This document shows, piece by piece, positions 1-64,000 of a stretch of 64,000 nucleotides of DNA. Within the stretch, counting starts at the first letter, position 1. Each line of letters starts with the position of its first letter. The position numbers were made by a program, and so were the translations under genes. The stretch spans positions 248,001-312,000 of the forward strand of contig NZ_JMLS01000008.1 in assembly GCF_000686845.1 (NCBI RefSeq), in the 5' to 3' direction. Below the pieces are notes generated by a model. The model made no database searches, was not told the origin of the DNA, and was given only the letters and a program-made list of their open reading frames with translations. The stretch is from Paenibacillus sp. UNC451MF. GTDB taxonomy: Bacteria; Bacillota; Bacilli; Paenibacillales; NBRC-103111.

Positions 1-1
1 A

Positions 2-340
2 CGCTCTATTGCTTTTTACCAAGAAATCGTAGGTTTGACTCTAAAAGATACTCTTATACATTCCAACGGCGTTATGCGACTTGCTTTTTTGGGCTTTGAT
101 CAAGCTGGAGAGACTGAGCTGGAGCTGATTGAGGGATATAATGACAGCTTACCGTTAGAAGGCAAGGTTCATCATATTGCGTTCACTACAGACGATGTAG
201 AAGAAGAATTCGCTCGTATTCAAACGTTGGACGTTAAGCTTATTGATACGGAAATTACGACTCTCCCTAACGGGTCCCGTTATTTCTTCTTTCATGGGCC
301 GGATGGTGAATGGATAGAATTTTTCCAATCAACACGATAA
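2..340 (+). CDS. VOC (glyoxalase/bleomycin resistance) family protein, 5' end outside the window
   Basis: The reading frame is open from base 2 and already codes for a typical VOC half-module (FYQEIVGLTLKDT) before the first possible internal start, a TTG at 35, so the gene begins upstream of the window. About 112 residues are visible. The C-terminal part has the family's usual ending, PNGSRYFFFHGPDGEWIEFFQ, which carries the metal-ligand glutamate (WIEF). VOC proteins of this length act as dimers of beta-alpha-beta-beta-beta modules and include glyoxalase I, fosfomycin and bleomycin resistance proteins and many of unknown role. No substrate can be assigned from the sequence. Confidence 0.85.
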   Translation, partial: RSIAFYQEIVGLTLKDTLIHSNGVMRLAFLGFDQAGETELELIEGYNDSLPLEGKVHHIAFTTDDVEEEFARIQTLDVKLIDTEITTLPNGSRYFFFHGPDGEWIEFFQSTR

Positions 341-418
341 AACCTATTAACCTTGATATGTTATACTAGAACAGCTGGTTTTTCACAAACCGCAAGCAAC
401 TAAGAGGAGTGAAAGACC

Positions 419-1582
419 TTGGCTAAGCAAGCAAGAATCGAAGAGATTCAATATTTACGAGGATTTGCCTTTTTAGCAGTTGTACTGCAGCATTCCATTG
501 GCCATTATGCTTATTTACCCGAAACGGGATTGGAGAATGGCGCGGTGCTTGCATTACTGCTAATTGCAGCTAAATTTGCGGTACCCATGTTTATTTTTAT
601 TACCGGGCTAGTCTTATTCTACAATTATAGAGACAAGGTTCCGTTCGTGCCGTTCGTACGCAAAAGGTTCAAAGATATCATATTGCCATATATTATATGG
701 TCTACCGTTTATGCAATCTTTTTCGAAGAGACGGGAACCAAGATTTGGATAGAGTGTAAGCGAATCTTGCTTGATTGGTTTACAGGAAAGGCCTCATATC
801 ATCTTTGGTATGTCGTTATGAGTATTCAATTGTACTTGTTGTTTCCAGTCGTTCAGAGGGGCGTGTTGTGGGTTTGGAATCGCTCTAAGCCTTGGATGCT
901 GAGAACGGGTTTTGTTCTTCTTTGTCTATTTTACATTTACTTGACGGCGGAAGTTGGGAATATTGGATCTTTCTTTGAAGGGTTGCATATCCCGGTCATC
1001 ACACCACTTTTCACCGAGTATGCGGATCGTAATGCACTTTATTTCTTTATTTATTTTATTATGGGTGCCGCAGTCGGTTTGAATTTTCAACTATGGAAGC
1101 AATGGATGATGACAACGAAATGGCTATGGATCAGCTTGTATCTTATTTGTTGTGTTGTTCTTTTCTACAAGATCATGAGAAGCTTCCAAACTAGCTCCGG
1201 TTACGTTATTCAGTACAATTATACACTCTTGCTCCAGCCGTTTATGGCGCTGTTCCTGCTGTTATCTGTTATTGCTATGAGCATAGCAGCGGTGGTGCTG
1301 CATGAAGGAACGAGCACATGGCTTTGTCAGATTTTCAGTTACTTGGGTAAGCATTCGTATGGGGCGTACTTAGCGCATGCCCTTATGTTAACGGTCGGAA
1401 CTGATTTGACAGACCGATTGCTACCTGGAGGGAACATTTCCGTGCGGACCGTTGCGGCCTTTGTAATTTGTACTTTGCTATCGGTTCTGACTGCCGTAGT
1501 GTTAAGCAAGTTCAATGTCGGTAGATGGACCGTCGGGGCTCCTGCACCGCGCAAGCCGGTTAATCAAGCAAAATCACTATAG
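419..1582 (+). CDS. Acyltransferase family 3 membrane protein
   Basis: This 387-residue protein has about ten hydrophobic segments and the N-terminal signature of the acyltransferase 3 family (RIEEIQYLRGFAFLAVVLQH), where the Arg and the His in the first transmembrane helix are the conserved catalytic residues. Family members O-acylate sugars of cell-wall or exported polysaccharides. The start is a TTG at 419, chosen because a good ribosome site (AGAGGAG) lies about ten bases upstream and the LRG motif follows at the expected distance. A TATACT box near 362 could be its promoter, and a terminator follows at 1605. The acceptor is unknown. Confidence 0.88.
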   Translation: MAKQARIEEIQYLRGFAFLAVVLQHSIGHYAYLPETGLENGAVLALLLIAAKFAVPMFIFITGLVLFYNYRDKVPFVPFVRKRFKDIILPYIIWSTVYAIFFEETGTKIWIECKRILLDWFTGKASYHLWYVVMSIQLYLLFPVVQRGVLWVWNRSKPWMLRTGFVLLCLFYIYLTAEVGNIGSFFEGLHIPVITPLFTEYADRNALYFFIYFIMGAAVGLNFQLWKQWMMTTKWLWISLYLICCVVLFYKIMRSFQTSSGYVIQYNYTLLLQPFMALFLLLSVIAMSIAAVVLHEGTSTWLCQIFSYLGKHSYGAYLAHALMLTVGTDLTDRLLPGGNISVRTVAAFVICTLLSVLTAVVLSKFNVGRWTVGAPAPRKPVNQAKSL

Positions 1583-1604
1583 AATTGGAACAACATTTGT
1601 TGAG

Positions 1605-1639
1605 GTCGTGATCTCGTTAGGGGAGCACGGCTTTTTTTC
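1605..1639 (+). terminator. Rho-independent terminator after the acyltransferase gene
   Basis: An imperfect GC-rich stem (GTCGTGATCTC with GGGAGCACGGC) is followed by seven T residues, about 20 bases after the acyltransferase stop codon. Confidence 0.7.
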
Positions 1640-1703
1640 TTATCTGGAAATAAACTTCACAACATTTACCATTGAATAGAAGAGGTGCATTTTGATTATA
1701 ATT

Positions 1704-1717
1704 AGAACATATGTTCT
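1704..1717 (+). promoter_or_regulatory. LexA/DinR (SOS) box
   Basis: The sequence AGAACATATGTTCT is a perfect 14-base palindrome that matches the Bacillus LexA consensus CGAAC-RNRY-GTTYC in its two GAAC/GTTC arms and in the central bases. It lies just downstream of a TATAAT box (1697-1702), where bound LexA would cover the start of transcription, and 19 bases before the start codon of the small gene at 1736. Confidence 0.7.
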
Positions 1718-1735
1718 ATTGAAGGGGTGGGGTGG

Positions 1736-1951
1736 ATGATTTTGAAGGAGCTACAACGATACACCGGTCGGCGAGTGAACATGATTTACCCGGATCGTCA
1801 TAATAAGTTGACGCAACGTCGTGTTATGATTCATTCAGTTGATAACGTAATGTTTCGAGCTTATTGCTTCGACCGTCGCGCGCCCAGAGTTTTTGCAGTT
1901 AACAGGGTACTGGCCGTGTTCCCTTATACTGAAGCAGCAGCTCAATTGTGA
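1736..1951 (+). CDS. Small WYL-like single-domain protein, SOS-controlled
   Basis: The 71-residue basic protein (MILKELQRYTGRRVNMIYPDR at its start) resembles the beta-barrel WYL-type ligand-binding domain seen at the C-terminus of many DNA-damage regulators: a conserved IYPDR, a TQRRV strand, an AYCF segment and a final FAVNRVLAVFP strand. It has no DNA-binding domain. ATG 1736 is preferred to the in-frame GTG at 1727 because the GAAGGGG ribosome site ends eight bases before it. The LexA box at 1704 suggests expression after DNA damage. WYL domains can bind nucleic acid, but the actual role is unknown. Confidence 0.65.
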   Translation: MILKELQRYTGRRVNMIYPDRHNKLTQRRVMIHSVDNVMFRAYCFDRRAPRVFAVNRVLAVFPYTEAAAQL

Positions 1952-2038
1952 AAATAATATTCTTCTGCTCGCTGTAACGGGTACAATCCGACTGCCGCCT
2001 ACATAGTATACATCAACCCAAGTGTTGAGGTGAGCGCT

Positions 2039-2245
2039 ATGAGTGGAAAAAAAGTCAAAAAGAAAAATACCCCTGTCTCAAGCATTGATAAAAACAAGTT
2101 TAACATGAAAATCGTGACCTCGGATGTGTGCAGCCGCTGCAGAAAATGCGAACGTGGACTCCGTTATTTAGAGAAAATGTCCCAGCCAGGTGCGGTCGGT
2201 AAAGGTGTGCCATGTATTCTCACGAAGGGAAAAGCTTATGTCTAA
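2039..2245 (+). CDS. Small cysteine-rich conserved hypothetical protein
   Basis: This 68-residue protein has a very basic N-terminus (MSGKKVKKKN) and a C-x2-C-x2-C cluster (CSRCRKC) followed by a fourth cysteine near the end (GVPCILTKG), an arrangement that could bind one zinc ion. The ATG at 2039 follows a GAGGTG ribosome site with good spacing; a GTG at 2030 lies inside that site. A terminator at 2262 closes the gene. It appears to be a single-gene unit. I do not recognise a function. Confidence 0.6.
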   Translation: MSGKKVKKKNTPVSSIDKNKFNMKIVTSDVCSRCRKCERGLRYLEKMSQPGAVGKGVPCILTKGKAYV

Positions 2246-2261
2246 ACGAAACAGGTGAGGG

Positions 2262-2286
2262 GGTCCGTGAACCGCGGGCCTTTTTT
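2262..2286 (+). terminator. Rho-independent terminator
   Basis: A six-pair GC stem (GGTCCG with CGGGCC) and a seven-base loop are followed by TTTTTT, 16 bases after the stop codon at 2245. Confidence 0.8.
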
Positions 2287-2410
2287 GCTGCGAGAAAGAT
2301 AGGGTGCTTTTTACAAGGGAATAGGTTTATAGGGAAGCTTTCTATCAAAGACTGTGATAATATGGTAACAGTGCAATTGCAGGCAATCCAAGACATCGGA
2401 GGAATTCTGA

Positions 2411-2770
2411 ATGGATGAAAGAACTTTAAGACGTGTAGTGATGAACACTCCTTTTTCTTATCCGTTAGTGGAAGGAAATGTGTTAAATACCCGGGTAACT
2501 GATCCGCGTCTCAAAACAAAATGCTGTTACTTAACGGTCGTTACATTAAGCGAAGACTGTGCTAAAGAAATTTTTATTAAGCCGGATGCCAGCTTTATTG
2601 TGACTCAAGCTAAGTATCAGTATGGAACATTTGAATTGAATGTTGCACGAGAGATTGAAGGAGATTCCGTTGACTACAAGGATCTGGAGAAGTATGTGGG
2701 GAAAGAGCATATGGAATTGATCGATAATCGTTTGTATTTTTACTTGCATAAATCTCTTTCTAAGTTTTAA
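2411..2770 (+). CDS. Conserved hypothetical protein (119 aa)
   Basis: The ATG follows a strong GGAGGAATT ribosome site. The protein is soluble, mixed alpha/beta, with no signal peptide or membrane segment; it has two adjacent cysteines (KCCYLTVV) in a predicted strand and an acidic middle part. No known motif is recognisable. It stands alone between a terminator upstream (2262) and one downstream (2872), so it is probably transcribed on its own. Function unknown. Confidence 0.6.
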   Translation: MDERTLRRVVMNTPFSYPLVEGNVLNTRVTDPRLKTKCCYLTVVTLSEDCAKEIFIKPDASFIVTQAKYQYGTFELNVAREIEGDSVDYKDLEKYVGKEHMELIDNRLYFYLHKSLSKF

Positions 2771-2871
2771 AAGTCCTACATAGGTTCGCATTAGGAATGA
2801 TGGTGAGAAATAGCGGTCGTAATGCACATAAATACATAGTAACACCATCGAAGAACTATTATTCTAGGTCA

Positions 2872-2918
2872 AAAGATAGGCTTATTCCTTCTAAGGGAAT
2901 GAAGTCTATCTTTTTTTT
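2872..2918 (+). terminator. Strong rho-independent terminator
   Basis: A stem of about 17 pairs (AAAGATAGGCTTATTCC against GGGAATGAAGTCTATCTTT, one bulged base and one G-T pair) is followed by eight T residues. It lies about 100 bases after the stop codon of the gene at 2411. Confidence 0.85.
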
Positions 2919-2938
2919 GCGAATTTATATGTAAATCA

Positions 2939-2966
2939 TTGACTACGAACAAATGTTTGCTATAAT
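2939..2966 (+). promoter_or_regulatory. SigA-type promoter with a LexA box between the -35 and -10 elements
   Basis: TTGACT (2939-2944) and TATAAT (2961-2966) are separated by 16 bases. The spacer contains CGAACAAATGTTTG (2946-2959), which matches the Bacillus LexA box (CGAAC-RNRY-GTTYC) except for the last base. Repressor bound here would block RNA polymerase directly. Confidence 0.75.
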
Positions 2967-2975
2967 AGATTTATA

Positions 2976-2987
2976 GAACTAGTGTTC
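2976..2987 (+). promoter_or_regulatory. Second LexA-type box
   Basis: GAACTAGTGTTC has perfect GAAC/GTTC arms with the required four-base spacing and lies 30 bases downstream of the first box, over the likely start of transcription. Paired operators are usual for tightly repressed SOS genes. Confidence 0.6.
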
Positions 2988-3011
2988 CTATTTTTGAGAG
3001 GGGTGTATGCT

Positions 3012-3308
3012 ATGAATTCGACAAAAGTTAGATTTATTGAACGTGACTATTTTAGAACGATGATGGTAAGCCATAGTAGTTATTTAAATGATAGTCAAAT
3101 CGAAAAAATCCTTGATACGGCTGATACGCATTGGGTTGATCTTACTTTTAAATTTTTCGATGATGGTTCGTTAACTATTATCGATAATGATACGGATCTG
3201 CATATCCCTCTCAAGGATCTTAGGGGAGCCGCTTATGATTTTTACGTGAGACAAAGAATTAGTATGATACGAACGAATCTGGAGAATAAAATACTTCAGT
3301 CTGCGTAA
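3012..3308 (+). CDS. Small SOS-regulated hypothetical protein (98 aa)
   Basis: The ATG at 3012 follows a GAGAGGGG ribosome site; a TTG-type start nearer 2982 would lie inside the operator and is rejected. The product is a soluble, slightly acidic protein with several aromatic residues and a C-terminal amphipathic helix (YDFYVRQRISMIRTNLENKI). I recognise no family. The two LexA boxes over its promoter are the main functional clue: in Bacillales such small damage-induced genes include cell-division inhibitors (YneA type) and repair accessory proteins. It has no LysM or membrane segment, so it is not an obvious YneA. Confidence 0.65.
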   Translation: MNSTKVRFIERDYFRTMMVSHSSYLNDSQIEKILDTADTHWVDLTFKFFDDGSLTIIDNDTDLHIPLKDLRGAAYDFYVRQRISMIRTNLENKILQSA

Positions 3309-3388
3309 ACTTCCTTCTTACTACCATTTTATTTGTAATCCCAAATGAGCTATATTAAGGGAACGACATAAATAAGGGAGTATGAACG

Positions 3389-3616
3389 ATGATGGATACA
3401 GGGTTCAGAGTCAGACTTAAGCAGCTGCGGATGCAGCAAGATATCTCATTACGTAAGCTTGGTGAAAAAGCCGGTGTAAGTTATTCCATTTTAAATTCTA
3501 TTGAGAATGGGAGATTCCAGCCATCTAGAGAGACGGTAATCGCATTGGCTCATGCATTGAGATACGAGCCTATTACAGAATTATTAGTTCTTTCAGGCTA
3601 TGTTGACGAGGTTTGA
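3389..3616 (+). CDS. XRE-family helix-turn-helix regulator (75 aa)
   Basis: The protein is essentially a single lambda-repressor-like HTH: RLKQLRMQQDISLRKLGEKAG followed by the recognition helix VSYSILNSIENGRFQPS, then ETVIALAHAL. It lacks any sensor or oligomerisation domain beyond the five-helix fold. The ATG at 3389 follows AAGGGAG with nine-base spacing. Such single-domain regulators often control neighbouring genes; the adjacent two-gene unit at 3700 or the SOS genes upstream are possible targets, but nothing in the sequence proves this. Confidence 0.85.
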   Translation: MMDTGFRVRLKQLRMQQDISLRKLGEKAGVSYSILNSIENGRFQPSRETVIALAHALRYEPITELLVLSGYVDEV

Positions 3617-3639
3617 ATGGGTCGTTAATACTACTTAAT

Positions 3640-3669
3640 TCGACAAATTATTCCAAAGTATAGTATAAT
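3640..3669 (+). promoter_or_regulatory. Promoter of the short-ORF pair at 3700
   Basis: TCGACA (3640-3645) and a consensus TATAAT (3664-3669) are 18 bases apart. The expected start of transcription lies about 25 bases before the ATG at 3700. Confidence 0.6.
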
Positions 3670-3699
3670 GGTAACGGGTATAGAGAGAGGAGTGTTCCT

Positions 3700-3789
3700 A
3701 TGTTACTTATTTGGAATTTTATCGGCTTGATTTTGCTATGTACAATTCTTTATTTGTCAATAAAAACACTTCTGCAAAAGGTGGATTAA
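3700..3789 (+). CDS. 29-residue single-span membrane peptide
   Basis: This short frame starts with ATG eight to ten bases after GAGAGAGGAG and codes for MLLIWNFIGLILLCTILYLS then IKTLLQKVD, that is, one transmembrane helix with a basic tail. It is too short for most gene finders. The promoter at 3640 and the well-placed ribosome site support it, and its stop codon lies eight bases before the next start, which suggests coupled translation. Small membrane peptides of this kind can be leader peptides, toxins or subunits of membrane complexes; I cannot tell which. Confidence 0.5.
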   Translation: MLLIWNFIGLILLCTILYLSIKTLLQKVD

Positions 3790-3797
3790 CAGCACAG

Positions 3798-3974
3798 ATG
3801 GACAGCAAACGAAACATCTCCTTATTTAAGACAGAAGATCAAGAAACGTTAAGACTCAATAGACTTATGCGTGAAATTAAACGTATGATGAACAGTAAGC
3901 AAGAGCAGGGCACCTTAAAACGTTTTCTGCATTATAAGAAGAAACCAAAGACGAAACCACAGGGATGGTCTTGA
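3798..3974 (+). CDS. Small basic hypothetical protein downstream of the membrane peptide
   Basis: The ATG at 3798 begins a 58-residue, strongly basic protein (MDSKRNISLFKTEDQETL to KKKPKTKPQGWS). A longer version from 3711 would overlap the membrane-peptide frame and has no ribosome site, so the shorter form is preferred; AAAGGTGG at 3777 can serve it. The central part (RLNRLMREIKRMMNSK) is a likely amphipathic helix. With the 29-residue peptide it forms a compact two-gene unit. The basic tail suggests nucleic-acid or membrane-surface contact. Function unknown. Confidence 0.5.
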   Translation: MDSKRNISLFKTEDQETLRLNRLMREIKRMMNSKQEQGTLKRFLHYKKKPKTKPQGWS

Positions 3975-4219
3975 AAATTACATATAGATTGGAAATGAAG
4001 TTCTTAAATCAATAATTTGTGAATGCGGTTGATATAGTCAATGGCATTCTTTTTTTGTTCCTCATAGGAAAAAGAAGTCAGAAACATGCTTTTGGAATTG
4101 GAAAAATAATGATAAAATTGTAAAGATATATATAGGGTGTATGAGCAGACCATGGCGGATTTTCCCGAATGTAGATGAAAGCATTCCAATTCCTGCATGA
4201 TAAAAAGAGGTGTAGTAGA

Positions 4220-5044
4220 TTGAGAATGGCGTTTACTGTCGACGTAGAGGATTGGTTTTGCAGCCCGGAATTGACGCTCGATGAATGGGAACGGTTAGAA
4301 TTAAGAATTGAGCGGCCGATTTATCAAATTTTAGATCTATTGGACGAACAGAATGCCAAAGGGACTTTTTTTGTATTGGGTTGGATTGCGGAAAAAAGAC
4401 CTTACGTGGTCAAAGAAATAGCCAGGAGAGGTCATGAAATCGCATCGCACGGATACTCACATCGGTTGGTTTACCAACAGTCGACAACCGAGTTTAGAGA
4501 GGATATACGGAAGTCCAAACATATATTGGAGCAAATTACCGGGATGAAGGTTGACGGCTATCGAGCGCCCTGTTTTTCCATAACCGAACCTGCACTAGAT
4601 ATCTTGAGTGAAGAGGGCTTCTTGTATGATTCAAGCGTAATTCCAAATACATTGAATGCGTTGTATTCCAAATTTAATTTAGCTCCTTCATTGCTTACTC
4701 CGTTCAAAATAAAAGATAATCTGTGGGAAATTCCTATGCCGGTTTTGAATGTAGGACGAGTTAATATCCCTTGGGGTGGAGGCGGTTATTTTCGAATCTA
4801 TCCGTATCGTATGTTTAACCGAGGAGCCAGAAGTATCATTAATAATCAGGGTTCTTTTATTTTCTATACCCATCCATATGATTTGGACGAAGGGCAACCG
4901 CAAATTTTTAATACTTCCTGGATTAATAGCATTAGGCGCTACTACGGATTGAAGCATACAGCTATGAAATTGCGGCGCTTAATATCTCATTATTCGTGTA
5001 CCTCTATTCGTGAATATCATTCACACATTTTTGAGGGGAAATAA
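4220..5044 (+). CDS. NodB-type polysaccharide deacetylase, PEP-CTERM-locus subfamily
   Basis: The protein has the NodB fold: motif 1 TVDVEDW with the catalytic base and metal-binding Asp, motif 2 ASHGYSH with the metal-binding His pair, motif 3 YRAPCFS, and a late FYTHPYDLD. The GGGYFRIYPY stretch and the HPYDLD ending are typical of the deacetylases found beside exosortase/EPS loci in Gram-negative bacteria. It has no signal peptide, so it may act on a lipid-linked precursor at the inner face of the membrane. Starts at TTG 4220 or ATG 4226 fit the AAGAGGTG ribosome site; the ATG at 4175 has none. About 274 residues. The methyltransferase follows after six bases. Confidence 0.85.
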   Translation: MRMAFTVDVEDWFCSPELTLDEWERLELRIERPIYQILDLLDEQNAKGTFFVLGWIAEKRPYVVKEIARRGHEIASHGYSHRLVYQQSTTEFREDIRKSKHILEQITGMKVDGYRAPCFSITEPALDILSEEGFLYDSSVIPNTLNALYSKFNLAPSLLTPFKIKDNLWEIPMPVLNVGRVNIPWGGGGYFRIYPYRMFNRGARSIINNQGSFIFYTHPYDLDEGQPQIFNTSWINSIRRYYGLKHTAMKLRRLISHYSCTSIREYHSHIFEGK

Positions 5045-5050
5045 GCAGTT

Positions 5051-5917
5051 ATGGACATAAGACATGAGATTTTGTTGAATGAGGGGCTGCTGCGAAGTGT
5101 AACCGCTATCTATTGCAAGGAATTTGGAATAAGTAGATTTTCATTACAAAGTCCGGATGAGGTAGCTTTGCAAGCTTTGGCTGCCAACGGCGTTCTTACA
5201 CCAGATTTTAAGCTCCAAGACTATCGGTTTGGTTACACCTGTTATGAATATTATCGCCAGACTATAGAGCCTGATTATTTTGACAGGCTGTTACTGAAGG
5301 AGTCTGTGGATCGGAAGTACATTTTGGATTTATGCTGTGGAGGTGGAGCTACAATCCATACTCTATTACAGCATCGACCTCAAGTTATCTATGGAGTAGA
5401 TTCTGACGAATACCAAATGGAGCTGCTTCACTCCTTTTACAGTAAGCTGGAGAGCCGTGGCACTAAAGTTGTAACGAAGGTTGACGATGCTCATACGATC
5501 CCGTTGGACGACCAATCGGTTGATTTCGTTATCTGCCGAGTAGCTTTGCAGTACTTAAATGAGGAGCAAGCCCTGCGAGATATGAAACGTGTGCTGCAGC
5601 CCCAAGGAAAGCTATTTTTGCTTGTTCATGGCCTAGGGTACATCTATGATTATCTTTTTACTAGAAAAGGAGTGTTTCGCAAGCAGCTTTTGAGCTTTAT
5701 TTTGCAGAAAAGGGATCGATACAGTACGTCAGCTCAAAATGGCCGTTCAAGAGCTCATGTTCTTACTATTCGTCGAGTAAAAAGTATTTTGACTGCGTTG
5801 GGATTTGTGAATATTCAGCTTTATACGGACAGGGAAATGATGAGTTTAGGATGGTTTCCTGTTTACTTTGCTATTGTTGCTGAGCGTAAAAATGTTAGTA
5901 TAGGAGAAAAGCAATGA
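5051..5917 (+). CDS. Class I SAM-dependent methyltransferase
   Basis: The 288-residue protein has a helical N-terminal region of about 85 residues and then a Rossmann methyltransferase domain: motif I YILDLCCGGGATIHTLL (residues 93-110), the acidic end of strand 2 (YGVDSDE), and motif IV-like DDQSVDFVICRVALQYL before an MKRVLQPQGKLFLLVH segment. This is the usual pattern of small-molecule or lipid methyltransferases of the UbiE/BioC type. It is probably cotranscribed with the deacetylase and translationally coupled to the short frame at 5914, so it may modify the same glycan or lipid. Its substrate is unknown. Confidence 0.85.
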   Translation: MDIRHEILLNEGLLRSVTAIYCKEFGISRFSLQSPDEVALQALAANGVLTPDFKLQDYRFGYTCYEYYRQTIEPDYFDRLLLKESVDRKYILDLCCGGGATIHTLLQHRPQVIYGVDSDEYQMELLHSFYSKLESRGTKVVTKVDDAHTIPLDDQSVDFVICRVALQYLNEEQALRDMKRVLQPQGKLFLLVHGLGYIYDYLFTRKGVFRKQLLSFILQKRDRYSTSAQNGRSRAHVLTIRRVKSILTALGFVNIQLYTDREMMSLGWFPVYFAIVAERKNVSIGEKQ

Positions 5918-5991
5918 GTTGGTTAAGATTTGAAGGAATCGATCCGGAGGAGCAAGGGTTTTGTATAGACGGAGTTCGGTATGAAGGATGA
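5914..5991 (+). pseudogene. Short coupled ORF (25 aa), possible remnant of a third operon gene
   Basis: An ATG overlaps the methyltransferase stop (ATGA) and has an excellent AGGAGAAAAGCA ribosome site. The frame gives MSWLRFEGIDPEEQGFCIDG and then VRYEG before a TGA. The strong coupling signals in front of only 25 codons suggest that a longer gene once continued here and was cut off. No homologous continuation is visible in the next 150 bases in any frame. A genuine short peptide cannot be excluded. Confidence 0.4.
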
Positions 5992-6112
5992 AGGGGAAAT
6001 CACATGATGGAACATGTATAATCCAACCTCAATGCTACTAACACTCTTTAATTCGTATCAAATTAGTATCAATAGCAGAGGATGGTTTCACCAAAACCCT
6101 ATAGAAAAAGCA

Positions 6113-6140
6113 AAAGAACCTTGATTCCTCAAGGTTCTTT
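6113..6140 (-). terminator. Terminator of the tRNA-Val gene
   Basis: AAAGAACCTTGA and TCAAGGTTCTTT form a perfect 12-pair stem with a four-base loop just beyond the 3' end of the tRNA. On the minus strand it is followed by a T-rich stretch. Confidence 0.8.
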
Positions 6141-6145
6141 AAGTA

Positions 6146-6217
6146 TGACCTGTGCTGGGTTCGAACCAGCGACCCCTACCCTGTCAAGATAGTGCTCTCC
6201 CGCTGAGCTAACAAGTC
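6146..6217 (-). tRNA. tRNA-Val (anticodon GAC)
   Basis: On the minus strand all four arms fold: acceptor stem GACTTGT with ACAGGTC and discriminator A, D arm GCTC...GAGC, anticodon stem CTATC/GGTAG with loop TTGACAG (anticodon GAC, reading valine GUC and GUU), five-base variable loop, and T arm GCTGG-TTCGAAC-CCAGC. Total 72 bases. CCA is not encoded. A consensus promoter and a terminator flank it, so it is a single-tRNA transcription unit. Confidence 0.93.
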
Positions 6218-6252
6218 TTATTATATTGTCCGCTTCGTTAGCGACAAGTAAT

Positions 6253-6281
6253 AATATACCAAGATGTTTTATCAATGTCAA
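6253..6281 (-). promoter_or_regulatory. SigA promoter of the tRNA-Val gene
   Basis: On the minus strand TTGACA and TATATT are separated by 17 bases and lie about 35 bases upstream of the tRNA 5' end. Confidence 0.8.
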
Positions 6282-6360
6282 CTGTTTTGATTAAAAAAAT
6301 ATGAATAAGCGGCTTCATAGTATTATGAAGAAGTTTGCAGCACGCAGAACGACACCATGT

Positions 6361-6368
6361 GCTATAAT
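6361..6368 (+). promoter_or_regulatory. Extended -10 promoter for the methyltransferase-like gene at 6403
   Basis: TGC-TATAAT is a consensus -10 hexamer with the upstream TGn extension, which compensates for the absence of a good -35 box. It decides the start of the following gene: the open frame reaches back to 6301, but codons before about 6375 would not be transcribed from it. Confidence 0.6.
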
Positions 6369-6402
6369 ACTAGGATACCAACCTAGTGAAAGAAGGTACA
6401 GG

Positions 6403-7344
6403 ATGAGGGAGTTTCAACGGTCGTTTCAACCTATTCAATTGCAGGTGCATCAGGAGCAAACCCAGGACGATGCAGTCGATTGGGGTAGTAAGGAATGGGG
6501 TACTCATCGATTTCATATTCGACAGCTATTAAACCATGCTATCGATCAGCTGCAGGTTAAGGATAAGGCAGCAGTACTCGGAGCGGGTACTCATGGAGAT
6601 GTGGATTTGCCTGAGCTGGCTGATCATTTTATGCAGGTCACCGTGCTGGATACAGAGCCTAATGCATTGGAAGAGATCATAGAGTCTAGCGGCGGCGTGA
6701 TCTCGGGTAAATTGAAGTCGGTCATTAATGTCGACTATACTTGCTTGGATCAAGTGCAGTTTTATGAGACTTGGGAGGAAATGCTGCTGAATCAAGCTCC
6801 GGCATCCGAGATGGCAGCTTATATAAAAGATTGTGCATTCCGTGTCCGTCATCGCGAAGCTTTTCCACAATGGAAGAAGAGCTTCTCTCTTGTCGTGTCT
6901 TCCTCCGTACATACGCAGCTGTTTTACATTCATGCATTGACCCAATTTGCCGGTTACGCCGAGCAGTATGCTGAATTGGAAGTGCGTCAGGTGATAGAAG
7001 CGTTAGCGTATCTTCGTAACAGTCTGATTACAGACTATAATAAGCTGTTAATGACACTATTGAAGCCGGATGGGAAACTTGTGCTGTGGTCGGATATGAT
7101 ACGTTTGGACGAGCATAACGAGAACTTGCTGGAGAGTTTATATCAGTTGAAAACCGAAGAACAGAGGGTTCGCTTTTTGTTTCAGGCATTCGGGCAATAT
7201 GGGATGGAGCCAGCCGTACTCGGTATGAAAGATATACATGATCACCTGCAGCACGATAACCAAATGTTCAAGTGCTGGGTATGGATGACAGGTGAAGATA
7301 AGAAATACATTACAGCCGGTTTTTCCGGTAGCTTTCGCGGATAA
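6403..7344 (+). CDS. Putative class I methyltransferase-like protein
   Basis: From ATG 6403 (ribosome site AGAAGG, spacing six) the product has 313 residues. A glycine-rich AAVLGAGTHGDVDLPELA near residues 56-73 and VTVLDTEPNAL about 20 residues later look like motif I and the acidic strand-2 end of a SAM-binding Rossmann fold, and a late LLKPDGKLVLWSDM resembles the motif VI region. The family seems specific to Paenibacillus-like bacteria, and the substrate is unknown. It is followed at 43 bases by a kinase-like gene, so both may share a transcript. Confidence 0.65.
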   Translation: MREFQRSFQPIQLQVHQEQTQDDAVDWGSKEWGTHRFHIRQLLNHAIDQLQVKDKAAVLGAGTHGDVDLPELADHFMQVTVLDTEPNALEEIIESSGGVISGKLKSVINVDYTCLDQVQFYETWEEMLLNQAPASEMAAYIKDCAFRVRHREAFPQWKKSFSLVVSSSVHTQLFYIHALTQFAGYAEQYAELEVRQVIEALAYLRNSLITDYNKLLMTLLKPDGKLVLWSDMIRLDEHNENLLESLYQLKTEEQRVRFLFQAFGQYGMEPAVLGMKDIHDHLQHDNQMFKCWVWMTGEDKKYITAGFSGSFRG

Positions 7345-7387
7345 TCTCATAACATCAAGGTAAGGCATAACACGAGGAGAAGGTTCC

Positions 7388-8395
7388 ATGAATCATGTTT
7401 TAGACGATTTAATTACAGAAGTATTGGAATGTTATTTTGAAGATGCCCAGTGGCGGGTTGAGGCGAAGGAAAGCGGAGTCAATAACACGACACGGTTCGT
7501 TTATACGCCCATGGGTACATTTGTATTACGGATCTATGATAATCACGAAGATTTAAATAAAATCATTTATGAAAACACCGTTTTGCAGCAGCTCCAACGA
7601 GTGAAGCTGCCTTATCGTGTTCCTAAACCGTTAACTACCTTAAAGGGAAACACCTATGTAGTTACGGTTTCTGGTAAAATAGCCGTTGTCTTCGAGTATA
7701 TCGAAGGTGAGCGTGCAAATATGGCTGATACCCAGCACGTAGCTGCTATAGGGCGCGCGATGGGAGAATTAACGGATGCCTTATCGCAGATGCAGTTGGA
7801 TGTAGATGCGGCCTACGAACCCTATTATGAGCTGTACGAGGTTCATCCATTAGTAACGAAAGAAAGACTCGATGCTTGGATGAGAGATATGATCGATGGG
7901 CCGTTTCAAAACGAAATTCAGCTATTAAGCGGCGGGATAGACCGTTTATTAAACGATATTCCAGCATTATGCCGTCTTCCCGCTCAATTAACTCATTCCG
8001 ATATAGTGGCAGGGAATGTACTGGTACTTGGAGATGAAATCTCCGGTGTGTTGGATTTTGAATTCGTTACCCCCGACTTACGTGCCATGGATGCGGCTGT
8101 TTTTTTGTGTGAGCTCATTCGACACGAGGAGGAGAACAGCTGGAGTCTGGTAGAATCGTTTATATCAGGCTATGGTCAAGCAGCGCGTTTAAACGAGGAT
8201 GAAATCGACGCCTTGCCACAGTTAATATTACTTCGCAGTATGGTACTTTGCATTCATTTCCTTGGAAGATACTGGGACGGGATAGACGAAGAGCAAGATG
8301 TAACCCGCTATTTAATGGAACTTAGCCAGGTCTATGCATGGTTGGAGCAGAACCAGGAAAGACTTCAGGAGCTTTGCAAACAACAGTGGGGGTGA
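7388..8395 (+). CDS. Phosphotransferase of the APH / homoserine-kinase type II fold
   Basis: This 335-residue protein has the aminoglycoside-phosphotransferase (choline/homoserine kinase) fold. The N-terminal lobe shows TPMGTFVLRIY with the ATP-binding Lys/Arg strand and a hinge VVFEYIEGE; the Brenner motif is THSDIVAGN (catalytic Asp and Asn) and the metal-binding Asp is in GVLDFEFV. The CotS/YsxE-like spore-associated kinases of Bacillus share this fold, but the substrate is not predictable. GAGGAGAAGG precedes the ATG. It forms a likely operon with the YfhH-type gene that begins four bases after its stop. Confidence 0.8.
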   Translation: MNHVLDDLITEVLECYFEDAQWRVEAKESGVNNTTRFVYTPMGTFVLRIYDNHEDLNKIIYENTVLQQLQRVKLPYRVPKPLTTLKGNTYVVTVSGKIAVVFEYIEGERANMADTQHVAAIGRAMGELTDALSQMQLDVDAAYEPYYELYEVHPLVTKERLDAWMRDMIDGPFQNEIQLLSGGIDRLLNDIPALCRLPAQLTHSDIVAGNVLVLGDEISGVLDFEFVTPDLRAMDAAVFLCELIRHEEENSWSLVESFISGYGQAARLNEDEIDALPQLILLRSMVLCIHFLGRYWDGIDEEQDVTRYLMELSQVYAWLEQNQERLQELCKQQWG

Positions 8396-8399
8396 GTGC

Positions 8400-8693
8400 A
8401 TGAAAAAGCTGTACAGCCAAATGTCCCTGGAAGAGCTGGATGCAGAAATGGCAGATATACTTGAAGCGATGACGAAGGTGGAGTTTCCGAGCCAGAAGGA
8501 ATTGCTGGAGCGCAAATATTATACGGCAAAAGCTTACACTATGAATCCAGGTGACTTTCAACCCGGACTTTATATGGTAGAAGGTCATGAGGAGCAGTTC
8601 GAGCTAGAGTATATCAACGGGATGATGGGTTGGGGCAAAATGGGAAAAGACCCGGAGGCCAGCTTTCCTATCTCGATGCTGACTCGGGTCTAA
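8400..8693 (+). CDS. YfhH family protein (DUF1811)
   Basis: From ATG 8400 the product is 97 residues, matching B. subtilis YfhH in length and pattern: MKKLYSQMSLEELDAEMADI at the start, a middle ERKYYTAKAYTMNPGDFQPG, and the end FPISML. The known fold has a helical N-terminus and a small SH3-like barrel. Its role is not established. An upstream in-frame start at 8334 would lie inside the kinase gene and has no ribosome site. The stop codon overlaps the stop of the convergent fnr-like gene by four bases. Confidence 0.85.
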   Translation: MKKLYSQMSLEELDAEMADILEAMTKVEFPSQKELLERKYYTAKAYTMNPGDFQPGLYMVEGHEEQFELEYINGMMGWGKMGKDPEASFPISMLTRV

Positions 8694-9406
8694 ATCCGGC
8701 ACATATCTTTTGGACAATTTTCGCATTGACATACGTTTTTAAGGTAATTCATGTTTTCAATGATAATGTAGCTGTTTTCCATTGAAATGACGCCGAGCTT
8801 CTTAAGGTCACTAAGCATACGATTGACACTTTCACGGGTTGCGCCGATCATATCGGCCAGCTCGCTGTTTGTCAGTTTTTTGGTTATGAGAATTTGACTG
8901 CCGCTGCTCTGTCCGAATGAATTGCTAAGACGAATTAACGTTGAGCACAGTGCACCTGGCTTTCCGAACATCATGAGGTCACGGAACTTTGTCTGAGTCA
9001 TCCGATGCATGAGTCCCATCCACTTCATGAACTCAATCGCTAGATCTCCATGCTGCCATAGCAGTGTCTCCAAGTCCTTTTGTTGAATAACTCCGATTGT
9101 ACTGTCTTCCATAACCTCAGCATTGAAGCTGTTAACCGACTGATGAAAGGGGTCCAGCTGTCCGAATAAATCCCCATCTCCGTACATGTATAAGATGAAG
9201 CTTTTTCCTTCATCGCTCGTTTTTGTAATCTTGATTCTACCTTGAATCAAAAAATACAGTTTATCCGCAGTATCCCCTTCCCAGAACAAGTACGAACCCG
9301 ACGTAACCTTCTGTTCATACATGATTTCCTTCAGCTTTTCTAAATTATCCTCCGAAAAACATTCCGTATTATGAACGCCGTCTACCTTCAAAGCGCAGTG
9401 CAGCAT
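8690..9406 (-). CDS. fnr: Crp/Fnr-family regulator with a C-terminal iron-sulfur cysteine cluster
   Basis: The 238-residue protein has an N-terminal cyclic-nucleotide-binding-type beta barrel, a long dimer helix (HRMTQTKFRDLM) and a Crp-type HTH (TNSELADMIGATRESVNRMLSDL). Its end, CQCENCPKDMCRI, has C228-x2-C231-x4-C236. This is the spacing of the oxygen-sensing [4Fe-4S] cluster in B. subtilis Fnr (C227, C230, C235), unlike the N-terminal cluster of E. coli FNR. It should therefore be an anaerobic activator. It is divergent from the mobA-like gene, with two FNR-type boxes between them, so autoregulation is likely. A paralogue lies at 10183. Confidence 0.85.
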   Translation of the reverse strand: MLHCALKVDGVHNTECFSEDNLEKLKEIMYEQKVTSGSYLFWEGDTADKLYFLIQGRIKITKTSDEGKSFILYMYGDGDLFGQLDPFHQSVNSFNAEVMEDSTIGVIQQKDLETLLWQHGDLAIEFMKWMGLMHRMTQTKFRDLMMFGKPGALCSTLIRLSNSFGQSSGSQILITKKLTNSELADMIGATRESVNRMLSDLKKLGVISMENSYIIIENMNYLKNVCQCENCPKDMCRI

Positions 9407-9476
9407 GTGATTTTCCTCCTTGACATAACGTGCGTTTTCTTATGCTTTAACCATAAAGGATTACTCTCACAGGCGA

Positions 9477-9492
9477 TGTGATAAAAATCACG
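9477..9492. promoter_or_regulatory. FNR-type box
   Basis: TGTGA-TAAAAA-TCACG fits the Bacillus FNR consensus TGTGA-N6-TCACA with one mismatch. It lies about 70 bases upstream of the fnr-like gene on the minus strand and 117 bases upstream of the mobA-like gene. Confidence 0.65.
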
Positions 9493-9518
9493 CTTTCCCT
9501 AAAAAACACGCCCATTTC

Positions 9519-9534
9519 TGTGATATTTGTAACA
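9519..9534. promoter_or_regulatory. Second FNR-type box, near the mobA-like gene
   Basis: TGTGA-TATTTG-TAACA has one mismatch to TGTGA-N6-TCACA. It is centred about 80 bases before the ATG at 9609, a reasonable position for activating that gene. Confidence 0.5.
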
Positions 9535-9608
9535 TTCAGTTACGAATGAAGTTGATATAGTAATAATTAGCAATAGGGAGGCTTTGCAAGAAAGGAAGTG
9601 TAAGACAC

Positions 9609-10166
9609 ATGCTGAGCGGAGTCATATTGGCTGGAGGAGAGAATGGAATAGCACGAGCGCTGCGACTCATCGGTGGAGAAGCTTTCATAGAATGCCAAAT
9701 TCGCGAAATGCAAACGGTTTGCGAGGAAATCATTATTGTGACTAATGAGCCCAAAATGTTATTGCCTGTCGTTCCGCGATCCACCAGAATCCTTACAGAC
9801 TACTACCCGGGTTACGGTGTATTAAGTGGTCTGCACGCCGCATTTGCGTTGAGCAAGTACGGTGAGTTATGGGTCACAGGAAGCCATAACCCCTACGTTT
9901 ATTCTTCTAGTGCAATCTTAAAACTATGGGAAAGAAAGCAGCTTGAGGTCGTTGAAGCGGTCCTTCCAGTGATTGATGAGGAACCCGACCCGCTCGGTGG
10001 AGTATACAGTAAAAGCTGTCTCGAGGTCATATCAGAGCTGATAAGGAAAGAAGAGAGCCGGGTTTCGGAGCTGCTGCAGCGGATTTCTTGGATAGGAGTT
10101 CAATTATCTGGATTACGGTCTTTGGATATTAACATTTCTGTAAATCAGAATACTTGCACTAATTAA
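9609..10166 (+). CDS. MobA-like molybdenum cofactor guanylyltransferase homologue with degenerate active site
   Basis: The 185-residue protein follows the MobA fold: it starts SGVILAGGENG, has the TDYYPGYGVLSGLHAAF segment that corresponds to the conserved GPLaGIhaGL region, and a GGVYSKSCL near the end. Two catalytic features are missing. The signature LAGGxSxRMGxDK is here LAGGENGIARALRLIGGEA without the lysine, and the metal-binding Asp of the usual AcDMPF strand is replaced in VTGSHNPYV. It may be inactive, regulatory, or use another substrate. Its place between two Fnr-like regulators and behind FNR boxes fits a role in anaerobic molybdoenzyme metabolism. Confidence 0.7.
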   Translation: MLSGVILAGGENGIARALRLIGGEAFIECQIREMQTVCEEIIIVTNEPKMLLPVVPRSTRILTDYYPGYGVLSGLHAAFALSKYGELWVTGSHNPYVYSSSAILKLWERKQLEVVEAVLPVIDEEPDPLGGVYSKSCLEVISELIRKEESRVSELLQRISWIGVQLSGLRSLDINISVNQNTCTN

Positions 10167-10182
10167 AAAAATGCATTCGCCA

Positions 10183-10890
10183 TTACATTCTGCAAATATC
10201 TGGCGGACAATCCGGACATTGTACAATAGACCGCAAATAAGCTAAATCGCGAATGACAAGGTGCCCGTCTAAATAGGCGATGGCGCCTTGCTCCTGGTAA
10301 GCACTCAGCATTCGGCTGACGCCTTCTCTTGTAGTTCCCATCAAGTTAGCTATTTCTGTCTTTGTCATTTTTAATTGAATGCGAATACCTTGCTCGCACG
10401 GCTCACCATAAGAGTTGCTCATTCGAATAAGAGTAGAAGCCAATGCGCCGTTCTTGCCATACAGCATCAGATCGCGAAATTTGGACTGAGTGGTTCGATG
10501 CAGCAATCCCATCCATTTCATGAATTCAACGGCAAAGCTTCCACTGCTGCTGACGAGATCTTCCAGACTACTAGTAGAGATACATCCGACTACGCTATTC
10601 TCCATGACAACTGCGCTGCAGTTAAACCGGGCTTCACTGCCGCCGATTTCCATGTAAAAATCCCCTGCTTGAAGTAAATGAAGAATGAGCTCTTGACCGT
10701 CTTCCGTAATCTTATACACTTTTACCAAACCTTGCTTAATGTAAAAGCATGAGCTTGCAGCTTCGCTTTCCCAAAATAAATGTGTACCGAGATTCTTATT
10801 TTCAAATATCATCTTTTGTTCTAATATTGAAAAGTTAGCCGCAGACAAGTACGCGGCAATTTGTGCAGGTGTGTTAACATCCATAGTCAT
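10183..10890 (-). CDS. Second Crp/Fnr-family regulator with C-terminal cysteine cluster
   Basis: This paralogue of the regulator at 8690 has the same layout: beta barrel, dimer helix (HRTTQSKFRDLMLYGKNGAL), HTH (TKTEIANLMGTTREGVSRML) and a terminal C-x2-C-x4-C (CPDCPPDICRM, C225, C228, C233 in the 235-residue form). It should bind a [4Fe-4S] cluster and sense oxygen. The likely start is the ATG at 10890 behind GAAGAAAGG; the frame is open to 10971 but without a ribosome site. It is convergent with the mobA-like gene, whose stop is 16 bases away. Which of the two is the orthologue of Bacillus fnr cannot be decided here. Confidence 0.83.
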   Translation of the reverse strand: MTMDVNTPAQIAAYLSAANFSILEQKMIFENKNLGTHLFWESEAASSCFYIKQGLVKVYKITEDGQELILHLLQAGDFYMEIGGSEARFNCSAVVMENSVVGCISTSSLEDLVSSSGSFAVEFMKWMGLLHRTTQSKFRDLMLYGKNGALASTLIRMSNSYGEPCEQGIRIQLKMTKTEIANLMGTTREGVSRMLSAYQEQGAIAYLDGHLVIRDLAYLRSIVQCPDCPPDICRM

Positions 10891-10989
10891 TGCTGTATCA
10901 AACCTTTCTTCGTAGGTCATTATTCTATTGTAAAGGAAATGGATCAAATAACATACAAAAACTTTATACACCGTTAACCATTTTTGTGC

Positions 10990-11025
10990 TAATATGGTTC
11001 ATAAGAATCAATGAAAGCGTTGTCA
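10990..11025 (+). promoter_or_regulatory. Extended -10 box and perfect CcpA cre site upstream of the HExxH protein gene
   Basis: TGC-TAATAT (-10 at 10990-10995) is followed, about ten bases into the expected transcript, by TGAAAGCGTTGTCA (11012-11025). This matches every defined position of the cre consensus TGWNANCGNTNWCA. CcpA bound there would act as a roadblock, so the gene at 11051 is probably under glucose repression. ccpA itself is at 53558. Confidence 0.7.
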
Positions 11026-11050
11026 TTTACTTGGAGCGGTGGTGTTCAAT

Positions 11051-12532
11051 ATGACAAAAGTGGTAGCGGTAATAGGGTTGTGGATTAGTGTATGCTTTGC
11101 TTTTTCTTTCATGATCTATGCTCAGGATAATGAGCCGGCTGCTACTTATATAAGTCCTGAAGGGATTCGATTTCAAAGCTACAGCTCCAAATGGGGTCCT
11201 GACAAACTCAGGGGCTTATACGAAATATTATTACAATGTGAGCATGGGGAAGAACTGAATCAATTGAAGCAAGTGACCTTATATCCTGACAAAAGTATAG
11301 GGAAAAGCGGTTATCGCGTAGGCTACTATAGTATTAAAAATAAAAGCATCGATTTATACGAGGTCGATTCTGTTCCAATTGAACGTACCTTTATCCATGA
11401 ATATGGACACCATTTTACCTATTATTGGCTTCATAAGAAAGAGGGCATTTATCCTGCCCAATTAACTGAAGCATCGCAATGGTCACAAATACGTCAGCTG
11501 GACGGATATCCTATTCGTTGGTCAGGGAGCACCTTGCCTTACAGCCATAAGTGGGATCCGGAAGAAATCATGGCTGAAGATTATGTTCTGTTATTCGGTA
11601 TCGATTCCAGACCTATGCCTGAGAGGCCGAGTGATGTAGTTAATTGGTTGAGACATGAGAATGATTATATTCCTTCTGTGCTATCTATTCCGGCTGTACG
11701 TCGTTATTGGCAAACAACCGCGGGCCTTCCTTCCAAGCAGCCCTTAAAAATGCCTGTCATTCAGCAGTGGGAAATAATAACTGATGAGGAAGGCGAGGAA
11801 GTAGAGCAAATCCGAGTTGTATTTTCCTCAGCGGCAGCGTCTGAGCAGCAGCAAGTGCAGTACGGCATTCGAATTGTGGGCTTCGGCGAACAGGGAGGAC
11901 TCCCTGTAAGTATAACAACGGGACTTGTTGCAGAAGGTAAGAGGTTGATTGAAACTAATCTGGATATAAGGCCTCTAAGACAGGAGCTTCAGACCTTCTA
12001 CGTACATATTCAAATCTGGGCTTTGGAGCCGGAAAGCAAACAAATCATGTATACGCCTTATTATATAAACTGGTTTTCTTACGATCATGACTCCAAATCG
12101 ATCAAGCCGATGACGCTTCCTTTAGATAAGCAAGGAATTCGTATCATGCTGAAAAATGAGGGAATGGATAGATGGCCATTAGTCCTCATGTATTTGAATG
12201 GAAAGCCTTATAATGCTGTACGCAAATATAATGAGAATGGAGTCGACTACATTCCTCTCAGACTGTTCTCGGAAGGAGAAGAAGCTAATAGTTCTTTAAA
12301 CAATGGGGACGATAAACCGGTAGATGTTCAATTTCAACGCCGTTCGGTGCAGGTTCGTATGAATCAGGAACAAGCCATGATTGACGGGAAGAGTGTCAAG
12401 CTCAAACGTTCCATTAAAAAGATGGGGATGGAACCCGTCGTCCCCGTCAGCGAACTGCCGGAATTGTTTGGCGTTGCCATTCTATGGGATGGAGAAGATA
12501 GTGGAATGATTGTTCAAACGGATACGCCTTAG
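11051..12532 (+). CDS. Exported HExxH zinc-peptidase-like protein with a C-terminal stalk domain
   Basis: A signal peptide (MTKVVAVIGLWISVCFAFSF, cleavage near AQD) is followed by a region with FIHEYGHHFTYYW (His116, Glu117, His120), the zinc-metallopeptidase motif, and EEIMAEDYVLLFG some 55 residues later, whose Glu could be the third ligand (gluzincin pattern). The C-terminal 130 residues (GVDYIPLRLFSEG, VPVSELPELFG) resemble a copper-amine-oxidase N-terminal stalk domain, which often attaches proteins to the cell wall. ATG 11051 fits the ribosome site GGAGCGGTGG. A cre site in the leader suggests carbon control. No close characterised relative is recognised. Confidence 0.7.
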   Translation: MTKVVAVIGLWISVCFAFSFMIYAQDNEPAATYISPEGIRFQSYSSKWGPDKLRGLYEILLQCEHGEELNQLKQVTLYPDKSIGKSGYRVGYYSIKNKSIDLYEVDSVPIERTFIHEYGHHFTYYWLHKKEGIYPAQLTEASQWSQIRQLDGYPIRWSGSTLPYSHKWDPEEIMAEDYVLLFGIDSRPMPERPSDVVNWLRHENDYIPSVLSIPAVRRYWQTTAGLPSKQPLKMPVIQQWEIITDEEGEEVEQIRVVFSSAAASEQQQVQYGIRIVGFGEQGGLPVSITTGLVAEGKRLIETNLDIRPLRQELQTFYVHIQIWALEPESKQIMYTPYYINWFSYDHDSKSIKPMTLPLDKQGIRIMLKNEGMDRWPLVLMYLNGKPYNAVRKYNENGVDYIPLRLFSEGEEANSSLNNGDDKPVDVQFQRRSVQVRMNQEQAMIDGKSVKLKRSIKKMGMEPVVPVSELPELFGVAILWDGEDSGMIVQTDTP

Positions 12533-12581
12533 CATGCATAGAACGTACCTTTATACAAAATGCTATAGCTGAGGTGATACG

Positions 12582-13076
12582 ATGAATCGTGCATTAACCA
12601 CTGCTCTATTCACAGTAGGATTAGCTCAGCTTGCCAAGGTTCCATTGGCATACCAGCAAACCGGCAAGCTGGATTGGTCTAATTTACTGAGAACCGGAGG
12701 TATGCCAAGCTCTCATTCCGCTGGGGTTGCTTCGTTAGCTTCTTATGTAGCTTTAAAAAGAGGTGTAACCTCCATTCATTTTGCTACTGCCAGTATGCTT
12801 GGCTTAATCGTCATGTTTGATGCGATGGGAATTCGAAGACAGGCGGGAATTATCGCGACTGAAGTAAATGATCTTGGCGATACAGTGGCTCAGTTAGCAG
12901 AAAAGGACCCTTCTTTGAGTCATGAGAAAAGGGAGAAGCAGTTGGAGGAGAGGCTAGGGCATTTGCCTCAAGAGGTGCTGGGAGGAGCTCTAATCGGGGT
13001 TCTCATTGGGGCAGGCAGCTTTATTCTCGAAAGACGTACACGTAAGAGAAGATTATTTCTGCCTTGGTTTGGTTAA
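12582..13076 (+). CDS. Divergent PAP2 / YuiD family membrane protein (DUF212)
   Basis: The 164-residue protein has the family's GGMPSSHSAGVASLASYVAL motif (residues 38-57), equivalent to the SGH core of acid phosphatases and vanadium haloperoxidases, then a DAMGIRRQAG segment, and a C-terminal LPQEVLGGALIGVLIGAGSF membrane helix. These are the hallmarks of B. subtilis YuiD, probably a lipid phosphatase of unknown substrate. GAGGTGATACG precedes the ATG. It is probably transcribed with the upstream HExxH gene (49-base gap) and ends at the bidirectional terminator at 13093. Confidence 0.85.
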   Translation: MNRALTTALFTVGLAQLAKVPLAYQQTGKLDWSNLLRTGGMPSSHSAGVASLASYVALKRGVTSIHFATASMLGLIVMFDAMGIRRQAGIIATEVNDLGDTVAQLAEKDPSLSHEKREKQLEERLGHLPQEVLGGALIGVLIGAGSFILERRTRKRRLFLPWFG

Positions 13077-13092
13077 CAAATGAGAAGAAGAA

Positions 13093-13125
13093 AACCCTGT
13101 ACTGCCGGATAAGCAGAACAGGGTT
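13093..13125. terminator. Bidirectional terminator between yuiD-like and the kinase gene
   Basis: AACCCTGT and ACAGGGTT pair, with an inner CTGC/GCAG stem. T residues follow on the plus strand and AAG-rich sequence on the other side gives T residues for the minus strand. Confidence 0.75.
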
Positions 13126-13142
13126 ATTTAATCTTTTTATCT

Positions 13143-14771
13143 CTACATCGTAGCACGGTTGCCGCTAAGACTCATTTGAGGAGAAGCATCCGGATGACTA
13201 AGAGGAACGGTTATCGTAAATTTGGTACCTTTGCCGATGACGCTTTCCACTTCCATGGTTCCTTCATGATCCTGTACAATCTTATGACATATAGATAATC
13301 CAAGGCCTGTACCTGTTTCTTTTGTCGTAAAAAAGGGCAGGAAAATTTGATCCAATTCATCTTCCGGGATACCTTTGCCAGTATCCGATATTTCTATTAC
13401 CGCTAGTTCCTTGTCACGGGTCAATCGTATTCGGACAAGACCTTCGTCGGCCATCGCTTCGAAAGCATTCTTGATTAGATTTAGCAGCAGCTGCAGCATT
13501 TTATCTTGATCCATCAGCATAGGAAGAGGCTCAGGTCCAGGATCAAAATCAATTTTGTGACCCAAGCGGGATGTCTCCGAATCCAAAAGTGAGATTACTC
13601 GCTGGATGCAATCTTTAATGGAATGGACCTTGAATTGAGTCGCATGTGGTCTGGAGAATTGCAGGAATTCAGCTGTCAGCATGCTCATACGCGTGATTTC
13701 ATCCATGATTAAATCGTACCAAGGTTTAATGTTATAATTATCGGATTTAGATATTTGCAAGAAGCCTTTAATGGTTGTCAGCGGATTGCGAATTTCATGT
13801 GCCATCCCTGATGCCAGTTCACCTACAACCCGCAGCTTTTCTGAACGAAGCATATGCTCTTCGCGCTTTAACCAGGATTCTCTTTTCATGGTATACAAAT
13901 TACGCTCAGCGATAAAGAACAAATCATCCTTGGATACACCGTCATCAGGGTAAAATGCCATTCCGTAGTTAATCTCTATGCCAGTCAGCTTAGGGAATTC
14001 AGAGGCCATCAACTGCGAAATATAGTTTTGTGTATGTCCGGAATCACTGTAGTCCAGAACAATGGCAAATTCGTCTCCACCGTAACGGGAGATGACTAAG
14101 GCTTCAGGGAACATGATACGGAGCAGTTGGGCTACCTGCTTCAGAATCCGGTTAACACCATGAAATCCGTTGATGGTATTTAAGGATTTTAAATCTTTAC
14201 AATCAATCAATACAAGTGCGACCGTCTTATGCGTATGTACCAGATGCTCGAGCTGTCTATGGCATTCCTCATAGTTGTACAGACCTGTCAAAGCATCGTG
14301 AGTACTTAAATGTTTTTTCTCATTATCCAGCAGCAGGGTCTGATTTTCTATAACATATAGATATCGTTTAAATAAAATTCCTACAATAAGGCAGCTTACA
14401 GCACTAAATAATAAAACAAACATCCGATAGTTTGAAAAAGGGACATAGGTAAAAGCAATGCAGACGAAAGCAGCCGTATATGCAATACTGACGAGCACGC
14501 TGGATTGCAGCCTCTTGACCGAATACATCGGTTTGCTGATCTGAACGATGTACAGCGGCAAGCAGATATCCATTTGGCTCGACCAATGAAAGGCCATCAC
14601 CAAACCGAATTGAAGGAATGCGGATCCTATAATCTTCTTTTCAGCGATATGTACGACAAGATATGCTACAGCTAGCAAGATGAGCAACCAAGGACTAGTG
14701 GCTTTATCAAACAAAATAGAAGAGAGGCAAATGACAGCTGTGTATGCAATCAGAATCCAATTATAGCTCAT
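13143..14771 (-). CDS. Membrane sensor histidine kinase with an internal GGDEF domain
   Basis: The 542-residue protein has five or six N-terminal membrane helices (residues 1-135) and a GGDEF domain starting HLSTHDALTGLYNYEE with an intact SRYGGDEF around residue 228. A HisKA domain follows with the phospho-accepting His near 325 in MAHEIRNPLTTIKGF, and then a full HATPase (N box LLNLIKNAFEA, G1 DTGKGIP, G2 GTGLGLS). The HisKA sequence is of the sporulation-kinase type (KinA-E), so it may feed Spo0F/Spo0A. A GGDEF domain placed before HisKA in one chain is unusual. It could make or sense cyclic-di-GMP. No response regulator is adjacent. Confidence 0.88.
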   Translation of the reverse strand: MSYNWILIAYTAVICLSSILFDKATSPWLLILLAVAYLVVHIAEKKIIGSAFLQFGLVMAFHWSSQMDICLPLYIVQISKPMYSVKRLQSSVLVSIAYTAAFVCIAFTYVPFSNYRMFVLLFSAVSCLIVGILFKRYLYVIENQTLLLDNEKKHLSTHDALTGLYNYEECHRQLEHLVHTHKTVALVLIDCKDLKSLNTINGFHGVNRILKQVAQLLRIMFPEALVISRYGGDEFAIVLDYSDSGHTQNYISQLMASEFPKLTGIEINYGMAFYPDDGVSKDDLFFIAERNLYTMKRESWLKREEHMLRSEKLRVVGELASGMAHEIRNPLTTIKGFLQISKSDNYNIKPWYDLIMDEITRMSMLTAEFLQFSRPHATQFKVHSIKDCIQRVISLLDSETSRLGHKIDFDPGPEPLPMLMDQDKMLQLLLNLIKNAFEAMADEGLVRIRLTRDKELAVIEISDTGKGIPEDELDQIFLPFFTTKETGTGLGLSICHKIVQDHEGTMEVESVIGKGTKFTITVPLSHPDASPQMSLSGNRATM

Positions 14772-14939
14772 GCTTTCATACTCCTTATCATAATGTAGGA
14801 ATGAAAGGGTATTAATGGAATTCTCTGTGGATGTGGCAATTCCTGCTGAACAATCGGTATTTAAGCTATTCTTGAATAAAAACTTTTCATTTGATCCAAA
14901 ATAATGATGTTTCCAAACTCAATTAGGAGGAATATGTCC

Positions 14940-15167
14940 ATGCAGCGTGAAAGCTTTGTAGCTGTGCAAAAGAACGGTGATGGCGACATAACAGCCTTCA
15001 AAACTTCCAATGGTCGTACTTTGCAGTACGAGCAAGCCCTTCAAGAAGTTCGCAACGGTTCTATAGAGGGAGTAAACGTTTTCAAAGGTAAAGACGGCGA
15101 TTTCTACATTCGTGGCGATGCTGATGGTGATCCTACGAATAATCTGGATTCGCTGCCAATGTTCTAA
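14940..15167 (+). CDS. DUF3892 family small protein
   Basis: The 75-residue protein shows the DUF3892 pattern: FVAVQKNGDGDITAFKTSNG, a GSIEGVNVFKGKDGDFYIRG strand pair, and the family ending NNLDSLPMF. Of two nearby ATG codons, the one at 14940 has proper spacing (nine bases) from the AGGAGG ribosome site; the one at 14934 is too close. The family is common in spore-forming Firmicutes and has no known function. It is monocistronic, with a terminator at 15181. Confidence 0.85.
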   Translation: MQRESFVAVQKNGDGDITAFKTSNGRTLQYEQALQEVRNGSIEGVNVFKGKDGDFYIRGDADGDPTNNLDSLPMF

Positions 15168-15180
15168 AGGATAACAATAA

Positions 15181-15210
15181 AACCTGACCTTCAATGAGGC
15201 CAGGTTTTTT
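15181..15210 (+). terminator. Rho-independent terminator after the DUF3892 gene
   Basis: AACCTGACCT and AGGCCAGGTT form a ten-pair stem with one mismatch, followed by seven T residues. Confidence 0.85.
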
Positions 15211-15294
15211 TATAATAGGCATTAGATGAGCGGAAGCATGGCTGAGAAAAACCTATCATACTAAACATCCTCTAGAGCCGATAAGAAAGCAAGT

Positions 15295-16038
15295 CTATTC
15301 AAATTCATAGCATTTATGTTGTTCTATAAAAGTCATATCTCCTGTTTTTCCAATATATTGTTCCATTGTATCGTCATAATGCATTAAGAATACACTGCTT
15401 TGAATGTGTCTGGGTAAAGTTAATAATTCTTCAAGGCTAGCATGCACGAAACCAGGTGAGGAGAATTGGCAGTCATGTAAAATATACTTGCACCTGTGCC
15501 TATCATATAAATTCGTCAGAAGTGTTGGGTTGAACTGGGTATCGGCACTGTAAAAAACATGATTATTCAACAGAACAGAATAGCTGGGCTTGTCAGGAAT
15601 ATGTTCTGAGCGGATCGTCTCTATGATGAATCCTGGTGAAATTTCTGAAGGAGATCCTTCTTCTAGAGGTACGACTTCAAAATAATCATGCAAGCTCGTA
15701 AATCCTTCTGCTTTATTCTCAAGACCACCTCTGAGGGAGTGGTTCCACAATGATTCCAAGACTCTAGAAGGTACGAACAGCTTCATTTTTTTCTTATACC
15801 CATATTTGAAGCGAAAGGCAAATTCCTCTAACCCCCCGACATGGTCCGCATGAATATGAGTAATGAGGAGACCGTCAATGCTGTCAATTTGGATATTTAA
15901 TTCATGCAGTGCTCTAGGGGCCGTGGCGCCGCAATCAATTAGTAAAACAAAACCGTTATATGTTACCAAAGCATTATTATTATAATATTTTTTTGAAAAA
16001 GCACTTCCCGTGCCGATCATCTGAATTTGCAGGCTCAC
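15295..16038 (-). CDS. MBL-fold metallohydrolase (RNase Z-like group)
   Basis: The 247-residue protein has the metallo-beta-lactamase core: MIGTGSAFSKKYYNNNAL at the start, the metal motif THIHADHVGG, a later SADTQFN with the bridging Asp, and a final LMHYDD with a histidine ligand. The GTGSAFS opening places it near the RNase Z/ElaC and YhfI-like phosphodiesterase group rather than true lactamases. It lacks the long flexible exosite arm of RNase Z, so tRNA processing is unlikely. The start follows GGAGGATCG on the minus strand. It is a stand-alone gene. Confidence 0.83.
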   Translation of the reverse strand: MSLQIQMIGTGSAFSKKYYNNNALVTYNGFVLLIDCGATAPRALHELNIQIDSIDGLLITHIHADHVGGLEEFAFRFKYGYKKKMKLFVPSRVLESLWNHSLRGGLENKAEGFTSLHDYFEVVPLEEGSPSEISPGFIIETIRSEHIPDKPSYSVLLNNHVFYSADTQFNPTLLTNLYDRHRCKYILHDCQFSSPGFVHASLEELLTLPRHIQSSVFLMHYDDTMEQYIGKTGDMTFIEQHKCYEFE

Positions 16039-16128
16039 AAACGATCCTCCACTCGTGGTTCCATAGCACTTATGTCAATTTAAATCTACCATGTCTTTGA
16101 TCCCATTTACAAGGAAAAATTTACAATG

Positions 16129-16290
16129 CTATTTTGATTTCATTTGCTTAAGAATGAAGGAGTCCAGCTTTTGGCTAATGGCTAACACATCGGGATGTCC
16201 GAAATTGTACTGGTGCTTCACTACAACTTGCGCCAAATCCTTTTTGAGAGCCTCAATTTCCTCCTCTAGTCGGACTGGGTCTGATGACAT
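16129..16290 (-). CDS. Spo0E-like aspartyl-phosphate phosphatase
   Basis: This 53-residue frame is short and easily missed. It reads MSSDPVRLEEEIEALKKDLA, then HPDVLAISQKLDSFILKQMK. The two-helix layout and the SQKLD motif (family consensus SQELD, with the catalytic-site acidic residue) identify it as a Spo0E/YisI/YnzD-type phosphatase that removes phosphate from Spo0A and delays sporulation. A GGAGATGG ribosome site lies before the ATG. It is 90 bases from the metallohydrolase gene on the same strand and 1.4 kb from the sporulation-type kinase. Confidence 0.85.
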   Translation of the reverse strand: MSSDPVRLEEEIEALKKDLAQVVVKHQYNFGHPDVLAISQKLDSFILKQMKSK

Positions 16291-16658
16291 GCTACCATCT
16301 CCATATGACAGATTCTGTATGATTCCGATAATTGCAATATACCATGTTTATTCTAGAAAACAAAGCTTACTCCTATATCGTCATATAATATGATTTTTGT
16401 TATGGCAGCCTCTTTTTTTATTTCCCGGGGAAGCGCAGAAAACGTCAGACCGCTGCAATTTCCGATACAAAAATCCAATAGGGTATTGCAAAATTGGCGT
16501 ATTTTGTATGTAATGTTATGAAGACTGTTACTTTCAACTATATCTAGTTTAAGATAAAAACATTTTTTTTGTTTAATAAGGAAAAGAGCGCAACTCTTTC
16601 CATTGATCTGAGTATAAGCATATAGAACAAAGTACAAGACACGATGGAGGTTGCTGGG
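16291..16658. other. Intergenic region without a supported gene
   Basis: This 368-base AT-rich stretch holds the upstream sequences of the Spo0E-like gene (minus) and the stalk-domain gene (plus). A 94-codon frame on the minus strand has no ribosome site and a composition unlike neighbouring proteins. I see no convincing promoter or RNA structure. Confidence 0.5.
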
Positions 16659-17279
16659 ATGTTTAAAGTGCCACGGATGCTAACGCTGGTGCTCTCTTTA
16701 TCGCTCTTTGGAGCAACGGGGGCTATGGCCAGTTCAATATGGGGAGATTACGAAGGCTTCAGTAAGGTTAAATTGGTTATTAATGATGTAGAGAAGCAGT
16801 TCAAAGATAATGAGACTCCTGCTTTTCTAGTAAAAGGCAACGCGGTTCTACCAGTACGCGCCTTATCCGACTCGCTGCAATCTCTTGTCCGTTGGGATGA
16901 TGGAACAAAAACCGTTTCGGTCTATAAGCCAAACGTTCATATGTTCGTGGCGGAAAAAGTTAACGACGATTACTCTGTGAAGTCTCCATTCGGACGCGTG
17001 CCTAAAGGCAAGAAGATTGATTTTGCTGTATTCGCTCAAGTCGATAGCTTGAAAACACCGTTTTATTCTTTCAAAATATCGATAGAGACGCCAAGCGGCC
17101 AACAAGCGGTTCCAGCTCATGAGAAAATTGTCAACGGCCAAAAAGAGAACTTCTGGTATCCATGGCCATTCTCCGTTTCCTTCAACGAAGCGGGAGATTA
17201 TAAAATTCAATTCTCTATTAAGCTTGATGAAGATGGAGATTATACAGTAGTTTCCGAGAAGGTCATTGTTTCTGAATAA
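16659..17279 (+). CDS. Exported stalk-domain (copper amine oxidase N-terminal-like) protein
   Basis: The 206-residue product has a signal peptide (MFKVPRMLTLVLSLSLFGAT, cleavage near AMA-SS) and one stalk domain, recognisable by KLVINDVEKQFKD, then LPVRALSDSLQSLVRWDDGTKTVSVYKP. The second half is an all-beta region resembling an Ig-like fold (FSVSFNEAGDYKIQFSIKL). ATG 16659 is chosen over ATG 16644 because the latter forms part of the ribosome site ATGGAGG. Such proteins are abundant in Paenibacillus and probably sit at the cell surface. No enzyme activity is predicted. Confidence 0.75.
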   Translation: MFKVPRMLTLVLSLSLFGATGAMASSIWGDYEGFSKVKLVINDVEKQFKDNETPAFLVKGNAVLPVRALSDSLQSLVRWDDGTKTVSVYKPNVHMFVAEKVNDDYSVKSPFGRVPKGKKIDFAVFAQVDSLKTPFYSFKISIETPSGQQAVPAHEKIVNGQKENFWYPWPFSVSFNEAGDYKIQFSIKLDEDGDYTVVSEKVIVSE

Positions 17280-17309
17280 AGGAAACAAGATGAGTCCAAC
17301 TGTGTTACA

Positions 17310-17339
17310 TTGACCTCCATGCACGAAACGTGTTACCAT
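17310..17339 (+). promoter_or_regulatory. Candidate promoter of the DUF1292 gene
   Basis: TTGACC (17310-17315) and TACCAT (17334-17339) are 18 bases apart, about 40 bases before the ATG at 17379. Confidence 0.45.
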
Positions 17340-17378
17340 ACGAGGGATGACTATTTTATTATGAAATGAGGTTTTCCC

Positions 17379-17678
17379 ATGAGCGATCACATACACGACG
17401 AGAACTGTGATCATGACCACGATCACGAAGACGATATTTTTATCGTAACAGATAAAGACGGCGTTGAGCATGAAATGGTTATGGTATATACGTTTGAAGC
17501 AAGCGAGCAACCTTATGCGGTTTTGCTTGACCGTAATGATCCGGAAGCGGACGGGGTTATCTTCAGAATCGAGGAAGAGGATGACGAGGCTTTCTTGGCC
17601 AGCATCGAAGATGAAGAAGAATGGGACCGCGTTGTTCAAATCTACAACCAAATTGTAGAAGAACAAGAGAAAGAGTAA
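17379..17678 (+). CDS. DUF1292 (YrzB-like) acidic protein
   Basis: The 99-residue, very acidic protein has a His/Asp-rich N-terminus (HIHDENCDHDHDHEDD) that could bind metal, followed by the DUF1292 core: IFIVTDKDGVEHEMVMVYTFE, PYAVLLDRND, IFRIEEEDDE and WDRVVQIYN. In Bacillus the family member YrzB is encoded beside yrrK and udk-type genes and has no known function. Here it is monocistronic, ending at a perfect bidirectional terminator. The metal-rich N-terminus is longer than in B. subtilis YrzB. Confidence 0.85.
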   Translation: MSDHIHDENCDHDHDHEDDIFIVTDKDGVEHEMVMVYTFEASEQPYAVLLDRNDPEADGVIFRIEEEDDEAFLASIEDEEEWDRVVQIYNQIVEEQEKE

Positions 17679-17680
17679 TA

Positions 17681-17726
17681 ACAAGCAAAAAACCTTCTTG
17701 CCGTCGCAAGAAGGTTTTTTGCTTGT
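17681..17726. terminator. Perfect bidirectional terminator
   Basis: A 21-pair perfect stem (ACAAGCAAAAAACCTTCTTGC and its complement) with a four-base loop separates the convergent DUF1292 and DUF1885 genes. Internal A and T runs act as the U tract in both directions. Confidence 0.92.
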
Positions 17727-17742
17727 TGTATGGATCAAGGAT

Positions 17743-18162
17743 CTATTTGCGTGGATTGAAATACATGATGCGACCGTTAAATAAATGCAGCTCGGCCTTC
17801 CAAAGCTTGGCCAAGTATTTGCAAAACTCGTTGCCTTTGGACTTGTCACCATGCGTGCAATCGTCAGGAAGAACGACTTGAATGTAATTACGCTCGTTAT
17901 CCCCGGTTTGGTCCTTGCCCGAACCCATGAGGATATATTTGTACAAAGCGTTTTTACCTTTGAGGTAGAACCATTTACCCTCGCCTTCCGGTTTGGTTTC
18001 AATGGTGTAGGGGAACCCGGCGTCCTCATAATCCCAGCCAAGCTGTTTGCCAGTGAGATTAAGCTGCTCTTTGTAGTGCAGCAGTTGATCTTTCAATTCA
18101 TCCAAAGTTAAGGAAGAAACGGTGGAGCCATCTACAAACTTAATATAAGCGCTTTGAGCCAT
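17743..18162 (-). CDS. DUF1885 family protein
   Basis: The 139-residue protein has the DUF1885 pattern: QSAYIKFVDGSTVSSLTLDE at the start, GKQLGWDYEDAGFPYTIE in the middle, WFYLKG, and the conserved end CTHGDKSKGNEFCKYLAKL with LHLFNGRIMYFNPRK. A structure is known for a Bacillus member but no function is assigned. It is divergent from the HAD phosphatase gene and convergent with DUF1292. Confidence 0.85.
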   Translation of the reverse strand: MAQSAYIKFVDGSTVSSLTLDELKDQLLHYKEQLNLTGKQLGWDYEDAGFPYTIETKPEGEGKWFYLKGKNALYKYILMGSGKDQTGDNERNYIQVVLPDDCTHGDKSKGNEFCKYLAKLWKAELHLFNGRIMYFNPRK

Positions 18163-18243
18163 TACCGATACACCTGCCTGTAAAATGGACTGGAAAGGTT
18201 TTCATCATTCATAATAAGAACATCATAGCATTTCAAGGCTGGA

Positions 18244-18271
18244 TTGACAATATGATGAACCGTTGTATCAT
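18244..18271 (+). promoter_or_regulatory. SigA promoter of the HAD gene
   Basis: Consensus TTGACA (18244-18249) and TATCAT (18266-18271) with a 16-base spacer, about 45 bases before the GTG at 18319. Confidence 0.65.
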
Positions 18272-18318
18272 TATGGAGGATATACTGAAATGGTTGTACA
18301 GAGAGAGGAGACAGAAGA

Positions 18319-19125
18319 GTGAAAAAATTTAAAGGTTATATGCTTGTAACGGATATGGACGGCACTTTATTAGACAGCAATAAAACAATCAGTATTGAAA
18401 ACAAACAAGCGATTGAACGCTTTGTAGCGGAGGGCGGAATATTCACGCTGGCTACAGGAAGAATAGCGAGCTCGGTGAAGCGTTTCGCTGATGTACTCCC
18501 ATTGGGAGCACCAGCTATATTATACAACGGCTCCATGATTTACGATTTTGCCACGGAGAAAGTCGTTTGGCAGAGAACGCTGGAGAGGTCCGTAACATCG
18601 ATTCTAGAACAAGTAATAGAGAAATTTCCTGAGGTTGGCGTGGAGATATACTGCGGCAGTGAACCCTATTTTCTTCGAGAGAACAGGATTACGGACCATC
18701 ATCGTAGAATGGAAAGCTTTATGAGGCCCATGACACAAGATATGCATCAATTGACCGAGCCATGGTTAAAGGTGCTGCTGGCATGGGAGCCAGAACGTCT
18801 TAATGAGGTTGAGACCTATGCAGCTCAATTCACTGAGCATTTTACTTGGGTTCGATCTGATGACAAGTACTTGGAAATATTGCCTGCTGAAACGACTAAA
18901 GGACATGCCCTTGAGGAATTAATAAAATTGACGGGGATCGAGTTATCCCGATGTATTGCGATGGGGGATCATTTAAATGATCTTGAAATGCTTCGCAGAG
19001 CAGGAGTTGGAGTTGCTGTGGCTAATGCCCATGCATCACTTGTGGAAGTCTCTAACCGATCGTGTAAGCACCATAACGAACATGCGGTGGCCGATGTGAT
19101 CGAGTGGCTGGAAAGTCAAGTGTAG
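18319..19125 (+). CDS. Cof-type HAD-superfamily IIB hydrolase
   Basis: The 268-residue protein starts at GTG (ribosome site GAGAGAGGAG) and has all HAD motifs: motif I VTDMDGTLLD with the nucleophile Asp, motif II ATGR, Lys in motif III (ETTKGHALEEL), and motif IV MGDHLNDLEML. The large cap insertion between motifs II and III is of type IIB, as in YwpJ, YkrA and YcsE of Bacillus. These phosphatases act on sugar phosphates and nucleotide or vitamin intermediates. The exact substrate is unknown. Confidence 0.88.
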   Translation: MKKFKGYMLVTDMDGTLLDSNKTISIENKQAIERFVAEGGIFTLATGRIASSVKRFADVLPLGAPAILYNGSMIYDFATEKVVWQRTLERSVTSILEQVIEKFPEVGVEIYCGSEPYFLRENRITDHHRRMESFMRPMTQDMHQLTEPWLKVLLAWEPERLNEVETYAAQFTEHFTWVRSDDKYLEILPAETTKGHALEELIKLTGIELSRCIAMGDHLNDLEMLRRAGVGVAVANAHASLVEVSNRSCKHHNEHAVADVIEWLESQV

Positions 19126-19140
19126 CAGCTACGAAAAATA

Positions 19141-19183
19141 AAAAAGGGAACACGCTCATGATACGCTGCGTGTTCCCTTTTTC
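19141..19183. terminator. Bidirectional terminator between the HAD gene and speA
   Basis: AAGGGAACACGC pairs with GCGTGTTCCCTT. A runs lie before and T runs after the stem, serving both convergent genes. Confidence 0.88.
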
Positions 19184-19215
19184 TTATTGGACGAAATCAT
19201 TTATCACGATTCCTG

Positions 19216-20691
19216 CTAGAAAATAGCCTGAGTCTCAACAATAACCTTTACATTCTCAATACTTCTGTCCTCAGGTCCTTTAACAGGAAGCCCTACTTCT
19301 ACATGTTCGGTAATATAGTCGATAAGATCTTGAGAGATGACCTCACCCGGCAGAAGAATCGGAATACCCGGAGGGTATACATATATGAATTCCGCGATGA
19401 TTCGATCAGCGGATTCCTTGAACGGTACAATCTCCGTATCGCCATAGAATGCGTCACGCGGCGTCAAGGTTAGCTGAGGAATTTTCGGAATTTTGATGAC
19501 CAATTCGTTAACTTCACGTAAATTGTAGTTTTGGCTGGAAAGTTCTCTTAAAGCTGTCAACAAAATGTCGATGTTTTCCTGAGTGTCACCAGGCGTAACA
19601 AGGCACAAAATGTTGTATAAATCACTTAGCTCAACTTCGATGTTGTAATGCTCGCGAAGCCAGTTCTCTGCATCATATCCCGTTATGCCAAGATGTCTAA
19701 CGTGAATATTTACTTTGGTTGGATCGTGGTCGAACGTGGCTTCTTTACCTAGAATTTCTTCACCGAAGCAGCTAAGTCCAGGAATCTCATTAATGGATTT
19801 GCGGGCAAATTGAGCCAGTTCAATAGCACGGTTGGCAAGCTCTTCTCCATTCAATGCCAGATGCCTGCGAGCCGCATCAAGCGACGCCAGAAGAACATAG
19901 GAGGTGGACGTTGTAGTCAGCATGCTGATAATCGTTTTGGCACGACGAACGTTGATTCTGCCTTCCTTAATATTCAGAACAGAGCTCTGTGTCATTGAGC
20001 CTCCAAGCTTGTGAACGCTAGTAGCGGCCATATCGGCACCCGCACTCATAGCGGACATAGGCAGCTTGTCGTTGAAGTGAATAAGAACGCCGTGAGCTTC
20101 ATCTACCAATACAGGTATGTTAAAGCTATGAACTAAATCCACAATTTCTTTCAGGTTGGCACAAACACCGTAATAAGTCGGGTTAATGACAAGTACGGCT
20201 TTGGCGTCAGGATGCTTCTCAAGCGCACGTTTAACGGAACGTGTAGTAATTCCATGATCGATCCCTAAATTCTCATCACGGACAGGCGAAATGAAGACAG
20301 GCTTGGCTCCGGCAAAAATAATGGCGGACATAATGGACTTATGTACATTCCGCGGCACAATAATTTTATCGCCTTGGGAGCAAACCGTTAAGATCATTGT
20401 CATGATGGCGCCGCTGGTGCCTTGTACGGAAAAGAACGTATGGTCAGCCCCGAAGGCATCGGCTGCAAGCATTTGAGCTTCTTCGATGACACCCGTCGGC
20501 TGATGCAGGTCATCAAGCGGTGCTATATTGATAAGGTCGATGGACAGGGCGTTGTCTCCGATAAAATGTCGGAACTCCGGGTCCATCCCGACTCCTTTTT
20601 TATGGCCTGGAATATGGAATTGAACGGGATTGCGCTCTGCGTGCTGCTTCAAAGCAGTAAAAAGAGGAGTACGTTGATGATCCACTGTCAT
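19216..20691 (-). CDS. speA: Arginine decarboxylase, Orn/Lys/Arg decarboxylase family I
   Basis: At 491 residues it matches B. subtilis SpeA (490). It has the start FHIPGHKKGVG, the GTSGA phosphate-binding turn, the VDEAHG segment with the PLP-contacting Asp and His, and the pyridoxal lysine in TSVHKLGGSMTQ. The C-terminal domain ends with YPPGIPILLPGE. The enzyme converts arginine to agmatine for polyamine synthesis in the cytoplasm. speE and speB are not in this window. Lysine or ornithine specificity cannot be excluded from sequence alone. It lacks the N-terminal wing domain of inducible acid-resistance enzymes. Confidence 0.85.
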   Translation of the reverse strand: MTVDHQRTPLFTALKQHAERNPVQFHIPGHKKGVGMDPEFRHFIGDNALSIDLINIAPLDDLHQPTGVIEEAQMLAADAFGADHTFFSVQGTSGAIMTMILTVCSQGDKIIVPRNVHKSIMSAIIFAGAKPVFISPVRDENLGIDHGITTRSVKRALEKHPDAKAVLVINPTYYGVCANLKEIVDLVHSFNIPVLVDEAHGVLIHFNDKLPMSAMSAGADMAATSVHKLGGSMTQSSVLNIKEGRINVRRAKTIISMLTTTSTSYVLLASLDAARRHLALNGEELANRAIELAQFARKSINEIPGLSCFGEEILGKEATFDHDPTKVNIHVRHLGITGYDAENWLREHYNIEVELSDLYNILCLVTPGDTQENIDILLTALRELSSQNYNLREVNELVIKIPKIPQLTLTPRDAFYGDTEIVPFKESADRIIAEFIYVYPPGIPILLPGEVISQDLIDYITEHVEVGLPVKGPEDRSIENVKVIVETQAIF

Positions 20692-20957
20692 GCCTACCTT
20701 TCATAGTAAAATAAAGACGGGTTGAGGCCCAATATGGACCCCAACCAAGTAATACTAAACCAAAATGGGACAAGGATGCAAGGGGATTTTTTGACGTTTA
20801 ACAAAACTTAACGAGCGGCTTAGGGAATTCTTATCTGCAGGGTAGTGGGAACCCGAAGCAGACCGCGGTTTTGTCGAATTTGTTAATCTTGGGGGAGTTT
20901 ATTTTCCTATAGAAAAAAATTATGATACCATAGCAATATACTTTTAATTGGGAGGCA

Positions 20958-22151
20958 ATGGATAACACTATGAAAAAACAGCTGGCCATTATAATGGTAC
21001 TGCTGATGACGATATTTATCGGCTTCGGCATCATCATTCCGGTGCTTCCTGATGCGGTAACGGGATCTGGAGCCAGCAGCTTCCATCTGGGCATGCTGCT
21101 GTCGATCTATTCATTGGCTTCATTCCTCATGTCGCCAATCTGGGGCAGTATTTCTGACCGTATAGGCAGAAGACCGCTGATTATGATAGGAACGCTTGGT
21201 TTTAGCGTAAGCTTTTTCATATTCGGACTAGCGGATGGCAACTTGCTGCTGATGTATGCTTCACGTATACTGGGCGGACTGTTCTCTGGTGCTGCGACAG
21301 CTTGCGCAGTAGCTTATGTTGCTGATATTACGACAGAAGAAAATCGCACAAAAGGGATGGGACTTGTCGGAATGTCCATCGGACTCGGTTTTATTTTTGG
21401 ACCTGCGGTCGGAGGGATTTTAAGTCAATGGGGTTACCAGGTTCCGTTTTTTGCATCCGCAATCTTGGCATTGCTGACTTTTCTGTTCGCACTGGTCATG
21501 CTGCCAGAATCGCTTAGTGAGGACAAGCGGCGCAAGCCGCAAGCAAATGGTCCTAAGCCTTCACGTTGGACAGCCTTTGTAGGTTCGTTAAAGTATTTGT
21601 ATGTGCTGTCCTTCTTCGTATCGTTCACTCTGGCCGGGCTTGAAGCTACGCTCCTTTTGTTCGAAAAGGACAAAATCGGAGCCACTTCGTTGGATTTGGG
21701 GATTATGTTTGCGGTCAGCGGAGTAGTTGGAGCATTGATTCAAGGTGGTGTCGTCCGAAGATTTATCAAAAAAGGCGACGAAGCACGCGTTGTTGGAATC
21801 GGATTGATTTTATCCGCAATCGGTTTTGTGTTAATTTTGTTCTCCACCAATTTAGTTACCGCTTCCATCTATTTGTCAGTATTTGGTGCAGGTAATGCAC
21901 TGATTCGTCCTTGTGTGACATCGTTGATTACGCAAAAAACGAAGGTAGGGCAAGGGGTCGCTTCAGGACTAAGCTCATCTATGGATAGCTTGGGAAGAAT
22001 TACAGGGCCGTTGCTTGGAGCGGGAATATATCAATACAGTCAGAATCTTCCGTTCTATACTGGAGCCATTTTATCAGTGGCAGCACTATACTTGTTATAC
22101 CGGTTTATGGCGGTCGACAAGGAAGCATCTACTCTTAGTCAACGTGCTTAA
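20958..22151 (+). CDS. MFS transporter, DHA1 (TetA-like) drug efflux family
   Basis: About 395 residues with twelve predicted membrane helices. Motif A is GSISDRIGRRPLIMIG in the loop after helix 2, and the antiporter motif C is GLGFIFGPAVGG in helix 5, both typical of proton/drug antiporters of the TetA/NorA group. Either ATG 20958 or ATG 20970 may be the start; the GGAGG site is two bases before the first and 14 before the second, and the second (MKKQLAIIMVLL) looks more natural. The substrate is not predictable. A terminator follows at 22195. Confidence 0.83.
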   Translation: MDNTMKKQLAIIMVLLMTIFIGFGIIIPVLPDAVTGSGASSFHLGMLLSIYSLASFLMSPIWGSISDRIGRRPLIMIGTLGFSVSFFIFGLADGNLLLMYASRILGGLFSGAATACAVAYVADITTEENRTKGMGLVGMSIGLGFIFGPAVGGILSQWGYQVPFFASAILALLTFLFALVMLPESLSEDKRRKPQANGPKPSRWTAFVGSLKYLYVLSFFVSFTLAGLEATLLLFEKDKIGATSLDLGIMFAVSGVVGALIQGGVVRRFIKKGDEARVVGIGLILSAIGFVLILFSTNLVTASIYLSVFGAGNALIRPCVTSLITQKTKVGQGVASGLSSSMDSLGRITGPLLGAGIYQYSQNLPFYTGAILSVAALYLLYRFMAVDKEASTLSQRA

Positions 22152-22194
22152 AAGAATACGGTACATACGTTTTGTTAGTAGTTGGGATATAGGC

Positions 22195-22232
22195 AAAGCC
22201 GCCGGCTCATCATTCTGAGCTCAGGCGGCTTT
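22195..22232 (+). terminator. Terminator after the MFS gene
   Basis: AAAGCCGCC pairs with GGCGGCTTT, with an inner GCTCA/TGAGC stem. It also lies just beyond the end of the LuxR fragment on the other strand. Confidence 0.8.
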
Positions 22233-22243
22233 ATGTATTGTGG

Positions 22244-22486
22244 CTAGAAGTTCGTGAGACAAAATTGTGAGAGCAGGCTCCAGGTAAGCTCGCGTCGGCT
22301 GCTTACTCCCGTCTTCTCGAAGATGGACTTTAAATGATCTTGTACTGTATAAGAGGATATATATAAAGTATGGGCCAGCTCTTTGGTCGAATAGCCTTTC
22401 ACAACCAATTGAACGATTTCCTTCTTACGCACAGATAATCCATATGATTGTAGGAAGGCTGCTGGATTGCCATTCTCATGGATTGA
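22244..22486 (-). pseudogene. 5'-truncated LuxR-family regulator, only the HTH remains
   Basis: The frame encodes [18 protein letters not shown] continuing directly into [20 protein letters not shown] and [20 protein letters not shown], a clear LuxR C-terminal helix-turn-helix with part of its usual linker. The homologous sequence runs upstream of the first possible start (a GTG at 22432, with no ribosome site) into the 3' end of the cytochrome gene and is then closed by a TGA. The N-terminal sensor region is therefore missing, which indicates a deletion remnant. Expression of a solo HTH from the GTG is possible but unlikely. Confidence 0.65.
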
Positions 22487-23396
22487 GCAGCCGATAGATC
22501 ACAGTGATCGCTTCGGCTCGAGTTATTTTTTGATCGGGACGGAAAGTTCCGTCTTCATAGCCGTTGAATAGATGAGCCTCTTGAACGGCACTGATCGCAT
22601 CGCCGGCCCAATAGTCAGAGGGAACGTCTTTGAAGGGGGCAGTGACGTTTGCTTTCAGCATTTCGCTGCGGGACAGAATTGCAGATATCTCAGCACGGGT
22701 AATCGTATTCTTCGGACGAAACGTATGATCGGGATAACCGTTGATAAGTCCATACTCCACAGCTGTAATAATGTAAGTGCGATCTTCTTTATTCGTGCCG
22801 ATGTCGGTCATATCTGATTCAGTGCTGTTGGATAGGAACAATTCCTTGGCTTTGACAAAATAACGAATAAATTCCGCTCGGGTAATATATTGATCCGGTT
22901 TGAAGGAAAGCTTGTCCGTTTCCTTATCCAAGTATCCGTCAATATACTTCTTATCGTATAAAGCGGATATTTCCTTTTGAGCCCAATGTCCTTGTACATC
23001 GACAAAATCCGTAGGGATTCCGTTCAATGATAATACATATTTGGTGACGGCCTTATATTCTTCTTCCGATAAGGAGCCTGGAGCATTATCAGGCATATTG
23101 CGGCTAATAAAATCGTAAGCCTTGTCGTAGGTTCCGATTTTTTTCTTCACATGATCGCTCACCACAGCAGGGAATTTACCGGATCCTTTTCCGTCCGTTG
23201 CATGACAAGCAAGACAATGCTGCTGATAGACGGCTTCCCCACCCTCAGGTGCGGCAGTTACTTGCGCAGCAGGGGGAGCAGCTTCAGCTGTTTTGGTGAA
23301 CCGCAGTTGATGTTGAAACAAGACTCCGCTTGCTACTAATGCACAGCCAAGCAAAATAAGAAAACTCCGTCTAATAGGTCGTTTGCGATGCATCAT
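22476..23396 (-). CDS. Cytochrome c fused to three SLH domains
   Basis: From the ATG at 23396 (ribosome site AAGGAG, spacing six) the product is 306 residues. It has an N-terminal signal or anchor ([19 protein letters not shown]), a class I cytochrome c domain with haem site CLACH (residues 61-65) and distal Met101 in NMPDNAPG, and then three S-layer-homology repeats ([18 protein letters not shown] and [10 protein letters not shown], each ending in an ITRAE motif). It should carry one covalent haem and bind pyruvylated cell-wall polymer, putting an electron carrier outside the membrane. No oxidase or reductase gene is adjacent. The 3' end abuts the LuxR remnant. Confidence 0.85.
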
Positions 23397-23488
23397 AGGG
23401 CACTCCTTATAGTTGTCACTTTTCTCCATTATAAACGAAAAAGATGACAGAAGTGTGAAAAAGTTAACGGTTTTTAGCTATATTTGAT

Positions 23489-23526
23489 GAAAAAAAGCTG
23501 CCCCGTGACTTCCTACCGGGTACAGC
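23489..23526 (-). terminator. Terminator after the exported repeat protein gene
   Basis: On the minus strand AGCTGTACCCGG pairs with CCGGGGCAGCT (imperfect), followed by TTTTTTT. Confidence 0.7.
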
Positions 23527-23554
23527 TCTTGGCGTAAGTATATTTTGGTTGAAG

Positions 23555-24286
23555 CTACTTCGCTTCTTTGTTCTTACCATGGCTGGAGCCGCGCTTATGC
23601 TCGACCATTTTTTCAATCCACGGCGTCATTTCCTCTTTGATCTTGGACACCAGCTGGTCCTTGGCAATTCCTTGTGCGGCAGCAATTTCAGCTAACGATT
23701 TACCTTCCTTCAGCTGAGACTTCAGTTGATCCTCAGAAATTCCGATGATAGATGCTAGCTTGTCCGGTGCAGGGACCATCTTGTGGTGCATCCCGTGCTT
23801 GCCATGCCAAAACCCGCCCTTATGGTTGACCATAAATTTCAGGTGCTTCTCCATGTTGGCTTTCATCTTCTCGGCCTGCTCTGCGGTCAGCTTCCCTGCC
23901 TTAACGGCTTCGTCTATTTTCTTGCCCCGCATTGTTTTCAGCTTGTCGATCAAATCGGCTTCACTGATCCCTTTATCCTTAGCGATTTCCACCAAGGACT
24001 TTTCTTTTAATGAAGCGGAGAGGTTCTCCTTGTCCATGCTAAGAATCGCAGCGGCTTCCTCGAGAATAGGGATCGATTTCCGTTCGCCTTTTTCGGAATG
24101 CTTGCTTTCCTTGCTTTTTTCACCACGATCCTGCTTCTGTTCGGCTGGACCTTGCAGAAGGACTGGCTGCTCGGATGGCGCGGCTTGCGCCTGCTGTCTA
24201 GTGGTGGAGAGAGCGACTCCGCTCAGCAGTAAAGTAAAAGCTAAGCTTGTGACAATAACTCTGTTCGTATGAACGCTTCTCATCAT
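23555..24286 (-). CDS. Exported lysine-rich protein with a duplicated helical domain
   Basis: A signal peptide (residues 1-35, cleavage near AQA-AP) is followed by a charged linker and two copies of a helical unit of about 36 residues. Copy 1 is AAAILSMDKENLSASLKEKSLVEIAKDKGIS and copy 2 is LASIIGISEDQLKSQLKEGKSLAEIAAAQGIA, each then ending in a DxLxxK(L/I) helix. The spacer between them is rich in His, Gly and Lys (HGKHGMHHK), which could bind metal. Unit organisation recalls the small DUF2680-like secreted proteins of Bacillales. No function is known. It has its own terminator. Confidence 0.7.
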   Translation of the reverse strand: MMRSVHTNRVIVTSLAFTLLLSGVALSTTRQQAQAAPSEQPVLLQGPAEQKQDRGEKSKESKHSEKGERKSIPILEEAAAILSMDKENLSASLKEKSLVEIAKDKGISEADLIDKLKTMRGKKIDEAVKAGKLTAEQAEKMKANMEKHLKFMVNHKGGFWHGKHGMHHKMVPAPDKLASIIGISEDQLKSQLKEGKSLAEIAAAQGIAKDQLVSKIKEEMTPWIEKMVEHKRGSSHGKNKEAK

Positions 24287-24465
24287 GTTACCGCCTTTCG
24301 CAAAATTTGATTAACCCATTGGATGGGGTAACCAATTATAGCGTGTGCAAATTAACTTAATGTTACTTTAAGAGAACCTTAGCGTTACATAAATTTTCAA
24401 AGACTCTCGTATAACATTACGCAAATAAGAATTTGCAGTTTCAGCTTCTTTTATGCGAAAAGGAG

Positions 24466-25101
24466 TTACATGGAGGCATTGCGTGCCATTTGATAAAGAG
24501 GCATCAAGGTTTGGATTGTACTTTTTACCAGCTCTATAAACTGGGGACCATCAGCAAGCACAGGATCCGAGGAAGGCAAGTTTTGCCCGATAAGCAGTTC
24601 AGCCTTTTTGACATCTCGGAAACGTTCCAGCGCCTTCTTAAGCTCGGTATCATCAAGTTCATTGAACTCAAATGCATCCTTTTTCATATGATCGAATGAA
24701 AGCATATACTTATTAGGAATGATGCTGCGAACCTCATCGAAATGATTCAGATAGGCTTGGGCAATAGATTGCTTTGCAGGGAGTTCGTAAATTAAAGCAA
24801 GCCATATAAACACACGATCATCAAAAAGCCCTACCTGGAAGTGTGGATACTGCTTATATCCGCGTTTATTGTGGCAAACCGCCATCCAAGTATCTACTGG
24901 GGCATTAACCGTACGGCGGGCATGTTTAGCAATATGCAAAAACATTTCGTCTCCTGCCAAAACGGCTGTATCATCGCAAATCGCGTCTCCAATAGCCTTG
25001 AATTTAGGTTGTATCCGTTGCTGAATACCTTCCATCCGTCCTTCCAATCCTGGAATGGCGAATACGTCAAAATCGGCTTGCTTGAACCCTTCAAATATCA
25101 T
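24466..25101 (-). CDS. DUF1054 family protein (YktB-like)
   Basis: From the ATG at 25101 (AGGAGG, eight bases upstream) the product is 211 residues, the size of B. subtilis YktB. It keeps the family pattern: FEGFKQADFDVFAIPGLEGRM, AVLAGDEMFLHIAKHARRTVNAP, the DTWMAVCHNKRGYKQYPHFQ segment and the FDHMKKDAF box. The start at 25125 would remove the ribosome site into the coding region. The function of the family is unknown. Confidence 0.88.
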   Translation of the reverse strand: MIFEGFKQADFDVFAIPGLEGRMEGIQQRIQPKFKAIGDAICDDTAVLAGDEMFLHIAKHARRTVNAPVDTWMAVCHNKRGYKQYPHFQVGLFDDRVFIWLALIYELPAKQSIAQAYLNHFDEVRSIIPNKYMLSFDHMKKDAFEFNELDDTELKKALERFRDVKKAELLIGQNLPSSDPVLADGPQFIELVKSTIQTLMPLYQMARNASM

Positions 25102-25202
25102 GCGAATTTCCTCCTGAGCGACCAAAAATTGCTTATGTATATGAAAATACTATATCACACTGGTCGAATCGAGGCGAATAATACAATAGAACATAAGAAT
25201 GA

Positions 25203-25240
25203 AAAAAGCCAATAGAGCGTGGATGAACAGCTCTACTGGC
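25203..25240 (-). terminator. Terminator after the zinc dehydrogenase gene
   Basis: On the minus strand GCCAGTAGAGC pairs with GCTCTATTGGC (one mismatch) and is followed by TTTTTT. Confidence 0.8.
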
Positions 25241-25257
25241 CTTGGATTCTATAAGTA

Positions 25258-26283
25258 TTAACCTTGATTAGGTTTGACGAGGATTTTGCATTGTTTTCTA
25301 TCTTTAGTAAGCACTTCAAATCCTTTTTCAACGATATCATCAAGAGGGATAATGCTTGTAATGACCGCATTTCCATCAATAACGCCGCTTGCGAGAAGGC
25401 GGATCACTTCAGGGAATAAGCGAACATAAGCATAAGAACCGCTAATTTTGGCTTCGGTTCTTACAATCGTATTAGGGTCAAAAGTAACTGGCTTTTCCCA
25501 TACGCTAACAATTTTGAACTCTCCGTTAGGACGTACTGAACGAACTCCGGAATGGAAAGTTGCTTGAACGCCTGCTGCGTCGAAAGCAACATCCACACCA
25601 CCATTGGTTTCGTCTAGGATGAGCTGAGCAGCATCAACTTCCATAGGGTTAATTACTGTAGTAGCCCCAAGTTCCAACGCCTTTTGCCGACGTTCCTCGG
25701 ACACTTCGATAACATAGATACGGCTAGCTCCCGCAGCCTTGACCGCTTGCAGCAGCAGCAATCCTATAGGACCTGCGCCAAAAATGGCTGTGCTGTCACC
25801 AACGTTGAGCTGGCTTTGCCGAACTGCGTGCACTGCTACTGCCGTAGGTTCAACGATGGCCCCTAATTCTAGGCTCATATGGTCAGGAAGCAAAAAGACG
25901 TTTTCTTCACTGGCTACCATGTACTCGGCGAAGCCGCCGGATTTAGTATAACCGTAGCCTTGTCTGCTGATGCACAAATTCACGAAGCCTCTTCTACAAT
26001 TATCACATTTACCGCATGGAATTAATGGTTCAACGGCTACTCTGTCGCCAATCTTAATTGTATGAACATCGGGTGCCACCTCGATAACCGTACCCGAAAA
26101 TTCATGACCAAGTACAGGCTGTGTACGTATAGGATAGGTGCCTGCCAAGTATTCATGCATATCGCTTCCGCAAATACCTGCATATTCAACCTTTATTTTG
26201 ACTGTTCCCGCTTCAAGTTGAGGGATGTCTACATTCTCCACTCGAATATCTTTGGGTCCATAAATTTTAGCTGCTTTCATCAT
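25258..26283 (-). CDS. Zinc-dependent medium-chain dehydrogenase (butanediol/sorbitol dehydrogenase type)
   Basis: The 341-residue protein has the catalytic zinc ligands (GICGSDMHEY, GHEFSG with the His-Glu pair, and a Glu in GAIVEPTAVA) and the structural zinc cysteines (CGKCDNCRRGFVNLC). The NAD-binding fold shows AIFGAGPIGLLLLQ followed by VIEVSEERR, the Glu favouring NAD over NADP. The N-terminal half is close to Bacillus BdhA, a 2,3-butanediol dehydrogenase, but that enzyme lacks the structural zinc site. A polyol or sugar-acid substrate is equally possible given the carbohydrate genes nearby. AAAGGAGCTG precedes the start. Confidence 0.82.
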   Translation of the reverse strand: MMKAAKIYGPKDIRVENVDIPQLEAGTVKIKVEYAGICGSDMHEYLAGTYPIRTQPVLGHEFSGTVIEVAPDVHTIKIGDRVAVEPLIPCGKCDNCRRGFVNLCISRQGYGYTKSGGFAEYMVASEENVFLLPDHMSLELGAIVEPTAVAVHAVRQSQLNVGDSTAIFGAGPIGLLLLQAVKAAGASRIYVIEVSEERRQKALELGATTVINPMEVDAAQLILDETNGGVDVAFDAAGVQATFHSGVRSVRPNGEFKIVSVWEKPVTFDPNTIVRTEAKISGSYAYVRLFPEVIRLLASGVIDGNAVITSIIPLDDIVEKGFEVLTKDRKQCKILVKPNQG

Positions 26284-26450
26284 GGAACAGCTCCTTTATA
26301 TAAATTAGGATGATGGTTTCATCGTTCTTTATCATTGTACTTCCGTACTTACTTTAAATAAATTTATACATAATTAATAATAGTTAAGTGTTACTTAAGT
26401 ATTGTTCGCAGCAGTCCGCATTTGTTTGAATGTGACGACTGCATATAGAA

Positions 26451-27356
26451 TTAGAGCAGATGAAGTGTATGCCTCAAATTATTGATAAATATTTTGGACG
26501 TATTTGATAATTTCTTTTCTTTGGATGTGACTAAGCTTAAATGAATTGAATTGTGAACGGGTGTGTTCAATTCGATGACGACGAACTCATCCTTTAAATA
26601 TTCGGGCTGATTCCTAAAAGAATAATCAAGGCCTATTGTTACAGCTGTGCCATCTTCGGTTGCTCTGCGAATCGCATCTTTATTGTTCGTAGAGAAGAGT
26701 ATGGTAACGTCCCCGTAACGCTCTTGAAATTGATCCATGTACCATTTCAAATAGTCATCATTGTACAAAACGAGCGGCTGCTTTTTTAACTCCTCTGGTG
26801 AAATGGACGTATTTAATGCCAAAGGTGATTTTCGACTGATACACACTACAACTTTACCTTCCATCAACGGTTCTATGATCAACCCCGCATGCTTCTCCAA
26901 GTAAGGCTCGAATAGAATGATCAGACCCATATCAATTTTATTGTGCCGAACATCATCGATGATTTCGTGCGTCCCTTTTTCCATTATTTCCATTTGAATG
27001 TTGGGATATTGTTTTTTGAGCCCCAAGATGGTATCCAGGTATAAAAATAATGGGCCTGGAATAGTAGCTATACGGAGTTCTCCGCATTGTGTATTGGAAT
27101 ATCCGCCGGCTTCGTCGCGAAGCTCCTGCAATTTGTCCAGCACTTCAACAGCTTTTTGAATGATGACTTTTCCTTCTGCTGTCGGTGCCGCACCTGAGCG
27201 GGAACGGGTGAATAAAGTCACCTTAAGCTCTGCCTCCAGATTGGAGATGGACTGGCTTACAGCAGATAAGGTTACGTGAAGATTTTGAGCTGCTGCGGTT
27301 AATGAACCGGCCTTAGCAACCTCGACAATGATTTCTAGCTGCTCCAAATGCATCAA
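26451..27356 (-). CDS. LysR-type transcriptional regulator
   Basis: The 301-residue protein has the classic winged HTH (LEIIVEVAKAGSLTAAAQNLHVTLSAVSQSISNLE) and a periplasmic-binding-like effector domain (RIATIPGPLFLYLDTIL, MGLIILFEPYLEKHAGLIIEPL). It is transcribed divergently from the SDR and heparinase-type lyase genes across a 266-base gap, the usual layout for a LysR regulator and its target. The likely inducer is therefore a product of that pathway, probably an acidic sugar. Start is TTG 27356 or ATG 27353 behind AAAGGATGG. Confidence 0.87.
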   Translation of the reverse strand: MMHLEQLEIIVEVAKAGSLTAAAQNLHVTLSAVSQSISNLEAELKVTLFTRSRSGAAPTAEGKVIIQKAVEVLDKLQELRDEAGGYSNTQCGELRIATIPGPLFLYLDTILGLKKQYPNIQMEIMEKGTHEIIDDVRHNKIDMGLIILFEPYLEKHAGLIIEPLMEGKVVVCISRKSPLALNTSISPEELKKQPLVLYNDDYLKWYMDQFQERYGDVTILFSTNNKDAIRRATEDGTAVTIGLDYSFRNQPEYLKDEFVVIELNTPVHNSIHLSLVTSKEKKLSNTSKIFINNLRHTLHLL

Positions 27357-27622
27357 GGACCATCCTTTATATAAGTAATCTTTGGGTATGATTCAATAAC
27401 TGTAGAGTAACAAAAATAGACCAAACCCACAAATTGTGATCCAACATCTAGATTGTTTGGGATGCTGTATAGCGAGGTTTTGAATTGAAGACCCTGAACC
27501 TTAAGAACGTTTGTTTTCATAATTTACCAGTCATGGTACAATCAAATAGATTGGGTATCTATCCTGGTCATTAGAAAGTAAGCGATTTCTATAGGCAGGC
27601 TAATTATTCGGAGGTGTATCTT

Positions 27623-28390
27623 GTGAACACAAGCTTAAAAGGGAAGATTGCACTAGTCACAGGTTCAAATGCAGGAATCGGACGTGCTATTGCGATATTG
27701 TTGGCAGCAAATGGTGCAAGTGTCGGGGTCACTTACTTGAACAATAAAGATCAGGGTGAAGCTACGGTAGCTTTGATTCGTGAGGCTGGAGGGAAAGCTG
27801 AGCTGTTCCAAGCGGATGTAACGAATATTGAACAGATAGATGCGTTGGTTTGCGGAGTCGAAGCCTCATTTGGAGGTAAAGTAGATATCCTCGTAAACAA
27901 CGCAGGACATCTAATCGAGCGGTGTCCGAACTCGGATATGAACGAAGCTTTATATGACCAAATTATGAACGTGAATTTAAAAAGCACCGTATTTATGTGC
28001 AAAAGAGTTCTCCCGGGGATGAAGGAGAAGGGAGCGGGACGTATTGTGAATATGTCGTCAATAGCCGCCCATAATGGCGGAGGCCCTGGTGCCAGCATTT
28101 ATGCGGCAAGCAAGGCAGCCGTCTTGAGCTACTCCAAGGGACTCGCCAAAGAAGTTGCGGGAGATGGGATTACCGTGAACATAGTTTCTCCAGGCTTTAT
28201 CGGACAGACTGCCTTTCATGCGACATTCACAAGCGATGAGGCAAGAAAAGCTACCGTTAACGGAATCCCGTTGAAACGGGAAGGGACGCCGGATGATGTG
28301 GCAGGAGCCGTGTTATATTTGGTATCTGATCTGGGTTCTTATTTGACTGGCGAGTCTATAGAAATCAACGGTGGAATGTTCATGCGCTGA
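27623..28390 (+). CDS. Short-chain dehydrogenase/reductase in the lyase operon
   Basis: The 255-residue classical SDR has TGSNAGIGRA (cofactor loop), VNNAG, catalytic Ser in MSSIAA, YAASK with the Tyr and Lys, and a C-terminal EINGGMFM. The start is GTG 27623, nine bases after GGAGGTG. It precedes a heparinase II/III-type lyase gene by 48 bases and so may reduce the unsaturated or 4-deoxy-5-keto uronate released by the lyase. General SDRs of this type also include 3-oxoacyl-ACP reductases. The substrate remains an inference from context. Confidence 0.8.
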   Translation: MNTSLKGKIALVTGSNAGIGRAIAILLAANGASVGVTYLNNKDQGEATVALIREAGGKAELFQADVTNIEQIDALVCGVEASFGGKVDILVNNAGHLIERCPNSDMNEALYDQIMNVNLKSTVFMCKRVLPGMKEKGAGRIVNMSSIAAHNGGGPGASIYAASKAAVLSYSKGLAKEVAGDGITVNIVSPGFIGQTAFHATFTSDEARKATVNGIPLKREGTPDDVAGAVLYLVSDLGSYLTGESIEINGGMFMR

Positions 28391-28438
28391 TGCGATAGAA
28401 CCGATCATACTGAGTTTTGACAGAGAAGGAGAATCCTA

Positions 28439-30739
28439 ATGAGCCAACCGTTATATCAACCCCAAAGTGGAGCACTGACTGTACAATATGAGCCGGATAG
28501 CACAACCCAGATGATTGAGAATCCTCCTCGATTTACTTGGATTCCCGCCCAGCTCGATAATGACAGCTATATATTGCAATATTCTAAATCTTCACAGTTT
28601 GAAGAGGTCCATACCGTAACTGTACAACCGATCCCTTATAATTTGTATACTCCAGATGAAGTTCTAGCGGCAGGGAATTATTATTGGCGGTACGCCCTTC
28701 TGGATTCCGAATCAGGAGGCGGACAAACCGAATGGAGTATCGTAAGAAGCTTTACCGTTCCTGAGGGATTGCCGCAAACGCCTCTACCAAGCAGAGAGGT
28801 GCGGTTTCAACATGCCGCAACCGAGCACCCGCGCCTATGGCTACAGGCCAATGAACTGCCGGATTTTAGGCAAAAGGTCAAGGAAGACTCAGCCTACTGC
28901 GGTTGGGACGTTTTCATGGAGCGTTCGGTGAAGCCTTGGATTGTTAAAGAGCTTATTGCTGAGCCGGAGCCTTATCCTAACAACAAACGGGTTGCTAAGC
29001 TGTGGCGTCAAATGTACATGGATTGCCAGGAAGCGCTGTATGCGATTCGTCATCTTAGTGTAGCAGGAATTGTATTGGAAGACGAATTGCTAGTGAATCG
29101 AGCTAAGCAATGGCTGCAGCATGTTGCATCATGGGATCCGCAAGGACCTACGAGCAGGGATTACAATGACGAAGCGGCTTTTCGGGTTGCAGAAGCACTC
29201 GCATGGGGCTACGACTGGTTGTATGCCCATTTGACCCCGTCGGAGAGGGAAGAGATTCGCAGCAAGCTGCTCCAAAGAACAGAGCAAGTAGCCTTCCATG
29301 TCATGGAACGCTCTAAGATTCATCACGTTCCGTTCGATAGTCATGCGGTTCGCTCCTTGTCCTCGGTGCTAATCCCGTGCTGTATCGCCATGTTCGGAGA
29401 GGAGCGGAAAGCGAGGGAATGGTTAGACTATACCTTGGAATATTATGCGTGCCTATATACCCCTTGGGGAGGAATAGACGGAGGATGGGCAGAAGGACCC
29501 ATGTACTGGACTACCGGGATGGCTTTTGTAACTGAAGCGATGAACCTATTGAAGAAGTACACGGCTATCGACTTCTACGAACGTCCATTTTTCCGCAAAA
29601 CCGGTGATTTTCCGCTTTACTGCTTCAGTCCCGATACACTTCGGACAAGCTTTGGTGACCAATCGACGCTTGGCGATCCGGTCAGCTTGAAAACCGGGTT
29701 TAATATCCGCCAATTTGCTGGTATTACGGGCAACGGCTTGTACCAATGGTATTATGAGCAGACGAAAGAGATCGATACCGATTCGGAGATGAAATTTTAC
29801 AATTACGGTTGGTGGGATTTCCGGTTTGATGAAATGATGTATCGATATGATTATCCTGAAGTACAAGTGCAAGCTCCAACCGAGATAGAACGGGTCAAAT
29901 GGTTCCGTGATATCGGGTGGGTCGCGTTCCATTCCAACATGGACAAGCCTGACGATCACATCATGCTGCTGACCAAGAGTAGTCCATACGGCTCCATTAG
30001 TCATAGCCACGGGGATCAGAACGGATTTCTGCTGCATGCCTACGGAGAGCCGTTAGCCATTGAAAGCGGGCATTATGTTGCCTTCGGTAGTACGATGCAC
30101 ATGAATTGGAGGAAACAAACCCGGTCTACGAATAACCTGTTAGTGGATGGGCTTGGGCAGTACTCAGGTACGAACAAAGTGCTGAACATGGCTGCATCCG
30201 GTGTTGTAGAGGCCGTGGAAACCCATTCGACGTACACTTATTCCCGCTGCAACGCTACGGCTGCATATAAAGAAAATGTGCCGTATCTCGAACGCTACGT
30301 TCGGGAGCTGTATTTCGTCAAGGAATCCTATATCGTTGTAGTCGATCACGTTGATTTATCGCAACCAGGCCAGGTGGATTGGTTGTTCCACACCTTGTAC
30401 GAAATGAAACTCGGAGCCCAAACATTCCGCGTACTAGGGAAAAAGGCAGAGATGGACGGACGATTTGTTTACAGCTCGTCTGGGGAATTGGAACTGTCCC
30501 AAAGCAATGTCTTTACAGATGTGGATCCGTCAGAGATCGAAGGATTGGATTGTCAATGGCATTTGAGTGCGAAGACGCATGCTGCACAAAGCCATCGCTT
30601 AGTTACCTTGCTTGTACCAATGCGCAAAGGAGAGACGAAGTATGTTTCTTACTTTATGGACGATCAAGGTCATGGAGTCGATTTATATTTTACGGAGGAC
30701 GGGCAGACTCATCGAGTCCAAGTTCCGAAAGCTTACTAA
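28439..30739 (+). CDS. Heparinase II/III-family polysaccharide lyase (PL15/17-like, DUF4962)
   Basis: The 766-residue protein has three parts. An N-terminal beta-sandwich (1-120, FTWIP, YYWRYALLD) is followed by an alpha/alpha toroid (about 125-450, DYNDEAAFRVAEALAWGYDWLYA and GGWAEGPMYWTTGMAF), and then a heparinase II/III beta domain (from about 480) with the signature SISHSHGDQNGFLLHAYGEP and AIESGHY. The length and order match exo-acting PL15 alginate lyases (about 770 residues). It has no signal peptide, so it probably cleaves imported oligosaccharides in the cytoplasm. Polymer identity (alginate, heparin-like, pectic) is unknown. A bidirectional terminator ends the operon. Confidence 0.83.
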   Translation: MSQPLYQPQSGALTVQYEPDSTTQMIENPPRFTWIPAQLDNDSYILQYSKSSQFEEVHTVTVQPIPYNLYTPDEVLAAGNYYWRYALLDSESGGGQTEWSIVRSFTVPEGLPQTPLPSREVRFQHAATEHPRLWLQANELPDFRQKVKEDSAYCGWDVFMERSVKPWIVKELIAEPEPYPNNKRVAKLWRQMYMDCQEALYAIRHLSVAGIVLEDELLVNRAKQWLQHVASWDPQGPTSRDYNDEAAFRVAEALAWGYDWLYAHLTPSEREEIRSKLLQRTEQVAFHVMERSKIHHVPFDSHAVRSLSSVLIPCCIAMFGEERKAREWLDYTLEYYACLYTPWGGIDGGWAEGPMYWTTGMAFVTEAMNLLKKYTAIDFYERPFFRKTGDFPLYCFSPDTLRTSFGDQSTLGDPVSLKTGFNIRQFAGITGNGLYQWYYEQTKEIDTDSEMKFYNYGWWDFRFDEMMYRYDYPEVQVQAPTEIERVKWFRDIGWVAFHSNMDKPDDHIMLLTKSSPYGSISHSHGDQNGFLLHAYGEPLAIESGHYVAFGSTMHMNWRKQTRSTNNLLVDGLGQYSGTNKVLNMAASGVVEAVETHSTYTYSRCNATAAYKENVPYLERYVRELYFVKESYIVVVDHVDLSQPGQVDWLFHTLYEMKLGAQTFRVLGKKAEMDGRFVYSSSGELELSQSNVFTDVDPSEIEGLDCQWHLSAKTHAAQSHRLVTLLVPMRKGETKYVSYFMDDQGHGVDLYFTEDGQTHRVQVPKAY

Positions 30740-30760
30740 ATTGCACTCATAAGTTTAGAG

Positions 30761-30826
30761 AATTAATAAATCCCCCTGTTTGACGGAAGCTTGAATTTCC
30801 GTAGCAAATAGGGGGATTTATTAATT
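30761..30826. terminator. Bidirectional terminator between the lyase and ABC transporter operons
   Basis: A 21-pair stem with one G-T pair (AATTAATAAATCCCCCTGTTT and its complement) carries an inner ACGGAA/TTCCGT stem. It serves both convergent operons. Confidence 0.88.
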
Positions 30827-30837
30827 TCAGTAGGGAG

Positions 30838-31893
30838 TTATTTTCCTGCTTTTACTTCTTCAAGCAAGCTCAGATCGATGAACTTGCTTAGATCAAGCTC
30901 TTCTTTTTTCACTTCTTTAATGTAGCCGGCCTCAATCGAAACTTTGGCCATTTCTTCGATAGCTTCCTTACTTACGTCAGTAGTTAAGTTCAAACGGGAG
31001 AGGGCTGCTTTTATGAGCGCAATGTCCATCCCTTTGCCACTAAGTGCTTTCAAACGATTGTTGATCAGCTCGTAAGACTGGTCGGGGTTTTTCTTAATAA
31101 AATCAATAGCATCTGCATTGGCTTTGATTGCTTGCTTCGCCATATCGCGATGTTCTTTCAGGAATTTGTCGCTTGCTACAAGAATGGTTAAAGGGTAATT
31201 TCCGTTGTTCGGCGGGATTTTATCCCAATCTACGATGATTTTACCGATACCTTCCTGCTCCATTTGTGTACCCCATGGCTCAGGAATCAATGTAGCGTCA
31301 ATTTCTTTTTGGCGCATAGCGATCAGTGTATCGGCAGGAGCACGTGCAATAATTTGAACACCGGTTTTATCGGTAGTGACATTTAAGTTATTTTGCTTTA
31401 GCAGCAGTCGCAGTGAGATTTCGTTGGTGCTGCCTTTAGTCGGGATAGCAACGGTTTTGCCTACTAAATCCTTTACACTAGTAATGCCGGATTCTTTGCC
31501 GACAACAAGAACAGCGCCGCCATTGTTAGAACCGGAAATGACTTTGAAGTTTTTACTTTTAATATACTGGTTTGTTGAAGGACCTGGACCTACGAAACCG
31601 AGATCGATTTCGCCTGTAGCTAGTGCAGTGGAGAAGTCGGAACCGTTATCGAAAGGCGTGACTTCGATCTTGACATTCTCACCCCAATATTTCTGGAAGA
31701 GTCCTTTTTCTAATGCAATATAGCCTGGAGCATGGGTTACATTCTTGAAAATACCTAACTTAACAGTTGAAGCGGGCGTGGATTTGACACCGCCTGCTGC
31801 GTCTTTGGTGGACTCCTCTTTCTTTCCGCAAGCCGACAGCACCAGAACGGCAATCATTAAGATGGCTAGTGATAGGGTAAATCTTTTTTTCAT
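30838..31893 (-). CDS. ABC transporter substrate-binding lipoprotein (aliphatic sulfonate/nitrate/taurine type)
   Basis: From the ATG at 31893 (ribosome site AAAGGGGAG) the 351-residue product has a lipoprotein signal with lipobox LSAC-GKK, then the SsuA/TauA/NMT1 fold: VKLGIFKNVTHAPGYIALEKG, GEIDLGFVGPGPSTNQYI, KDLVGKTVAIPTKGSTNEISLRLLL and IIARAPADTLIAMRQKEIDA. It delivers substrate to the permease encoded next. The frame is open to 32010, but that part overlaps the permease and lacks a ribosome site. Substrate class is inferred from family; sulfonates are most likely because no nitrate genes adjoin. Confidence 0.83.
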   Translation of the reverse strand: MKKRFTLSLAILMIAVLVLSACGKKEESTKDAAGGVKSTPASTVKLGIFKNVTHAPGYIALEKGLFQKYWGENVKIEVTPFDNGSDFSTALATGEIDLGFVGPGPSTNQYIKSKNFKVISGSNNGGAVLVVGKESGITSVKDLVGKTVAIPTKGSTNEISLRLLLKQNNLNVTTDKTGVQIIARAPADTLIAMRQKEIDATLIPEPWGTQMEQEGIGKIIVDWDKIPPNNGNYPLTILVASDKFLKEHRDMAKQAIKANADAIDFIKKNPDQSYELINNRLKALSGKGMDIALIKAALSRLNLTTDVSKEAIEEMAKVSIEAGYIKEVKKEELDLSKFIDLSLLEEVKAGK

Positions 31894-31915
31894 CGTAGTA
31901 CTCCCCTTTAAACGC

Positions 31916-32680
31916 TTATTTTTGTTTGGCTGATAGACCATAGCGGACCAAAATGGTATCTTCCAGCCGCTTGAAGCAGAAGTGATCGGACAAAGTGCCC
32001 AATACGGCAATGATGATTACGATACATAACATTAAAGCGGTATCTGCAAGGTTGCGTCCGTCCTGCAGCAGCTGACCCAAGCCTACGCCCTTGGCGATCA
32101 ATTCACCGGCTACCAGAGCCCGCCATGCGAACGCCCAAGCAACACGGACGCCTGTAATCATATGAGGGAAAGCTGCGGGTACCATAATTTGATAAAACAT
32201 TTTAAAGCCATCCCCAGTTCCCATCGTTTGCGCCGCCTTTAGGTAAATTCGAGGGATGTTCATAATACCAGTACGGCTGGACATGGCCATGGTCCATGTT
32301 GCGCCTAGCGTAGTAATGAAGATGACCGAGAAATCATTCATCCCGAACCAGATAATGGCGAATGGCAGCCAAGCAATGCTTGGAATCGTCTGCAGAGCGA
32401 CGACAAGGAAACCGAGCGTATCGTCAAGAAACCGATATTTGGCAAATAGGAAGCCAAGCACCGTACCGATAACAATGGATAAGATAAATGCGGTAAGCAA
32501 TCGTCGTATGCTTTCTAATGTCGCTTCAAGCAGCTGCCCATGTACGAACCCGTCATAGAACGCTTGGACGGTTTGAGTGACTGAGGGGAATTTCCAGCCC
32601 CAATCAAAAATTCTAAATCCCGCTTCCCATGCTATCAGAAGTAGAACCAGAAAGAGGGTTCTTCTTAATGCTGTACTCAT
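31916..32680 (-). CDS. ABC transporter permease (SsuC/TauC type)
   Basis: The 254-residue protein has six predicted membrane helices and the binding-protein-dependent permease EAA loop (AAQTMGTGDGFKMFYQIMVPAAFPHMITGVR), where the ATPase docks. It overlaps the upstream ATPase gene by 68 bases, so translation is probably coupled. Its sequence pattern (TLESIRRLLTAFILSIVIGTVLGFLFA) is that of the sulfonate/taurine/nitrate transporters. Confidence 0.85.
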   Translation of the reverse strand: MSTALRRTLFLVLLLIAWEAGFRIFDWGWKFPSVTQTVQAFYDGFVHGQLLEATLESIRRLLTAFILSIVIGTVLGFLFAKYRFLDDTLGFLVVALQTIPSIAWLPFAIIWFGMNDFSVIFITTLGATWTMAMSSRTGIMNIPRIYLKAAQTMGTGDGFKMFYQIMVPAAFPHMITGVRVAWAFAWRALVAGELIAKGVGLGQLLQDGRNLADTALMLCIVIIIAVLGTLSDHFCFKRLEDTILVRYGLSAKQK

Positions 32681-33452
32681 CGCCCATTTCCTCCTTTACC
32701 ACTTTTTCCAGCTCATCTGCCAATGCATCCATAATGCTGCTTTCTACGTGGTGGAGAACAGGGTCGGCCCAATCTCTTGGTCTCGCTGCACGAACCGGAA
32801 ATTCCTTCTTTATCGTTCCAGGGCGCGTGGACATGACTAGAACTCGATCCGACAGAATCACGGCCTCGCGAATATTGTGGGTAATAAACAGAATTGTTTT
32901 TTGAGTGCGCATCCAGATATCTTCCAGCTCTTTATGTAATATGAGTCGCGTTTGTTCGTCCAGAGCTGCGAATGGTTCATCCATTAGTAAAATATCGGGG
33001 TCCATAGCGAGCGCTCTAGCAATCGCAGCCCTTTGCTTCATGCCGCCTGATAGTTCATGAGGATAACGGTCGGCGAATTTGCTCAAATGAACGGACTTGA
33101 TTTGCTCCATTGCCATTGCTTCGCGCTCTTTTTTGCCGATACCCTTTTGCTTTAGACCAAAGGCTACATTGTCCAGCACGGTGAGCCAAGGAAATAGTGC
33201 ATGCTCCTGGAAAACGACAACGCGATCTGGACCCGGTGTACTGCAAGGCTTGCCGTTGACGGTAATCGAGCCCTGTTCAGCCTGCTCTAGGCCTGCTACT
33301 AGGTTCAGCAGCGTAGACTTCCCGCATCCCGACGGGCCTAGCAGTGAAACGAATTCCCCTTTTTGAATCGATAGCGACACGTTATCAATGGCAGTAAAAG
33401 ATCCTCCTGTCCTTTGATGGAACGTCTTGCTGACTCCCTTAATTTCGATCAA
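32613..33452 (-). CDS. ABC transporter ATP-binding protein (SsuB/TauB type)
   Basis: The 279-residue ATPase has Walker A GPSGCGKST, Q loop VVFQEHALFPWLTV, signature ELSGGMKQR, Walker B ILLMDEPFAALDEQTR and the switch histidine in ITHNI. This is the TauB/SsuB pattern. The last 35 residues (EYSIKKNPLSGSTSDSMGSGI) form a tail that lies within the 68-base overlap with the permease gene. It is the first gene of the three-gene operon and follows a leader of about 200 bases. Confidence 0.87.
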   Translation of the reverse strand: MIEIKGVSKTFHQRTGGSFTAIDNVSLSIQKGEFVSLLGPSGCGKSTLLNLVAGLEQAEQGSITVNGKPCSTPGPDRVVVFQEHALFPWLTVLDNVAFGLKQKGIGKKEREAMAMEQIKSVHLSKFADRYPHELSGGMKQRAAIARALAMDPDILLMDEPFAALDEQTRLILHKELEDIWMRTQKTILFITHNIREAVILSDRVLVMSTRPGTIKKEFPVRAARPRDWADPVLHHVESSIMDALADELEKVVKEEMGDEYSIKKNPLSGSTSDSMGSGI

Positions 33453-33656
33453 TGACGCTCACTCCCCTAAAAACCGATGAATGTTTTTCTTTTGAAAGAT
33501 CAAACGCGAACCGCAGGTTAACGGATATCGAAACAGTACTGGTCCAAATGTCCTATAACATTTGGAGCCTATTTGTACGATAAAATAGGTAGGAGTATGC
33601 CGATAAACGATAATACATGTAAAGCTTTTTGCGATTACGCTTTCTTATACCAACCT
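33453..33656 (-). other. Structured leader of the sulfonate-type ABC operon
   Basis: The untranslated region between the promoter at 33657 and the ATPase gene has two simple hairpins: CCAAATGT/ACATTTGG (33544-33565, perfect eight pairs) and CCTATTT/AAATAGG (33568-33589). Neither is followed by a T run on the minus strand. I do not recognise a known riboswitch. Beyond this leader the remaining 100 bases up to 33788 hold the upstream region of the stalk-protein gene. Confidence 0.45.
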
Positions 33657-33684
33657 ATTCTATCGGAATTAATGTGTTTGTCAA
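33657..33684 (-). promoter_or_regulatory. Promoter of the ABC transporter operon
   Basis: On the minus strand TTGACA and TAGAAT are separated by 16 bases. The region between and around them is AT-rich (ATTAATTCCGATAGAATAGG) and could hold an operator for a sulfur regulator, though this is not certain. Confidence 0.6.
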
Positions 33685-33788
33685 TATAAAGTTTTCAATT
33701 ACAGGAAAAGGTTGTATTATTTCGGCATTAAGTAACAACTAAGGCTTCCTACTTTATTAAAATTTTAATGGGAAAGGTTTGAGCTGCA

Positions 33789-34718
33789 ATGAAACAATGG
33801 AAACGAGTGCTGATTATGGGATCATTGCTGGGTGGAACATTTACCGCGGGGGTCTACGCTGAAGATATATTGCAAAGAGTGGAAGCGTACCTGCGTCCGG
33901 ATTTCAATATTGTGTTGGATGGGAAAGCCATAAAGCTGGAAGGACCGACCCTGGTTTATCAGGACAAAAGTTATTTACCATTAAAAGAGCTCGGCAATCT
34001 GTTGGGTGCAAACATACTTTGGAAGAGCGACAACAAGACGATCTACATTAACAGCCGGATTAATTCAGAGCAGACACCTGAGGATAAGGATGCTACATAC
34101 GAGGAGTTTACTCTGCGTTCGCCTGCATCACAGTGGGTAACGTATCTAGGTGCGGATTATCCGCTGCTAAGTGTTTATTCGGATAGCGGCTCGGGAGTTT
34201 ATTATCGATTATCTGATTTGCGCAGGATGGGCATTGATACGGAGGGACTGAAGAAAAACCGGGAGAAGCTGACCGGGGTTCTGTACGTAAGTGACTCGGA
34301 AGCGAGAAAGAGATGGCGCCAAGCACCGTCCGTAGCGCGCGTGAACAAGGAAAATTACGTCATCGCTAATGAAGTGAATACGGAAAAATTAAGCAAGCTC
34401 AAGGAATATGTAAAAAATACAGCCAATTTCACGATCAAGGATTTTTATTATTCAACCAAACCAATCATGATTGAAAAAATAAGCAGCAATGATGATCAGG
34501 ACCGTTATGAATACTTGGTTTACCAAACAATGAGCGGTAGAGGTTCCGGTTACAGCATTAATCAAAATCATTATTTCCGAGCCATACTCCGGTTGGACAA
34601 GCAAGGTTTTGGAGAAAATTTGACTTATAGCGTAAACGTAGAAACCCGTACTGACCTCAATGATGAGCTTGATACCAAGATAAACAAGCAGAACCAGCAA
34701 AGCGAAGAACAGAAATAA
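33789..34718 (+). CDS. Exported stalk-domain protein
   Basis: The 309-residue product has a signal peptide (MKQWKRVLIMGSLLGGTFTA, cleavage near VYA-ED) and a stalk domain of the copper-amine-oxidase N-terminal type (FNIVLDGKAIKLEGPTLVYQ, SYLPLKELGNLLGANILWKSDNKTIYI). The remaining 200 residues have no recognised fold and end in a Gln/Asn-rich tail. Such proteins attach to the cell surface. It is monocistronic, with a terminator at 34736. It is not related to the ABC operon on the other strand. Confidence 0.75.
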   Translation: MKQWKRVLIMGSLLGGTFTAGVYAEDILQRVEAYLRPDFNIVLDGKAIKLEGPTLVYQDKSYLPLKELGNLLGANILWKSDNKTIYINSRINSEQTPEDKDATYEEFTLRSPASQWVTYLGADYPLLSVYSDSGSGVYYRLSDLRRMGIDTEGLKKNREKLTGVLYVSDSEARKRWRQAPSVARVNKENYVIANEVNTEKLSKLKEYVKNTANFTIKDFYYSTKPIMIEKISSNDDQDRYEYLVYQTMSGRGSGYSINQNHYFRAILRLDKQGFGENLTYSVNVETRTDLNDELDTKINKQNQQSEEQK

Positions 34719-34735
34719 TCCCATTGAAGTGATGA

Positions 34736-34765
34736 GGATCGTCTCCAGCGGAGGCGGTCCTTTTT
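34736..34765 (+). terminator. Rho-independent terminator
   Basis: GGATCGTCTCC pairs with GGAGGCGGTCC across a three-base loop, followed by TTTTT. Confidence 0.85.
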
Positions 34766-34956
34766 AAATAAAAAAATGGATTGAAATCAAGGAAAAAAGT
34801 CAATAATCCAAGTTGCTAAATCATATGATTCATAATAAGATAGAATTAAGTAACTGAATTGTCTGAAAATTCTATCAAAATCCGGGCGGTCCTTGAAGCA
34901 CCAAGCAATTCAGGATAGAATGCCAGGGTTTATGTACGATTTGGGAGGGGATTGCC

Positions 34957-35553
34957 GTGAGTAAAAGTCATGAAGTGGAATATTGCAACCTTGAGTTACG
35001 ATTTGACCGTCGGCTAATCCGTAACTTCATTAAGGCGTTGATTCAAGAGGGGTATTCGCTATATTGGAACGAAAGCGACCAACAATTCATTGTGTCGATC
35101 CGCACGGGACGTAAGCTGGTGAAGCTGAGGTTCCAACGGTTAGGAGATCGATACAAAATCGTCGGGAATTACTCCTTCAAAGATGAGAAGCTGGCGGAAT
35201 TAATGGAAAAAATGATAGGAGATACCCGCGGGCATGCCGTAGTCAAACGGTTCAAGGACAGGCAAATTTTAATCGAAAATATCATGTTCGGTGAAATAAT
35301 CAGGATGGTTGAAATATCAGGAGTAGAGCACAAAGTATTGTTTCAAAAGGAGCCGGTGGTGACGGTGGAGGAAATGATGCAAGCTTTTCGATCCAAGAGA
35401 CCTGATGACCGCATTCCTGTTCTGAGGCTGGAGCTTGATTACGAGCTGGCAACACTGCAGGACGCATTGAAGTCAGGAGACGCTAAGGCCGTTAAAATGT
35501 GCAAAGAAAGGTTGATGGAACTTAGGCATGAAATGCTGCAGCTTGAAATGTAA
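34957..35553 (+). CDS. Conserved hypothetical protein with a C-terminal UVR-like helical pair
   Basis: The 198-residue protein starts at GTG behind GGGAGGGG. It has no signal peptide or membrane segment. The N-terminal 110 residues are mixed alpha/beta (LELRFDRRLIRNFIKALIQEGYS, RYKIVGNYSFKD). The C-terminal 35 residues (YELATLQDALKSGDAKAVKM then ERLMELRHEM) look like the helical hairpin of UvrB/UvrC-type UVR motifs or a coiled coil. The family occurs in Paenibacillus; I know of no demonstrated function. It appears monocistronic. Confidence 0.6.
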   Translation: MSKSHEVEYCNLELRFDRRLIRNFIKALIQEGYSLYWNESDQQFIVSIRTGRKLVKLRFQRLGDRYKIVGNYSFKDEKLAELMEKMIGDTRGHAVVKRFKDRQILIENIMFGEIIRMVEISGVEHKVLFQKEPVVTVEEMMQAFRSKRPDDRIPVLRLELDYELATLQDALKSGDAKAVKMCKERLMELRHEMLQLEM

Positions 35554-35769
35554 ACGGTACGATTGAGATGGTCTGTGTATATTCTGCACAGGCCATTTTC
35601 TATGTCCATTAGATCAATATGAGGTAAAAACACCACAAAACATAGAAGCGGCATAGGGAAAATCAATGGGGGAATTTTGGATGTAGTGCAAAACAGATCA
35701 ATACTTCGCAAAAAATGTTCGTTGTTAACGTGTGCAGCTGTATGATATTATAAAACAGAGGTGGTAGGA

Positions 35770-36780
35770 TTGAGTGTTACGATCAAAGACATTGCCAAGC
35801 TGGCTAATGTATCGCATACTACGGTCTCCAGGGCATTAAACGACAGCCCTCTTATTAATCAGGAGACGAAGGAACGAATCCAGCAGCTCGCGGCAAATTT
35901 GAATTACACCCCGAACTACAGCGCCAAGAGTCTGGTCCTTGATCGATCATACAACTTGGGTTTGTTTTTTTCAACTCTCCATACCGGTACATCTGCCGGC
36001 TTCTTGTACGAAGCGGTTAAAGGTGTCAATGACGTTATACAGGATCAGTACAATTTGATTGTACGAGGTATTGACGATTACAAAAGCTTTCAAAAGATTA
36101 ATCGAAAAAGCTTTGACGGTATCATGGTAATGAGCCAAAGCTCGTCTGACCAACCGTTTATCGAATATGTGACGGAACGTGATATTCCACTAGTCGTACT
36201 AAATCGTCAGATCGATGCCATTCCGGTGATGAATCTGATTCCGGACGACCTGCGGGGGGCCTTTCGCGTTGTTGAATATTTGATTAATCAGGGACACCGG
36301 GATATTGCGATTATTGAAGGGAAAGAGAACTTCAAATCGACGCAAGCCCGGCGCGAAGGTTATATGGAAGCGATGAATCAGTATAACGTAACCGTAAGGG
36401 AAGAGTATAAGGTACAGGGAAACTACGACGTTGAGAGCGGGTATGCCGCTATGGCGCGGCTGTTGACACTGGATCTTACACCTACGGCTGTATTTTGCTG
36501 TAACGACGAGATGGCATTAGGAGCCATTAAAGCGATAAATGAGAAGCAATTGTCCGTACCCGGTGATATTTCCGTCGTAGGCTTTGACGATCAGCTATTT
36601 TCTGCTTTCGTGACTCCAGCATTAACCACCGTTCGGAGACCTATTGAAGAAATTAGCCGGGAAGGTGCGGCCAAGCTGCTCACTTTTATAGAAAACAAAC
36701 AGGTCGATAAGGAGACCATCTTCATTCGTACGGAGCTCATCATTCGAGATTCCGTTAAAACAATAGCAGGAGGCGCTTAA
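35770..36780 (+). CDS. LacI-family regulator of the hexonate operon
   Basis: The 336-residue protein has a LacI HTH with hinge helix (TIKDIAKLANVSHTTVSRALNDSPLINQETKERI) and a periplasmic-binding-type effector domain ending with CNDEMALGAIKAINEKQLSVPGDISVVGFDDQ. TTG 35770 is chosen because the GAGGTGG site ends seven bases upstream. Its stop is five bases before the LarA-like gene, so it heads the operon larA-like, gntK, SDR, gndA and most likely represses it. The inducer is probably a hexonate or hexuronate. Confidence 0.87.
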   Translation: MSVTIKDIAKLANVSHTTVSRALNDSPLINQETKERIQQLAANLNYTPNYSAKSLVLDRSYNLGLFFSTLHTGTSAGFLYEAVKGVNDVIQDQYNLIVRGIDDYKSFQKINRKSFDGIMVMSQSSSDQPFIEYVTERDIPLVVLNRQIDAIPVMNLIPDDLRGAFRVVEYLINQGHRDIAIIEGKENFKSTQARREGYMEAMNQYNVTVREEYKVQGNYDVESGYAAMARLLTLDLTPTAVFCCNDEMALGAIKAINEKQLSVPGDISVVGFDDQLFSAFVTPALTTVRRPIEEISREGAAKLLTFIENKQVDKETIFIRTELIIRDSVKTIAGGA

Positions 36781-36785
36781 AGAGT

Positions 36786-38057
36786 ATGAGTATTTTAAGA
36801 CAGGTTCTTGAAGACATCCCAATTCCGCAAATGGTGCGTATTCGTCAAAAGTTTGATGCTGCTAAAATCGAGAATTTAGAAGAAGTGCTGCAGCAAGAAT
36901 TGAAAAAACCTGGTGCTGTGGACCAAATTAAGCCGGGACAGCAAGTTGCAGTTGCAGTAGGAAGCCGCGGTGTAGCCAACATCGCCTTGTTTACGAAAGT
37001 AACTATTGACGCAATCAAGCAAGCGGGCGGAGAGCCATTTATCGTGCCTTGCATGGGTAGCCATGGCGGAGCAACTGCCGAAGGTCAGAAGGAAGTTCTG
37101 CATCATCTCGGAGTTACGGAAGAAGCGATGGGAGCACCAATCCGTTCCTCAATGGAAGTTATCAAAATTGATGAGCTTCCTAACGGTTTGCCAGTCTATG
37201 TAGACAAGATTGCTTCCACTGCCGATGCGATCGTAGTCATTAACCGTGTCAAGCCTCATACTGCGTTCCGCGGTCGTATCGAAAGCGGGATTATGAAAAT
37301 GATCTCCATAGGACTAGGTAAGCAAAAAGGAGCAGAAGCTTGCCATCAATTAGGCTTTAAGTATATGGCGGAAAACGTTCCGGCAATGGCTAACCTTATG
37401 ATGAAAAAGCTGCCGATCATTTTCGGTGTAGCATTGGTAGAGAACGCATATGACCAAACCTGCCGCATCGAGGTGCTTCCAGCAGCTCAAATCGAAGAAC
37501 GTGAGATGCAGCTGTTGGAGGAAGCCAAAGCGCGTCTGCCGAAAATTTTGTTCGATCAAATCGACGTACTTGTTATCGACTATATCGGCAAAAACATCAG
37601 CGGCGACGGTATGGATCCGAATGTTACGGGTCGTTATCCGACTCCTTACGCCCATGGCGGTCCGGATGTTTCCAAAATGATCGTTCTTGATCTGACTCCA
37701 GAAACAAAAGGCAATGCCAATGGTGTAGGTACTGCAGACTTTACAACCCAACGGCTTGTTGACCAAATGGATAGAGCGGCTACATTCGTCAATGGTTTGA
37801 CATCAACCGTGTGCGCTCCTACTAAAATTTCAACAACGCTGGATAATGACTTTTACGCTATTAAAGCTGGTGTTAAAACTTGCAATATTTTGGATTACAC
37901 CAAGTGTAAACTTGTTCGCATCCAAGATACTTTGCATTTGGGTGAAATTGAAATTTCGGTTAACTTGCTTGAAGAAGCCAAATTGCATCCGGACATTGAA
38001 ATATTGACTGAACCTTATGATCTTCAATTTGACAGCGAAGGGAATTTAGTGAAATGA
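36786..38057 (+). CDS. LarA-type nickel-pincer racemase/epimerase homologue, candidate gluconate/mannonate 2-epimerase
   Basis: The 423-residue protein is the length of lactate racemase LarA (424). Its candidate catalytic residues fall at matching spacings: Arg61, His93 (GSHGGATAEGQ), His158 (RVKPH), Lys171 (SGIMKM) and His187 (EACHQLG), against LarA Arg75, His108, His174, Lys184 and His200. In LarA the lysine holds the nickel-pincer nucleotide and His200 binds nickel. LarA homologues include 2-hydroxyacid racemases and a D-gluconate 2-epimerase. Context (gluconokinase overlapping by four bases, mannonate-type SDR, gndA) suggests interconversion of D-mannonate and D-gluconate. The cofactor genes larB, larC and larE are not in this window. 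Family assignment is firm; the substrate is inferred. Confidence 0.75.
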   Translation: MSILRQVLEDIPIPQMVRIRQKFDAAKIENLEEVLQQELKKPGAVDQIKPGQQVAVAVGSRGVANIALFTKVTIDAIKQAGGEPFIVPCMGSHGGATAEGQKEVLHHLGVTEEAMGAPIRSSMEVIKIDELPNGLPVYVDKIASTADAIVVINRVKPHTAFRGRIESGIMKMISIGLGKQKGAEACHQLGFKYMAENVPAMANLMMKKLPIIFGVALVENAYDQTCRIEVLPAAQIEEREMQLLEEAKARLPKILFDQIDVLVIDYIGKNISGDGMDPNVTGRYPTPYAHGGPDVSKMIVLDLTPETKGNANGVGTADFTTQRLVDQMDRAATFVNGLTSTVCAPTKISTTLDNDFYAIKAGVKTCNILDYTKCKLVRIQDTLHLGEIEISVNLLEEAKLHPDIEILTEPYDLQFDSEGNLVK

Positions 38058-39607
38058 GTTTGACTTCACCAAAACCGTATATTGTCGCAGCTGATCTCGG
38101 AACGACCAGTGCCAAAACACTGGTCATTGACCGGGATGGCCGCGTTCTAGCATCTAATTCTATTGAATACCCACTGAATACGCCTAGACCGGATATGGCG
38201 GAACAGAACCCTGAACAAATTTTTCAAGCTCTAGTTACAGGTATTCAAGCCGTAATTGCAAAAGCTAGAATTCTACCAAGCCAAATACTATGCGTCTCAT
38301 TTAGCTCTGCAATGCATAGCTTAATAGCTGTCGACCGTGATCTCAATCTATTGACACAATCCATCACATTTGCGGATAATCGCAGTGTCGGCTATGTTAA
38401 GCCTTTGAAGGAAGAACTGAATGGACACCAGATTTATTTGAATACGGGTACGCCTCTGCATCCGATGTCTCCGCTTTTGAAGCTCATGTGGCTGCGTGAC
38501 AACCGCCCGGATGTTTTTGAGAATGCTTATAAATTTATTGGCATCAAGGAATATGTCTTTGCAAAGCTGTTCGGCAAATTCATCATCGATTACTCTATTG
38601 CAAGTGCAACAGGATTGTTCAACCTGCGTAATTTGAAGTGGGACGAGCTGGCACTTAAAGCATGCGGTGTTCGTGAAGAGCAGCTTTCTGAACCGGTATC
38701 TACCGTACACCATGTAACCGGAATGAAAGAGCAGTATGCCCAAGCGATGGGGCTTCATTCGGATACGCCATTTGTTGTAGGAGCTTCGGATGGAGTACTT
38801 GCTAACCTTGGTGTAGGTGCTTTCGAAGAAGGGGTTTATGCAGTAACTATCGGAACTTCCGGTGCGGTTCGCGGTGTTGTGCGTGAACCAGTCACTGACC
38901 CTAAGGGTAGACTGTTCTGTTATGCGTTAAAAGAGGATTTCTGGGTAGTTGGAGGCGCGATCAACAACGGAGGCATTATGTTCCGCTGGGTTAGAGATCA
39001 GTTGGCTACTGCTGAGGCTGAAGAAGGGCGCCGTAGAGGGTTAGATCCTTATGATTATTTGACCACGCTGGCAGAAGAAGTTGCAGCAGGGTCAGATGGT
39101 CTTATTTTCCTGCCACTGCTTACAGGGGAACGTGCTCCTTATTGGAATGCTAATGCGCGAGGCGTGTTCTTCGGCTTGTCCTTATACCACCAGAAGAAGC
39201 ATATGATTCGCTCCGTGCTTGAAGGGGTTGTTTACCGTATCAACTCCGTGCTTGGCGCTTTGGAAGAATTGTCCGGACCTACGAAGGAAATTCGCGCTTC
39301 TGGCGGTTTTGCCCGTTCAAGCTTCTGGCTGCAATGTATGGCGGATGTAACAGGGAGTTCGGTTGCTGTGCCTAACTCGATCGAAAGCTCCGGTTTAGGT
39401 GCAGCCCAGCTCGGGATGCTGGCTATGGGAGAGATTAAAGACTTCTCTTCCGTGCACAATTGGATGCAGGTTCAGCATCGTCATCAACCAGATTCAGGGA
39501 ACCATCAGCTGTATCAGCAGTTGACAAATATTTATAATCGTGTGTACCATCAGTTGAAGGATGAATTCGATGCGATCGCTGCTTATCAGCAAGAGCATAC
39601 GAAATAG
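38054..39607 (+). CDS. gntK: Gluconokinase, FGGY family
   Basis: The 517-residue kinase closely follows B. subtilis GntK (513): AADLGTTSAKTLVIDRDG (ATP-binding loop), SFSSAMHSLIAVD, TFADNRSVGYVKPLKEELNG, YLNTGTPLHPMSPL, GIKEYVFAKLFG, GASDGVLANLGVGA, TIGTSGAVRGV, NNGGIMFRWVRD and LLTGERAPYWN. It phosphorylates D-gluconate to 6-phosphogluconate. The start overlaps the stop of the LarA-like gene (ATGA), so the two are translationally coupled. With gndA in the same operon the product would enter the oxidative pentose phosphate pathway. No gluconate permease gene is present in the window. Confidence 0.9.
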   Translation: MSLTSPKPYIVAADLGTTSAKTLVIDRDGRVLASNSIEYPLNTPRPDMAEQNPEQIFQALVTGIQAVIAKARILPSQILCVSFSSAMHSLIAVDRDLNLLTQSITFADNRSVGYVKPLKEELNGHQIYLNTGTPLHPMSPLLKLMWLRDNRPDVFENAYKFIGIKEYVFAKLFGKFIIDYSIASATGLFNLRNLKWDELALKACGVREEQLSEPVSTVHHVTGMKEQYAQAMGLHSDTPFVVGASDGVLANLGVGAFEEGVYAVTIGTSGAVRGVVREPVTDPKGRLFCYALKEDFWVVGGAINNGGIMFRWVRDQLATAEAEEGRRRGLDPYDYLTTLAEEVAAGSDGLIFLPLLTGERAPYWNANARGVFFGLSLYHQKKHMIRSVLEGVVYRINSVLGALEELSGPTKEIRASGGFARSSFWLQCMADVTGSSVAVPNSIESSGLGAAQLGMLAMGEIKDFSSVHNWMQVQHRHQPDSGNHQLYQQLTNIYNRVYHQLKDEFDAIAAYQQEHTK

Positions 39608-39660
39608 TTCCACCCCAACAGACGGTTCATATGCAAAACCTATACATGAGGAGGATCATC

Positions 39661-40428
39661 ATGAATTTGTTCGATTTGACTGGAAAAACAGCAGTAATTA
39701 TTGGAGGTAACAGTACTCTTGGGGGGGCTATGGCCGTAGCATTGGGCGGACATGGCGCCGATGTGGCTGTGGTTGGCCGTAACATGGAGAAATCCGAAGC
39801 GGTTGCAAAGAAAATTGAAGAAGCAGGCGGCAGAGCAAAATGCTTTTCAGCAGATGCGACTAAAGTCGAAGATCTTCAAAAAGTTCTTGCGGATGTACTT
39901 GCTTGGACTGGCCGCTGCGACGTGCTGATGAACTGCCCTGGTATGAACAGCGCAACTCCATTCTTCGAGTTGAAGATGGAAGAGTGGGATTCCATTATGG
40001 AAGTTAACCTCAAAAGCGTTGTGTTAGCTTGCCAAGTGTTTGGGAAACATATGGTGGACAAAGGTGAAGGCGGCAGCATCATCAATATTTCATCCGTATC
40101 CTCCGAACCACCGTTGTCCCGCGTATTTACTTACTCGGCATCCAAAGCGGCTGTGAACAACGTAACCAAGTTCTTGGCACGTGAATTTGCGCCAGCTCGC
40201 GTTCGTGTTAATGCTATCATTCCGGGCTTCTTCCCGGCAGAACAAAACCGTAAAATCCTGTCTCCTGAGCGTACAGAATCGATTTTGCGTCACACTCCGA
40301 TGAACCGTTTTGGTGAAGCGGAAGAGCTTCAAGGCGCAGCAGTATATCTTGCGTCCGATAAAGCATCCAGCTTTGTAACTGGCTCACTGCTTCGCGTAGA
40401 CGGCGGTTACGGATCAATGACAATTTAA
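39661..40428 (+). CDS. SDR-type D-mannonate oxidoreductase (fructuronate reductase)-like protein
   Basis: From the ATG at 39661 (AGGAGG) the 255-residue product is a classical SDR with a modified cofactor loop (IGGNSTLGGAMAVAL), Ser in ISSVSS and YSASK. Its C-terminal part, IPGFFPAEQNRKILSPER, then HTPMNRFGEAEEL and SSFVTGSLLRVDGGYGSMTI, is the pattern of SDR-type D-mannonate oxidoreductases (UxuB of Bacillus type), which interconvert D-fructuronate and D-mannonate. Gluconate 5-dehydrogenase is the main alternative. It lies between gntK and gndA, so it may provide or consume the hexonate handled by the epimerase homologue. Confidence 0.75.
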   Translation: MNLFDLTGKTAVIIGGNSTLGGAMAVALGGHGADVAVVGRNMEKSEAVAKKIEEAGGRAKCFSADATKVEDLQKVLADVLAWTGRCDVLMNCPGMNSATPFFELKMEEWDSIMEVNLKSVVLACQVFGKHMVDKGEGGSIINISSVSSEPPLSRVFTYSASKAAVNNVTKFLAREFAPARVRVNAIIPGFFPAEQNRKILSPERTESILRHTPMNRFGEAEELQGAAVYLASDKASSFVTGSLLRVDGGYGSMTI

Positions 40429-40472
40429 TAGTCACTTTGACAAGGTTTATAACGGGAATAACAGGTCTATAA

Positions 40473-40505
40473 GCAGCATCGCACGTTACTCTAGCCCGAT
40501 GCTGC
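40473..40505 (+). terminator. Hairpin between the SDR gene and gndA
   Basis: GCAGCATCG and CGATGCTGC form a perfect nine-pair stem with a 15-base loop. No T run follows, so it may be an attenuating or mRNA-processing element rather than a full terminator. It lies within the 161-base gap before gndA. Confidence 0.45.
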
Positions 40506-40589
40506 TCTGACAGGTTCATAACGATGCTTTTTCAAAAGAATTTTTGAATTATCAAAAAAATATAATGACAAGGAAGGAAGATAAACCAG

Positions 40590-42002
40590 ATGTCCAAACA
40601 ACAAGTAGGCGTTATCGGATTGGCAGTCATGGGTAAAAACCTGGCATTAAATATTGAAAGCAGAGGCTTTACCGTATCGGTATACAACCGTTCCCGTGAA
40701 AAAACGGATGCTTTGATCGAAGAAGCAAAAGGCAAAAACCTGGTTGGTACATACAGCATTGAGGAATTCGTAGCTTCTCTTGAAAAGCCTCGTAAAGTGT
40801 TGATCATGGTTCAAGCAGGAGTGGGAACTGACGCTACTATTGATTCCTTGATTCCACATCTGGAAGAAGGCGACATCATTATCGATGGTGGTAATGCTTA
40901 CTTCCCTGACACACAACGCAGAAACAAAGACTTGTCCGCTCATGGTTTGCGCTTCATCGGAACAGGCGTATCTGGTGGTGAAGAGGGCGCTTTGAAAGGT
41001 CCATCCATTATGCCAGGCGGTCAAAAAGACGCTTACGAATTGGTTGAACCGATTTTGACAGCTATCTCTGCAAAAGTAAACGGCGATCCTTGCTGCACAT
41101 ACATCGGACCAGACGGTGCGGGACACTATGTAAAAATGGTGCATAACGGTATTGAATATGGCGACATGCAGCTGATTTGCGAAGCTTACCAACTTCTGAA
41201 AGACGTACTGAACGTTAGCACAGAAGAGCTTCATGAAATTTTTGCTGACTGGAATAAAGGGGAGCTTGACAGCTACTTAATCGAGATCACTACGGATATT
41301 TTCACTAAGAAAGACCCAGATACCGGTAAAGCCATGGTGGACGTAATCCTTGACTCCGCAGGCCAAAAAGGTACAGGAAAATGGACTAGCCAAAGTTCCC
41401 TGGATCTTGGAGTACCGTTGTCGATCATTACAGAATCCGTGTTCTCGCGCTTCCTGTCTGCTATGAAGCAAGAGCGCGTTGCTGCAAGCAAAGTGTTGAG
41501 TGGCCCGCAAGCTCCTAAATTTGAAGGAGATCGCAAGGAATTTATCGAAGCAGTCCGCAAAGCGCTTTACGCCAGCAAAATTTGCTCCTATGCTCAAGGT
41601 TTCGCTCAAATGAGAGCCGCTTCCGAAGAGTACAACTGGGGACTGGATTACGGTAGCATCGCAATGATCTTCCGTGGCGGCTGCATTATTCGCGCTCGCT
41701 TCTTGCAAAACATTAAAGATGCATACGATCGTAACCCTGAATTGAAGAACTTGCTCCTCGACGAGTACTTCCAAGGCGTGGTAGGTAACTATCAAGATGC
41801 TTGGAGAACTGTTGTTGCGACAGCTGTAACACGCGGTATCCCTGTTCCTGCTTTTGCTTCTGCATTGGCTTACTATGACAGCTACCGTACAGAACGTTTG
41901 CCTGCTAACCTGCTGCAAGCTCAAAGAGATTACTTTGGCGCGCATACATTCAAACGTTTGGATAAAGAAGGAACATTCCACTTCAACTGGATGGAGAATT
42001 AA
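40590..42002 (+). CDS. gndA: 6-phosphogluconate dehydrogenase, decarboxylating
   Basis: The 470-residue protein matches Bacillus Gnd[21 protein letters not shown] with the dinucleotide loop, VYNRSREKT (the Arg and Lys favour NADP), [13 protein letters not shown], the substrate motif [41 protein letters not shown] with the catalytic Lys, [14 protein letters not shown], and the end [13 protein letters not shown]. It oxidises 6-phosphogluconate to ribulose 5-phosphate, CO2 and NADPH. Its position after gntK suggests use in a hexonate pathway as well as in the pentose phosphate pathway. Its stop codon overlaps that of the convergent gene by four bases. Confidence 0.93.
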
Positions 42003-42343
42003 TCCTTTTTCATCTGTCCGTTAGGTTTGAGTGGATGAAGGCCGTAGGAAGCTTCATAGATCCAATGCTTCAAACGGTCAGCTTCCTGATCGAAGCCATT
42101 GCGGCGCTGGATGAGCATCAAGGCGATTTCCGCAAAATAACGAAAGTTTTGCAATAAGCGTGGTTGGGAAAGCTCCAGTAACCCTGGATCTTCTTCAGCC
42201 ACCTTTTTTTTAATAAATTCCAAAATCCAAACGACATCTTCCCTACATAATGGATGGGCCGGGTTTAATATTTGTTCGAGCTTCCGCTGAGCGGCATTCG
42301 GAACGGGATTTTGCGACTGAGACATGGCTGAATGTATCAACAA
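41999..42343 (-). CDS. Conserved hypothetical protein, convergent with gndA
   Basis: The most likely start is TTG 42343, seven bases after AAGGAG, giving 114 residues; ATG 42370 lies upstream of that site. The protein is soluble and mostly helical ([56 protein letters not shown]). I recognise no domain. The last codons overlap the stop of gndA (shared TTAA). A separate promoter region between it and aroK is likely. Confidence 0.6.
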
Positions 42344-42503
42344 ATCATCTCTCCTTGATATAGGTTTCATAGTATCATCATAGCAGAAAAGACTGGAATC
42401 TATTCACATTCCATCATATGAATTTCTCGCTATTTCTATTCATCAAGTTGATCGTATGATATGATTATAGGGTTAGATTGAAGCTGTCAAGAGGTGTGAA
42501 AAC

Positions 42504-43010
42504 TTGGAAAAGTCCAATATTGTATTAATAGGTTTTATGGGGACTGGTAAATCCACGGTAGGGCATGCATTGGCTGCCCGTTTAGGGTGGCAATTTGTCA
42601 ATACTGACGACGTTATTGAGGAACAGCAGGGGATGTCGATAAGCGATATGTTCGCCAAACTCGGTGAACCTGTGTTTAGACAAGTGGAGAGTGAAGTAAT
42701 ACAAGCCTCATTGGATGGTATCAGCAGCATCGTTGCCACCGGAGGTGGAGCGGTTTTGGCAGAGCAAAACCGCAACGTAATGAAGGAGAACGGCTATGTA
42801 GTGGCTCTAACAGCCAATGCAGAAACCATTATTGAACGGGTAAGCCAAGATCAAAACCGGCCCTTGGTGCAAGGTGACGTTGCAGAACGAGTTCATACGT
42901 TGCTGGAAGTGCGTAAGCATGCGTATGACTTTGCGGACCGGACAATTGACACTAGCGAGCTTACTGTTGAAGAAATCGTAAATCTCATTGTTTCAGATAT
43001 GAAGCTTTAG
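42504..43010 (+). CDS. aroK: Shikimate kinase
   Basis: The 168-residue P-loop kinase starts at TTG (ribosome site AGAGGTG). It has Walker A GFMGTGKSTVG, the shikimate-binding TDDVIE and FRQVESE with Arg, the GGGAVL loop, and the lid RPLVQGDVAERV. It phosphorylates shikimate to shikimate 3-phosphate, the substrate of EPSP synthase, whose gene follows at 43486. The divergent order aroK, rhodanese (minus), aroA means the two genes are close but not in one operon. Confidence 0.9.
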   Translation: MEKSNIVLIGFMGTGKSTVGHALAARLGWQFVNTDDVIEEQQGMSISDMFAKLGEPVFRQVESEVIQASLDGISSIVATGGGAVLAEQNRNVMKENGYVVALTANAETIIERVSQDQNRPLVQGDVAERVHTLLEVRKHAYDFADRTIDTSELTVEEIVNLIVSDMKL

Positions 43011-43300
43011 AGCTGCTCCCACTCCAGCATGCCACCGCTCATGTTTTTTAATTTGGTAAACCCTTGGGCGGTCAAAAAATCGTAAGCCTTACCACTGCGA
43101 TTACCGCTGCGGCAAACAAGGATCGTTTCTTTATCCTGCGGGATGTCAGCTAGTCGATCGGGAATTTGCATCAGAGGAATGTGAACGGCACCCGGAATCA
43201 TACCCAGAGCTACTTCTTCCGCTTCGCGGACGTCGATAATATCGAGCTTCTCTCCTTTATCCAGGCGGGATTTCAATTCTTGTGGTGTTATGGTTTGCAT
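43007..43300 (-). CDS. Rhodanese-like domain protein
   Basis: From the ATG at 43300 (GGAGG, nine bases upstream) the product is 97 residues, a single rhodanese domain: ITPQELKSRLDKGEKLDIIDVREAEE, HIPLMQIPDRL and the active-site loop VCRSGNRS with the sulfur-carrying Cys, then MSGGMLEWE. Such proteins transfer sulfane sulfur or act as sulfur-responsive partners. The stop overlaps that of aroK by four bases. The frame is open to 43423 without a ribosome site. Confidence 0.88.
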   Translation of the reverse strand: MQTITPQELKSRLDKGEKLDIIDVREAEEVALGMIPGAVHIPLMQIPDRLADIPQDKETILVCRSGNRSGKAYDFLTAQGFTKLKNMSGGMLEWEQL

Positions 43301-43485
43301 AATAATAAACCTCCAGTAGGTTCTTAAATTTAATGTATACTCATCAAACACATGATATAGAGAAAACCGTGCAGGTGTCAAACTTCGGGTTTCCAACCCA
43401 GATAGGGTATGGTAAACTGGCAATAATCTGTAATTACCTATAGGATTTCGTAACTTTTTATGCGGAACAGGAGAGATACATATTC

Positions 43486-44781
43486 ATGAAAGCCATCGTA
43501 AAACCGACAAATCAATTAGAAGGTACAATTAACGCGTTATCTTCCAAAAATTACACTACCCGATATTTGCTGATCGGTGCATTGGCAGATGGGACAAGCA
43601 CTGTATATTATCCTGCTCACAGCGAAGACAGTGATGCGATGCGCCGCTGTATCCGTGATTTGGGGGCAATCGTTGAAGAAGACGAGGAGAAAATGACGAT
43701 CCGAGGCTTCGGCAAGCAGCCTAAGCACGTACAAGAGCTGAATGTCGGGAACGCCGGCGCTGTGCTTCGTTTTTTAATGTCCATTGCGGCTTTTTGTCCG
43801 GAGCTCACTTTTATTAATAAGTATCCGGATTCCTTGGGCAAAAGACCACATGACGACCTGATTGATGCTCTTCAGCAAATGGGAGTTGAGGTTGAACATC
43901 GTGAGGGCAAGCTCCCAATTACGATTCGTGGCGGCAAGCCGCGCGGCGGAAAGATCAAGGTATCGGGTAACGTCAGTTCACAATTTTTAAGCTCATTGCT
44001 GTTCATGACTCCATTGTTGGATGAAGACAGCGAGATCGAAGTACTTCATGATCTGAAATCCAAGGTTATCGTAGGGCAGACGCTAGAAGTCATCGCACAA
44101 GCAGGTATTCATATCGAAGCTTCCGAGGATTTGATGCATTATAAGATCCCTGGTCGTCAAAAGTACCAACCACAGAAATACGTCGTTCAAGGTGATTATC
44201 CTGGCTCCGCAGCTATCTTGGCGGCAGCAGCAGTAACGAACTCCGATGTTAAGGTACTTCGCTTAGAAGAGCAAAGCAGGCAGGGAGAAAAGGCTGTTGT
44301 TGATGTTCTACGTGCTATGGGTGTCAATTTAACACATGAGAACGGTGTTGTACATGTGAGAGGTAATCAACAGCTTAAGGCAGGGGAATTTGACGGGGAC
44401 CACTTTACGGATGCGGTGCTTGCGATGGTTGCTGCAGCTGTCTTTGCGGAAGGTACATCCCGCTTCTACAATGTGGAGAACTTGAGATATAAGGAATGTG
44501 ATCGAATTACCGATTTCCTTACAGAACTTCGTAAAGCCGGAGCGGATGTTGAAGAGAAACAAAGCGAAATTATCATTCATGGTCGTCCGCAAGGGGTAAC
44601 TGGCGGAGTAGAAATCAATGCACATTACGATCATCGTGTTATCATGGCTTTGACTATAGTGGGCTTGCGTTCAGAGAAGGGGCTAGTTATTAACGATGCT
44701 CATCATGTTGCCAAGTCGTACCCGCATTATTTTGAGCATTTATTGTCTTTAGGGGCAAATATCGAGCTGGTTCAAGAGTAG
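43486..44781 (+). CDS. aroA: Divergent 3-phosphoshikimate 1-carboxyvinyltransferase (EPSP synthase)
   Basis: The 431-residue protein has the EPSP synthase double inside-out barrel: VSGNVSSQFLSSLLF, GDYPGSAAILAAAAV, DHFTDAVLAMVAAAVFAEG with the catalytic Asp, LRYKECDRI and HYDHRVIMAL. Two glyphosate/PEP-site motifs differ from the norm. The usual PGSKSxSxR is LSSKNYTTR (Lys21 and Arg26 kept, Ser replaced by Asn22), and the usual GNAGTAMRPL is GNAGAVLRFL (T97 to Ala92, P101 to Phe96 in E. coli terms). It belongs to a minor clade. Nearby aroK supports an EPSPS role, but a paralogue with another enolpyruvyl acceptor is possible. Confidence 0.82.
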   Translation: MKAIVKPTNQLEGTINALSSKNYTTRYLLIGALADGTSTVYYPAHSEDSDAMRRCIRDLGAIVEEDEEKMTIRGFGKQPKHVQELNVGNAGAVLRFLMSIAAFCPELTFINKYPDSLGKRPHDDLIDALQQMGVEVEHREGKLPITIRGGKPRGGKIKVSGNVSSQFLSSLLFMTPLLDEDSEIEVLHDLKSKVIVGQTLEVIAQAGIHIEASEDLMHYKIPGRQKYQPQKYVVQGDYPGSAAILAAAAVTNSDVKVLRLEEQSRQGEKAVVDVLRAMGVNLTHENGVVHVRGNQQLKAGEFDGDHFTDAVLAMVAAAVFAEGTSRFYNVENLRYKECDRITDFLTELRKAGADVEEKQSEIIIHGRPQGVTGGVEINAHYDHRVIMALTIVGLRSEKGLVINDAHHVAKSYPHYFEHLLSLGANIELVQE

Positions 44782-44858
44782 AATCAAGATTTACTAGGCA
44801 AGGTACAATGGCGATCATGTATCCTACTATTTATTAAAAACAAGCGGGTTGAGTCATA

Positions 44859-45674
44859 ATGAAGGTGTTTTGGAAAGGAATCCAAGTTTCACTCGGTTTT
44901 TTTATGATCTTAGGGCTGATTTTCGCCAGCGGAGTATTATGTATACTTCTATATGCCAAAATAACGGGACAAGCCTGGTATGCAGATGAATCTGCTGTTG
45001 CTTATGCAGAGACGCCTGCAACAGCAAATACTGAACAGGCACAGGCTGCCCCACCAGTGCAGGAAATTCCTCGGGCCGTCTCGGTTATGCTGGATGCTCC
45101 TGCGATCAGGCAGTATCCTGAACTGCCATCAGGCTGTGAGTTGACAAGCTTGACTATGTTGATCCAATATTTTGGTATCGATAAAGGGAAGATGGAGCTT
45201 GTACCTGAGCTGAAGAAGGATCCGACACCATTAAAACTCAATGCGAACGGATCAGTAGCCTATTGGGGCAATCCTAATACTGGATTTGTCGGAGAAATTA
45301 CGGGTAAAGCCAAAGGATTTGGCATTTATCATGCCGCTTTAAATGAGCTGCTGATAAAGTATATTCCTACGGCAAAAGATTTTACGCGTCAGCCATTCGA
45401 AAAGCTGGAGGATCAACTCCGCAATGGAATTCCTTCCGTCGTATGGACTACTATTAATTATCAGGTTCCTGATAAATGGGTTGTTTGGGATACTCCTATT
45501 GGACCCATCCAAACGACGTTCATGGAGCACGCAGTTTTGTTAGTGGGCTTTGATGAAGAAAATGTATATGTGAATGATCCGTACAATGGGAAGAGCAAAG
45601 TGAAAATCAACAAAGCCCAGTTTCTACAAACCTGGGAAGCGATGGGAAGCCAAGCCTTATCCTATACGAAATAA
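44859..45674 (+). CDS. C39-family (YvpB-like) membrane-anchored peptidase
   Basis: The 271-residue protein has an N-terminal membrane anchor (residues 8-33), an Ala/Pro/Gln-rich spacer and a papain-like C39 domain: PSGCELTSLTMLIQYFG with the catalytic Cys, MEHAVLLVGFDEENVYVNDPYNG with the His and Asp, and KAQFLQTWEAMG. This is the pattern of Bacillus YvpB-type extracytoplasmic C39-like enzymes, not of bacteriocin-exporter peptidases, since no ABC transporter is fused or adjacent. The catalytic domain is outside the cell. The target is unknown. It precedes two small-molecule genes with a short gap. Confidence 0.82.
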   Translation: MKVFWKGIQVSLGFFMILGLIFASGVLCILLYAKITGQAWYADESAVAYAETPATANTEQAQAAPPVQEIPRAVSVMLDAPAIRQYPELPSGCELTSLTMLIQYFGIDKGKMELVPELKKDPTPLKLNANGSVAYWGNPNTGFVGEITGKAKGFGIYHAALNELLIKYIPTAKDFTRQPFEKLEDQLRNGIPSVVWTTINYQVPDKWVVWDTPIGPIQTTFMEHAVLLVGFDEENVYVNDPYNGKSKVKINKAQFLQTWEAMGSQALSYTK

Positions 45675-45691
45675 TAAGGGAGATGAGTATA

Positions 45692-46117
45692 ATGGCATTT
45701 GAGAATCCATCTCGTGATCGAATCAAAGAAATATTGGCAGCTGCCGGTAACGTAGCTGTCGTCGGTTTATCTGATAAACCGGATCGCGTCTCTTACATGG
45801 TCGCTGAAGCCATGCAAAAGAAAGGCTACCGTATCATTCCTGTTAATCCGAATGCGACTGAAATATTGGGAGAGACCTGTTACGCATCGTTATCAGATAT
45901 TCCGGAACCTGTGGACATCGTCAATGTGTTCCGCCGCAGCGAAACGGTAGTTCCTGTTGCTGAAGAAGCTGTTAAAATTCATGCTAAGGTGTTCTGGCTT
46001 CAACAAGGAATCTTTAATGAAGAAGCTGCTGAGATAGCCCGCGCAGGGGGCCTGGAAGTCATCATGGACCGCTGTATTAAGGTGGAGGACTCCATATTGC
46101 TGCCTGGAGGGAAATAG
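45692..46117 (+). CDS. CoA-binding domain protein (YneT-like)
   Basis: The 141-residue protein is one Rossmann-type CoA-binding domain: AGNVAVVGLSDKPDRVSYMVAEAM, IIPVNPNATEILGETCY, PVDIVNVFRRSETVVPVAEEAV and WLQQGIFNEEAAEIARAGGLEVIMDRCIKVE. It matches Bacillus YneT. ATG 45692 has better spacing to AAGGGAG than ATG 45683. Members bind CoA thioesters or nucleotides; a physiological role is not established. The next gene, thiE, begins two bases after its stop. Confidence 0.87.
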   Translation: MAFENPSRDRIKEILAAAGNVAVVGLSDKPDRVSYMVAEAMQKKGYRIIPVNPNATEILGETCYASLSDIPEPVDIVNVFRRSETVVPVAEEAVKIHAKVFWLQQGIFNEEAAEIARAGGLEVIMDRCIKVEDSILLPGGK

Positions 46118-46118
46118 G

Positions 46119-46766
46119 TTGTATCGTGAACGTATAGCGGACCAACTGCCAGTGTATTTGGTAATGGGACTTGAAGAATGTGGAGATCGAACTGCGCTAG
46201 ATATCGCCAGAGAAGCTCTGGAGGGCGGTGTTACGATCGTTCAACTGAGAGAAAAGAAAGCCCCTTTGAAGCAAGTCTTGGAGCAGGGGGCCATGCTGCG
46301 GGATCTATGTCGGCAGTACGGAGTGCCGTTTCTTGTAAACGACAGAATTGATGTTGCGTTGTTACTTGATGCGGATGGAGTTCATGTCGGCCAAGATGAT
46401 GTACCTGGTATAGAGGCTAGAAGACTGCTTGGCGATAACAAGATTATAGGCATATCTGCAGGGACATTAGAAGAAGCAGAATGGGCAATGGCTCAAAATC
46501 CTGATTATTTGGGGGTTGGCCCTGTTTATGCCACCGCAACCAAACAGGATGCGGGAGAGGCCATCGGAACATCATTAATTCGAGAGATTGCGAATCGGTG
46601 GTCCATACCTATGGTGGGCATAGGCGGTATTAATAACGAGAATACAGCAGCAGTTATTCAAGCAGGCGCACGTGGTGTAGCCGTCGTTTCTGCAATTACC
46701 AAGCATTCTGAGCCTAAGGCAGCCGCCGAAGTGTTAAAGCAGACGGTGCTTCAATCTCAGGAATAA
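46119..46766 (+). CDS. thiE: Thiamine-phosphate synthase
   Basis: The 215-residue TIM barrel has the ThiE motifs: TIVQLREKKAPLKQVLEQG, VPFLVNDRIDVALLLDADGVHVGQDD, IIGISAGTLEEAEWA, DYLGVGPVYATATKQDAGEAIG and MVGIGGINNEN with the pyrophosphate-binding loop. It joins HMP-PP and THZ-P to form thiamine phosphate. It starts at TTG, with the ribosome site GGAGGG in the end of the upstream gene. No TPP riboswitch or other thi gene is nearby, so it is probably a scattered thi gene or a second copy. Confidence 0.9.
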   Translation: MYRERIADQLPVYLVMGLEECGDRTALDIAREALEGGVTIVQLREKKAPLKQVLEQGAMLRDLCRQYGVPFLVNDRIDVALLLDADGVHVGQDDVPGIEARRLLGDNKIIGISAGTLEEAEWAMAQNPDYLGVGPVYATATKQDAGEAIGTSLIREIANRWSIPMVGIGGINNENTAAVIQAGARGVAVVSAITKHSEPKAAAEVLKQTVLQSQE

Positions 46767-46803
46767 ACTGGTCCCTAAAACCATTAGCTACCATAAATAA
46801 AAT

Positions 46804-46896
46804 AAATCCTCCTTAGAGACAATAAGAAAGGCTTCTGGAAGAGCAACGGTTGAGTAACCGATCCCGGAAGACTTTTAAACTTCCTAAGGAGGATTT
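46804..46896 (+). promoter_or_regulatory. Structured leader that sequesters the ribosome site of the coat-type gene
   Basis: AAATCCTCCTTAG (46804-46816) is a perfect 13-base complement of CTAAGGAGGATTT (46884-46896), which contains the ribosome site of the gene at 46902. Between them are a CTTCTGG/CCGGAAG stem (46832-46838 with 46864-46870) and an inner CGGTT/AACCG hairpin (46847-46860). The outer stem followed by TTTTT could also end transcription. The layout suggests control of translation or attenuation by RNA structure; no known riboswitch class is recognised. Confidence 0.65.
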
Positions 46897-46901
46897 TTGT
46901 T

Positions 46902-47591
46902 ATGTATCAAAACTTTCAGCAAAATAGCTTTCAACCTCAAATGAGTTCCGGGAACGTGACCTCCCAATATCGCGGATTGGAAACAAGATACCAACCGGTT
47001 GGTATGGTTCAATCTCAATACAATCAATCCATTAATTCCAACATGGGTAACCAACAACAAAATCAAAGCTCCAACCAGTTCTCCAATATTCAAAGCCCGC
47101 AATCTTATCACACGGCTAGCTATCGTGGAAACCAACAAGGGCACGATACTTACCTGCGTTCAGATTCTAACCAGCCTGCGCAGCAACAATATGCTAGCAG
47201 CTATATTAGCCAAGCCCCTTCTTTCAATAGCAATAACAATTTCGAATCTTCGTATTCAACTCAACAATATGCACAACAAAGTCCTGATTCGTTCCATACG
47301 GCTAACTATCGGGGCAACCAGCAGGGTCATGATTCTTACCTGCGCTCCGATTCTAGTCAACCTGCTCAAATCCAATATGGTATGGGCACAGCCAATATGA
47401 ATTCCTATAATGCAGGGATGAGCAATAGTTATTCCTCCCAACAATTCAGTCAAGTTCCGCAATCGTACCACACCGCTAACTACCGCGGTAACCAGCAAGG
47501 ACACGACGCTTACTTGAGATCCGACTCTACTCAACCGGCTCAAAGTCAATACGGAATGTCTTCGTTTGGAATGAATAGATCTCAATTTTAA
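46902..47591 (+). CDS. Gln/Asn/Ser/Tyr-rich repeat protein, probable spore-coat component
   Basis: The 229-residue protein is dominated by Gln, Ser, Asn and Tyr and has three copies of a 30-residue unit of the form S-Y/F-HTA-N/S-YRGNQQGHD-x-YLRSDS-x-QPAQ-x-QY, separated by 28-32 residues of Gln/Ser/Tyr-rich linker. There is no signal peptide. Low-complexity Tyr- and Gln-rich proteins of this kind are common in spore coats, where they become cross-linked. Two CotF-like genes directly downstream support a coat role. The ribosome site (AAGGAGG) is paired in the leader hairpin at 46804. Confidence 0.7.
   Translation: MYQNFQQNSFQPQMSSGNVTSQYRGLETRYQPVGMVQSQYNQSINSNMGNQQQNQSSNQFSNIQSPQSYHTASYRGNQQGHDTYLRSDSNQPAQQQYASSYISQAPSFNSNNNFESSYSTQQYAQQSPDSFHTANYRGNQQGHDSYLRSDSSQPAQIQYGMGTANMNSYNAGMSNSYSSQQFSQVPQSYHTANYRGNQQGHDAYLRSDSTQPAQSQYGMSSFGMNRSQF
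47103..47192 (+). repeat. Coding repeat unit 1 of 3 in the coat-type protein
   Basis: This 90-base unit encodes SYHTASYRGNQQGHDTYLRS and the following DSNQPAQQQY. Further copies are at 47289-47378 and 47463-47552, with steps of 186 and 174 bases. Confidence 0.8.
47289..47378 (+). repeat. Coding repeat unit 2 of 3
   Basis: It encodes SFHTANYRGNQQGHDSYLRS and then DSSQPAQIQY. Synonymous codon differences from units 1 and 3 show that the protein sequence, not only the DNA, is conserved. Confidence 0.8.
47463..47552 (+). repeat. Coding repeat unit 3 of 3
   Basis: It encodes SYHTANYRGNQQGHDAYLRS and then DSTQPAQSQY. Confidence 0.8.
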
Positions 47592-47599
47592 CACACAGA

Positions 47600-47626
47600 A
47601 GCGGGCCATAGTGCCCGCTCTCTTTA
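47600..47626 (+). terminator. Terminator after the coat-type repeat gene
   Basis: AGCGGGC and GCCCGCT form a seven-pair stem with a six-base loop, followed by CTCTTT. Confidence 0.65.
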
Positions 47627-47657
47627 TCCTAGCATCATTTAGACAGGAGGAATAAGT

Positions 47658-47873
47658 ATGAACAACCAACAAAACATGACTGCCGATCGATCGTTATTGT
47701 CGGAAAAGGAGTTCAGTTACATTAAAGATTTTTTATCTTGGGAACTGTTAGCTATGAAGAAATGTAAAGAATCTGCTGATATGTGCCAGGACCCGCAAAT
47801 TAAGCAGTTGATTGAAAAAACAGGGCAAACCCATCTCGACCAATACAACAGCATTTTAAATCATCTGCAATAA
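47658..47873 (+). CDS. Small CotF-like helical spore-coat protein
   Basis: The 71-residue protein (LLSEKEFSYIKDFLSWELLA, then CKESADMCQDPQIKQLIEKT and HLDQYNSILNHLQ) has the two-helix ferritin-like half-bundle of the coat F family in a short form. It begins after an AGGAGG site. The gene for a longer CotF-like protein begins 15 bases after its stop, so the two are probably one operon. Such pairs are expressed late in sporulation in the mother cell, but no SigE or SigK promoter could be firmly identified. Confidence 0.78.
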   Translation: MNNQQNMTADRSLLSEKEFSYIKDFLSWELLAMKKCKESADMCQDPQIKQLIEKTGQTHLDQYNSILNHLQ

Positions 47874-47888
47874 AGGAGGAATTTGAGT

Positions 47889-48221
47889 ATGCCTACTATG
47901 GAAATCGCAAAGCCTCAAACCGGTGAATTACCACAAGTTAAAGGTCCACAAATGAACGATAGAGATCATATTAACGATATTCTAATGCTTGAAAAATATA
48001 TGACGACCGGCTTTAATACCGGATTGAACGAGGTTCAAAATCCGGAGCTTCGTAAAACGATATCCTCTATTCTAAATACGCAGCACGAATCTCAGTGGCA
48101 ATTGTTTAATCTCATGTTTGAAAAAGGCTGGTATAAGATGAAAGCAGCCGATAAGCAAGAAATAACTCAAGCCAAACAGCAGTTTAGCGGGTACTCCTCT
48201 CAATTTCCGACCTTTTCATAA
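47889..48221 (+). CDS. CotF-family spore coat protein
   Basis: The 110-residue protein has the coat F domain: MNDRDHINDILMLEKYMTTGFNTGLNEVQNPELRKTISSILN, then HESQWQLFNLMFEKGWYKMKAADKQEI, and an end of YSSQFPTF. The GWYK motif and the Gln-rich tail are typical of Bacillus and Paenibacillus coat proteins. ATG 47889 fits the AAGGAGG site (nine bases); a TTG at 47883 is too close. Confidence 0.88.
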   Translation: MPTMEIAKPQTGELPQVKGPQMNDRDHINDILMLEKYMTTGFNTGLNEVQNPELRKTISSILNTQHESQWQLFNLMFEKGWYKMKAADKQEITQAKQQFSGYSSQFPTFS

Positions 48222-48229
48222 AGTTACAA

Positions 48230-48261
48230 AACAGCCCCGGACAAATTGGTTTGGGGTTGTT
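48230..48261 (+). terminator. Terminator-like hairpin after the coat genes
   Basis: AACAGCCCC pairs with GGGGTTGTT (one G-T pair) nine bases after the stop codon. The T tract is weak. Confidence 0.55.
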
Positions 48262-48289
48262 TGACAAAATGGAACATTGGCCTTACCAT
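48261..48289 (+). promoter_or_regulatory. Candidate promoter of the PTS operon
   Basis: Consensus TTGACA (48261-48266) and TACCAT (48284-48289) are 17 bases apart, immediately after the coat-gene terminator. If used, the transcript starts just before the AAGGAGG at 48299, which supports the TTG start at 48317. Confidence 0.5.
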
Positions 48290-48316
48290 CGAGTAAGAAA
48301 GGAGGGAGCGGTTGGT

Positions 48317-50206
48317 TTGAACTGGATGGGTAATTTGCAGCAGTTGGGTCGGTCATTAATGCTTCCGACCATTACGATCCCTGTTGCGGCTATTTTACTG
48401 CGTCTTGGGACGCTGCCATGGCAAGACATACATATGTCTAGTGTCGGGGAGATCATGATCTTTTTTGGCAATACCATATTTACGTACTTGCCGATGATCT
48501 TTGCGGTGGGCGTTGCCCTTGGATTGACAGAAAACGCAGGAATAGCCGGGTTGTCGGCGCTTATTGGTCAAATTATGTTTAACCAGGCAATCCGTCATTA
48601 TTTGGGAGATGAGTTTCATCTCGGTATTCCAGGCGGTATATTAATCGGTCTTATTGCGGCTATCATTTATCATCGTGTGAAACATATCCAACTGCCGGAA
48701 TACATCCAGTTTTTTGGCGGACCTCGTATGGTTCCGCTATTAATGGGCTTTTCCATTCTGGTGCTCACTCTGATTGTCATTCAAATTGGTCCATATTTGG
48801 AATATTTTATGCAGACGCTCTCTACGGCCGTTCTTAGTTTAGGCGGCTTCGGAACCTTTGTGTACGGAGTCATTCATCGACTGCTGGTGCCTTCAGGGCT
48901 GCATCATGTATTCAACAATTTGTTCTGGTTTCAATTGGGAGTCTACGAAAAACCAAGTGGAGAAATGATATTCGGTGATTTGCCACGTTTTTTTGCAGGG
49001 GATCCTAAGGCAGGTATTTACATGGCTGGGTTATATCCGATCATGATGTTTGCTTTGCCTGCAATTGCTATGGCGATTATTCATGAGGCAAGAGAGGATT
49101 TAAAGCCGAAAATTCGTATTACTTTTTTAACAGCGGCATTAGCCTCTTTTTTGACAGGAGTTACGGAACCGATAGAATTCGCATTTTTATTTGTAGCTCC
49201 CTATCTGTTTATCGTCCATGCGATACTGTCTGGACTTTCGATGTGGATTGCTTATTATTTCGACATTCACCACGGATTTTCTTATTCCGCGGGAGCCATA
49301 GACTTTTTAATTAATTATCATTTGTCTCATAATGGCTGGATGTTGATTCCTATCGGATTGGCGTACTTTTTTGTCTATTACTTTTTGTTCCGATGGGCTA
49401 TACGAAGATTCCGCATACCTACTCCGGGCAGGGAGGAAGGCTCACAGCTGGAAGAATGGGCGGGAGACATCCCTTACCGTTCTCCATTAATATTGCAGGC
49501 TCTAGGCGGCAAGAACAATATTAAGAAAATTGAAGCTTGCATAACCAGACTCAGGCTGACTCTGAATAATGATAAGTTGATGGATACTGCAGCGCTCAAA
49601 CATTTGGGGGCAGCAGGTGTTATCAGGTTGGGCGGAGGCAATGTTCAGGTAGTTTTCGGGACATACTCCGAGCTAATCCGTGAAGAGATTAAAAAAGTGT
49701 TGATGAAGGACATCCATCGAGTACTGTTCAGCGCTCCGATGCAGGGGCGGATGATGCCTTTGGAAGAAGTTCCGGATCAAATATTTGCCGGCAAGCTTGT
49801 AGGTAACGGGGTTGCGTTCATGCCGGATAAAGGCGAGCTTGTGGCTCCGGTAGCGGGCAAAATTATCATTTTGTATCCTTCCCTCCATGCGGTAGGCATC
49901 CAAACGGAAGAGGGACTAGAGGTACTGCTTCACATTGGTATAGATACTTCACAGCTGCAGGGCAAATGGTTCACGGCTCACATCAAGGAAGGCGACTATG
50001 TTGAAGCGGGCCAGCTATTAATCCGCTTTAATTTGCATAAAGTGAAGCAAAACAGCAAGTCGCTGGCGACGCCGATGATCATTACGAATGTAGATAAAGT
50101 GAAATCTTGGAGCTTTGCGCCTTTTAAAACGGTAAAAAAAGGCCAGGCATCCGTGATGTCGGTTGTATTGAAGGATGTTACAGGGGGAGGGAACACTTTT
50201 GGCTAA
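48317..50206 (+). CDS. nagE: PTS EIICBA permease, N-acetylglucosamine/glucose type
   Basis: About 629 residues from TTG 48317 (AAGGAGGG, 11 bases). The IIC domain (1-375) begins LQQLGRSLMLPTITIPVAAILLRLG and includes TGVTEPIEFAFLF, the conserved sugar-binding loop. The IIB domain has its phospho-cysteine in KIEACITRLRL (about residue 420), and IIA ends the chain with LLHIGIDTSQLQG, whose His is phosphorylated. The order C-B-A matches E. coli NagE. GlcNAc is the likely substrate but glucose is possible. An Enzyme I gene overlaps the 3' end by eight bases. Confidence 0.83.
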   Translation: MNWMGNLQQLGRSLMLPTITIPVAAILLRLGTLPWQDIHMSSVGEIMIFFGNTIFTYLPMIFAVGVALGLTENAGIAGLSALIGQIMFNQAIRHYLGDEFHLGIPGGILIGLIAAIIYHRVKHIQLPEYIQFFGGPRMVPLLMGFSILVLTLIVIQIGPYLEYFMQTLSTAVLSLGGFGTFVYGVIHRLLVPSGLHHVFNNLFWFQLGVYEKPSGEMIFGDLPRFFAGDPKAGIYMAGLYPIMMFALPAIAMAIIHEAREDLKPKIRITFLTAALASFLTGVTEPIEFAFLFVAPYLFIVHAILSGLSMWIAYYFDIHHGFSYSAGAIDFLINYHLSHNGWMLIPIGLAYFFVYYFLFRWAIRRFRIPTPGREEGSQLEEWAGDIPYRSPLILQALGGKNNIKKIEACITRLRLTLNNDKLMDTAALKHLGAAGVIRLGGGNVQVVFGTYSELIREEIKKVLMKDIHRVLFSAPMQGRMMPLEEVPDQIFAGKLVGNGVAFMPDKGELVAPVAGKIIILYPSLHAVGIQTEEGLEVLLHIGIDTSQLQGKWFTAHIKEGDYVEAGQLLIRFNLHKVKQNSKSLATPMIITNVDKVKSWSFAPFKTVKKGQASVMSVVLKDVTGGGNTFG

Positions 50207-51932
50207 GGGAATCGGAGCTTCATCAGGAATAGCGATGGGGAGAGCTTTTGTCATTCCGACCTGGGAATGGGATTTCCCGGATAAGCTGATCGATGTCACC
50301 GATTTGGCTTTTGAATTCGAGCGGCTTTACGACGGAATTCGTTCTTCCAGGGATGAGATAGAAACCATTAAACAGGAGTTCGTATCCGTATTGGGAGAAG
50401 AGCAGACCTCGATATTTGACGCTCACTTGGCGATTCTGGAGGACCCCGTTTTTATGAACGAGGTTCAAGGGATCATGCAAAAGCAATACAAGGCGGCTGA
50501 AGTCGCGGTGAAAGAAGCAATTGAGAAATTCGTCAATATGTTTGATTTATTGGATGATCAATACATGAAGGAGCGGGCTCTTGACATCAAGGATGTCGGC
50601 AATCGACTGCTCAAGCATCTGCTGGGCGCGTTGGAGGAAACACTCCCCCCAAAGGATCAACCCTACCTGGTCGTTGCAAAAGAGCTCTCCCCGTCTCAAA
50701 TGGTCCATTTGGACACGAACTTGGCATTAGGCTTGGTTACCATGCTTGGGGGTAAAACTTCGCATGTAGCCATTATGGCACGTGCTATGGGCGTCCCCTA
50801 TGTACTCGGTTTAGAAGGCAAGCTGAATACGCCTATTCAAAATGGGGATTATCTCATTATCGATGGAGACGAAGGTTGCGTGTATATCAATCCTTCGGAC
50901 GAGTTAGTGGAAGAATACAAAACCCGAAAAGCCATTTTGCAGGTTATGAAGGATAAACTGCAAACATTGGCACACCTCCCTGCACAAACAGCGGACGGAG
51001 TTTCTTTTCAATTAGCTGCCAACATCAGCTCCGTGAAAGAGCTGGATCAGGTGCTGAAAAACGGGGCATCAGGGGTAGGATTGTTTAGAACCGAATTCCT
51101 GTATATGGATAGAGATAGCCTTCCTCTAGAGGAAGAACAGTTCGAAGTGTATAAGCAGGTAGCTGAGAAATTGGATGGAAGGCGAGTTGTTATTCGGACG
51201 TTGGATATTGGCGGCGATAAAAGCCTCGATTACATCGAACTGCCTGAAGAGGATAATCCGTCGTTAGGATATCGAGCGATCCGCATTTCGCTGGAGCGGA
51301 CCGATCTGTTCAAAACTCAATTGCGAGCGATTCTTAGAGCCAGTTATTATGGCAATATTAAAATTTTATACCCGATGATTTCTTCACTTGAGGAGCTTCA
51401 GAAGGCAAATGAAGTGCTCGAAGCTGCTAAGAAAGAGCTGGATGAGGAAGGGATACCATTTAAACCGAACATCGAGGTCGGTATTATGATCGAAGTGCCC
51501 GCAGCTGTGATCATTGCCGACATCTTAGCGGAGCATGTTGATTTCTTCAGTATCGGCACCAATGATTTAGTACAGTATGTACTAGCTGTGGACAGGATGA
51601 ACGAAACGGTTGCTCATTTATATGATCCCTTCCATCCTGCCGTACTGCGCATGCTGAAAGCAACTGTAGAGGCTGCTCAAGCGACAGGCGTTCATGTGAG
51701 CGTATGCGGAGAAATGGCTGGAGACATTCGTGCTCTGCCAATATGGCTGGGACTTGGAATTCAAGAGCTCAGCATGTCCGTACAATCCATACTGCCTGTA
51801 AAAAACAGTCTGCTTCAAAGTCATCACAGCGAAGGCGGACTCATTTGGAATCAATTGCTACGGTGTAAAAACAGTAAATCGATTCTGGACGTATTAAATT
51901 CTAATCTGCGACAAGATGTGGTTGCGAAATAG
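50199..51932 (+). CDS. ptsI: Phosphoenolpyruvate-protein phosphotransferase (PTS Enzyme I)
   Basis: The 577-residue protein has the full Enzyme I layout: HPr-binding helical domain, phospho-His in GGKTSHVAIMARAMGVP (near residue 190), GASGVGLFRTEFLYMDR, RTLDIGGDKSLDYI, IEVPAAVIIADIL, SIGTNDLVQYVLAVDR and the PEP-site cysteine in VCGEMAGD. TTG 50199 follows CAGGGGGAGGG and overlaps the permease stop. No HPr gene accompanies it, so it must use an HPr encoded elsewhere or be a second, pathway-linked Enzyme I. Confidence 0.88.
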   Translation: MAKGIGASSGIAMGRAFVIPTWEWDFPDKLIDVTDLAFEFERLYDGIRSSRDEIETIKQEFVSVLGEEQTSIFDAHLAILEDPVFMNEVQGIMQKQYKAAEVAVKEAIEKFVNMFDLLDDQYMKERALDIKDVGNRLLKHLLGALEETLPPKDQPYLVVAKELSPSQMVHLDTNLALGLVTMLGGKTSHVAIMARAMGVPYVLGLEGKLNTPIQNGDYLIIDGDEGCVYINPSDELVEEYKTRKAILQVMKDKLQTLAHLPAQTADGVSFQLAANISSVKELDQVLKNGASGVGLFRTEFLYMDRDSLPLEEEQFEVYKQVAEKLDGRRVVIRTLDIGGDKSLDYIELPEEDNPSLGYRAIRISLERTDLFKTQLRAILRASYYGNIKILYPMISSLEELQKANEVLEAAKKELDEEGIPFKPNIEVGIMIEVPAAVIIADILAEHVDFFSIGTNDLVQYVLAVDRMNETVAHLYDPFHPAVLRMLKATVEAAQATGVHVSVCGEMAGDIRALPIWLGLGIQELSMSVQSILPVKNSLLQSHHSEGGLIWNQLLRCKNSKSILDVLNSNLRQDVVAK

Positions 51933-51965
51933 AGAGTAAATGAATCGGAAAGGTGGAGTATGTAA

Positions 51966-52499
51966 ATGGAATTAAAAGGGTATAAAGTATTGGCGTTTGT
52001 GGATGAAGAATTCGAAGATTTGGAGATGTGGTATCCCGTTCTTCGCTTGAGGGAATCAGGTGCAGAAGTGCATTTGGTGGGGCCTAAAGCCAACACGGTT
52101 TATCATGGGAAATATGGCGTGCCTTTAACGACTGAGTATGCTTTTCAAGATGTATCGAGTGAGGACTACATCGGTCTGTATGTACCGGGCGGCTGGGCCC
52201 CTGATAAGCTGCGGCGCTACGCTGACGTGCTTCGTCTAACTAAGGAATTTCATGAGGCTGAGAAGCCTATCGCACATATTTGTCATGCCGGTTGGGTACT
52301 AGCCTCTGCTAAAATATGCGCTGGCTATACGATGACATCTACTCCTGGCATTAAGGATGATTTGGAAAATGCCGGTGCCATTTGGGTCGATAAAGAAGTG
52401 GTTGTAGACCGTAATATCGTTTCAGGAAGAAGACCCCCCGACCTTCCAGCCTTTACGAAGGAATTCGTGAGAGTACTGGCTGACTTTTCGCGCAAATAA
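51966..52499 (+). CDS. DJ-1/PfpI family protein (class I glutamine-amidotransferase-like)
   Basis: The 177-residue protein has the PfpI fold: YKVLAFVDEEFEDLEMWYPVLRLRESGAEVHLVGP, YVPGGWAPDKLRRY, and the nucleophile elbow AHICHAGWVLASA with the reactive Cys before a His, then VVDRNIVSGRRPPDLPAFTKEFV. This matches the YhbO/PfpI group, linked to stress protection and glyoxalase or deglycase-type activities. The usual GG-D in the late loop is intact. It follows the PTS genes by 33 bases but probably has its own message. Confidence 0.87.
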   Translation: MELKGYKVLAFVDEEFEDLEMWYPVLRLRESGAEVHLVGPKANTVYHGKYGVPLTTEYAFQDVSSEDYIGLYVPGGWAPDKLRRYADVLRLTKEFHEAEKPIAHICHAGWVLASAKICAGYTMTSTPGIKDDLENAGAIWVDKEVVVDRNIVSGRRPPDLPAFTKEFVRVLADFSRK

Positions 52500-52587
52500 A
52501 ACATGTTCTCATTCATATTCTCTTATTTTGTACTAGCTCATTAGGGGATGTTAGCCCCGGAATCATCTTATATTTCCGTTATTTGCA

Positions 52588-52620
52588 GGACCGTTATCCT
52601 TTAGGGGATAGCGGTCCTTT
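52588..52620 (+). terminator. Hairpin, probable terminator after the PfpI gene
   Basis: GGACCGTTATCC pairs with GGGGATAGCGGTCC. Only a short TTT follows, so efficiency is uncertain. Confidence 0.55.
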
Positions 52621-52661
52621 GTGGTTAATATTACTAACCTGAAAACAGGAGGAGTTTAAAT

Positions 52662-52751
52662 GTGAAGGTAGAATATTTTTATCATAGAAGAGTAGGTTTA
52701 ATGATCCTGTTCCTAACAGATCACATACGCTTAATACCCCTGGACGATTAG
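52662..52751 (+). CDS. 29-residue candidate short ORF in a 377-base gap
   Basis: A GTG start lies 10 bases after a strong AGGAGG and opens MKVEYFYHRRVGLMILFLTD then HIRLIPLDD. The gap from 52500 to 52876 has otherwise a hairpin at 52588 and no further gene. The strong ribosome site is the only real support; it may be a short peptide or the remains of a gene. I recognise no family. Confidence 0.35.
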   Translation: MKVEYFYHRRVGLMILFLTDHIRLIPLDD

Positions 52752-52876
52752 AATGTCAAGGGTGAATGACCTGTTCGGGCGGACGAGGAACGTAGCTTGT
52801 AACTGTTGGTTCAAATGCGGGATTAATTAAACTGCCGCTCAATGATGGTTGTGTTTGAACGAAGGAGTGGTATGAG

Positions 52877-53296
52877 TTGCAGAAGCAGTGTAAGTGTGGC
52901 AGCGCGATGGGCATAAAGCTGCGGACTGTCATTTATCAGAACAAAGTAGAAATCGAAAATGTGCCTGTGTATTCTTGTGAAACCTGTCAAAGAAGTGAAG
53001 TGGTTGCCCTGGTCAAACCGGAACTTACCGGAATTATCGGAAGTCTAGGGAATTTGCCAGAGAAGCAGCAATTGTACTTTAACGACATCAGTGAGATAGC
53101 CCACCTCATGAAGATGGTGACAGAAAAACAATATGCAGCCGATCCTGTCGAAAAAATTGTAGAAGATCGGATCAATGAATTGCTGGATCTTCTACTGCTG
53201 GCCCAATCGTTGAAGGATGACCATTGGATGGATGATATTCGTAAGCGTCTGGGCCAGATAGCCAAGCATTCGCTCTCGGTCAACGATATTGCCTAG
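52877..53296 (+). CDS. YgiT/zinc-ribbon-type conserved protein
   Basis: The 139-residue protein starts at TTG behind GAAGGAGTGG; an ATG at 52872 is out of frame and soon ends. Cysteine pairs CKCG near the start and CETC at residues 34-37 frame a beta-hairpin (IKLRTVIYQNKVEIENVPVYSC), like the YgiT-type zinc finger. A YgiT-type protein would normally pair with a toxin, but none is adjacent. The C-terminal 90 residues are helical (PVEKIVEDRINELLDLLLLAQSL). It has a clear terminator at 53401. Function unknown. Confidence 0.65.
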   Translation: MQKQCKCGSAMGIKLRTVIYQNKVEIENVPVYSCETCQRSEVVALVKPELTGIIGSLGNLPEKQQLYFNDISEIAHLMKMVTEKQYAADPVEKIVEDRINELLDLLLLAQSLKDDHWMDDIRKRLGQIAKHSLSVNDIA

Positions 53297-53400
53297 TGGC
53301 TAACGCTTAGCTGCGAGGCGGGTTGATTGCGAGCGGGTTTTGCTATGAAAAGATGAAGTATCGTCCGTTTTCACAGACAAAATAAGAGTTTCATTGGATT

Positions 53401-53428
53401 GCCAATTGCGCCGCAGTTGGCTTTTTTT
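53401..53428 (+). terminator. Rho-independent terminator
   Basis: GCCAATTGC and GCAGTTGGC pair across a three-base loop and are followed by TTTTTTT. Confidence 0.85.
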
Positions 53429-53557
53429 GCATTATTTGATACTATACATGTAAGAAGGTCTCGAATTAATTGCTTTAAACCTAATTTTGTCGTATGATAG
53501 GGCTTAATAGTATACGATCGCAGCATTATACATTTTACTATAATGGAGAGAATGACC

Positions 53558-54571
53558 GTGACTGTAACCATTTATGATGTAGCCAGAGAAGCAGGCGTTT
53601 CCATGGCAACCGTATCAAGGGTTGTCAACAATAATCCCAACGTAAAGCCGCAAACTCGCAAAAAAGTATTTGAGGCCATTGAGCGTTTGGGTTATAGGCC
53701 GAATGCCGTTGCGAGAGGCTTGGCAAGTAAAAAGACGACTACAGTCGGTGTAGTTATTCCAGATATATCGAATTCGATTTTCTCTGAAGTTGCCAGAGGG
53801 ATCGAGGATATCGCGAATATGTACCACTACAACATTATTTTGTGTAATGCGGATAAGAAGAAAGAGAAGGAAATTCGCGTTATCAACACTTTGTTGGAGA
53901 AGCAAGTGGACGGGCTGTTATTTATGGGCGGCGTCGTGACAGAAGAACATATTCAAGCTTTCAAAACGTCAGCTGTTCCAATTGTTCTATGCGCCACTAC
54001 CGATGAAAATAATACGATTGCTTCCGTCGATATCGACCATGAGAAAGCAGCATATGATGCGGTGAAGGTTCTCATCGAGAATGGCCATCGTGATATTGCG
54101 ATGATCTCGGGAACGCTTCAGGATCCGGCTAACGGATATGCCCGTTATCAAGGATATAAGAAAGCGCTGGAGGAAGCCGGTATTCCTGTTCGTGACGAAT
54201 ATGTCCGCATAGGCAATTACCGCTACGAATCCGGGTTGGAAGTAACGAAGCATTTCTTAGAGCAGAATGAACGTCCTACGGCGATTTTTGCAGCGACTGA
54301 CGAAATGGCTATCGGAGCGATCCATACCTTACAGGATAGTGGGTATAAAGTTCCTGAAGATATGTCAGTGATCAGCGTAGACAACATTCGAATGGCTTCT
54401 ATGGTGCGTCCTCAGTTAACTACAGTGGCTATGCCAATGTATGATATCGGGGCTGTATCCATGAGATTGCTCACGAAGCTCATGAACAAAGAAACGAAAG
54501 ATGCGTCGGAGCAAATGCAGGTTATTTTACCGCATGATGTCATTCATAGAAACTCGGTGGCTCATCGTTAA
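53558..54571 (+). CDS. ccpA: Catabolite control protein A
   Basis: From GTG 53558 (ribosome site GGAGAGA) the product is 337 residues and starts [36 protein letters not shown], almost identical to the DNA-binding domain of B. subtilis CcpA, followed by the hinge helix [20 protein letters not shown]. The end, [30 protein letters not shown], is also CcpA-specific. With HPr-Ser46-P it binds cre sites to repress or activate carbon genes. One perfect cre is at 11012 in this window, and a weak one lies before acsA. Its nearness to the acu/acs genes is conserved with Bacillus. Confidence 0.93.
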
Positions 54572-54600
54572 TGTGAGCCTCTTTCTTTTGTGAGGGCCTA

Positions 54601-54678
54601 AAATGCTTACGAAGAAAGTTTGCTTCGCAAACTCTTAGGAAATGCTTACGAAGTAAGTTTGCTCTGCAAACTCTTAGG
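54601..54678 (+). repeat. Tandem 39-base hairpin repeat in the mtnN leader
   Basis: Two copies (54601-54639 and 54640-54678) of AAATGCTTACGAAG then A/T-AAGTTTGCT then CGCAAACTCTTAGG differ at only three or four positions. Each folds into a GTTTGC-TTC/TCT-GCAAAC hairpin, and copy 2 adds a CTTAC-GAA-GTAAG hairpin. Both end in CTTAGGA; only the second copy leads into the AGGAGG that serves mtnN. Confidence 0.8.
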
Positions 54679-54688
54679 AGGAAATCAA

Positions 54689-55390
54689 TTGTCTTACGGA
54701 AAAATCGGCGTGATCGGCGCGATGAAAGAAGAAATTGAACAATTTTTGCAGCATATGGAGCAAGTGAAAGTTACGGAAAAAGCAAAGGTGCAGTTTAGAG
54801 AAGGCCTTTTTCATGGAAAGCCGATCGTGCTCTGTAAGTCCGGCGTAGGAAAAGTTAATGCGGCGGTAACGACACAAGTGCTGATTGATACATATGGTGT
54901 GGATGCGATCGTGTTCACAGGTGTAGCAGGAGCTGTCGATCCTGAATTGAACGTTGGTGATATCGTCGTATCTTCGGAATCCATGCAGCATGATATGGAT
55001 GTCACCGCCCTTGGTTTTCCTATTGGAACAATTCCGTATGAAGAGACATCGGTGTTCGCCGCTGACAATTCTTTGCGACAACTCGCAGTTAACGCAAGTG
55101 AGGAGCTGTTCCCAGGTCGTGTGAAAGTGGGGAGAATTCTCTCTGGCGATCAATTCATTGCGAGCAGGGAAACGGTATCTAAACTGTACAGTGAGCTTCA
55201 GGGAACTTGTACGGAGATGGAAGGGGCATCCGTTGCACAAGTGTGTGCAATGAATGGGATTCCACACGTGATTATTCGGTCCATGTCTGACAAAGCGGAT
55301 GGTTCCGCACATGTTAACTTTACTGAGTTTACGGTACAGGCATCCGAGAATTCATATCGTATTGTAGAGCATATGCTGAAGCAATTGTAG
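54689..55390 (+). CDS. mtnN: 5'-methylthioadenosine/S-adenosylhomocysteine nucleosidase
   Basis: The 233-residue protein starts at TTG 54689, six bases after AGGAGGA. It has the PNP-family pattern of MtnN: KIGVIGAMKEEIEQFLQHM, VLCKSGVGKVNAAVTTQVLID, FTGVAGAVDPELNVGDIVVS, DQFIASRETV, and CTEMEGASVAQVCAMNGIPHVIIRSMSDKAD with the ribose-binding Glu and the catalytic Asp. It removes adenine from MTA and SAH, recycling by-products of polyamine synthesis, quorum signalling and methylation. It is followed at 22 bases by glyS. Confidence 0.92.
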   Translation: MSYGKIGVIGAMKEEIEQFLQHMEQVKVTEKAKVQFREGLFHGKPIVLCKSGVGKVNAAVTTQVLIDTYGVDAIVFTGVAGAVDPELNVGDIVVSSESMQHDMDVTALGFPIGTIPYEETSVFAADNSLRQLAVNASEELFPGRVKVGRILSGDQFIASRETVSKLYSELQGTCTEMEGASVAQVCAMNGIPHVIIRSMSDKADGSAHVNFTEFTVQASENSYRIVEHMLKQL

Positions 55391-55412
55391 AAAGTAGAAG
55401 GAGAGAACAATA

Positions 55413-56795
55413 ATGACAGTAACAATGGATCAAGTTGTAGCATTAGCGAAGCACCGCGGATTTATTTTTCCCGGCTCTGAAATATATGGCGGTTTGGCCA
55501 ATACGTGGGACTACGGTCCGCTCGGAGTTGAACTGAAAAATAACATTAAACGTGCCTGGTGGAAAAAGTTTATTCAGCAGTCCCCTTATAACGTGGGCCT
55601 GGATGCAGCGATTTTGATGAATCCTCAAGCATGGGTAGCTTCAGGTCACGTTGGCAATTTCAATGATCCTATGATCGACTGCAAAAAATGTAAATCCCGT
55701 CACCGTGCGGATAAAATTATTGAAAACGCATTGGCTGCAAAAGACATTGAAATCGTTGTCGACGGTATGACATTCGATCAAATGATGGGATTGATTCAGG
55801 AGCATAACATCGTGTGCCCGGATTGCGGAGCCTTCGACTATACCGATATCCGTCAATTCAACTTGATGTTTAAAACGTTCCAAGGTGTAACAGAATCAAG
55901 CTCTAACGTTGTATACATGCGTCCGGAGACAGCACAGGGTATCTTCGTTAACTTTAAAAATGTGCAGCGCACGATGAGAAAAAAATTGCCTTTCGGTATC
56001 GGTCAAATCGGTAAAAGCTTCCGTAACGAGATTACTCCAGGTAACTTCACTTTCCGTACGCGTGAATTTGAGCAAATGGAGCTTGAATTTTTCTGCAAAC
56101 CGGGTGAAGATTTGCAATGGTTCGAATACTGGAGAAGCTTCTGCTACCAATGGCTGTTAAGCCTTAACTTGAAAGAGGCAAATATCCGTCTTCGTGATCA
56201 TTCGGATGATGAGCTTTCCCATTACAGCAACGCAACGACAGATATCGAGTTCAAGTTCCCGTTTGGCTGGGGCGAGCTTTGGGGTATCGCGGATCGTACT
56301 GACTATGACTTGAAACAGCACATGGAGCATTCGGGCGAAGATTTCAACTATATCGATCAAGAATCGAACGAGCGCTACGTGCCATACTGCATCGAGCCTT
56401 CGTTAGGAGCAGACCGTGTAACATTGGCGTTCTTGATTGATGCTTATGAAGAGCAGAAGCTAGAAGGCGATGACAGCCGTACTGTACTTCGCTTCCATCC
56501 TGCATTGGCACCGATTAAAGCAGCCATTTTCCCACTATCCAAGAAATTAGCTGAGGGTGCTCAGAAAATTTTTGCTGATTTGTCGGAGCATTTCATGGTT
56601 GACTATGATGATGCGGGATCTATTGGTAAGAGATACCGTCGTCATGATGAAATCGGTACGCCATTCTGTATCACCTACGACTTTGAATCAGAGCAGGACG
56701 GTCAAGTTACGGTCCGTCATCGCGATACGATGGAACAAACTCGTATGCCAATCAGCGAGCTGAAGGCATTCATTGAAGCAAACATTCAATTTTAA
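55413..56795 (+). CDS. glyS: Glycyl-tRNA synthetase, single-chain class II type
   Basis: The 460-residue enzyme is of the dimeric single-chain type, not the alpha2-beta2 GlyQ/GlyS form: [26 protein letters not shown], zinc-ribbon cysteines in DCKKCKSRH and [10 protein letters not shown], motif 2 [30 protein letters not shown], and motif 3 [14 protein letters not shown]. The C-terminal anticodon-binding domain is complete. It follows mtnN with a 22-base gap and shows no T-box leader of its own. Confidence 0.93.
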
Positions 56796-56799
56796 TAAA

Positions 56800-56859
56800 A
56801 AAAAGCCCGCAGTGAAGGAAAAGTGAACTTACTCATCTTTTCCGCACTGCGGGCTTTTT
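56800..56859. terminator. Bidirectional terminator between glyS and acuC
   Basis: AAAAAGCCCGCAGTG pairs with CACTGCGGGCTTTTT, with an inner GGAAAAG/CTTTTCC stem. It serves the two convergent genes. Confidence 0.9.
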
Positions 56860-56902
56860 GTTGTGTTAAAAGGTTGTTTTTTCTCTTCAAACAAATCGAT
56901 GA

Positions 56903-58096
56903 TTATGTTAGATACAACAGCGCCAGTTCTTTCGTTTGGCGATTCTTAGTCGTAATTTCCTGCCGCCGCGGCATAGGCGTCCAATCTGTGTTGTCAAGCC
57001 AAGTGGTCGGCAGCTCGACAGGACTTATTGCTTGCCACTGCGTCAGCCACGCTGAAGGCAGTTCTAAGGCACGATTGCAAGTCAAATGGTCGATAATCGG
57101 ATTATCGCTCATTTCAAGCCACAGCAGGCTCCAAGCGCGTGGTACGACGCGCCAGAAGTCATAGCCTCCTCCACCCAGTGCCACCCATCGTCCGGCGCAA
57201 TGCTGATGCGCGATGCGATGGATAAGCTGAGGCATAGCGAGGTAAATATCCATACTGCAATGGATATGAGACAATGGATCATAAGCATGGGCATCGCACC
57301 CATGCTGAGAGACGATCAGGTCGGGCTTGAATTGAGCCGCTACCTTGTTAAGTACATCTTCGAAGCATTCCAGCCAAGAGGCGTCCTCAGTGTAGGGTTC
57401 GACTGGAATGTTAATACAGGTTCCAAAGGCTGTTCCTTCACCGCGTTCATTCACAGCTCCTGTGCCTGGGAACAGATACTTGCCGGTCTCGTGAATGGAT
57501 AATGTGCAAACGTCCGGCTCGCTATAAAAGCTCCATTGGACACCATCCCCATGATGGACGTCCGTGTCAATGTAAAGGATACGTGCTCCGTAGCGGTTCT
57601 TTGCATACTCGATAGCAACCGAGGCATCATTATAAACGCAAAAGCCGGCTGCTTTGTTTTTTAGAGCGTGATGGAGACCGCCACCCAAATGGATGGCATG
57701 CTCAGTCTCTCCACTCATTACTTTATCCACAGCCAATACAGAGCCTCCCACTAATAGGGAGGTGACCTCATGCATGCCGCTGAAATAGGGGGTATCCTCC
57801 ATGTCAAAGCCATACTTGTCTGCTTGGATCTGCCACAGTTCCTCCGGATTATCCTGGCTAAGCGCTTTCACTGCTTCTATGTAGTCCGAACTATGGACGG
57901 CCTGCAGCTGATCTTCCGATGCCGTTATCGGAGCATGAACGATCGACTCCGGAACAGCTCCAAGCTTCCGTAGAAGATCGATAGTGGGAAGAAGTCTTTC
58001 TTGGTTAAATGGATGTCCTTGTTGAAGACGATATCCGGTTTCTTGTTCACTATAAATAAATAACGATGACTTCGTCATATATTGCGGCGCCCCCAT
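56903..58096 (-). CDS. acuC: AcuC, histone-deacetylase-family acetoin utilization protein
   Basis: The 397-residue protein has the class I deacetylase core: SGMHEVTSLLVGGSVLAV, LGGGLHHALKNKAAGFCVYNDASVAIEY (His-His charge relay), ILYIDTDVHHGDGVQ (zinc-binding Asp and His), SQHGCDAHAYDPLSHI (second zinc Asp and channel residues) and ALGGGGYD with the active-site Tyr. In Bacillus AcuC removes the acetyl group that AcuA places on the catalytic lysine of AcsA. It lies after acuA on the same strand and starts behind GAGAGGAACG. No acuB gene lies between them. Confidence 0.9.
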   Translation of the reverse strand: MGAPQYMTKSSLFIYSEQETGYRLQQGHPFNQERLLPTIDLLRKLGAVPESIVHAPITASEDQLQAVHSSDYIEAVKALSQDNPEELWQIQADKYGFDMEDTPYFSGMHEVTSLLVGGSVLAVDKVMSGETEHAIHLGGGLHHALKNKAAGFCVYNDASVAIEYAKNRYGARILYIDTDVHHGDGVQWSFYSEPDVCTLSIHETGKYLFPGTGAVNERGEGTAFGTCINIPVEPYTEDASWLECFEDVLNKVAAQFKPDLIVSQHGCDAHAYDPLSHIHCSMDIYLAMPQLIHRIAHQHCAGRWVALGGGGYDFWRVVPRAWSLLWLEMSDNPIIDHLTCNRALELPSAWLTQWQAISPVELPTTWLDNTDWTPMPRRQEITTKNRQTKELALLYLT

Positions 58097-58140
58097 GACT
58101 CGTTCCTCTCGGAGAAATGTTGAAAATGCAAGTGATCAGG

Positions 58141-58773
58141 TCAATACATGAACCGTTGTCGAAACCGTACACGGTCGAATTGCTCGACGGAGGAAAGCGG
58201 CACCTGTTTGCCGATCTTTACCATTAAACAGTTCGCGGGATGGGAGCAGATTTCAGGGTCGTCGGTTGCGAACCACACCATATCGACGGATTTCATCAGC
58301 TTTTCCATCATCCCTCGATAATCCCATACGTTTAAGCCGCTTTTCTCCAAATCCCAGTGCCAATAATATTCGGTTGTAAAAGTAATCATATTATCCAATT
58401 GTCCGCCCTCAAAAGCGAGTACAATCATTTGTTTTCCAAGGCCTAGTCCCCGATAATCGTCAGCTACCTCAATGGCACCCAACTCAACAAGGTCCTCCAT
58501 ATTACCTTCGGACCAGCGTTCCATTTCATCCGGGTAGTGGAACGTAACGTAGCCAATAATCTCATCATCCAAACGGGAGATGATAATCCGTCCTTCAGGT
58601 AACTCAGCAATTTCAATAAGCGCTTCAAATTGTTCCTTAGGACGACGAAAAGCATCCAAATCGGGATGCATCCGATAGGATTTTAACTGCTCAGGAGGCA
58701 CAGGGCCTTCCACTATAATCTGCGAATCGCGATAGGGTACGCGACGGGAATGATATATTTTATAATGCTCCAT
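58141..58773 (-). CDS. acuA: AcuA, GNAT protein acetyltransferase
   Basis: The start at 58773 (MEHYKIYHSRR, ribosome site GAAGGGA) gives 210 residues, the length of B. subtilis AcuA. The sequence follows it throughout: IIVEGPVPPEQLKSYRMHPDLDAF, RIIISRLDDEIIGYVTFHYPDEMERWSEGNMEDLVELGAIEVADDYRG, LGKQMIVLA, TTEYYWHWDL, WFATDDPEICSHPANCLMVKIG, and the end RFRQRFM. AcuA acetylates the lysine in the RSGK motif of AcsA and so switches it off. It is divergent from acsA across 235 bases, as in Bacillus. The frame is open to 58845. Confidence 0.9.
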   Translation of the reverse strand: MEHYKIYHSRRVPYRDSQIIVEGPVPPEQLKSYRMHPDLDAFRRPKEQFEALIEIAELPEGRIIISRLDDEIIGYVTFHYPDEMERWSEGNMEDLVELGAIEVADDYRGLGLGKQMIVLAFEGGQLDNMITFTTEYYWHWDLEKSGLNVWDYRGMMEKLMKSVDMVWFATDDPEICSHPANCLMVKIGKQVPLSSVEQFDRVRFRQRFMY

Positions 58774-58855
58774 TACCTGTTGTCTCCCTTCCTGCGGATC
58801 AAGCGGAGGTATTTTTAAACTTCCATTTCGTATGTACGAATGCACCCATGCTTGC

Positions 58856-58870
58856 TTGATACTATATCAA
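58856..58870. promoter_or_regulatory. Palindrome in the acuA-acsA intergenic region
   Basis: TTGATA-CTA-TATCAA is a perfect 15-base palindrome about 85 bases upstream of the acuA start. It may be an operator or overlap the acuA promoter. Confidence 0.4.
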
Positions 58871-58916
58871 AAAATCAGATATAAGAAAAGAAATAGTGGA
58901 AATATCAAGTATGTGG

Positions 58917-58969
58917 TATAATATCAGGTGTAAAAAAGCTGCATTCGCTAATAGAGATGTAAGCGTTTC
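58917..58969 (+). promoter_or_regulatory. acsA promoter -10 box and candidate weak cre site
   Basis: TATAAT at 58917-58922 is the best -10 box before acsA; the -35 region is poor. About 35 bases downstream, TGTAAGCGTTTCA (58957-58969) looks like a cre site but is one base short of the 14-base palindrome. acsA of Bacillus is known to be under CcpA control, so this is plausible but not certain. Confidence 0.45.
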
Positions 58970-59008
58970 AATGAAAAATGGAAATTGTTGATATCGGGAG
59001 GTAGTAGC

Positions 59009-60733
59009 ATGGATCACACAAATATTGAAAGTATTGAACCCGTTTCCAAATCATCTAACATGAAAAATTTCGAGGATGAGCGCGCTCAGTTTAGCTGGGA
59101 AGCTATTGAGAAGCAGTTCTCTTGGTCTACTACCGGGAAAGTCAACATGGCGTATGAGGCTATCGATCGACATGCGGAGTCCGCAAAATCGGATAAAATC
59201 GCCTTGTATTACAGCGATGACAAGCGGGATGAAAAATACACTTATAAGGATATGAAGCTGCAATCGAATCGCTTTGGTAATGTCCTTCGCAAGCTGGGGA
59301 TTACAAAGGGTGACCGGGTGTTTATTTTTATGCCAAGAACGCCAGAACTTTATTTTTCCTTAATCGGTTCCATTAAAATCGGTGCGGTAGTAGGACCGTT
59401 GTTCGAAGCCTTCATGGAGACGGCAGTCAGAGACCGTTTGCAAGACAGCGGTGCAGTTGCAATCATCACTACACCTTCATTAGTGTCAAGAATTCCTGTA
59501 AACGAGCTTCCAGAATTGAAACACATTATTATTGTCGGAGAAGATCTTGAGCTGGCAGAAGGACAAGTTGATTATCATAAAGAAATGGCGCAAGCATCAG
59601 ATCAATTGGACATCGAATGGGTTGATCGTGAGGATGGCTTGTTGATTCACTATACATCGGGTTCCACAGGGAAACCCAAAGGCGTACTACATGTTCATAA
59701 TGCAATGCTACAGCATTACTACACAGGCCGTGTAGTTCTTGATTTGCAAGATCAGGATGTGTATTGGTGTACAGCCGATCCAGGCTGGGTTACAGGAACA
59801 TCCTACGGTATTTTTGCTCCATGGCTAAATGGGGCAACTAATGTGATCCGGGGAGGCCGCTTCAGTCCGCAGGATTGGTACCGTACTTTGGAAAAATACA
59901 GCGTATCCGTTTGGTACAGTGCTCCTACGGCTTTCCGTATGTTGATGGGGGCAGGCGACGATGTATCCAAGGAGTTTAACTTATCGGCTCTGCGTCATGT
60001 CCTAAGCGTGGGTGAGCCGCTAAATCCTGAGGTAGTTCGTTGGGGCTTGAAGGTTTACAATCAACGTATCCATGATACATGGTGGATGACAGAAACGGGA
60101 GGCCAATTGATTTGTAACTATCCATGTATGGCTATCCGTCCTGGTTCGATGGGAAAACCGCTTCCGGGCATTGAAGCTGCGATTGTCGATGACGCAGGCA
60201 ATATCTTGCCACCATATCGAATGGGGAACTTGGCAATCAAAACACCATGGCCGTCCATTATGAGAAAAATTTGGAACAATCCTGCGAAATATGAAGAATA
60301 TTTCCGTATCCAAGGCTGGTATATTTCCGGAGACTCGGCTTACTGTGATGAAGACGGATATTTCTGGTTCCAAGGTCGTATCGATGATGTCATTAATACA
60401 GCTGGTGAGCGCGTAGGTCCGTTTGAGGTTGAGAGTAAGCTGGTCGAGCATCCTGCAGTTGCCGAAGCGGGTGTAATCGGTAAACCGGATCCGATGCGCG
60501 GAGAAATCATTAAAGCGTTTATCGCATTACGCGAAGGCTTTGAACCCTCGGAGGAATTAAAAGCAGATATTTCTAAATTCGTCAAGGTTGGATTGTCTGC
60601 ACATGCAGCGCCCCGTGAAATCGAATTTAAAGATAAACTGCCTAAAACCCGTAGTGGTAAAATTATGCGCCGTGTGTTGAAAGCATGGGAATTAAATCTT
60701 CCTACAGGCGACTTGTCAACGATCGAGGATTAA
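59009..60733 (+). CDS. acsA: Acetyl-CoA synthetase
   Basis: From ATG 59009 (GGGAGG) the 574-residue product is the Bacillus-type AcsA. It has the P-loop YTSGSTGKPKGVLH, the adenine-binding STAPTAF equivalent WYSAPTAFRML, motif DTWWMTETGG, WYISGDSAYCDEDGYFWFQGRIDDVI, and the C-terminal LPKTRSGKIMRRV with the catalytic Lys near residue 551 that AcuA acetylates. It activates acetate to acetyl-CoA, and related Bacillus enzymes can use propionate. It is divergent from acuA-acuC, so the enzyme and its modifying pair sit together. Confidence 0.93.
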   Translation: MDHTNIESIEPVSKSSNMKNFEDERAQFSWEAIEKQFSWSTTGKVNMAYEAIDRHAESAKSDKIALYYSDDKRDEKYTYKDMKLQSNRFGNVLRKLGITKGDRVFIFMPRTPELYFSLIGSIKIGAVVGPLFEAFMETAVRDRLQDSGAVAIITTPSLVSRIPVNELPELKHIIIVGEDLELAEGQVDYHKEMAQASDQLDIEWVDREDGLLIHYTSGSTGKPKGVLHVHNAMLQHYYTGRVVLDLQDQDVYWCTADPGWVTGTSYGIFAPWLNGATNVIRGGRFSPQDWYRTLEKYSVSVWYSAPTAFRMLMGAGDDVSKEFNLSALRHVLSVGEPLNPEVVRWGLKVYNQRIHDTWWMTETGGQLICNYPCMAIRPGSMGKPLPGIEAAIVDDAGNILPPYRMGNLAIKTPWPSIMRKIWNNPAKYEEYFRIQGWYISGDSAYCDEDGYFWFQGRIDDVINTAGERVGPFEVESKLVEHPAVAEAGVIGKPDPMRGEIIKAFIALREGFEPSEELKADISKFVKVGLSAHAAPREIEFKDKLPKTRSGKIMRRVLKAWELNLPTGDLSTIED

Positions 60734-60755
60734 TGAATCTAAGCTAGTGAAATTG

Positions 60756-60819
60756 AAACACCCTATAAGAAATGGAGCTCACCTTATGTGGCTCCATTTT
60801 CTTATAGGGTGTTTTTTTT
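60756..60819. terminator. Bidirectional terminator between acsA and the PBP gene
   Basis: AAACACCCTATAAGAAA pairs with TTTCTTATAGGGTGTTT, with an inner TGGAGC/GCTCCA stem and a T run of eight on the plus strand. Confidence 0.9.
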
Positions 60820-60836
60820 GCTTCTTGTATATCAGG

Positions 60837-63800
60837 TTACTTTTTAAAATGGACTGGAGCCGTGGCCTTGGATTCGCCAAGCTCATTGACGGCAGCTATT
60901 TTATAATAGCCCTCGTAGCCTGAAGCATAATATCGGAACTCCGTACCATTGGCCACATTACCAAGCTTTGAATAGCTGCCGTTTTCTTTGTCACTGAAAT
61001 AGATGACATACTGCTTTACTTTATCTTTGTCTGCGTTAGCTTTCCAATTGATAACGATACCTGCGCCACTTGCTTTGACTGTTACGCCGGATGGTGTAGC
61101 AGGCTTCTCTTTGGCGGGTCCTGGACTCGGGCTAGGGCTAGGATTTGGAGTGGCTGTTCCATTGTTCTCAGCAGCCCCTGAACCGTTGTTGTTCCCAGTG
61201 CCTCCCTGAATCAGACCGCCAGTATCATCGGGAGTCATAAGCAATAAATCCTTACTAGTTCCGTCTGTGTAAGCACCTTTGCTAGGGATGGATTCATTAC
61301 CGGCAACGTCTACAGCAGTGACATAGTAGCCTATAGCACTAGAGGCATTGGTTTGTTCTGTAAATTTCGTTTCATCTCCGGCTAGAATAATTTTGTTATT
61401 TACGCGTTGGAACGTACCGTGATTAACGGATTTATACAAGCGATAACCAACTACATCTTCGCTAGCGCTCGCTTGGAACGTGACCACACTCGTATCCCCG
61501 GAGTGGGTTGCCACTACGGTCGTCGGAGCGACCGGAGCCTTACCGTCATCATTGCGCGGATCCGTCTCGGAAGGGGCATCCTCGTTATAGTCGGTTGGTC
61601 GATACATTTCAAGTGATTGGCGTTTATCCTGCGGCAGCTTTGGAATAACATTCTGCAGTTCCTTCATCAAGGCGCCAAGTGATTTTTCTCTTTTGATAAC
61701 AGTCTTCTCTTGAACGAATTCCTGTGGTGTAGAAGGCTGAGCGATATAGTTAATACCGTTGTATGAAATAATCGGCAGCTTCACCATCACATTATCTTCT
61801 TCTGTTGGAATGTCTTTTTTATTAAACAGATCGGTAACAAGTTTGCCTGCTTTGGAAGTCGCTTCGCTCGGAAGCTTACCCGATAAGCTAGACACGGTCA
61901 TTTCCACGATATTATCCGGGCGAGCGAACGATTTGGTTTTGAAATAGTCCGGTTTTTTATCAATGGCCGCATCCATGGATAATGCCCAAATATCCTTCGC
62001 ACGGTTGGTTCCACCCGTTTTTTTGCTTAGTTTGTATACAGGCGAATCATATCCTATCCAGACTCCAAGCGTAATGTCCGGTGTATAGCCCATGAACCAA
62101 GCGTCCGCATCATCTTGCGTGGAGCCCGTCTTCCCTACGATCGGCACTTTACCGTAATGCTTGAACTTGCTCATTAAGTCGGTTGCCGTTCCGGAAGTAA
62201 TAACGGTTCGCATCATGTCGGACATCAAATAAGCCGTTTGTTCAGAGAACAGGGTGGTCGGTTGGAGCTCATGCTCATATACGATCTTTCCATTGGAATC
62301 TGTAATCTTGCGAATCATGAACGCATCGTTATGTACACCTTTGTTGCCGATGGTGGAGTAAGCGTTGGTTAACTCTTTTACGGATACGCCATATCTCAAG
62401 CCACCGATTACACCGGTTTGTGCAACGTAGTCCTCTTTTGTTATGGTGGAGATCCCCATTTTTTTGGCGAAATCCCATGCTTCTTTAATACCGACAACAT
62501 CCAAAAACAGCTTGATGGCTGGAATGTTATAGGATTGATCTAATGCTCTTCTTGCTGTAATTAAGCCGTGATATCGATCGTCCCAGTTCTCAGGGATGTG
62601 ATAGCCGACCTTTGTGCCGTCTTTCAAAATAATAGGTACATCGTCAATGATTGAAGCCGGTTGGATAGCCCCTTTTTCAATCGCCGGGATATAAGCGGCT
62701 ATCGGTTTCATCGTAGAGCCCGGTTGACGGAATGCTTGTGTGGCATGGTTAAGCTGCTCTTTAAAGAAATCACGGCCCTCGATCATACCGAGAATAGCAC
62801 CGGTCTTACTATCCATCATTACAGCGCCGACTTGCTCCATGCCTTTGGTCGGGTCGTCGGGTGTGAAATTTTTAGCATTGTCTGAAATCACATGCATCGA
62901 ATCGTAAATGTCTTTATCGATGGTTGTATAAATTTGATAGCCACCGCGGTTCATTTGCGCTTGCACATTTTTTAGTGCTTCGTTGTATGCGTCAGTATTT
63001 GACTGCGCTGCAAGTTTGGGATCCTGTACCTTCAATAGCGTTTTGGCTGCTTCTTTCTCGACCTCCAGCATGAGATAAGGATAAGTTGAATAAGCTTTTT
63101 TGGCCGGTTCAGCAAGCGATTTGCGCAAATCGAAATTGAGTGCTTCTTGGTACTGATCGGAGTTGATTTTTCCTTCCTCCAGCATACGTCGTAGAACGAG
63201 CTGCTGCCTTGCGACGGCTCTTTTGAAGGCGGCTCCGTCAAATTGCCCTTTGCTTGTGAAGGTTGAATAATTGCTCGGTTGTTGAGGCAAACCAGCCAAA
63301 TAGGCCGATTGTGCGATATTAAGATCTTTTAAATCGTCAATGTTAAAAATCCCTTTGGCAGCAGCCTTGATTCCATAAAGATTGTAGCCTGAAGATCCGT
63401 TACCGTACGGAATTTTGTTCATGTAGGCTAGAAGTATTTCGTCCTTGGACATGAGACGCTCCATCCGCAAGGATAAAAAGATTTCTTTCGCTTTTCGGCT
63501 GTCTTCACGGTCCAACGATAAAAATACGCGCCGCGCTAGCTGCTGAGTGATAGTGCTTCCCCCGGTTTGCACATCTTCTCTTAGCAGCTTTTGGACTACG
63601 GCTCTCGCCAGCCCTTTGAAGTCGATTCCATGGTGCTCATAAAAATGATTATCCTCGATGGCAAATACTGCATCCAGCATCTGCTGAGGGATATCTTTGA
63701 GCTCGGCCATTCGCCTGTCTTCCTCTGAGCGCAGCTGCCCGATAACGGTATCATCGTTAAAGTATACGAAGCCGGTGAGCGCATTTTCTTGCACCTGCGT

Positions 63801-63989
63801 CATCATGCTCTCCTTGCTGCGGACAGGATCTTCCTTGACCAGCGCAGATACATAACCGAAGGCGGCACCGCCTCCTAGAAACCCTGCGATGATAAACACA
63901 ATGAACATCCATTTTAACGTGATAAGTGTATATTTGCCGATGTTCCATAGCACATCTTTGGTCTTGCTTTCTTTTTTCTCCATCTCCAT
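60837..63989 (-). CDS. Class A penicillin-binding protein (PBP1A family) with two fibronectin type III modules
   Basis: The 1050-residue protein has a cytoplasmic tail and one membrane helix (about 18-48). A GT51 glycosyltransferase domain follows (EDNHFYEHHGID with the catalytic Glu, GGSTITQQLARR, MERLMSKDEILLAYMN), then a transpeptidase domain with SxxK in PGSTMK, SYN and KTGS motifs. The C-terminus holds two fibronectin type III modules (about residues 855-945 and 985-1050) joined by a Pro/Ser-rich linker (PNPSPSPSPGP). It polymerises and cross-links peptidoglycan. It is longer than Bacillus PBP1 because of the second module. The start is 11 bases from the window edge, so a ribosome site cannot be checked. 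Confidence 0.9.
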   Translation of the reverse strand: MEMEKKESKTKDVLWNIGKYTLITLKWMFIVFIIAGFLGGGAAFGYVSALVKEDPVRSKESMMTQVQENALTGFVYFNDDTVIGQLRSEEDRRMAELKDIPQQMLDAVFAIEDNHFYEHHGIDFKGLARAVVQKLLREDVQTGGSTITQQLARRVFLSLDREDSRKAKEIFLSLRMERLMSKDEILLAYMNKIPYGNGSSGYNLYGIKAAAKGIFNIDDLKDLNIAQSAYLAGLPQQPSNYSTFTSKGQFDGAAFKRAVARQQLVLRRMLEEGKINSDQYQEALNFDLRKSLAEPAKKAYSTYPYLMLEVEKEAAKTLLKVQDPKLAAQSNTDAYNEALKNVQAQMNRGGYQIYTTIDKDIYDSMHVISDNAKNFTPDDPTKGMEQVGAVMMDSKTGAILGMIEGRDFFKEQLNHATQAFRQPGSTMKPIAAYIPAIEKGAIQPASIIDDVPIILKDGTKVGYHIPENWDDRYHGLITARRALDQSYNIPAIKLFLDVVGIKEAWDFAKKMGISTITKEDYVAQTGVIGGLRYGVSVKELTNAYSTIGNKGVHNDAFMIRKITDSNGKIVYEHELQPTTLFSEQTAYLMSDMMRTVITSGTATDLMSKFKHYGKVPIVGKTGSTQDDADAWFMGYTPDITLGVWIGYDSPVYKLSKKTGGTNRAKDIWALSMDAAIDKKPDYFKTKSFARPDNIVEMTVSSLSGKLPSEATSKAGKLVTDLFNKKDIPTEEDNVMVKLPIISYNGINYIAQPSTPQEFVQEKTVIKREKSLGALMKELQNVIPKLPQDKRQSLEMYRPTDYNEDAPSETDPRNDDGKAPVAPTTVVATHSGDTSVVTFQASASEDVVGYRLYKSVNHGTFQRVNNKIILAGDETKFTEQTNASSAIGYYVTAVDVAGNESIPSKGAYTDGTSKDLLLMTPDDTGGLIQGGTGNNNGSGAAENNGTATPNPSPSPSPGPAKEKPATPSGVTVKASGAGIVINWKANADKDKVKQYVIYFSDKENGSYSKLGNVANGTEFRYYASGYEGYYKIAAVNELGESKATAPVHFKK

Positions 63990-64000
63990 ATTGATAGAAA

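Follow-up and report, generated by a model that had tools for sequence, protein, structure and literature searches.

A class I cytochrome c fused to three SLH repeats in Paenibacillus sp. UNC451MF: a candidate wall-tethered electron relay

Why should a small cytochrome c be joined to a cell wall anchor in a Paenibacillus? The question is raised by a gene, here called slh-cytochrome, in a stretch of 64,000 nucleotides from Paenibacillus sp. UNC451MF (the window). The initial annotation had placed at 22476-23396 a protein with one haem domain fused to three SLH repeats. The fusion was confirmed and its coding strand is the minus strand: the open frame, on the complement of 22476-23396, runs from an ATG at 23396 to a stop at 22476, while the translated plus strand of the same region is full of stops. 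AAGGAG stands immediately 5' of the start (by eye), and a second in-frame ATG is found at 23429. The gene and its parts are as follows.

22476..23396, minus strand: slh-cytochrome gene, 306 aa, with an export signal, a class I cytochrome c domain and three SLH repeats
23280..23396, minus strand: probable export signal, approximately residues 1-39, with basic n-region, hydrophobic stretch and AEA site (by eye)
23034..23252, minus strand: class I cytochrome c domain, residues 49-121 (Pfam PF13442, 43.5 bits, cut-off 27; also PF00034, 31.5 bits, cut-off 21.3)
23202..23216, minus strand: haem attachment motif CLACH, residues 61-65 (from the sequence)
23094..23096, minus strand: probable axial ligand Met101, within RNMP (an invariant alignment column)
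22485..23012, minus strand: three SLH repeats, residues 129-304, with ITRAE in each (PF00395, 131.5 bits over three stretches)

CLACH, Met101 and three SLH units in a single chain had been claimed from the beginning, and Pfam and the sequence agree with that description. The Pfam scan of the protein gave only cytochrome and SLH matches, with neither a sensor domain nor a SoxA-like catalytic domain. The haem domain ends just a few residues before the first SLH repeat, which leaves no room for a long flexible tether. There is one CXXCH motif, and the sole further cysteine is Cys18. A lipoprotein was considered and rejected: Cys18 occurs in one of 12 aligned sequences, three others having a cysteine some residues further along the same stretch. 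Scores against the NCBIfam c550 and c551 families were 21.3 and 20.3 bits, with cut-offs of 125 and 118.

The full-length structure model had a pLDDT of 77.9 and showed a helix at residues 11-33, within the probable export signal. Its SLH part matched SLH trimers in Foldseek (3pyw, TMt 0.83), among them SpaA with pyruvylated ligand. The haem domain modelled alone formed five helices with a pLDDT of only 64.8, and its best PDB match had an E-value of 0.14; the matches to TsdA, cytochrome c6 and c-556 were none of them significant by E-value. A sequence profile of the haem domain, searched against solved structures, found CcoP, TsdA, cytochromes of bc complexes and others including Cbp2D.

It might be suspected that such a protein arose from two genes joined by an assembly or frame error, a condition that the initial annotation had itself named as fatal to its reading. 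Nothing was found in favour of this explanation, and an uninterrupted fusion is present in 22 independent genomes, mostly in a common neighbourhood, which excludes it for practical purposes. In the GTDB genus, 12 of 13 genomes (the present one included) matched at 1e-40; 11 had the fusion, one (G002, P. doosanensis) had the SLH half only, and G012 gave no match at this threshold. A scan of genome contigs yielded 48 loci, of which four (L022-L025) are slh-cytochrome; for the other 44 the listed match ranges do not take in residues 61-65, and these loci were set aside as SLH matches. A profile search of the GTDB family at 1e-45 matched 23 of 104 genomes, namely 22 fusions from six of the 22 genera plus G002, leaving 81 without a match. 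With this limit and a ceiling of 22 scored candidates in each genome, divergent fusions or fusions with SLH before haem may escape. The orthologue of G010 (L018, L129) has an uncertain start codon. CXXCH, Met-Pro and the three R-x-E motifs of the SLH repeats are kept in all 22 fusions (our own included), and at the level of sequence the fusion is conserved beyond chance.

Two wider samples, 392 genomes from the order and 398 from the phylum, with at most ten candidates scored per genome, yielded no fusion beyond the family. When the haem domain was profiled together with the first SLH repeat, 24 of the 392 genomes matched: the same 22 fusions, G002 by its SLH part only and G113 by its haem part only. 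In the phylum sample the sole matches were to slh-cytochrome of the window itself. An unfused parent or close homologue of the haem domain was sought among the 104 family genomes and none was found. The haem-only profile, built from 21 of the 22 fusions, matched 23 genomes at 1e-10, that is the 22 fusions (the one left out, L141 in genome G008, was matched regardless) and a protein whose N-terminal half is SoxA-like (57 bits, below cut-off). Within the family, therefore, such haem domains were met only in fused form.

Evolutionary rates were compared in four pairs, of which only the pair with G009 had usable dS in all three parts of the protein. Here dN was 0.083 in the haem domain (dS 0.97), 0.033 in the SLH part (dS 1.49) and 0.41 in signal plus linker (dS 0.78). 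For the remaining three pairs dS had reached saturation everywhere but in the haem domain of G003 (2.66). Amino-acid identity was higher in the SLH part than in the haem domain in all four pairs, by 1 to 9 points.

The orthologue of P. doosanensis (G002) has the neighbours, promoter, signal and three SLH repeats of the fusions and lacks the haem domain; identity in the alignment is 61%. In a tree of the SLH part it branches among haem-bearing relatives (weak local support, 84/79; wider clade 95/85; midpoint root), a position which favours a putative loss of the haem domain over a primitive state. Five other PF13442 proteins are encoded in its genome. Since G002 lacks the haem domain despite these proteins, and 81 of the 104 family genomes have no match at 1e-45, the function is dispensable.

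The surroundings of the gene were compared in 22 loci, those of the 21 fusions other than the window's own and that of G002. Three features of the region upstream of slh-cytochrome are needed in what follows.

23555..24286, minus strand: syntenic neighbour, 243 aa, probably secreted, with a DUF2680 match (27.9 bits, cut-off 25) and a His-rich stretch
23489..23528, minus strand: terminator-like hairpin (GAGCTG...CAGCTT, then a T-run) after the upstream gene (by eye)
23428..23459, minus strand: promoter-like element, an 11-bp direct repeat TTCACA-N5-GTCATC followed by TATAAT

The DUF2680 gene lies on the same strand within 4 kb upstream in 21 of the 22 loci (absent from L134, a partial match in L136), and its product is a possible partner of slh-cytochrome. 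A DUF1054 gene is also found upstream on the same strand. Downstream, on the opposite strand, is a gene for an MFS transporter, which is downstream in 16 of the 22 loci. Between this gene and the stop of slh-cytochrome there is a 62-aa frame (22244-22432, minus strand) with a LuxR-type HTH (GerE, 43.4 bits), seemingly a leftover C-terminal piece of a regulator; in the relative L022 the gap measures merely about 54 bp. At L134 (G030, genus g11) the neighbourhood is different, with the fusion flanked by two genes that look transporter-like (judged by appearance), so either the gene has moved or its surroundings have been rearranged. Among six neighbouring proteins scanned there was neither a redox nor a sensor protein, nor a carbohydrate enzyme, and the search for redox neighbours shared across loci was equally negative among those scanned.

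Because of the terminator-like hairpin behind the upstream gene (missed by a generic scan with a loop limit of 8), slh-cytochrome probably depends on a promoter of its own for transcription. Of 23 orthologous loci, 14, drawn from three genera and including G002, have the direct repeat (TTCACA-N5-GTCA) in strict form, at fixed spacing from a TATAAT-like box. In a relaxed form, for which no shuffle control was made, it extended to 18 of the 23 (three more loci of genus g8 and one of g6); four g19 loci and G030 lacked it even then. In g8 the first repeat reads GTCATA in place of TTCACA. The strict form did not occur in any of 11,500 base-shuffled upstream regions, and its 13 occurrences in 0.78 Mb of loci (both strands) were all upstream of slh-cytochrome orthologues. 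In our whole genome a similar pattern including the -10 box occurs once. A generic sigma-70 scan (three sites found, 2.3 expected) did not list this site and gave another at 23419-23392, and inspection by eye shows no good -35 hexamer at a distance of 16-18 bp. Given the poor -35 and the missing sigma-70 call, it is a reasonable guess that an activator binding the direct repeats would drive the predicted promoter. The repeats may resemble boxes of the OmpR/PhoP type. A palindrome for FNR/CRP was dropped, as its upstream half is not conserved. No regulon was found in the genome: up to two mismatches gave 15 sites, with 13 for a reversed-pattern control, and among the other 14, as listed, TATAAT never stands at the spacing seen before slh-cytochrome.

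What could the cell offer to a cytochrome in its wall? The genome encodes a bc-type quinol:cytochrome c reductase and a caa3 oxidase. Besides slh-cytochrome, PF13442 is matched above cut-off by three c551-like lipoproteins, a QcrC-like protein and CtaC with its haem domain; none of these is joined to SLH repeats. The c551-like proteins (78-99 bits) are basic and have a lipobox (by eye); their matches and that of the QcrC-like protein are below the NCBIfam cut-offs. Computed pI values are 6.3 for the haem domain of slh-cytochrome and about 9 for the three c551 domains, a hint of a different partner face. Clusters of three PF13442 matches were seen in two relatives from the genus (G005:C11, 99947-103762; G008:C79, 130287-134091), one of the matches lying in a frame of about 453 aa. 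A search of our genome with full slh-cytochrome gave 83 matches, nearly all to SLH and in frames of up to 3172 aa; among them the window gene alone covers both halves. The proposal to look for csaB was rewarded (TIGR03609, 292.7 bits, cut-off 213.1).

We tentatively propose, with a probability of roughly 0.42, that slh-cytochrome serves as a one-electron relay, tethered to the wall, which links the cytochrome c pool of the membrane with a diffusible partner. The gene would give rise to a class I cytochrome c that carries one haem and is exported, and the three SLH repeats would hold it in the wall by way of a pyruvylated secondary wall polymer, which CsaB would help to make. On its inner side the protein would exchange electrons with the membrane-bound pool (the bc-type complex, the c551-like lipoproteins and the caa3 oxidase); its outer partner would be a small diffusible molecule or a secreted redox protein. 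The fusion and its conservation, the haem motif, the anchor, the respiratory genes and the promoter-like element are seen in the sequence itself; haem loading, wall location, partner and direction of flow are what we infer, location and chemistry because the domain families are well known. A wall thickness of 20-30 nm has been reported for a Lysinibacillus, and at such a thickness one haem cannot bridge the wall alone. An uncleaved signal would keep the protein in the membrane too. The architecture, the 22 family genomes with the fusion and its motifs kept in all of them, the lack of an unfused close homologue found in the family, the low dN of the haem domain, csaB, the respiratory set, the SLH fold matches, the promoter-like element and the pI of the haem domain speak for the relay; the dispensability of the function, the absence of a redox gene among the scanned neighbours and the poorly modelled haem domain count against it, as do the single haem and the possibly uncleaved signal.

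The outer partner might be sought more narrowly among secreted oxidoreductases. The cytochrome could supply electrons to, or receive them from, an enzyme such as a lytic polysaccharide monooxygenase (LPMO), in the manner of X183 of Cellvibrio Cbp2D. The haem-domain profile does match the Cbp2D chain 7b21 (E 6e-5), the model of the whole protein matches the X183 domain 8q1w weakly (E 2.9), and CjX183 is reported to reduce and activate LPMOs in vitro (PMC8981238); the large SLH-bearing frames among the 83 matches also fit. However, class I cytochromes look alike, CcoP and TsdA match better, and the scanned neighbours include no carbohydrate enzyme, so we consider this reading unlikely. A quite different possibility is that the SLH repeats are the working part, with a role in wall architecture, and that the haem is an accessory acting as redox buffer, scavenger of peroxide or NO, or sensor. 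The orthologue of G002, in which promoter, signal and SLH survive without the haem domain, would be expected on such a view, as would the higher identity of the SLH part. Against it, haem motif and ligand are retained in every one of the 22 fusions across six genera, there is a Met ligand, and Pfam finds no sensor domain; the odds seem to us rather poor. A Met ligand speaks for electron transfer rather than peroxidase chemistry. Cytochrome-mediated signalling, which the initial annotation had suggested, gained nothing from the neighbours scanned, none of which is a sensor gene.

The same annotation had favoured electron transfer across the wall, in other words an extracellular route to minerals, electrodes or humics. 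Such a route requires haem in the wall, and from The Cedars comes a Paenibacillus that reduces iron minerals (PMC10373932). In the same paper, however, that strain is credited with a flavin-type operon, whereas FMN_bind (PF04205) had no match in our genome (four of 14 control genomes were positive). One haem per 30 kDa chain also compares poorly with the multihaem surface proteins of Carboxydothermus (PMC7829351), and the scanned neighbours hold no redox gene. The reading is possible, its sole support being location, and we regard it as distinctly improbable.

More broadly, the wall of these Paenibacillaceae may itself be a redox compartment, in which a dedicated and separately regulated SLH cytochrome would extend the aerobic cytochrome c pool into the wall and connect it to secreted enzymes or mediators; this idea is doubtful at present. 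In the literature consulted, electron transfer in Gram-positive walls is the province of anaerobic metal reducers with multihaem proteins, of flavin systems and of conductive appendages, and the characterised surface cytochromes are multihaem proteins of anaerobes. Here a single-haem version occurs in bacteria with an aerobic cytochrome chain. As it is small and conserved and has an anchor-only relative, the role of a wall-bound cytochrome becomes testable with one gene. A search of full-text literature (excluding most subscription journals and bioRxiv) gave no description of a single-haem cytochrome-SLH fusion. The literature consulted also includes PMC6085454, PMC7969598, PMC4137172 and PMC12542752.

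Comparison with known systems shows resemblances to several of them. Like the c550/c551 lipoproteins of Bacillales (NF045773/NF045774), slh-cytochrome is a single-haem class I cytochrome predicted to lie outside the membrane; unlike the c551-like lipoproteins of its own genome it has C-terminal SLH repeats and no conserved lipobox, and it scores only 20-21 bits with these families. With S-layer proteins anchored by SLH, such as Sap and SpaA, it shares three repeats with R-x-E, their fold and csaB in the genome, whereas its cargo is a cytochrome. OcwA and OmhA of metal reducers are likewise cytochromes on a Gram-positive cell surface (PMC7829351), but OmhA is listed there with 11, which we read as haem motifs, against one in slh-cytochrome. 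For the view that metal-reducing Firmicutes are known to have SLH-cytochrome fusions, no confirmation came from the texts consulted, which describe multihaem proteins of surface or wall and, in Carboxydocella, a separate SLH gene near cytochrome genes. Multihaem cytochromes with an S-layer domain make a haem protein part of the surface layer in ANME, but those proteins are archaeal, giant and multihaem, and their S-layer domain is the former DUF1608, not SLH (PMC9012536). Of the proteins with solved structures, TsdA with its second haem domain is one of those closest to the haem domain of slh-cytochrome, which has no counterpart of the SoxA-like catalytic domain. X183 of Cbp2D likewise represents a small cytochrome c domain within a protein that is extracellular and binds polysaccharide; Cbp2D, however, carries a CBM2 and comes from a Gram-negative organism, whereas the anchor of slh-cytochrome would serve the producer's own wall.
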